DNA from: a virus
DNA length: 20,858 nucleotides
Reading direction: 5' to 3' (one strand)
Virus record (IMG/VR): IMGVR_UViG_3300028111_000023
Coordinates: 1-20,858 of that record
Numbering within the stretch: the stretch's first letter is position 1; every line of letters begins with the position of its first letter. The position numbers and the translations under genes are program-made. The notes below the pieces were generated by a model. That model was not told the DNA's origin. It made no database searches and saw nothing but the letters and a program-made list of their open reading frames with translations. Shown one piece after another: positions 1-20,858 of this stretch.

Positions 1-506
1 CCGTTAGGGTCTATGGTTAAGTCGTTTCCATCGCAGTCATAAGTCCTGCTGTCGTCTGCTGTTAAGTTGGTATTGCCGAGATGTGTGTCAGATGAGGACG
101 AAGCAGCAAAGGATAGATTGCCACTGCCGTCTGTCTGAAGTACATCTCCAGAATTACCGAGAGACGTAGGTAGCTTTAACTCATAATCTTGTGTAAGGTT
201 AGGAGCTGAAAGACCAACCTTATAACTGCCATTATCGGTTGCCTCAAATAGTGCAATTCTACCGGGAAGACTACCAGATGAACCTTGGAATCGAGCTTCG
301 TTAGACTTAACAACAAGAAGGTCGCCGCCCGCGTTTGTAATCCCGGTAATTAATTGCAGTACGGTGTTTGAGTTTCCAGAAACAAAATTGAGGTTACTCC
401 CTCCGTTACTAGCTAGAGTGTAGCTTCTACCCGCATCCGACTGAGTTAGGTTTGTGGTGGCTAGATTACCGTCATCCTCAGTAAGTACTTTTTTCCAATT
501 CGCCAT
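1..506 (-). CDS. Fibre-like virion protein, C-terminus cut by window edge
   Basis: This reading frame starts at the ATG at 506 and stays open for 168 codons to the window edge, so only the N-terminal part is present. It begins MANWKKVLTEDDGNLATTNL and continues as a low-complexity, Ser/Gly/Asn/Thr-rich sequence with no cysteine until a DCDGND segment near the edge. The first residues match the start of the 432-residue protein at 891-2189 (MADWKRVLLETD), so the two probably share a docking module that attaches them to the same part of the virion. The composition, the beta-type repeats and the position at the end of the structural operon fit a tail fibre or appendage. The start lies 9 bases after the stop of the gene at 516-698. 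The receptor or ligand cannot be told. Confidence 0.75.
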   Translation of the reverse strand, partial: MANWKKVLTEDDGNLATTNLTQSDAGRSYTLASNGGSNLNFVSGNSNTVLQLITGITNAGGDLLVVKSNEARFQGSSGSLPGRIALFEATDNGSYKVGLSAPNLTQDYELKLPTSLGNSGDVLQTDGSGNLSFAASSSSDTHLGNTNLTADDSRTYDCDGNDLTIDPN

Positions 507-515
507 GAGGTTGCA

Positions 516-698
516 TTACTTTGCAGCCTCCATAACGCTACCGGAAGGCTGCTTCTTTTGTTCTAGTTTTTGCACCCTCTCAAATTCCTTTCCAATCTTA
601 TCCAAAAGAGCACTAACAGTGTGAGAGTCAGACGCTTTGATTGTTTGATTTTCAACGGAGGTCTTCACCAAATAAAGTTCACTTAATTCTAATTTCAT
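516..698 (-). CDS. Small hypothetical protein, 60 aa
   Basis: I do not recognise this 60-residue protein. It begins MKLELSELYLVKTSVENQ and is charged, with a predicted helical middle (VSALLDKIGKEFERVQKLEQKK) that could form a short coiled coil. It has no membrane segment and no cysteines. AAAGGCGA lies about 9 bases before the ATG and may be a weak ribosome binding site. The gene sits between the 58-residue gene upstream and the partial fibre gene downstream, with short gaps, in one minus-strand operon. A chaperone or small structural partner of the neighbouring fibres is possible from position alone. Confidence 0.65.
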   Translation of the reverse strand: MKLELSELYLVKTSVENQTIKASDSHTVSALLDKIGKEFERVQKLEQKKQPSGSVMEAAK

Positions 699-714
699 TG
701 TAATCGCCTTTAAT

Positions 715-891
715 TTATTGTGACTTCAAAAAACTATGCAGCTTGTTCACTACATCTGCCAGCAAAAGTACATCCTTACCCTCGAACGTGCAAGTGTGCA
801 ACGTCTTTAAGATAAAGGTTACCTCCTGCTGAGAGAGAGGTTCATTGGGGTTAAAACCAGTAACCTCTTTCTTCCTTCCTAGTAAACCCAT
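715..891 (-). CDS. Small hypothetical protein, 58 aa
   Basis: This short frame was found by translating the gap between two larger genes. It runs from an ATG at 891 to a TAA at 715-717 and gives 58 residues beginning MGLLGRKKEVTGFNPNEP. Its ATG overlaps the TAA of the 432-residue fibre gene by one base (TAATG), the usual sign of translational coupling in a phage operon, which supports it as a real gene. The middle (LSQQEVTFILKTLHTCTF) and the end (LLLADVVNKLHSFLKS) look like two helices. I do not recognise a family. It may act with the fibre encoded just upstream, but that is only inferred from the coupling. Confidence 0.65.
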   Translation of the reverse strand: MGLLGRKKEVTGFNPNEPLSQQEVTFILKTLHTCTFEGKDVLLLADVVNKLHSFLKSQ

Positions 892-2189
892 TAATCAAGG
901 TATAGATAAAGTCCTTTAGTTCCTGAGCCGCCGCCAGTATTGTAAAACATAGCACCAGTAGGCATGATGGCCGAGTCAGGCTCTGCGGTTCCTTTAGTCA
1001 AAGCAGCAACACCCATTGGAGCACTACCAGCAGAGGCTGCGGCCCCGTGGTCTTTGAACTGCCATCCAGCAACACCAAGGTTGGTGTCTTTCCAAATAAA
1101 GTTAGGATGGTTTGCGGGGGTAGCCGTAACCGTGTCTACGGTAAGTCCAGCACCGTCAGCGGCTCCAACGCTGTTTGCTCCATCGGCAACCAAAATCGTC
1201 TTGTCTTCAACAGTCAGAGTCTGTACATCAATAGATGATGAGGTACCATTAACAACGAGGTCACCATAGATTGTAACAACTGAGTCACCTCCAGCGGTTG
1301 TTGGTGCTGCAATCTTCATGGTTGTCTCAACCGCGTTGGCAACCATGTTGGAGCTTCCATTAACTCCTGATGCCTTGAAGAAGATATCACCACCGATTGC
1401 CGTACCAGTACTGATACCACCAGTGAACGTAAGGTCTCCACCCGACAAGTCGGTATCACCACTGGTCGCACCATTGACACCGCTCATGGATACCATAGAG
1501 AGCAAGTTCTGGTCGAGGTTTAGAGTGATAGTGCCACTGGTCGTAATTGGACCGCCAGTATCAGTAATGTTGGCACCACCATCAACCGTAACCGAAGTTA
1601 CAGTACCGTCAGCACCTGAAAGGTTATCGGTGATTCCAGTAACGAAATCGTAAATCTGGTCGCCCGTGGCTAGAGCTGTTTCGCCGTCGGCTACAGCTGC
1701 TGTGACAATACTCAGTGTCGGCGTACCCTGCGCTGCACCATCGGCAACAGTGAGCTGGTTGGTCGTTCCTGAATCAACCGCACCCGTGTATCCTTGAGCG
1801 ATAACGAAATCATAAATCTGGTCACCAGTTGCAAGGGCTGCGCTGCCGTCGGCTACAGTTGCTGTCTTTGCTCGAACTGCACCAGAACCATTGGACGCTG
1901 ACAGCTCGATAGTAGTACCATCAACGGTTACTTCAATCTCGTCAGCATTGGCAGTAATACCATCACCGCCAACTACGTTGAGGGTTGGGTCAACAGTGCT
2001 AGTACCACTCTGAGTCATACCATCACCTGCGGTGACCGATGTTACAGTACCAACATTCGATGTCAGTCCGTTGACAGCAGTGGCAATCGCCGCTTCAACT
2101 GCATCTTCTGACGGAACAGTGGTTGTGTTTCCATCCGTTACTGTTTGCGTGATGTCTGTTTCTAACAGAACTCTTTTCCAATCTGCCAT
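891..2189 (-). CDS. Repetitive fibre-like virion protein, 432 aa
   Basis: This protein has the composition of a phage fibre or appendage: mostly Gly, Thr, Ser, Ala, Val and Asp, no cysteine, and strongly repetitive. Two near-identical repeats, TVADGSAALATGDQIYDFV (residues 111-129) and AVADGETALATGDQIYDFV (165-183), flank a variable segment. A second repeat type starting GTVTSVT appears at about residues 47 and 196. The N-terminus, MADWKRVLLETD, matches that of the partial protein at 1-506. The C-terminal part (about 310-432) is less repetitive, with GDLVVNGTSSSIDVQTLTVEDKT and a FIWKDTNLGVAGWQFKDH segment, a pattern I associate with structural proteins of marine phages. Function beyond being a virion surface protein is inferred from composition and position. 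Confidence 0.8.
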   Translation of the reverse strand: MADWKRVLLETDITQTVTDGNTTTVPSEDAVEAAIATAVNGLTSNVGTVTSVTAGDGMTQSGTSTVDPTLNVVGGDGITANADEIEVTVDGTTIELSASNGSGAVRAKTATVADGSAALATGDQIYDFVIAQGYTGAVDSGTTNQLTVADGAAQGTPTLSIVTAAVADGETALATGDQIYDFVTGITDNLSGADGTVTSVTVDGGANITDTGGPITTSGTITLNLDQNLLSMVSMSGVNGATSGDTDLSGGDLTFTGGISTGTAIGGDIFFKASGVNGSSNMVANAVETTMKIAAPTTAGGDSVVTIYGDLVVNGTSSSIDVQTLTVEDKTILVADGANSVGAADGAGLTVDTVTATPANHPNFIWKDTNLGVAGWQFKDHGAAASAGSAPMGVAALTKGTAEPDSAIMPTGAMFYNTGGGSGTKGLYLYLD

Positions 2190-2234
2190 GAGAATATGGG
2201 GTTGTAATTTTTTGCTAAGATAAGATGTTTTACG

Positions 2235-2771
2235 TTACTCCGAAGTAACTCCGAAGTAAAGGTTGTCGTTCTCATCAGCGTACATGCCTCCAAGAAAAGC
2301 TTCTGGCTCTGAGCCGCTTGAGAACCTCTTGAACTCTACAACGCCATCTAAGTTAACATGACCAGTCCCGTTAGGAGTAAAGGTTATGTCTCTGTTACTG
2401 CTAGATACTATAGAGTGAGCAAGAACATCTAGGTTTCCACCAAGCTCAGGCGAAGTGTCCTCAACAACATTGTCAATCCCACTACCCGAACCCACCTCTT
2501 TCCAGTTGGAGGTGTTTGTCCAATCCGAATCACCTACCGACTGGAACTTATCGTCGAGACCCGCTGTGGATTCCCTAGGTCCATCATACACATATAGCTT
2601 GTCGTCATTGCACATGTAGGCCAAATAGGGTGATGACCTATTGGCGGAAGACAACGAGTTTCTTTCAGCTACAGTATCGAATAAACCAATACCCCTAGTT
2701 TGATGAAGGGCAAGTTCAAGGAGCTTCGCAGAGTCAGATGAATGTGATAATGGTCCGTTAAACTCTGGCAT
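2235..2771 (-). CDS. Virion structural protein, 178 aa
   Basis: This 178-residue protein starts at the ATG at 2771, one base after the TGA of the collagen-like gene, so the two are probably translated in series. Its C-terminal half contains VVEDTSPELGGNLDVLAHSI followed by ITFTPNGTGHVNLDG. This pattern is common in appendage proteins of marine tailed phages (from memory of the family, not a search). The N-terminal half contains RNSLSSANRSSPYLAYMCND and a LYVYDG segment, which could be a small beta domain. The stop codon lies inside a perfect 11-base tandem duplication, so the last three residues (TSE) depend on that duplication. It is likely a tail or appendage component. Confidence 0.72.
   Translation of the reverse strand: MPEFNGPLSHSSDSAKLLELALHQTRGIGLFDTVAERNSLSSANRSSPYLAYMCNDDKLYVYDGPRESTAGLDDKFQSVGDSDWTNTSNWKEVGSGSGIDNVVEDTSPELGGNLDVLAHSIVSSSNRDITFTPNGTGHVNLDGVVEFKRFSSGSEPEAFLGGMYADENDNLYFGVTSE
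2237..2258. repeat. Perfect 11-bp tandem duplication at a gene end
   Basis: ACTCCGAAGTA occurs twice, head to tail, with no mismatch. On the coding strand this is TACTTCGGAGT repeated. Eleven is not a multiple of three, so the second copy is read in a different frame and the protein ends GVTSE. With one copy it would end GVT a few bases later. It looks like a slippage duplication. Confidence 0.9.
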
Positions 2772-2772
2772 C

Positions 2773-4527
2773 TCAAGATTCCGTATTTCTTATTAGGTAA
2801 TAGCTCCCTCTCAAACCAACGTTAGCCAATGGTTCATAGAGCCTCAAGACATGAAATGGAATTTTATTGCTGGCTGTGCCAAATTGAATTTGCAAATTTA
2901 ACGCTTCTTTCAGGAGCCAGAAGTCACCCGTTGTTTGTGGGGGGTTCTCTATTCTTTGCGTGTAGTTGTTACCTCCAAAGTCCTCAAAGAAATCTTGATT
3001 GACATTACCCCCTCCTGTTAAATCCTGATAACCCCCACTACCATTTGAAAAATAGTATGAAGGAACAAAGACGTAAACGTAATCTCCTGTCTGCTGAGAA
3101 GTATTTACAAGCATACTGACACTCAACTGAGACGTATTAGCGTCAAGTAAGTCACCAGTAGAAGTTATGTTTTCAGGGTAGCACGAAACACCGTTGTTGG
3201 AAGTGTCTCCATCGTACATATCCTGAAAATTTGAGTCAGTACTTGAGGTGGTTAGAGCAGTAGAGCTTAGAACCAGTTTAACAGGAACCCTATTTACTGA
3301 GTAGGAGGCAGATTCAAAGTCACACTCAGTAGAACTCAAGCTAGAGTAAGGTCTTACACTATCCCAAATCTTTACCTTGTATGTATTAGAATCGCCAATA
3401 GCGACATCGCCATCATCTATAGCAATACTAAACGTGCTGGTTCTTCCGTTAGAGTCAAGACTTTCACCAGATATGTCTACTATACTTCCAACGAGAGCAT
3501 TGTTAGAATCTAAAACCGCGTAGCTATCCAGAGCTACGCCGCTCGTTTCAACCTCAACCTTAAACTTGAGATTACTTTCACCGTTGTATAGCTGACGATT
3601 GGAGTCGGTCTCGTCTGATGAAACCGTAGCTAATGCATTGGACTTTCTCTGAAGCTCAATACCGTTTGTGTTGTTGGTCTTTATTAATCTTGGTGAGATA
3701 TACACGGGGTCGTAGTCTACCTCCGAGCTAAACACCTCACCCTGACCGTTATCAGGTTCCTCTGCACTTACTTTCCAAGTGATGTGCTCATTAGTTGGGT
3801 TCTCTGTAGCGAAGGCAAAGCTGTAGGTCTCACTGTGGGTGTAACTCGCTGATGCTCCAGTAACACCAGTTTGAGTGTGAATCAAACTAAACGCACCACT
3901 ACCAATCTTTTTGTAAAACTTGAAAGTAATCGTAGAGCCCTGAGAGCTATTGGGGTTTGTTACAGAAGCTTGTATCTGCGCTGTAGCATTACTAATAGGC
4001 GTGTCGTTAAAGCCCACACTATTAGGTGTGACATTTATCGTAGGAGCTTGGATTTGCCCTAACTGAACAAGAGCCTCTCTAATTATGTCGATGGCAGTCT
4101 TATTACCATCACCTACTACTATCTGGTCAGTGTGAGAAAACTTTCCGAAGTTACCGCCGTCTGGTAAGAATACAGTAATTGCAGAGTCTAGGGTTTCAGT
4201 TGTTGCATCACTACCGTCGGCACCGTCGGCACCATCCGCGCCATCCGCGCCATCCGCGCCATCGGCACCGTCAGCTCCGTCCGCTCCGGGAGCACCATCG
4301 GCACCATCGGCACCCGCTGGTCCTTGTGGACCTTGCGGTCCTTGTGGACCTGTAGCACCAGCTGGACCAGCACCAATGGCACCAGCAATAGAGATGGAGT
4401 TGTCCGCTACCTGATTTAAAGTAACGACTTTAATGTCCGGGCCATCTTTAACAATAGACACCTTAATGATGTCACCGTGCTGGCTGGATACTTTTACATT
4501 TTTAGGCTGGTTTACACTTACAGGCAT
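2773..4527 (-). CDS. Collagen-like fibre protein with Ig-like region, 584 aa
   Basis: The N-terminal 50 residues (MPVSVNQPKNVKVSSQHGDI onward) form a small domain that probably attaches to the virion. Residues 54-107 are an uninterrupted run of 18 Gly-X-Y triplets, first GPA, GAT and GPQ types, then mostly GAD. Such a run is expected to form a collagen-type triple helix, acting as a trimeric shaft. Residues 108-580 are a beta-rich segment with alternating Ser/Thr/Asn and aromatic residues (for example TINVTPNSVGFNDTPISN and KVSAEEPDNGQGEVF). It looks like several immunoglobulin-like or receptor-binding domains, without proline hydroxylation sites being needed. The gene follows the 132-residue protein by nine bases and precedes the 178-residue protein by one. 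It is probably a tail or head fibre. The GAD triplets are encoded by 9-base repeats that could expand or shrink in frame. Confidence 0.85.
   Translation of the reverse strand: MPVSVNQPKNVKVSSQHGDIIKVSIVKDGPDIKVVTLNQVADNSISIAGAIGAGPAGATGPQGPQGPQGPAGADGADGAPGADGADGADGADGADGADGADGADGSDATTETLDSAITVFLPDGGNFGKFSHTDQIVVGDGNKTAIDIIREALVQLGQIQAPTINVTPNSVGFNDTPISNATAQIQASVTNPNSSQGSTITFKFYKKIGSGAFSLIHTQTGVTGASASYTHSETYSFAFATENPTNEHITWKVSAEEPDNGQGEVFSSEVDYDPVYISPRLIKTNNTNGIELQRKSNALATVSSDETDSNRQLYNGESNLKFKVEVETSGVALDSYAVLDSNNALVGSIVDISGESLDSNGRTSTFSIAIDDGDVAIGDSNTYKVKIWDSVRPYSSLSSTECDFESASYSVNRVPVKLVLSSTALTTSSTDSNFQDMYDGDTSNNGVSCYPENITSTGDLLDANTSQLSVSMLVNTSQQTGDYVYVFVPSYYFSNGSGGYQDLTGGGNVNQDFFEDFGGNNYTQRIENPPQTTGDFWLLKEALNLQIQFGTASNKIPFHVLRLYEPLANVGLRGSYYLIRNTES
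4207..4368 (-). repeat. Collagen-type Gly-X-Y repeat region
   Basis: These 162 bases encode the 18 Gly-X-Y triplets of the fibre. The plus-strand unit CCATCCGCG is repeated three times perfectly at 4232-4258, flanked by diverged copies (CCATCGGCA and similar). The 9-base unit encodes GAD in frame, so copy-number change would alter shaft length without a frameshift. Confidence 0.85.
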
Positions 4528-4536
4528 GGTGCTTCA

Positions 4537-4935
4537 TTACGCGGTTATTGAAACATCTTCATTGACTTTCAGTGTGCCAAAAATTAAAGTAGTAACTGCA
4601 TTGTCGATGCCCGCCTTTTGCTCCACATCATAAACGTAAAGTCCTGAAGGCATGGTCTTCATTACAGTAGCTGCCAAAGTAACATCAATGTACTTATTTG
4701 CGAAGTCATCTGAATCAGCTGTAACGGTGGCCGCAAAGTTTACGTCGGCTGCATTTTTCACATAGTCACCCGTGTCAGAATGCCTAACCTCAAAGAGGAA
4801 TATGTCTCCAACTTTAAAACCAGCAGTACCGTCAGGCTTAGTCACGGTCAGCCGAAGAGAGAAAGTATCTCCCTTTCTGCAAGTCACATCGACTCTCGAT
4901 GAGGTATCTAGATTAATCTTTGTTGCGTTACTCAT
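4537..4935 (-). CDS. Small beta-domain structural protein, 132 aa
   Basis: The chosen start is the ATG at 4935 (MSNATKINLDTSSRVDVTCR). A longer version would need a TTG at 4941. The ATG overlaps the end of the portal gene by eight bases (ATGAGTAA), which suggests coupled translation. The protein reads as one immunoglobulin-like or baseplate-type beta domain: RKGDTFSLRLTVTKPDGT, then a hydrophobic strand (GDIFLFEVRHSDTGDY), then MPSGLYVYDVEQKAGIDN and LIFGTLKVNEDVSITA. This strand pattern recalls the N-terminal domain of upper-baseplate or neck proteins in phages of Gram-positive hosts, but that is a resemblance only. Placement between portal and collagen-like fibre fits an adaptor or fibre-attachment role. 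Confidence 0.72.
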   Translation of the reverse strand: MSNATKINLDTSSRVDVTCRKGDTFSLRLTVTKPDGTAGFKVGDIFLFEVRHSDTGDYVKNAADVNFAATVTADSDDFANKYIDVTLAATVMKTMPSGLYVYDVEQKAGIDNAVTTLIFGTLKVNEDVSITA

Positions 4936-7381
4936 CTCCAAAAATCTCGTTGATTACTTCTTGATTAACTCCAGCCTGCTGACCTTCAAGTTCACCCCGA
5001 TTGCCTTGTCGTTGAGAGATAAGCTTTGATTGCTCAACAGCCTGTTTCTCTACTCTAGCATCCTTGCGGTCTTCTTTCAAGGTTTCAATCTTTTGTCTAA
5101 ACTCTTTGTCATCAGCCTTAAACCCAAGGCTTGCCTGAGCTCTAATCATCTCAAGCTCCTTTCTCATTTGATGCAGAGCAGCAGCAACCTGAACCTCGAC
5201 CTGACCTTTGAGCTGAATTTTCTGAACCTCCACCTGAGCCTCCACCTGCATTTTTTGCATCTCAGTCTGCGCGGCTACTTGGGAAGCTTGTGCATTTGCC
5301 TGAGCTTGAGCCTGCATGTTCTGTTGCTGTTGACGCTGAAGCATCTGCATGCGCTTCTTTCTCTTTACGGCAAGTAGTCTTTGAGCTTGGTCAATATCCT
5401 TAACCTGTCTGATTGCCATAGCATCTTCAAGGTCAATCTCTTTTTGCGCTAAGGTGGCTTGAACATTTTGCTCAAGGAAGATGCGGTCGTCATCAGACAT
5501 TTCTTGAACGACCATAACACCAAAGTTGTACATGGGTAGATTCTCAAAACTTTGGAGTACGCCCATGCTCTTCTCACCCACGGCCTTCTCATAAACCCTA
5601 TACAGAACTGAGTCCGGCGGGATAACCTGCAAGCACTTAACAATATCCTCACATACTCTACGATACAAAAACATACCCGCGTTTGTGATGTCATACAAAG
5701 CGTTGTTGCCTGCGGCAAGAGCCTGCTGTCTCACTCCAACCAAAGCATCGCCCTTCGGTGTACTCGCATCCATAACCTCGTTGATTCCTGTCGCATCACG
5801 AATCATACGCAAGTAGTGGTTGTATAGATTGATGTACTCGTTGATGTTTCGAATGTTGTTCTCTATTGAACGGATAGGAGGATTTTGAAATCCACCCTCT
5901 GGGTTCTTACTCCTGTAATAAAACACACCAGTCTGCTCGTAGATGTCTTGAATCTCCAATGGCTGCAAATCACCTCCTCTTCCAAGCTGAACATTCTCAA
6001 GTCCTTCAACGTCAACCAAGATTCCGTCCGGCTTAGCCTTAGCTACAGCTTGTTGAATCTTCAGGTGTGTGAGCTGTAATTGGTCAGCGAATCCGATAAC
6101 GCTACCGACAATAGACTTGGGTCGCATGCGCCGTATGTTTGTACAAGCAACGCTGTAAGAAAGCCTAGCCTTCGTAAGGTCGTGTACATTCTTAGGCACA
6201 TTCTTCTTCATGCCGTATCCGAAAATCATACTGGTCCCGACGACGTAGCATCCGCCATAGATGGTTTGGTTCTCCATCTTGTATGGCTTCCTGTCATACA
6301 CAGAGCCAGCTGCCTCCTTGTACTCGCCCCCTTTAAAGTAGAAGCCAGTGTTTCCAAACTGAGACTCTTTACTCTCGTAATACACGCAATCAACAGACAA
6401 GAACTCAAAGTCCATAATGTCTATTAGGTAGTCATCGTACCCATGGGTGTAGCCCCCAGCCCCTCTGTCGTAGCTCTTTACACCGAACAAACTTTTGTCG
6501 TTGTAATTCTTCCCCATCACTCCTCTAGCAATCTCCTCATACTGACCTTCAGTAAGTTCATCGCCAGCCATTCGCTTCAACTCCTGAATGCTGATTCTTT
6601 TAATGTGACCACCGTACACAATATCAGACATGGTGGGGTCTTCTGTGTAGCTATGTAGGAATGTAGATGGGTCTACATACTTCGTGGTTATACCGTAGTT
6701 CGGGTCATTCTCTCTTTTGATGACACCCATTCCACACACCACCAAATCCTCCACAGCTCTGCGATAAACAGTTTGGTCAAAGTCATTCCAATCCAACGTG
6801 AGTGAAGTAGCTAACTGAGCAGCAATCTCCGCATTCGTTTTCATGTTTTGCTCCATGAATATCTCAGCCTCCTCCGTTGTATCCGGAAGGATGTCTGGGT
6901 CAATATTAGGTTGAAGACCCATAGCCTTTGCTTCCTTGAGAAGCTCTTTGTCCTCGATTGATGATTCGATAGCAGCGCGTGCCTCGTCCTTTTCGCCCTT
7001 ACTTACGGGGTCGATAGCATCAATAGATGGGTACGGTTTTCTAGATAGAATCCTATTGACAACCACCTTAACAAACTTAGGCACGATAGGAACCGGACTC
7101 CAGTCAAGATTAAGTAGTGTCCCGTCCCCGTTATTAGGGTCGAGTGAATTTAGAATCTGCTTATAAACAGAGGTGTCTTGCGTGCCGTTTGCGTAGTCCC
7201 GATTCTTTTCAAAATCATGCAGGCGTTGCCTTAGTAAGGAACCTGAGTTGTCGCTTTTACCCCATTGGCTTTCAATAGCTTTCGCATACCTTAATCCGTA
7301 AGAACGGTCTGATTTCTCTAGCGGTGACGCAAAGGGGTCAGGGAAATTACCGTATTTGTTATTTTTGCTCCCTTGGGTCAT
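4928..7381 (-). CDS. Portal protein, 817 aa
   Basis: The portal forms the ring at the capsid vertex through which DNA is packaged and ejected. The gene lies directly after the large terminase and has the expected features. There is an N-terminal helical region with VPIVPKFVKVVVNRILSRKP. The core contains LKIQQAVAKAKPDGILVDVEG and the typical RDATGINEVMDASTPKGDAL followed by a long helix. Residues from about 679 to 790 are a Gln/Ala/Glu-rich coiled coil (QRQQQQNMQAQAQANAQ and onward), which then runs into KEDRKDARVEKQAVEQSKLI. At 817 residues with a Gln-rich tail it is longer than the common portals of about 500 residues and recalls those of crAss-like and related Bacteroidota phages (inference). 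A start nine codons upstream is TTG and lies within the promoter box at 7406-7413, so ATG 7381 is preferred. Confidence 0.85.
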   Translation of the reverse strand: MTQGSKNNKYGNFPDPFASPLEKSDRSYGLRYAKAIESQWGKSDNSGSLLRQRLHDFEKNRDYANGTQDTSVYKQILNSLDPNNGDGTLLNLDWSPVPIVPKFVKVVVNRILSRKPYPSIDAIDPVSKGEKDEARAAIESSIEDKELLKEAKAMGLQPNIDPDILPDTTEEAEIFMEQNMKTNAEIAAQLATSLTLDWNDFDQTVYRRAVEDLVVCGMGVIKRENDPNYGITTKYVDPSTFLHSYTEDPTMSDIVYGGHIKRISIQELKRMAGDELTEGQYEEIARGVMGKNYNDKSLFGVKSYDRGAGGYTHGYDDYLIDIMDFEFLSVDCVYYESKESQFGNTGFYFKGGEYKEAAGSVYDRKPYKMENQTIYGGCYVVGTSMIFGYGMKKNVPKNVHDLTKARLSYSVACTNIRRMRPKSIVGSVIGFADQLQLTHLKIQQAVAKAKPDGILVDVEGLENVQLGRGGDLQPLEIQDIYEQTGVFYYRSKNPEGGFQNPPIRSIENNIRNINEYINLYNHYLRMIRDATGINEVMDASTPKGDALVGVRQQALAAGNNALYDITNAGMFLYRRVCEDIVKCLQVIPPDSVLYRVYEKAVGEKSMGVLQSFENLPMYNFGVMVVQEMSDDDRIFLEQNVQATLAQKEIDLEDAMAIRQVKDIDQAQRLLAVKRKKRMQMLQRQQQQNMQAQAQANAQASQVAAQTEMQKMQVEAQVEVQKIQLKGQVEVQVAAALHQMRKELEMIRAQASLGFKADDKEFRQKIETLKEDRKDARVEKQAVEQSKLISQRQGNRGELEGQQAGVNQEVINEIFGDE

Positions 7382-7405
7382 GAAATAGTTTGTTGGACTC
7401 AAGTG

Positions 7406-7413
7406 CAAATATA
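7406..7413 (-). promoter_or_regulatory. Bacteroidota-type -7 box before portal gene
   Basis: On the minus strand the sequence reads TATATTTG, matching the TAnnTTTG consensus of the main sigma factor in Bacteroidota. It lies in the short gap between terminase and portal, 24 bases before the portal ATG. I see no -33 TTG at the usual distance, so it may be a weak or activated promoter that gives the portal operon its own transcript. Confidence 0.6.
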
Positions 7414-7430
7414 GTGATATGCGGCAAGCC

Positions 7431-9545
7431 TTAGGTCAGCTTGTATCTTCTAAAGAAAACCTTATCCTCAAACTTAGGTACTGCTTTCTTTTGCTTGACT
7501 TTTTGAGCCGCTAATAGCGCAAGACCAGAGCTAATTGATAGGTCGTACTTTGTTCTCTTGTCAATCTTAAATCCAATCCAGTCTTCCAGAGTCCTATTGA
7601 AGTACATGCGACCGGGCTCACCCATCTCATTCAAACCAACATGTTTATGTATGTAGTCTTCTATCGCTGATGCGTGTGCTTGAATTACATCCTGTGAATT
7701 AGAGGGGATGCCCTTAGTCTTTACGTTAGTAGATGATGACGTTGACCTTAGGTGTTCTGGCCTGTCCATCACATATCCATCGTAGCCCCTTGCTTCAAAG
7801 TGTCTTACGATACCATACTTGTTATTCTCTATCAGTAATGGGTAACCGTAAAACACAGCAGCCATAAGTACATCCTCGTAGAAGATTTTTGCCATTGGCG
7901 GGCGGCTTGCGTACTCAGCGACAAACATGTTACTGGCGGCATCCATGTTGAACTTGTTGTAGATGTGACATGCACCTTTCGACGACCTGCTATCTACTGT
8001 AGCATCTAGGTCGTAAGAGTCAACACCACCACAACCCATATCGCTATTTGGTGGAACCCTCTTATTCCTATCCATTGACATGACACTTCTTTTGCCTTGT
8101 TCTGGCATCCATGACACATACCACCTTCCTTGGTGGTTTGGTAGGAAAACAACCTCAGTATCAGGCACCCCGCCTTTCCATTGAAAGTTTCCCCTTACTA
8201 CCGGGTTTGGATATAGCGATTCGTTATGTTCTACCTGCTCGTAAATCTTTCCAATGTTAAACAAGCTACCCTCCACGCTATCCCTGAAGGCTTCATCTGG
8301 AGTAAATGGAAACTGCCTAATGGTTTCGTTCAGCTCCTTAGCGTCGTTCTTCAGAGCATCTCTTTCGTTCTTGAGGAATGTCTTAGAACCAAAGGTCATA
8401 AAGTCTCCATCGAGTGTTTTAATCTCGGAGCTTGGGTCTTCGACAATGGGATTACCATGCATATCAAAAAACCCCTCTAACGATTCGTATGCCGGAATAA
8501 AGAGCCTGTAAAGTCCAGAGGCAGTTCTGCCATTGGCATTCCTCTTCGCGGGGTCTGAGTCTTTCCAAATCTGCTTGTACTGGGAACCGCCTTTATCCAT
8601 AGGGTTTACGGTGCTACCAACAAGTGCCTTGCCTACAATACGACGACCAACAATAAGACAAGTCCTTTCAATGCGCCAAGCTTCGCGGATGTCAGAAGGT
8701 TTTTCCCATTTGCCCGCCTCATCCATATACAGCATGTGAAGCTTCTCACCATCGTAAGCATTGTTGGTAGTGTTCTTCCAGTTAAGCACTGTATTGAGCG
8801 CGTCACCAACATACGATGTTTTATTGTTCTTGGTTATCCTTTTAGATGGCTCGCGGAACGCAAGCTCCATGCGCGGGTTTGTGGTGCCGTCTTGAATGGG
8901 CTTGAAGAAAAATGGGTAGTGCCGAAACATCGACACCACTTTTTTCATGAAGATGTTTTCCTGAGCGTCCTTACCAGTCTTCGACTGTATGCCAAGAAGC
9001 TTGTCTTTAACTTGAGTAGCCTCGTCAAGAAGAACAGAAGAGCAGATATTAGTGTAACCAGAGCGGCGACACTTAGTGTAAAGCTGGCCAATACAGCGCG
9101 GGTCAGCTTCGCACGCAGCCATGTGAAGGAAGATATCTCTTTGGAATCCCAGATATGAGGGGTAGCCAATGTCAATCTTCGTCCACTGGAGGAGCATGTA
9201 GTGCCGCCCCGTGATAAACGTAGGCTCACCCTTATTGTAAAACCAAAAACCTTCCCTACGCCTTCTAAACTCTTCCTCGATAAATGGACGAAACTTTTCT
9301 CGAAACTCTTTGGGCGTTTCGGCCCACTCATCCATGCTTCGAATACGGGACAGTTCTGCTGGCATAGGTAGCCTTTCCCACATCTGCATACTTGCCTCCA
9401 GACCTTCTCCTTTGATTCCTTTTGATGGGGCTTCAGGAAGACCAATGAGAATCCCACCAAGCTCCACGATATCTCCGAGCGTACCGTTGGGACAAATCTT
9501 AACAATCGGTTCTTCATAATCATCTATTTTAAATAGGACGTCCAT
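7431..9545 (-). CDS. terL: Terminase large subunit, 704 aa
   Basis: This is the ATP-driven motor and nuclease that packages phage DNA through the portal. The ATPase half has a Walker A-like loop YTKCRRSGYTN at about 156-166, a Walker B MLYMDEAG at 271-278 (Asp275, Glu276) and a coupling-type STVNP at 311-315. The C-terminal half has an RNase H-like nuclease: GGVDSYDLD at 507-514 (Asp509), LIENN at 571-575 (Glu573) and KYDLSISSGLAL at 666-677 (Asp668), the three expected acidic positions. QFPFTPDEAF at 411-420 is also typical of these proteins. The Walker A departs from the classic GxxxxGKT, as often seen in terminases. Its ATG overlaps the stop of the zinc-ribbon gene upstream by one base (TAATG). 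The length fits the large terminases of Bacteroidota phages, some of which exceed 700 residues. Confidence 0.93.
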   Translation of the reverse strand: MDVLFKIDDYEEPIVKICPNGTLGDIVELGGILIGLPEAPSKGIKGEGLEASMQMWERLPMPAELSRIRSMDEWAETPKEFREKFRPFIEEEFRRRREGFWFYNKGEPTFITGRHYMLLQWTKIDIGYPSYLGFQRDIFLHMAACEADPRCIGQLYTKCRRSGYTNICSSVLLDEATQVKDKLLGIQSKTGKDAQENIFMKKVVSMFRHYPFFFKPIQDGTTNPRMELAFREPSKRITKNNKTSYVGDALNTVLNWKNTTNNAYDGEKLHMLYMDEAGKWEKPSDIREAWRIERTCLIVGRRIVGKALVGSTVNPMDKGGSQYKQIWKDSDPAKRNANGRTASGLYRLFIPAYESLEGFFDMHGNPIVEDPSSEIKTLDGDFMTFGSKTFLKNERDALKNDAKELNETIRQFPFTPDEAFRDSVEGSLFNIGKIYEQVEHNESLYPNPVVRGNFQWKGGVPDTEVVFLPNHQGRWYVSWMPEQGKRSVMSMDRNKRVPPNSDMGCGGVDSYDLDATVDSRSSKGACHIYNKFNMDAASNMFVAEYASRPPMAKIFYEDVLMAAVFYGYPLLIENNKYGIVRHFEARGYDGYVMDRPEHLRSTSSSTNVKTKGIPSNSQDVIQAHASAIEDYIHKHVGLNEMGEPGRMYFNRTLEDWIGFKIDKRTKYDLSISSGLALLAAQKVKQKKAVPKFEDKVFFRRYKLT

Positions 9546-9730
9546 TACATCACCTGACCCCAGTGGTTAGACTTAAAGCTAGGCATGCCTGACTTAGGCT
9601 CCTTTAATTCCATGTAACTCCCACACTTATCGCACATGACATCATGACGAGCCTTCCCCTCTATAATCCTAATCGAGGTATTGGTTGCTTCTTGTTCGTG
9701 GCTACAATCGCTACAGATAAACTTTGCCAT
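9545..9730 (-). CDS. Small zinc-ribbon protein, 61 aa
   Basis: Two CxxC pairs, Cys6/Cys9 (CSDC) and Cys33/Cys36 (CDKC), are spaced like a zinc ribbon, so the protein probably binds one zinc ion. The remainder is hydrophilic (KEPKSGMPSFKSNHWGQVM). It starts two bases after the stop of the small coiled-coil gene, and its stop overlaps the terminase ATG, so it is almost certainly co-translated with the terminase. Zinc-ribbon proteins of this size occur in many phage packaging regions. Possible roles are DNA or protein contact during packaging or transcription, but none can be shown here. Confidence 0.75.
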   Translation of the reverse strand: MAKFICSDCSHEQEATNTSIRIIEGKARHDVMCDKCGSYMELKEPKSGMPSFKSNHWGQVM

Positions 9731-9732
9731 AT

Positions 9733-10023
9733 CTATTTACTAAATTTTTCAGCAAATCCGCCAGAGTAATCCTTTTCTTGCTCAATGCTTCCGTTTGACT
9801 TCAGGTCTTTTACCATTTGCTCAAGCCGCTGTCTTTCAACCAGCAACTCCTTGCAATCAATAGCTGTTTGTTTGATAGACTGTAGTTCGGCTTTACGCGC
9901 AGAGCCACCAGCCTCGGGGTCAACAGGACGCTTTACCTCATCAATCATATTGTCTATAGCCATCTCCATAGACTTCATTAGCCTTTGAGCGGCACCAATG
10001 GTTGTGAATTTACTTGACGACAT
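9733..10023 (-). CDS. Small coiled-coil protein, possible small terminase, 96 aa
   Basis: The chosen start is ATG 10023 (MSSSKFTTIGAAQRLMKSME). A start at 10038 would add five residues (MMISS) and deepen the overlap with the GroES-like gene. The protein is almost entirely helical, rich in Lys, Glu, Gln and Met, with heptad-like spacing in ELQSIKQTAIDCKELLVERQRLEQMVKDL, so a coiled-coil oligomer is likely. Its place two genes upstream of the large terminase is where a small terminase subunit is often found, and small terminases are short helical oligomers. However, no helix-turn-helix is evident, so this is a positional suggestion only. Confidence 0.65.
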   Translation of the reverse strand: MSSSKFTTIGAAQRLMKSMEMAIDNMIDEVKRPVDPEAGGSARKAELQSIKQTAIDCKELLVERQRLEQMVKDLKSNGSIEQEKDYSGGFAEKFSK

Positions 10024-10591
10024 AGAGGATATCATCATCTGTCATACGATACACAATACTATCGTCATCCAGTGTCATTTTGTAATCACGGTCTGGCAAG
10101 AAGCCAACTACGTCTCCTTTCTTTACACCTTGTTCGAGCATCCGTTTCGATGGGGTAACGACCCTAGCCTCTGCCTCTTTTTTCTCTTCATGAGAAACTA
10201 TGATTACACCACCCTCGGTAACCTCCTCTTCGTTAGAGGATTCTACAGGCTCAAGAAAAACCCAGTCGGCGAGCATGCGCAACTCACCATCTGAATTTCT
10301 ATACGCAATAGCATGACTACCTCTAGGGTTTGAGTAATTCAACACAGCCATGTACACACCATCATCTATCCGTAGATTGTCACTGATAGTTACATGATGG
10401 TGAAAGAACAGGGTGTCTCCTTTCTTTACTCCGGTCTCAAAAGAATTAGGGGCGGATAGGACTTTCCCATGACAAACACGATGCTCAAATTCATTGAACC
10501 TTGTGTCGATGTAAAGCTCTTTGCCTCCTACCGTTATAGTGCCTGTAGTTTTTTCGGGCACCTCAACGAAGAAGTGTCTTAATGATTTCAT
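10010..10591 (-). CDS. Tandem GroES-like (Cpn10) co-chaperonin, 193 aa
   Basis: Two GroES-like modules appear to be fused. The second (about 108-193) follows the GroES plan closely: WVFLEPVESS at the start, a mobile-loop-like GGVIIVS at 127-133, GVKKGDVVGF at 155-164 and an end YRMTDDDILYVV like the GroES C-terminus. The first (about 5-106) repeats this with FFVEVP, GKVLSAP, GVKKGDTLFFHHH at 54-66 and YRNSDGELRML. GroES caps GroEL and lets substrates fold, and T4 gp31 is a phage co-chaperonin needed for capsid protein folding. Here the product may adapt the host GroEL to a phage capsid or tail protein. Only the second module has the hydrophobic loop expected to bind GroEL; the first has GGKELYID. 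Its ATG overlaps the stop of the 78-residue gene (ATGA). Confidence 0.72.
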   Translation of the reverse strand: MKSLRHFFVEVPEKTTGTITVGGKELYIDTRFNEFEHRVCHGKVLSAPNSFETGVKKGDTLFFHHHVTISDNLRIDDGVYMAVLNYSNPRGSHAIAYRNSDGELRMLADWVFLEPVESSNEEEVTEGGVIIVSHEEKKEAEARVVTPSKRMLEQGVKKGDVVGFLPDRDYKMTLDDDSIVYRMTDDDILYVVK

Positions 10592-10824
10592 TCAAAATTA
10601 CAATCGTACTCAATTAAAATAGGTTGGTTCTCAACCGTCTTCCAAATATACGTTGAATCTTTGTCCTCTAGATAAACATGGTACCTTCTTACGTTGTACC
10701 TGTATAGTGCTGCATCGTCTTCCTTGATTGCGCAAACCTTAGCTTGCCCCGCTTTCATCCCGACATAATACGCCATTGCGTCCTTGGGGTTTGGCCCAAC
10801 GACAATCTTTCTAATAAGTTGCAT
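10588..10824 (-). CDS. Small hypothetical protein, 78 aa
   Basis: I do not recognise a named family. The 78 residues begin MQLIRKIVVGPNPKDAMAYY and end with TYIWKTVENQPILIEYDCNF, and several beta strands are likely. It has no membrane segment and no clear metal site. The stop overlaps the ATG of the GroES-like gene by four bases, and four bases separate it from the upstream gene, so it is part of the same operon. A link with the co-chaperonin is suggested by position only. The sequence TATATTTG inside this gene encodes codons for TYIW and is probably not a promoter. Confidence 0.7.
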   Translation of the reverse strand: MQLIRKIVVGPNPKDAMAYYVGMKAGQAKVCAIKEDDAALYRYNVRRYHVYLEDKDSTYIWKTVENQPILIEYDCNFE

Positions 10825-10828
10825 GATT

Positions 10829-11116
10829 TTAGTTTAGGTAGAAACCCATAAAGCCGTCGTCGTCTTCATCCTCTTCAGCACCTTGAAACGCTTGAAACTG
10901 AAGTGTCATGAACTCCTCGAACTCTCCTGAATCTCTACAGTTGTTTCCGTAAGTTAAGCTCCAACGGTTTTCCTCCTCGCCTTCTTCTTCAAGAAACCCA
11001 AAGGCAGCCGTGTAAACTAAATCCCCGGAGTGATTGTACTTCTTGGTAATCTCCTCTATTGTCTCCATCACACCTGCGATTTCAGAGAACATTGCTTTCT
11101 TTAGAATATCGTCCAT
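10829..11116 (-). CDS. Acidic hypothetical protein, 95 aa
   Basis: The chosen start is the ATG at 11116 (MDDILKKAMFSEIAGVMETI), which follows the stop of the fibre-like gene by four bases. Starts at 11140 or 11179 would overlap that gene. The protein is acidic, with EEEGEEENRW and a C-terminal EEDEDDDGFMGFYLN. The first 45 residues look helical and the middle looks like strands. The strongly acidic tail could mimic DNA or contact a basic partner, but no family is recognised. It lies in the middle of the head and packaging operon. Confidence 0.68.
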   Translation of the reverse strand: MDDILKKAMFSEIAGVMETIEEITKKYNHSGDLVYTAAFGFLEEEGEEENRWSLTYGNNCRDSGEFEEFMTLQFQAFQGAEEDEDDDGFMGFYLN

Positions 11117-11120
11117 AGTA

Positions 11121-11978
11121 TTAAGTGGTTGAGAAGACATCACAGCTAGTCGCGGCACCAGTTGTTGTGAGGTTAGCATTTACAAGCCAGAACTCTGTAT
11201 CAACAGCGATACACTCAATAACATCCCCAGCTTTTCCTCCACTGCTTGCGCTGGTTGCCGCAAGAGTAATTGTGTTGTTTGAGCCAGACTTGACATTATT
11301 TTGAATCGCCCTAGAGCTACCATCGCTTTTGTCAAGAGTGACCTTCCCGAAGAACTTGTCACCACTAGCGGACTTGATTGTCATGGCGGTAGACTTCTCT
11401 GTTGAGACAACGAACTTTAAATTATCACCAGCAGCACTGATTGAAGGCAGGCTAATAGTACCACCGTTAATTGAGTTAACATCCAAGAGGTAAACCACAC
11501 TGCCGTCACTGGCCTGAACGCCTGCGGTGGTCGTAAGGGTAGACATGGTGGGAACGGCGGAATCCGCAGCAATGGTAATCGTGTCTGTTGCTGAATTTCT
11601 AGAAAGAGTAATTCCACCTCCTGAATTGAACGTCACAGTCTTGCTTGACCCAGTGGACTGGGCTACAGTAATCTGTGGACTGGCAGTTCCTGATGTACTA
11701 GTCGTTACGGTTGAAGCTGAAGGGAATGCCCTCTTCTTGATAGTACCATCACTAGCAATAATCAAGACATCTGTTTCGGTTCCGGTAGCTAAGCTAGTTG
11801 GCCCACTGCCAATCTTCAGTCCAGCAACTTTTACTTCCGTAGTAGAAAGTGAGAGTGCGGAAGAGTTTCCGCTCCCGTCTTCAATTACCTTTAGACTGGA
11901 TGTAAGGTTCGCGGCATCTGTTGTTTTCAGAAGGCCTTGATACGTTGACTTAATCCTATTTCCACTAAGTGTTCCCAT
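11121..11978 (-). CDS. Fibre-like structural protein, 285 aa
   Basis: First gene of the minus-strand structural operon. It starts MGTLSGNRIKSTYQGLLKTT, a signature I associate with tail or fibre proteins of marine phages, and continues as a Ser/Thr/Gly-rich beta repeat (GNSSALSLSTTEVKVAGLKI, then SGGGITLSRNSATDTITIAA). The C-terminal part (about 150-285) reads like a compact domain: SVVYLLDVNSINGGTISLPS, DNLKFVVSTEKSTAMTIKSA and DVIECIAVDTEFWLVNANLT. This is typical of fibre heads. There is no membrane segment. A -7 box lies 16 bases before the ATG at 11978. It is separated from the other fibre genes by the packaging genes, which suggests a distinct virion position. Confidence 0.78.
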   Translation of the reverse strand: MGTLSGNRIKSTYQGLLKTTDAANLTSSLKVIEDGSGNSSALSLSTTEVKVAGLKIGSGPTSLATGTETDVLIIASDGTIKKRAFPSASTVTTSTSGTASPQITVAQSTGSSKTVTFNSGGGITLSRNSATDTITIAADSAVPTMSTLTTTAGVQASDGSVVYLLDVNSINGGTISLPSISAAGDNLKFVVSTEKSTAMTIKSASGDKFFGKVTLDKSDGSSRAIQNNVKSGSNNTITLAATSASSGGKAGDVIECIAVDTEFWLVNANLTTTGAATSCDVFSTT

Positions 11979-11994
11979 GCTATTAACTTTACAG

Positions 11995-12002
11995 CAAATA
12001 TA
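11995..12002 (-). promoter_or_regulatory. Bacteroidota-type -7 box before structural operon
   Basis: TATATTTG on the minus strand, 16 bases upstream of the ATG at 11978, predicts a leader of roughly ten bases for the structural operon. It lies within the 30-base gap between two divergent genes, so a protein binding here could affect both. No clear -33 TTG is visible. Confidence 0.65.
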
Positions 12003-12008
12003 CTACTA

Positions 12009-12443
12009 ATGAGTAGACACCATCCGTCACGCAGAAGGCGTGAATTTAGCAAATTGAATAAACGATATGTAAAGCGTAACGACCTCAAGAAACTATCGTT
12101 AGTACTAAGAGATGTAAAGCTTAACTTCGATATAGGGCTGGCCGAAGTCGAGGCACTTTTGTTCTGTTACGACTACGAGTTTTTCACCATCAACCATCTC
12201 TCGAAGGCCATGGGCAAAAGCAGGAAGAAGCTGTATGAAAGGACCGTGTTGCCCTTGAAGCAAAAAGGGTACATAGAAGTAATACATCATGGCAAGGAGA
12301 TTGATTCTTACATCAATGCCTTATTCCATGAGAAATCAGGTAACGAGCACAGACTCGGTTTGTCTCAATCGGGGCGGATGCTTGTGCAACGAATATACAG
12401 GAAGCTGGAGGGCGGAGAGCCTATTAATCTTCAGACCTCTTGA
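12009..12443 (+). CDS. Winged-helix DNA-binding protein, 144 aa
   Basis: Residues 1-28 are extremely basic (MSRHHPSRRRREFSKLNKRY). The centre (about 45-100) follows a MarR-like winged helix: helix ALLFCYDYEFFTINHLSKAM, recognition-type helix GKSRKKLYERTVLPLKQKGY, then the wing IEVIHHGKEI. The C-terminal part (LSQSGRMLVQRIYRKL) looks like a dimer helix. It probably binds DNA as a transcription regulator. It is alone on the plus strand among minus-strand genes, and its start lies 30 bases from the divergent structural-operon start, so control of that operon or of itself is plausible. Its last 20 bases overlap the end of the convergent muramidase gene. Confidence 0.75.
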   Translation: MSRHHPSRRRREFSKLNKRYVKRNDLKKLSLVLRDVKLNFDIGLAEVEALLFCYDYEFFTINHLSKAMGKSRKKLYERTVLPLKQKGYIEVIHHGKEIDSYINALFHEKSGNEHRLGLSQSGRMLVQRIYRKLEGGEPINLQTS

Positions 12444-12978
12444 GGGATGAATCTGAATACTCTGACTCGAACCTTTCGTTGTAACCTAGAATCTTAGAGA
12501 CGTAATCTCTAGTCTCAAGAGGAAGTCTTTCCAACCAGTCTAATGAGTCGTAGATGTCTACCCCATCTTCTCTCGCTTTGTTCAAAGTACGGACCACAGC
12601 CGTAGGTCCAAAGTTGTATGCAGCGAGAGCCTTTGCAATCTTGACTTCCTCGCTACCCTTATTCCAGCTCCTGTCCAAAAGGGATTCCATGTATGCACGT
12701 TGAGCCAACCTCGAATCATCCGGGTTGAACGCATCGAAACCTTCGGGAATCATTCCCTTCTCCTTCATGTAGCTTTCGGTGCCCGGCATAATCTGAGCTA
12801 GTCCACGAGCTCCCGCAGGTGACTCAGCTAAAGGGTTAAACCTAGACTCCTTAAAGATTTGTCTTTCAAGAATGTCATTAAAACTCTTAGCACCAGACGG
12901 TGGCCAATCAACTGAACCGCCCTCTCTCATGCTTACTCTGGCTACCCTTTGAAATTTTTTTTCTCGTTTTACAAGCAT
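12424..12978 (-). CDS. SLT-type lytic transglycosylase (endolysin), 184 aa
   Basis: The sequence follows the soluble lytic transglycosylase / goose-lysozyme-like fold, which cleaves the glycan strand of peptidoglycan. IFKESRFNP holds the likely catalytic Glu44. GARGLAQIMPGT at 56-67 is the conserved active-site loop, followed by AYNFGP at 120-125 and LPLETRDYVSKILGY. The size matches a single-domain enzyme. I see no signal peptide. The first 30 residues are basic (MLVKREKKFQRVARVSMREG). It could be an endolysin or a virion-associated lysin that helps DNA entry. ATG 12978 is preferred to an in-frame GTG at 12984, which lies inside the promoter-like box. The gene ends inside the convergent winged-helix gene. 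Confidence 0.85.
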   Translation of the reverse strand: MLVKREKKFQRVARVSMREGGSVDWPPSGAKSFNDILERQIFKESRFNPLAESPAGARGLAQIMPGTESYMKEKGMIPEGFDAFNPDDSRLAQRAYMESLLDRSWNKGSEEVKIAKALAAYNFGPTAVVRTLNKAREDGVDIYDSLDWLERLPLETRDYVSKILGYNERFESEYSDSSLKRSED

Positions 12979-12982
12979 GGGC

Positions 12983-12990
12983 ACAATATA
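12983..12990 (-). promoter_or_regulatory. Possible -7 box four bases before the muramidase ATG
   Basis: TATATTGT on the minus strand matches TAnnTTTG except at the last two positions. It ends four bases before ATG 12978, the same distance seen at 14116, 15006 and 15519, and this spacing is the main reason to report it. Confidence 0.4.
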
Positions 12991-13039
12991 CGGAATCTAA
13001 TAGCGTTAAGGATGTAGACAAACCCCCAAACACAATGTC

Positions 13040-13531
13040 ATGAAGAACATCATTTTCATCCTAGCCATCGCATTGGCAACCGTGAGCAACGCTCAATCCC
13101 TTAATAGTATCCTCGACGGTGTGTACGCACCAACAGAGAAGAACGCACTTAGCACACCCCTACTACTAAGTATGAAACCACAGAACGGAATACCGCACGA
13201 GGTTCTCGTAATCCGGGTCGTGGGCATGAATCCAGACTCAATCTTTGGAGACGTACTAGACCCGAACTTGGGTACCTCGCTGGAAACGTACACCGTATTC
13301 CACGGAGCAGACGTATTAGCCTTACCTCTTTTTGAGAAAGGTATCTACACCATCCTTTGCTTAGACGAGGATGGAAACAACGTAGGAGAGGGAGTACATA
13401 TCGTCGTGAACGAAAACTTCATTCAGGGAGTCATAGATACAGGATACGCAGAAAAAAGAAGCAGCCTAATCGTATCGACTAGACCGCTTCGTATTGGTCG
13501 GGATAGAACCGAGTTCGTTTCCTTCAACTGA
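13040..13531 (+). CDS. Secreted hypothetical protein with signal peptide, 163 aa
   Basis: The first 19 residues (MKNIIFILAIALATVSNA) form a textbook signal peptide: two basic or polar residues, a hydrophobic core and SNA before QS, a likely cleavage after Ala19. The mature part (about 144 residues) has one cysteine and reads as beta-rich, with EVLVIRVVGMNPDSIFGDVL and GIYTILCLDEDGNNVGEG. I do not recognise the family. It resembles an immunoglobulin-like or T9SS-associated host-type domain in general appearance only. It is on the plus strand between two minus-strand genes and ends one base from the convergent gene. A secreted moron-type product, a lysis or superinfection-exclusion function, or an uptake of host sequence are all possible. 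Confidence 0.72.
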   Translation: MKNIIFILAIALATVSNAQSLNSILDGVYAPTEKNALSTPLLLSMKPQNGIPHEVLVIRVVGMNPDSIFGDVLDPNLGTSLETYTVFHGADVLALPLFEKGIYTILCLDEDGNNVGEGVHIVVNENFIQGVIDTGYAEKRSSLIVSTRPLRIGRDRTEFVSFN

Positions 13532-14116
13532 TTACATTCCACCTCGAAGACCGGGAACGAGCTTAGGGAGGTCTCTTTCCCTATCGTACTTAACGGGGGC
13601 GATGTTGAGTTTAGCTCTGAGGCCGTCCATGTCTTCGGCACCAAACTCTTCGAACAACGATTTGGTGTAAGAGCCTTGTTTCATCTCAGGGAAAGTGACA
13701 CCTTTGTCACCGGCCTCCACAGCGATACCAGCCATACGATATGCCTGCATCATGTTCTCCGCGTCAGGGAAGATTTCCATGAGGTCTCCCGGATTGATTT
13801 GCTTTACTCCATCTTCTGTTCTCATGAAGACTGCTGCAATCTGTTTACCCGATGGGTCGTCACCGCGATTGTCAAACCCAGAAGCTACGAAAAACTTTCT
13901 AGGTGGGTCTCCCACTTCTCCGCCTTCGTCGTACTGCTTGACGAGACCACCGCTCATCATCTCGTACATCTTACCGCCACCACCCATCTCGACCTTGGTG
14001 CCGTGAGCAGCCCTATTCATCTTCATGCCGTACATGGCTTTCTTGAGGTCATTACCTCCCTTGCCGTCGGCTGCAAAAAACGGGACGCTCTTGCCCCCAA
14101 CTTTAACCATTTTCAT
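13532..14116 (-). CDS. Glycine-rich hypothetical protein, 194 aa
   Basis: The N-terminal 75 residues are rich in Gly, Lys and Met (MKMVKVGGKSVPFFAADGKG, then GGGGKMYEMMSGGLVKQYDE), a pattern seen in small phage structural or assembly proteins. The rest (FVASGFDNRGDDPSGKQIAA and later GDKGVTFPEMKQGSYTKSLF) looks like a compact domain. I do not recognise it. A -7 box ends four bases before the ATG, and ATG 14110 (third codon) is an alternative start. The gene ends one base from the convergent secreted-protein gene, with no obvious terminator between them. Confidence 0.7.
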   Translation of the reverse strand: MKMVKVGGKSVPFFAADGKGGNDLKKAMYGMKMNRAAHGTKVEMGGGGKMYEMMSGGLVKQYDEGGEVGDPPRKFFVASGFDNRGDDPSGKQIAAVFMRTEDGVKQINPGDLMEIFPDAENMMQAYRMAGIAVEAGDKGVTFPEMKQGSYTKSLFEEFGAEDMDGLRAKLNIAPVKYDRERDLPKLVPGLRGGM

Positions 14117-14120
14117 ATCG

Positions 14121-14149
14121 CAAATATAACTGTTGTTTATCTTCTCAAA
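14121..14149 (-). promoter_or_regulatory. Bacteroidota-type promoter (-33 TTTG, -7 TATATTTG)
   Basis: This is the best promoter of the left arm: TTTG at 14146-14149, a 17-base spacer and TATATTTG at 14121-14128, all on the minus strand. The box ends four bases before ATG 14116, so transcription would begin at or next to the start codon, giving a leaderless transcript. Confidence 0.7.
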
Positions 14150-14559
14150 TCTGTATCGTGCTTCTTAGAGCCACGGATGTAACTGTTGACTCTACCCATA
14201 GCCCATGCAGCCATGGATGCTCCTCGACGAGAGCCAGACGAAAGCCAAGCACCTTGACCCCTTCTGTAAACTTTCTTTAAGGTTCCGAAAGAAATTCCGG
14301 AACTCTTGGCTTTCTTTTGTAGTGTTGTTATTGTAGAGCTACTCAAGGGTTTGGCTTTTACTTTAGCCCCCTTCTTAGCCTCTACCCTCTTCTTGAATAG
14401 GGATAGCTTAATGCGCTTGCCAGACTTGTAGTCCTCCGACATCTTCTTCTTGTTGTCGGCATCCTCCTCTACAGTGGCCTTGATTTCTTTACCCTGTCCG
14501 GGGTCGGTGTATCTAGTCGGGAGTCCGAGTCTATACGGTTGTTTCCTCTTACTTGCCAT
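14137..14559 (-). CDS. Basic phage protein, DUF5824-like, 140 aa
   Basis: A very basic 140-residue protein beginning MASKRKQPYRLGLPTRYTDP. The C-terminal third (GTLKKVYRRGQGAWLSSGSR followed by RGASMAAWAMGRVNSYIRGS) resembles a short domain found in phage proteins of unknown function that I recall as DUF5824; this was not checked by a search. The middle is Lys-rich (KLSLFKKRVEAKKGAKVKAK) and may bind nucleic acid. It overlaps the upstream 62-residue gene by 11 bases. Together with the next two genes it forms a run of three lysine-rich small proteins, which may be DNA-associated virion proteins. Confidence 0.7.
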   Translation of the reverse strand: MASKRKQPYRLGLPTRYTDPGQGKEIKATVEEDADNKKKMSEDYKSGKRIKLSLFKKRVEAKKGAKVKAKPLSSSTITTLQKKAKSSGISFGTLKKVYRRGQGAWLSSGSRRGASMAAWAMGRVNSYIRGSKKHDTDLRR

Positions 14560-14737
14560 GGTCAGCCACTTTAAACGATGCCTTCTCTACAGCTCCGGGA
14601 TGCGGTTTGTACTCACCTTTCATAAGGTAGTATCTACCCTGCTCCTCCATCCAGTGATATCCAGAAGGGGGAGAGACTGAAACCTTCTTAGAAGAAACCT
14701 TCAGCTTTGCGCGTTCTGATTTCTTAGCCGTCTTCAT
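14549..14737 (-). CDS. Small basic protein, 62 aa
   Basis: This 62-residue protein begins MKTAKKSERAKLKVSSKKVS and contains PPSGYHWMEEQGRYYLMKGE, a compact aromatic segment that looks structured and seems familiar from other phages, though I cannot name it. Its ATG overlaps the stop of the 90-residue gene by four bases (ATGA), and its end overlaps the 140-residue gene by 11 bases, so all three are probably translated together. Confidence 0.68.
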   Translation of the reverse strand: MKTAKKSERAKLKVSSKKVSVSPPSGYHWMEEQGRYYLMKGEYKPHPGAVEKASFKVADHGK

Positions 14738-15006
14738 GATTTCATCTTAGGTTTTGGCAAACCCTTAGACTGTCGCTCCTTCTCTTTGGAGATGATGTCC
14801 TTCAATGCCTCGTCTCTTCTTCCGGTAAGGAGCCAAGTCATGGCGTATCCTTTCATTACCTTATCAGGGATTGACACATCGGGAAAAGCATCACCCATGT
14901 GTTTAGCCATGTCCTTTAGATTAGACTCTTTTGTTATCGGCTTTTTAGTTGGGTCACCATTTATCTTGGCACCCTTTGCGGCTTTCTTTTTGCGCTTGTA
15001 TAGCAT
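14734..15006 (-). CDS. Lysine-rich hypothetical protein, 90 aa
   Basis: The start chosen is ATG 15006 (MLYKRKKKAAKGAKINGDPT), giving 90 residues. A longer frame from 15075 would run across the -7 box at 15011-15018 and into the upstream gene. The N-terminus is strongly basic. The remainder (SNLKDMAKHMGDAFPDVSIP, then DKVMKGYAMTWLLTGRRDEA) is helical and ends in another basic segment. No family is recognised. It begins a three-gene unit with two other basic proteins. Confidence 0.68.
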   Translation of the reverse strand: MLYKRKKKAAKGAKINGDPTKKPITKESNLKDMAKHMGDAFPDVSIPDKVMKGYAMTWLLTGRRDEALKDIISKEKERQSKGLPKPKMKS

Positions 15007-15010
15007 AACG

Positions 15011-15018
15011 CAAATATA
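15011..15018 (-). promoter_or_regulatory. Bacteroidota-type -7 box with leaderless spacing
   Basis: TATATTTG on the minus strand ends four bases before ATG 15006, with the same CG(A/T)T-type gap as at 14117-14120 (CGTT here, CGAT there). No -33 motif lies at 17-23 bases. Confidence 0.62.
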
Positions 15019-15019
15019 G

Positions 15020-15286
15020 TCATTTGGTGAGACCCCATTTGTGATTGCTGTATCCAACATGAACCTTGAAGTCAATGGACTTTACGCTCAGTCTTAAGTT
15101 ATCTTTCTGCTTCTTAATTCTAGCAGGACTCTTGAACGCGAGCTGTATTAGTCTATCTCGGTGTACGTCACTTCCCCAGATGAGACTTTTATCGTTGCCA
15201 GAAAGAACCACATCATTTATGCGGTAATCTTTTTTGGTTTTGCCGTCGTGAAGAACAACGTCGCAGAGGTGTATAGGGTCTTTCAT
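15020..15286 (-). CDS. Hypothetical protein, 88 aa
   Basis: I do not recognise this protein. It begins MKDPIHLCDVVLHDGKTKKD and is basic, with RINDVVLSGNDKSLIWGSDV, DRLIQLAFKSPARIKKQKDN and a C-terminal FKVHVGYSNHKWGLTK, probably a small beta-rich fold. It has no membrane segment. It lies 26 bases downstream of the holin-like gene, so it is likely co-transcribed with it, and 13 bases before the basic-protein unit. A DNA- or RNA-contacting role is possible given the charge. Confidence 0.65.
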   Translation of the reverse strand: MKDPIHLCDVVLHDGKTKKDYRINDVVLSGNDKSLIWGSDVHRDRLIQLAFKSPARIKKQKDNLRLSVKSIDFKVHVGYSNHKWGLTK

Positions 15287-15312
15287 AGACCTATAACGCT
15301 ATTAGCTGTAGG

Positions 15313-15519
15313 TTATTGTAGTTGGTTTTTGGCCAACAAAACCTTTAGTTCTTGGACTTCTTTGAGCAGTTGCTTCACGTCATCCTTCATTTCCCCGTTA
15401 TCATTCTCAAGTGCAATCACTCTCCCCTTCAGGTGCGCGTAATCTGAATTGTGTTTAATCCACGTTCCAATTATCGAACCCGCAATGATAATCATCTCAA
15501 ATTGCGTCAATGTGTCCAT
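15313..15519 (-). CDS. Membrane-anchored coiled-coil protein (holin-like candidate), 68 aa
   Basis: The N-terminal part (MDTLTQFEMIIIAGSIIGTW) contains one likely transmembrane helix, followed by IKHNSDYAHLKGRVIALEND and a charged heptad-type coiled coil (DDVKQLLKEVQELKVLLAKN). A single membrane helix plus a cytoplasmic coiled coil, in a gene near the muramidase, matches a group of small phage membrane proteins of the lysis region, for instance XhlA-like or other single-helix holins. The exact role is unproven, and no second membrane helix is present. A -7 box ends four bases before the ATG. Confidence 0.65.
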   Translation of the reverse strand: MDTLTQFEMIIIAGSIIGTWIKHNSDYAHLKGRVIALENDNGEMKDDVKQLLKEVQELKVLLAKNQLQ

Positions 15520-15523
15520 GCTA

Positions 15524-15558
15524 CAAAAGTAGTAAAATGAATACTACATTAACTCAAA
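15524..15558 (-). promoter_or_regulatory. Bacteroidota-type promoter before holin-like gene
   Basis: TACTTTTG at 15524-15531 on the minus strand matches TAnnTTTG fully and ends four bases before ATG 15519. TTTG at 15555-15558 is 23 bases upstream, at the far end of the allowed spacing, and lies within the end of the metalloprotease gene. Confidence 0.55.
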
Positions 15559-16675
15559 ACCTTCTTTCTGACTTCCTCCTTACTTGCTCTTCTCTATAGA
15601 AGGGGTCGAGCTCCGAACCGAAACAAATCTGCCCCCAGTTAGCTAGTACAATTTGAAGGTCGCTAACTGTAAAGAAGCCATCTCCGTTTAGGTCTCCCTC
15701 AATCCAATTAAAGTCACCCCAATGGCTGAGCATAAGCATTAAGTCGTTAGTACCTACAACTAAATCGCCGCTGATGTCACCTGCGCAATACGGGTCTCCC
15801 GTCGTCATGCCCGGCCTAGTAATCTCAATCATGCTATGCATCCGCTCAATCTGACCTTCAGTAAAGTGTTGCCGGCATGAATCTACATAGTAGTCCATGT
15901 GATTGTCCGGTGTGTAGCTGTACAGGGCAGGGGGGCATATTGGGTTCTCGCAACTCCAGTTCAGTTTAGTTGGCGGGGTATCGCAAACAAAGTCTCCTGT
16001 CTCCTCGCAATCACCGAGGTTTTGTCCGCAGTTGTCTACGTTCCGAAAGACGTGATGCAAACTTAGGAAGTGACCGACCTCATGGATAAGTGTTTTGTTC
16101 TCATCTCTATTATCCAATAGGTGGTCTCCTAGCCTTCCGAATACACTTGTCTTGACCCACACTCCGTCTAGTGTTGTTTGAGGTGTGTACGCTGTCCATG
16201 CAAAACCTAGTATGCCTTGACAAAGAGCTGGGAATACATGTACGTTCATTACCGTTTCTCTGTCCCATACGATATCCTCTAAGTAGTCATTCATAGAGTT
16301 AAAAGCAAACCCATTGTAAGGAATGCAATTAGTGTTGAGCAACGCATAGGAATCTTCGTACTCATCAAAGTCATGATACTCTATGGCCAATAAATCAAAC
16401 TCATACATCGCCTCCTCGAACTCCTCATTCAGATGAGCAGCTGCATCGTTAACGATATAGAGCGGTAGATTGCTGTGAGAGATGCTGTCAGTGTAGTAAA
16501 TGTGAACGACGTAGTTGACCGTCTTCCATTCTGGTTCATCTGGGAAGAACCCCATTGTTCTTACAGCTAAATCCTCTGGCTCACCGAATGTGACACACTG
16601 AGAGTTGGCCTTGCTTACAAGCAGGAGGGTTAGCATCCATAGGACAAAGATTGCATGGAACTTATAGCGTGACAT
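15554..16675 (-). CDS. Secreted M43-type metalloprotease with dockerin-like repeats, 373 aa
   Basis: The start at ATG 16675 gives a clear signal peptide (FHAIFVLWMLTLLLVSKANS). The catalytic core has HEVGHFLSLHH at 198-208, the HExxHxxxxxH zinc site of metzincins with Glu199, and NHMDYY near 258-263 as the Met-turn. CDTPPT and paired cysteines are typical of the pappalysin/cytophagalysin (M43) family. Residues 299-348 hold two Asp-rich repeats, GDISGDLVVGTNDLMLML and GDLNGDGFFTVSDLQIVL, matching type I dockerin calcium-binding loops. The last 25 residues are charged and carry no T9SS sorting domain that I can recognise. The enzyme should act outside the cytoplasm, on surface or medium proteins. 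It may help release virions or remodel the host surface. A GTG-initiated frame from 16711 is longer but would precede the signal peptide. Confidence 0.85.
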   Translation of the reverse strand: MSRYKFHAIFVLWMLTLLLVSKANSQCVTFGEPEDLAVRTMGFFPDEPEWKTVNYVVHIYYTDSISHSNLPLYIVNDAAAHLNEEFEEAMYEFDLLAIEYHDFDEYEDSYALLNTNCIPYNGFAFNSMNDYLEDIVWDRETVMNVHVFPALCQGILGFAWTAYTPQTTLDGVWVKTSVFGRLGDHLLDNRDENKTLIHEVGHFLSLHHVFRNVDNCGQNLGDCEETGDFVCDTPPTKLNWSCENPICPPALYSYTPDNHMDYYVDSCRQHFTEGQIERMHSMIEITRPGMTTGDPYCAGDISGDLVVGTNDLMLMLSHWGDFNWIEGDLNGDGFFTVSDLQIVLANWGQICFGSELDPFYREEQVRRKSERRF

Positions 16676-16738
16676 GTGGTTGGATTTAGGGTAAAGCATT
16701 CCCCCGCACACTATTAGTATTCAACAAGAACGATAGCC

Positions 16739-16897
16739 ATGTTTCCAGAAATGCTGGATGCTGTCGTAGCTATACGTGAGTGCTCTACTAGCACTCTACG
16801 TGAAGCGTCCGTTGCTAAGCTTATGCGAAGGTACACGAAAAAATTTAGAAAGTCAAGTGCCTTTATGAGATTGAAAACGATTGCCCGACAAAAGTAG
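16739..16897 (+). CDS. Small basic protein candidate, 52 aa
   Basis: A 52-codon frame on the plus strand runs from ATG 16739 to TAG 16895-16897. It starts MFPEMLDAVVAIRECSTSTL and becomes strongly basic (LMRRYTKKFRKSSAFMRLKT), a helical, possibly nucleic-acid-binding design. It lies 63 bases from the divergent metalloprotease start. Neither a -7 box nor the right-arm promoter element is obvious upstream. The amino-acid composition looks like a real protein and a stem-loop follows the stop, but such a short frame could arise by chance. Confidence 0.4.
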   Translation: MFPEMLDAVVAIRECSTSTLREASVAKLMRRYTKKFRKSSAFMRLKTIARQK

Positions 16898-16908
16898 TAT
16901 TTAAAACC

Positions 16909-16947
16909 CTCATGCTGATACGCTTTTCAGGTGAAAAAAGCGATGAG
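16909..16947. other. Stem-loop after the 52-aa frame
   Basis: CGCTTTT (16921-16927) pairs with AAAAGCG (16936-16942) around an eight-base loop. The outer CTCAT (16909-16913) can also pair with ATGAG (16943-16947), leaving a seven-base bulge. There is no T-run after it on either strand, so a factor-independent terminator is doubtful. A processing site or part of an origin is possible. Confidence 0.4.
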
Positions 16948-17222
16948 TAATGTATGCCCGGGGGATTATACATACACACAGACGCTACGCTGCGCAAACC
17001 GAAACGCAATCGCTGACCCCACCCCCTGCAAACGTGTCGGGTTGCCGCCAAACATTCTAGCTTTTTGCTTGCGTGCTCTGCTGGTCTGGTCGATGGCCTG
17101 CTCCATCCATGGTCTGAGACGTGAGCTACAGACAACCGATTGGTGGACGAGAACCAAAGACCCAAGGCACAATCACCACCCCTGCATTCGGTTGCTCCTA
17201 TACGCTACCCACAAATGGGGCA

Positions 17223-17284
17223 TTAACATCTGTTGGCAATTAGCTCATACTAGAACAAGATTGATATCCGTTATACACTCAACA
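17223..17284 (+). promoter_or_regulatory. Diverged copy of the right-arm promoter element
   Basis: TTAACATCTGTTGGCA at 17223-17238 matches 13 of 16 bases of the perfect right-arm repeat. CGTTA begins exactly 46 bases after its start (17269), the spacing seen at 18669-18715. The block after CGTTA (TACACTCAACAA) is poorly conserved and the middle box is weak (TCATACTAG). It precedes the 105-residue gene. Confidence 0.45.
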
Positions 17285-17329
17285 ACGCGATAGCTAAATA
17301 GATAACATAAACCACATAACACACTGATT

Positions 17330-17647
17330 ATGAACGAGATAACCAACAAAAACAACGGATTGCAAGCGACTATCGAAATGGTTGAGATGCACTTGAAGAG
17401 TGCCAGAGTCCTTGCTGAGACTGCATTCGGGATGGCTAAGTTCAGCCTTGAATCCATCGAAAGTGAGTTGCGAACCGCTGAAGCCTTGTGCTTGTGCGAC
17501 CAGACTAAGCGCAATATCCAAGAGCGTGAGGCAGTAGCCCTAGACGAGCTAGTAGCCGCAAGGAGCACGATGAACGATATCAGGAGAACGCACATCAATC
17601 TCAAGTCCAGTATCGGCATGGGAGATTTCTCAGCACTTGCACAATAA
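17330..17647 (+). CDS. Coiled-coil hypothetical protein, 105 aa
   Basis: First gene of the plus-strand right arm. It starts MNEITNKNNGLQATIEMVEM and is nearly all helix, with heptad-like spacing in KFSLESIESELRTAEALCLC and REAVALDELVAARSTMNDIR, so a coiled-coil oligomer is likely. No family is recognised. The last codons GCA CAA TAA form part of the GCACAATAA box of the next promoter element, so gene end and promoter are interlocked. Early phage genes often encode small host-interacting proteins, and this could be one. That is inferred from position only. Confidence 0.65.
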   Translation: MNEITNKNNGLQATIEMVEMHLKSARVLAETAFGMAKFSLESIESELRTAEALCLCDQTKRNIQEREAVALDELVAARSTMNDIRRTHINLKSSIGMGDFSALAQ

Positions 17648-17678
17648 GCAGAAACCGAGATACGTTAACACTATAGAA
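17639..17678 (+). promoter_or_regulatory. SP6/T7-like promoter element before ardC-like gene
   Basis: GCACAATAA (17639-17647) is followed 24 bases later, start to start, by CGTTAACACTATAGAA (17663-17678). The last eleven bases, ACACTATAGAA, are identical to the core of the SP6 RNA polymerase promoter as I know it. The TTAACAT part found upstream of other copies is missing. The first G of GAA would be the transcription start, 42 bases before the ATG. Confidence 0.65.
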
Positions 17679-17681
17679 ACA

Positions 17682-17703
17682 GGGGAGGCAATCCAGTCTC
17701 CCC
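17682..17703 (+). promoter_or_regulatory. Hairpin in the leader of the ardC-like gene
   Basis: GGGGAG (17682-17687) pairs with CTCCCC (17698-17703) around ten bases, just after the predicted start of transcription. It could stabilise the 5' end or affect translation. The same strand AGGGGAGGC (17681-17689) is also the exact complement of GCCTCCCCT (18645-18653) at the gene end. Confidence 0.5.
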
Positions 17704-17717
17704 ACAAATTGAAAGCC

Positions 17718-18644
17718 ATGAGCAAAGCGAAGAAAGACGTCTACCAGCAGGTCACCGACCGCATCATCGAAGGTCTCCAGACCAAGGGTCTCCAGTGGTT
17801 CAAGCCTTGGAACGCAGGTGACGGCATGGGTGCTTTGATGCCCATCAATAACACCACGGGGAAAGCCTATCGTGGTCTCAACCAGCTGTTCCTCTGCATC
17901 GAGCAGACGGCCAATGGCTACGAGCACAACGAATGGTTGACCTACAAGCAGGCGGCTAAGGCTGGCGGCAATGTGGTTAAGGGTTCTACAGGAACTGAGA
18001 TTGTGTTCTGGAACATCAGCTACAAGGGTGAGGACGGCAAGTTCTACCGCAAGATTCAGGACATCCCTGTAGGCATGGCGTTCGACAAGCTTTTCAGCCC
18101 ACGCCTCTGGAACGTGTTCAACATCGCCCAGTGCGAAGGCATCGAGCCACGCCGCAAGCCCATGACTCCGGTCGAGCCAGCGGAGCAGTTCAATCCAATC
18201 GGTGAGGCTGAGAAGGTGTACGCAGAGCTGTACCCCACCAAGCACAAGCCCACGTTGGGTCACGGCGGAGCCAGCGCGTTCTACGCTCCAATGCGCCACC
18301 ACGTCCAGATGCCCAAGCCTGAGACCTTCGTCACCAACGATGACTACTACAAGACTCTGTTTCATGAGTTGGTGCACAGCACTGGTCACGAGGATATCTT
18401 GAATCGCCTGAACAAGGTGGCTGCCTTCGGGTCTGAGGACTACAGCAAAGAGGAGCTGGTGGCTGAGATTGGTGCGCAGTTCCTCGTGGGTCTCACAGGC
18501 ATCAAGCCAAAGGATGACCACGTGAACAGCCAAGCCTACGTCAACAACTGGGTCAAGCAGTTGAAGGACAAGCCGAAGATGGCTCTGTCTGCCGCGAACA
18601 AGGCAATGAAGGCTGTGGACTTCATCATGGGGGGAGAGGCGTGA
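17718..18644 (+). CDS. ardC: ArdC-like antirestriction metalloprotein, 308 aa
   Basis: The N-terminal part (about 5-130) matches the ArdC/DUF1738 single-strand-DNA-binding domain: YQQVTDRIIEGLQTKGLQWF, then PINNTTGKAYRGLNQLFL and GSTGTEIVFW. The C-terminal part is the zincin-like metallopeptidase domain, with HELVHSTGH at 216-224 (zinc ligands His216, His220; Glu217) and EELVAEIGA from 246 providing Glu250. ArdC proteins protect incoming DNA from restriction enzymes, known best from plasmid transfer. Here it would protect phage DNA, expressed early or injected. ATG 17718 is preferred because a longer TTG frame from 17637 crosses the promoter. The gene is GC-rich: one hand-counted row (18121-18180) has 40 G or C of 60, against 26 of 60 at 19501-19560. 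This suggests recent acquisition. Confidence 0.88.
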   Translation: MSKAKKDVYQQVTDRIIEGLQTKGLQWFKPWNAGDGMGALMPINNTTGKAYRGLNQLFLCIEQTANGYEHNEWLTYKQAAKAGGNVVKGSTGTEIVFWNISYKGEDGKFYRKIQDIPVGMAFDKLFSPRLWNVFNIAQCEGIEPRRKPMTPVEPAEQFNPIGEAEKVYAELYPTKHKPTLGHGGASAFYAPMRHHVQMPKPETFVTNDDYYKTLFHELVHSTGHEDILNRLNKVAAFGSEDYSKEELVAEIGAQFLVGLTGIKPKDDHVNSQAYVNNWVKQLKDKPKMALSAANKAMKAVDFIMGGEA

Positions 18645-18668
18645 GCCTCCCCTCCGCCCTTCGGGGCG
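18632..18668 (+). terminator. Double hairpin at the end of the ardC-like gene
   Basis: GAGGC (18636-18640) pairs with GCCTC (18645-18649) around GTGA, a GNRA-type tetraloop containing most of the stop codon, and flanking G and C runs extend the stem. Immediately after, CGCCC (18655-18659) pairs with GGGCG (18664-18668) around a UUCG tetraloop. No long T-run follows, so it may terminate weakly or protect the 3' end. Confidence 0.6.
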
Positions 18669-18730
18669 TTAACATTAATTCACAAGTAGCGCACAATAAA
18701 ACGAATACATCCAGCGTTACTACTATAGAA
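18669..18730 (+). promoter_or_regulatory. Full right-arm promoter element, copy before 111-aa gene
   Basis: TTAACATTAATTCACA (18669-18684), GCACAATAA (18691-18699) and CGTTACTACTATAGAA (18715-18730) lie in the same order and spacing as in the copy at 19380. CTATAGAA resembles the SP6/T7 core. A transcript starting at the G of GAA would have a leader of about 14 bases before ATG 18742. Confidence 0.68.
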
Positions 18731-18741
18731 ACGAGAGAAAC

Positions 18742-19077
18742 ATGAAAAAATACGACTCAACACCGATTGCCTACGCAAGCTACCCAGAGACTGGAGTAGT
18801 CCGAACCGACCGCAAGTTCCGCGCCACCATCCAGTTCTACACTGGTAGTGCATGGGGGAAGGGCACATGGGCATGCTCCAAGACGTTCAACAACGAGAGC
18901 CACGTGGACAACTTCATTGCATACATGGAGAGGACTAAGGGCTGGAACGTCGATGAGGTTTGGTATGGAAAGAACCTGACTCCGCTTGAGGACTCTTGGG
19001 CGTATCAAGGTGAGGCTGTAAAGACCAAGTTTCACAAGCCTAATGGATGGAAGGCTAGACGCGCCGCCGGACACTAA
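18742..19077 (+). CDS. Hypothetical protein, 111 aa
   Basis: I do not recognise this protein. It begins MKKYDSTPIAYASYPETGVV and is rich in aromatic residues and lysine. Segments such as FRATIQFYTGSAWGKGTWAC and VDNFIAYMERTKGWNVDEVW suggest a small alpha/beta fold. The C-terminus is basic (FHKPNGWKARRAAGH). It directly follows a full promoter element and precedes the 97-residue gene by 12 bases, so the two are probably co-transcribed. As a small unknown protein in a block next to an antirestriction gene it may act on host defences or metabolism, which is inferred only from context. Confidence 0.65.
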   Translation: MKKYDSTPIAYASYPETGVVRTDRKFRATIQFYTGSAWGKGTWACSKTFNNESHVDNFIAYMERTKGWNVDEVWYGKNLTPLEDSWAYQGEAVKTKFHKPNGWKARRAAGH

Positions 19078-19089
19078 ACAGAAAATAGT

Positions 19090-19383
19090 ATGGGACAGAA
19101 AATGATTAAGATAGACACCATGACTTGCGGCAAGCACTTCCTTCCTGCAATCTTCAACGGAGACTTCGAGGGTCTCAACGCAAACGAGGAGTTCCTCCTT
19201 GAGCGTGAGGTGGGTTGGTATAACGCGACGGCTGAGGAGGACTACCCAGACTTTGTTAGCATCGAGTTCGAGTGCACGTCAAGTGAGCGATACATCTGTG
19301 GATGTGACCTGACAGGACTATTCGGCGAATGCGTGGAGGTAAAGGTCTTCGTGACCTTAGACGAGAACTACGTGAAGGATTAA
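19090..19383 (+). CDS. Hypothetical protein, 97 aa
   Basis: The protein begins MGQKMIKIDTMTCGKHFLPA and contains FNGDFEGLNANEEFLLEREV, a pattern that resembles small phage proteins of unknown function (possibly the group called DUF6926; this is from memory). Several cysteines occur (CGCD near the C-terminus, CGK near the N-terminus), so metal binding is possible. It is acidic. The TAA stop is formed by the start of the next right-arm repeat (TTAACATCCG), so the gene end and regulatory element overlap. It is probably co-transcribed with the 111-residue gene. Confidence 0.65.
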   Translation: MGQKMIKIDTMTCGKHFLPAIFNGDFEGLNANEEFLLEREVGWYNATAEEDYPDFVSIEFECTSSERYICGCDLTGLFGECVEVKVFVTLDENYVKD

Positions 19384-19440
19384 CATCCGTTAACATACTG
19401 CGCACAATAACAGCAAACTTGCCGCGTTATTACTACAGAA
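19380..19440 (+). promoter_or_regulatory. Full right-arm promoter element, copy before 401-aa gene
   Basis: TTAACATCCGTTAACA (19380-19395), GCACAATAA (19402-19410) and CGTTATTACTACAGAA (19425-19440). The first block is a direct TTAAC repeat with a ten-base period. The last block differs from the SP6-like core by one base (ACTACAG). The ATG lies 23 bases after the element. Confidence 0.65.
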
Positions 19441-19463
19441 GACATCATTAAAAACAATTCAAT

Positions 19464-20669
19464 ATGAGAGTTACCAAGAAAAACGACATTGCCTTCACGC
19501 CTGATTCCAAGTCAGCCATCATCGCACTTGTAAGACTACGCAAAGATTCGTTTGCAAACATCTACAAGATTGAGCGAGCAATCCGAGACGAGTACATCAA
19601 GCTTACAGCTAACAGCTTCGGCCTCATCCCAGCAGATTACTATCAGCTCCAAAAACCGGAGAACGCCAAGGCTATGGCAAAGGCTAGGTTGTCTGTAATT
19701 AGTGGGGATGATGTGGCTATATGCAAGCGGTTCGTTGAAGTCGTACCAAACAAGTCTGACTACACGATATCGCTATGTGAGGAAGGTGAGGCTGTATTGG
19801 AGGAGGCGAACGGCAATGGGTCAAGCCATTCATCATACAGCAGTCGTGTTAGTGAGTACGACATAAACCGAGTTTTAGAATTTGTCTTAGGCAAAAAGAG
19901 CATTGACAACCAAGAGCTACTAGACCACAACGAAGACGTTAAAAGGTCTATCAAGAGAGGCAAATATCTCAAGGCAGTACGCAAGGGTAATCCGCTACGC
20001 GCTGGACTTGAAGATGGGCGGGTGTGCTACGAGTTCACCGATGCTGTGTTCGATGACCACATTGACATGTTTACTCGTGTACTCTTCATTGGTCACCAAC
20101 TACGTGTCGTAAAAGATACTGACTCCCCTGTGTATGTCGTAGAAAAACTGACTACCAATTCAGTCAATCCATGGAGGATAGTGGCGTTCGAGGACAAGCT
20201 GTACGACGTTATCGTGGGGCTGTCTTATAAGCTACACGACCGAGAACTGCGGGCAGTAGAGTCAGCGATTCGACAATGCGAGCGAGGTATGCCATTGATT
20301 CAAGACCTGTTCACACAGGACGAGATTCGACAGCTGGCCGATGCCCAGTGCGTGGAACTGCCAGAGCAGACTACGTTCTCTGTAGTGAAAGTTGGCTCAG
20401 AGTCTTTCGGGTGCGTTGAGTGCTCTAAGGTCAAGCCAGAGGCGAACGTGATTGCATCTGGACTCAAGTATGAGGATGCTGATAAGTTGCGAGGGCTATC
20501 AGACAGAGATGCTACAGCAAAGCGACGAGTGGAGAACAAAGTCAATCGCATCAACAACATGAGAGAACAGCTCGTTCAAGAAAGGGCTGAGTTGGTTAAG
20601 CTGGAGGAGGAGCAAGAGCAGGCTGAAAGCAACTTGACTAATCACCAGAACCAAATACATGCGGCATGA
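19464..20669 (+). CDS. Hypothetical protein with C-terminal coiled coil, 401 aa
   Basis: I do not recognise this protein. It begins MRVTKKNDIAFTPDSKSAII. The first 110 residues are mixed alpha/beta. Residues 115-130 are a Ser/Gly-rich linker (NGNGSSHSSYSSRVS). The middle (LEFVLGKKSIDNQELLDHNE, then FIGHQLRVVKDTDSPVYVVE) appears globular, with VECSKVKPEAN near 320. The last 60 residues (NNMREQLVQERAELVKLEEE and onward) form a long coiled coil. No nuclease, polymerase or helicase motif is seen. It follows a full promoter element and its stop overlaps the next gene start (ATGA). It may be a host-takeover or DNA-associated protein, but no function is proposed with confidence. Confidence 0.68.
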   Translation: MRVTKKNDIAFTPDSKSAIIALVRLRKDSFANIYKIERAIRDEYIKLTANSFGLIPADYYQLQKPENAKAMAKARLSVISGDDVAICKRFVEVVPNKSDYTISLCEEGEAVLEEANGNGSSHSSYSSRVSEYDINRVLEFVLGKKSIDNQELLDHNEDVKRSIKRGKYLKAVRKGNPLRAGLEDGRVCYEFTDAVFDDHIDMFTRVLFIGHQLRVVKDTDSPVYVVEKLTTNSVNPWRIVAFEDKLYDVIVGLSYKLHDRELRAVESAIRQCERGMPLIQDLFTQDEIRQLADAQCVELPEQTTFSVVKVGSESFGCVECSKVKPEANVIASGLKYEDADKLRGLSDRDATAKRRVENKVNRINNMREQLVQERAELVKLEEEQEQAESNLTNHQNQIHAA

Positions 20670-20833
20670 TGTTCGATAACGCACACAACCCATTCATCGA
20701 GCTTAACCTATCGAAGGAAGAGCTGGTGGAAGCATACAACTTCTTCCAAGGAGTTGACCTAGAATCCCAGATGCTAGTAGCTGATGCACTTGATGCTAAG
20801 TACAGCTTGATGGAGTTAATTAACATCCGTTAA
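20666..20833 (+). CDS. Small acidic hypothetical protein, 55 aa
   Basis: This short frame starts at ATG 20666, overlapping the TGA of the 401-residue gene by four bases (ATGA), and ends at a TAA at 20831-20833. It begins MMFDNAHNPFIELNLSKEEL and is acidic and helical (VEAYNFFQGVDLESQMLVAD). The coupling and sensible composition support it as a real gene. Its stop codon lies inside the perfect repeat at 20820-20835. Its family is unknown. Confidence 0.68.
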   Translation: MMFDNAHNPFIELNLSKEELVEAYNFFQGVDLESQMLVADALDAKYSLMELINIR

Positions 20834-20858
20834 CAAACGACGGACAATATCTCAGAAC
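20820..20858 (+). promoter_or_regulatory. Start of a fifth promoter element, cut by window end
   Basis: TTAACATCCGTTAACA (20820-20835) is identical to the copy at 19380-19395. GGACAATAT starts 22 bases after it (20842), the same spacing as GCACAATAA in the other copies. The window ends before the SP6-like core is expected, at about 20865. Confidence 0.6.

Follow-up and report, generated by a model that had tools for sequence, protein, structure and literature searches.

A repeated two-box element in uncultured Bacteroidota phages, a candidate promoter class for a host ECF-type sigma factor

The right arm of an uncultured phage genome carries a two-box element that is repeated at near-constant spacing, on one strand and in front of genes, and that recurs in other phages and in a bacterial chromosome. 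On the sequence evidence each copy is probably a promoter that a host ECF-type sigma factor reads, and the phage would thus borrow a host sigma for its right arm. Each copy would serve a bacterial RNA polymerase whose sigma factor is not the primary Bacteroidota sigma-A but, most likely, one of the host's ECF type, with GCACAATAA as the -35 box, CGTTA as the -10 box, 14 or 15 bases between them, and TATAGAA as the start region; the predicted start of transcription is near the last A, or the G, of TATAG. Anti-restriction, recombination and replication genes of the right arm would thus come under the borrowed sigma, and the structural left arm would use ordinary sigma-A promoters. The window, by which we mean the whole stretch of 20,858 nucleotides analysed here, is a 100% identical part of a 57-kb genome (G001) that is probably complete.

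Architecture and copies of the element

Motif searches of the window find the upstream block TTAACAT-N3-TT-N2-CA exactly at 17223, 18669, 19380 and 20820, the -35 box GCACAATAA exactly at 17639, 18691 and 19402, and the core CGTTANYACTAYAGAA exactly at 17663, 18715 and 19425. When relaxed, the separate parts are also reached by shuffled sequence: the upstream block with up to two mismatches has 11 matches and is not significant alone because 19 of 100 shuffles get there too, the eight matches to GCACAATAA with up to one mismatch are equalled in 21 of 100 shuffles, and the five matches to the core with up to three mismatches (the non-exact ones all with three) are attained in 3 of 100. It is the exact combination of parts at fixed spacing that exceeds chance in the window, where CACAAT-N16/17-CGTT occurs four times on the plus strand and never on the minus strand, with about 0.08 expected (an estimate for equal base frequencies). 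Two parts of the element are constant: GCACAATAA and, after 14 or 15 bases, CGTTA together with its conserved start region. A TTAAC-N4-GTTAA block is present in some copies and absent from others.

The sequence-only reading had described four complete or nearly complete three-part copies and one cut copy, standing in front of every right-arm unit. The four upstream blocks are indeed exact, but only two plus-strand copies have all three parts within the window. One, at 18669-18730, comprises the block at 18669-18684, GCACAATAA at 18691-18699, 15 bases and CGTTACTACTATAGAA at 18715-18730, and precedes a 111-aa open reading frame (18742-19077, plus strand) with no assigned function. The other, at 19380-19440, comprises the dyad TTAACATCCGTTAA at 19380-19393, GCACAATAA at 19402-19410, 14 bases and CGTTATTACTACAGAA at 19425-19440, and lies before a 401-aa protein (19464-20669, plus strand), likewise without assigned function. 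The plus-strand element at 17639-17678 lacks the first block and has GCACAATAA at 17639-17647, 15 bases, and the -10 and start region CGTTAACACTATAGAA at 17663-17678, with a start predicted near A17675; behind it is an ArdC-type anti-restriction protein (17718-18644, plus strand; domain matches to ArdcN plus zincin). At 17223-17238 (plus strand) only the upstream block is present, without a good box or core. The plus-strand copy at 20820-20858, with its dyad at 20820-20833 and -35 box GGACAATAT at 20842-20850, is cut by the window end as had been noted, and goes on with the core CGTTCTAACTATAGAA in G001.

The existence of the repeat is confirmed, as are the spacings of 22 and 23-24 bases, the identity of the copies at 17663, 18715 and 19425 at 13 of 16 core positions, and the presence of further copies, some of them beyond the ends of the window. 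One, overlooked earlier, lies in the window at 12981-13019 on the plus strand (GCACAATAT, 14 bases, CGTTAAGGATGTAGAC), in a short gap separating a minus-strand gene from the plus-strand gene at 13040-13531. G001 has six right-arm copies for about 25 open reading frames, in addition to the 12981 copy in its left arm, and the claim of a copy before every right-arm unit was thus too strong.

Recurrence in related phages and in a bacterial chromosome

Counting CACAAT-N(6-30)-CGTT in eight related contigs gives 70 matches on the plus strand, of which 59 have gaps of 16 (n=25) or 17 (n=34); the minus strand has eight matches, and the three among them with a gap of 17 are unlike the elements. The 12981 copy keeps its box and core in G006 and G003 in front of different genes, and its retention there and in G001 is part of the evidence for promoters; G005 keeps the box, the spacing and the CGTT of this copy, and not the start region. 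The pattern also occurs in distantly related phages, one of them with a series of five. These contigs were found by the pattern itself, and independent support comes only from further copies within the same contig, four before open reading frames in L274 and two in L267.

For closer comparison we used 61 units, gathered with a pattern fixing several positions including CGTT, so that complete conservation there follows from the search itself. The distance from core to first ATG has a median of 19 bases and ranges from 5 to 42. Upstream, TTAACA is at the exact place in 19 of the 61 units and within one base of it in 23, and AAC is seen only at the 3' edge of the box in some phage copies. An A/T-tract UP element was considered and is too weak to claim, as runs of at least five occur in 2 of 23 units with a dyad and in 6 of 38 others.

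The sequence-only reading had supposed that the upstream block may bind a second protein, which is possible: in the eight related contigs 19 of 24 plus-strand TTAAC-N4-GTTAA dyads lie exactly 22 bases before a box. This optional dyad probably binds a dimeric regulator, which would tune some copies. A candidate binder is a conserved MarR-like winged-helix protein encoded at 12009-12443 on the plus strand and present in nine related contigs. Sequence searches of Pfam, NCBIfam and PDB give no match to it; its assignment comes from a predicted structure (AlphaFold mean pLDDT 71.8) with Foldseek matches to MarR-type regulators, the best at an E of 9e-4.

Among 395 Bacteroidota genomes sampled, one stands out. 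G020, the Bacteroidales MAG RGIG5467, contains 52 matches to CACAAT-N(6-30)-CGTTA against 10 for the reversed control pattern, and 43 of the 52 have a gap of 16 and three a gap of 17. The stricter CACAATAW-N14-CGTTA occurs 38 times in this genome (control 0) and at most four times in each of the other 394. Those 394 together have 48 matches and show no excess, the reversed control reaching about 62 (both counted by hand); G028 is a weak second, with four matches and a control of 0. An open reading frame of at least 80 aa starts 8-75 bases downstream of 23 of the 29 G020 sites tested, compared with 14 of 61 CGTTA sites that lack the box in those loci, and with 8 of 40 matches in other genomes. 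The proteins behind these sites read, to our eye, like TopA, SerS, FabD and PurE. The start region is far more conserved in the phage copies than in the chromosomal sites. G020 derives from sheep colon.

A promoter class common to hosts across the phylum was considered and is not supported. Among the 395 genomes the pattern with CTATA has 32 matches with no spacing peak, and the CTATATAA pattern with up to two mismatches has 20 against 32 for the control (hand counts). A pattern scan of genome contigs returned 18 stretches, an estimated chance level, nine of them with Bacteroidota names; the weight lies in the setting of some of these stretches and in the later test of G020, not in their number. 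ECF sigma factors typically autoregulate their own genes, and in two Bacteroidota genomes (loci L214 and L215) an ECF sigma gene follows the pattern at a distance of 16-18 bases; no such box is present upstream of a third homologue of this gene (L141).

Candidate readers of the element

The proposed -10 box agrees with an ECF-type reader: CGTT is present in all 61 units, where the search required it, and CGTTA stands at one spacing in G020. The AAC expected of an ECF -35 element is absent, the box being GCACAATAA. Points against the ECF-type reading include this lack of AAC, the derivation of the chromosomal class from one MAG of sheep colon, the weaker conservation of the start region at the chromosomal sites, and the boxless homologue in L141.

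The sigma-A -7 element, TAnnTTTG, is abundant on the leftward, structural strand of G001 before left-arm genes and has no match on the plus (coding) strand of the right arm. In all eight related contigs it is commoner on the structural strand, and rarer on the element strand, than the average of the shuffles. The G020 loci contain 70 matches, where shuffles average 36.7 and reach 47 at most, and loci from other Bacteroidota genomes contain 146 against 145.7. Since those other loci show no enrichment, and 2 of 10 shuffles also leave the right arm with none, these counts are a soft test.

That the copies are promoters of the right arm, possibly of a sigma type, was part of the sequence-only reading and is supported; its first-named version, SP6/T7-type promoters served by a phage single-subunit RNA polymerase, is close to refuted and retains only a few chances in a hundred. 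Copies do lie before genes and on one strand, and ACACTATAGAA, taken earlier for the SP6 core, resembles the SP6 start region, but it is one variant beside TATATAA, TGTATAA and TGTAGAC. T7-type promoters are contiguous, with tightly fixed bases from about -12 to -5. Here the information content in the 61 units is 0.27-0.69 bits at core positions 5-7, which would stand at -9 to -7 relative to the G. A distant box accompanies the core throughout, lying beyond the known footprint of T7-type promoters, and the pair also occurs in a bacterial chromosome. The single-subunit polymerase domain PF00940 was found neither in G000 and 16 other records nor in the 12 searched beside T7, for which the control matches at 1e-109, although this search leaves room for very divergent forms. 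A polymerase hidden in the giant 3.2-kaa protein was also considered and rejected: a profile of three sequences has no convincing PDB relative (one match at E up to 1, unrelated-looking, E 0.36), eight aligned giants share no invariant D.D.D, HD or K-YG pattern, and by this profile search and motif check no vRNAP-like protein was found. Equally remote is an E. coli-type sigma-70 promoter made of TTAACA, 17 bases and CACAAT. Each of the window's four upstream blocks is scored as a promoter of this type, but the scan as a whole finds 18 against 25.7 expected from shuffles, and TTAACA is missing from most copies while CGTT accompanies the box; this reading is rejected because the upstream block is optional. 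According to PMC6847099, the primary sigma of this phylum does not work from promoters of that kind.

Among readings that keep the bacterial polymerase, its redirection by a phage protein, either an unrecognised sigma or an activator at GCACAATAA or the dyad, is unlikely and still the best placed after the ECF-type sigma. The conserved MarR-like protein, the exact 22-base dyad distance and the lack of known function for most scanned right-arm proteins are in its favour, but G001 and its relatives have no match to Sigma70_r2 or Sigma70_r4, most copies lack TTAACA, and the box pair also forms a class on the G020 chromosome. Somewhat less probable again is a host sigma outside the ECF group, whether a lineage-specific second group or an altered primary sigma. 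Such a reader would suit a -35 box without AAC and a G020 class that we read as preceding housekeeping-type genes, unusual for ECF regulons; against it, two ECF genes sit behind the pattern, and sigma-A specificity seems unchanged in G020 because TAnnTTTG remains enriched there. An RNA-level or start-associated element, such as an mRNA hairpin acting in translation or processing, is improbable. The short median distance to the first ATG would fit it, and spacer plus boxes fold better than with shuffled spacers (mean -2.84 against -1.78; 0 of 200 shuffles as good), with AATAAC able to pair with GTTATT in one sub-class of elements. However, 10 of the 61 units have no predicted structure, and a universal RNA hairpin was rejected as the main function; the ATG distance varies from 5 to 42 bases, conservation lies in boxes and not in pairs, and a promoter is required for the isolated gene that follows the 12981 copy, its short divergent gap being where the element sits. 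N4-type promoters have a fixed small hairpin upstream of the start, and here the hairpin excess is an average one. It is a feature that a plain promoter does not need.

Comparison with known systems and biological meaning

Besides sigma-A, Flavobacterium psychrophilum possesses one sigma-54 and seven ECF sigmas. In its motif SM6 a CGT box stands at -10, which was taken as strongly suggesting an ECF sigma, and an ECF sigma/anti-sigma pair is found among the SM6 genes (PMC9723704). The element resembles SM6 in this box, the only position compared, and in being neither of sigma-A nor of sigma-54 type; its own -35 box lacks AAC, a motif usual in ECF -35 elements (PMC4153023), and its user is a phage. 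Cluster K mycobacteriophages have start-associated and extended start-associated sequences with the consensus GGGATAGGAGCCC. As described in PMC3203893, these share with the element a repeated asymmetric motif, mostly in one orientation and tied to genes of different families, and an extra upstream inverted repeat at about half of the genes concerned; the sequence and the host differ, and the element is a spaced box pair with the first ATG 5 to 42 bases away.

A related phage, Caudoviricetes sp. ctfjg026 (MW202828), has 12 copies of one motif with the first ATG 8-41 bases downstream in 10 of them, but this motif is a perfect 16-base palindrome, GTGTCGTTAACGACAC, and a search of its locus L045 for the box pair with a TATA-like start found none. 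SP6/T7 promoters resemble the element in the TATAGAA start region of some copies, and differ in lacking its one-base freedom of spacing to a second box. The left-arm genes of the same genome, with TAnnTTTG before them, illustrate how the element departs from Bacteroidota sigma-A promoters. Among the papers listed in searches of the open-access literature we found no earlier account of this promoter class.

More broadly, and tentatively, a clade of uncultured phages and some other Bacteroidota phages may leave the control of their early and replication genes to an ECF-type sigma of the host, perhaps one set free when the infection disturbs the cell envelope, as an infection switch; in at least one Bacteroidales lineage the same class would serve housekeeping genes. 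If true, one phage arm would run on the host primary sigma and the other on a host alternative sigma, a strategy needing neither a phage polymerase nor a recognisable phage sigma. The element would give a promoter consensus that can be read in uncultured Bacteroidota phages and in one Bacteroidales genome at the least, and could help to trace the hosts of such phages. Its two boxes are also a candidate target for those ECF sigma factors of Bacteroidota that are still unassigned.

The repeated element and the genome that carries it

The window lies at 100% identity within G001, a phage contig of 56,985 bases. The first 20 bases of G001 recur 159 bases from the contig end, the overlap being inexact in places, so the contig probably spans the entire genome in circularly permuted form. 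The G001 terminase and portal match phage families, and we infer a Bacteroidota host because the terminase shares 41–46% protein identity with its counterparts in Flavobacterium elemo phages and in an uncultured podovirus, and because a BT4734-like primase-helicase is encoded. Structural genes occupy the leftward-oriented left arm; the rightward right arm contains small genes, ArdC, an exonuclease, and the primase-helicase. A giant protein of ~3,250–3,330 aa (G001 47190–56954), with an HExxH-like site (HEAFH in G001), for which searches of Pfam, PHROGs, and the PDB gave nothing convincing, terminates the structural arm in all nine contigs inspected. The window also encodes an M43-family metallopeptidase at 15554–16711, possibly a secreted enzyme, here in a phage, and at 4196–4339 an array with a nine-base period in a leftward ORF that encodes a collagen-like Gly-X-Y stretch.

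Across the related phages the constant unit is GCACAATAA (read as a −35 box), 14 or 15 bases, and CGTT(A/C)NNACTATAGAA (read as a −10 core and start region), on the rightward strand. The sequence-only reading described a three-part repeat, and all three blocks do occur, but complete sets are present at just two window copies. Its expectation of further core matches beyond the window was borne out, with the strict core found in 14 of 16 records, on a single strand within each, and no matches to the reversed control throughout. A weight matrix trained on contigs other than G001, among them G006 (~86–92% identical to the window over the longer aligned pieces), scores six copies in the G001 right arm at 18.5–44.2, the top scores of six one-strand shuffles being 13.7 and 3.9. 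At window 12981 the copy reaches only 10.8, under the best shuffle, and its assignment therefore rests on conservation in G006 and a second relative, G003. On the plus strand of eight related contigs the CACAAT-to-CGTT gap peaks at 16 (25/70) and 17 (34/70) bases. The start region varies (TATAGAA, TGTAGAC, TATATAA, TGTATAA), and core positions 5–7 are the most variable (0.27–0.69 bits). At G001 36785–36824, outside the window, the element overlaps the 3′ end of the preceding ORF, whose stop codon falls within the core's CGTTCTAA. As judged from sequence, the element is a real, repeated, and conserved family of putative promoters, of which we found no report in searches of an open-access library.

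The ORF behind the 12981 copy is 163 aa in G001 (window 13040–13531), 154 aa in G006, and 71 aa in G003, and the G006 and G001 products have no similarity over their whole length. In another relative, G005, a gene sharing 96% identity with the G001 one has the same box, spacing, and CGTT in front of it and a different start region. The segment at 13040–13531 looks like a cargo slot, in which the element is kept and the ORF behind it varies among G001, G006, and G003.

Ordinary promoters and an optional dyad

The Bacteroidota primary sigma factor recognises TAnnTTTG at −7 (PMC6847099, PMC7366714). G001 has 29 such sites on the leftward strand (shuffled mean 18.2), seven of them 2–20 bases upstream of a start codon, and seven on the rightward strand (shuffled mean 17.5). 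The left arm alone has 25 leftward sites, against 6–17 across ten shuffles, and the plus strand of the right arm has none, against 0–6, two of the ten shuffles likewise giving zero. The strand bias has the same direction in 8/8 contigs, with the leftward excess reachable by shuffles in three of them (3, 9, and 7 of 50). These counts are a soft test because loci of other Bacteroidota genomes show no excess (146 versus 145.7). The right arm nevertheless appears to lack ordinary promoters precisely where the element occurs.

Some copies carry the dyad TTAAC-N4-GTTAA, found 24 times at up to one mismatch on the plus strand of eight related contigs; 19 of the 24 lie exactly 22 bases upstream of a box followed by CGTT, and 18 of these 19 units have the 14-base spacing. 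TTAACA is at its exact place in 19/61 units and within one base in 23/61, and is absent from most. A protein encoded at window 12009–12443 and conserved in nine related contigs matches nothing in Pfam, NCBIfam, or the PDB by sequence; the best Foldseek matches of its AlphaFold model (mean pLDDT 71.8) are MarR-type regulators, making it, on plausibility alone, a candidate dyad binder. Its gene is isolated and rightward within the leftward structural arm, with a leftward TATATTTG box immediately upstream.

The box pair in other phages and in a bacterium

A scan with a shorter pattern returned relatives, chance-looking stretches, and five further contigs (L267, L274, L280, L281, and L282) with gene starts close downstream. 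Besides the unit that retrieved it, L274 has four further units before ORFs, and L267 has two. L281 and L282 carry a pair of units apiece, every one of which the pattern itself retrieved, and L280 carries a single unit. The exonuclease and helicase of L274 are just 36–39% identical. Start regions in these five contigs read TATATAAA, TATATAA, TATATAC, and similar, which makes ACTATAGAA a variant particular to one clade and leaves the box pair as the part in common. In the related phage MW202828 (reverse complement 34357–41352), a perfect palindrome of 16 bases, GTGTCGTTAACGACAC, is repeated 12 times on the arm that faces away from the structural genes, the first ATG being 8–41 bases downstream in 10 of the 12.

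Scanning one genome per species with the full element gave 18 stretches, a number attainable by chance; nine have Bacteroidota names, seven of them with spacing of 15 or 16. Four independent stretches lie 10–16 bases before ORFs of 122–214 aa, two of these in G020, a sheep-colon Bacteroidales MAG (RGIG5467); among the seven, one further stretch is a homologue of one of the four, and two (L118 and L121) have no such ORF behind them. Allowing up to three mismatches, G020 has 10 matches (control 0) and the Chitinophagales MAG G022 has eight (control 1). Five of the G022 matches form one repeat family, probably a separate one, whose similar CACAATACTTGCGTCATTATTACGTTGAAGGTATCTAA-like copies sit on contigs C6, C135, C152, and C155.

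CACAAT-N(6–30)-CGTTA matches G020 52 times (control 10), with gaps of 16 in 43, 17 in three, and elsewhere in six. CACAATAW-N14-CGTTA matches 38 times (control 0), compared with 48 matches in 43 of the other 394 Bacteroidota genomes, at most four each (control ~62; hand counts). Because the pattern itself was the criterion for retrieving the G020 loci, the spacing peak and gene-start association are the informative numbers: an ORF starts 8–75 bases downstream in 23/29 sites with enough flank, compared with 14/61 CGTTA sequences that lack a box at these loci and 8/40 sites in other genomes. The proteins behind these sites presumably resemble TopA, SerS, FabD, PurE, MsrA, and YajC, on a reading of sequence, not a database result. 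TAnnTTTG is still enriched in G020 (70 versus 36.7), and the element pattern is therefore a second class there.

Which polymerase would read the element

The sequence-only reading suggested either a single-subunit phage polymerase acting on an SP6/T7-like core or a phage-modified sigma/activator system. No single-subunit RNA polymerase domain was found in G000, 16 other records, or 12 records run beside T7 (positive control, 1e-109), although very divergent enzymes could escape the models; with the start region and core positions 5–7 variable as well, we rejected the SP6/T7 assignment, and the element is very unlikely to be such a system. Neither the Sigma70_r4 nor the Sigma70_r2 model matched anything in 11 records searched up to an E-value of 1, and the controls were positive.

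Eliminating the other sigma types available in the phylum leaves a host ECF sigma factor as the likeliest reader; the set in F. psychrophilum is described as sigma-A, one sigma-54, and seven ECF factors (PMC9723704). The same source describes a motif, SM6, whose −10 CGT box is taken as strongly suggesting an ECF sigma, and SM6 genes that include an ECF/anti-sigma pair; this box has CGT in common with the element's CGTTA. In contrast, ECF −35 boxes are described as usually carrying AAC (PMC4153023), and the element's box does not. At two of the sites in other genomes (L214 and L215) the pattern lies 16–18 bases upstream of genes for sigma factors of 199–200 aa that exceed the curated cut-off for the sigma70-ECF superfamily. 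The link is no more than suggestive, since the two proteins are related (67% identity) and no such box precedes a third homologue.

The sequences themselves show the boxes, their spacing and strand, the association with genes, and the counterpart in a bacterium; promoter activity, sigma class, start sites, timing, and regulator we infer as follows. Host polymerase with an ECF-type sigma would bind GCACAATAA and CGTTA, melt TATA, and initiate near AGAA, giving short leaders ahead of ArdC and other small genes; a dimeric regulator on the dyad would modulate some copies, and sigma-A promoters would drive the structural genes. This mechanism does not explain why small hairpins are over-represented in the spacer, why the start region is stronger in phage copies, or why phages should share a bacterial class known from one sheep-colon Bacteroidales MAG. 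Most likely, the element is a promoter of alternative-sigma type that the phage has borrowed from its host.
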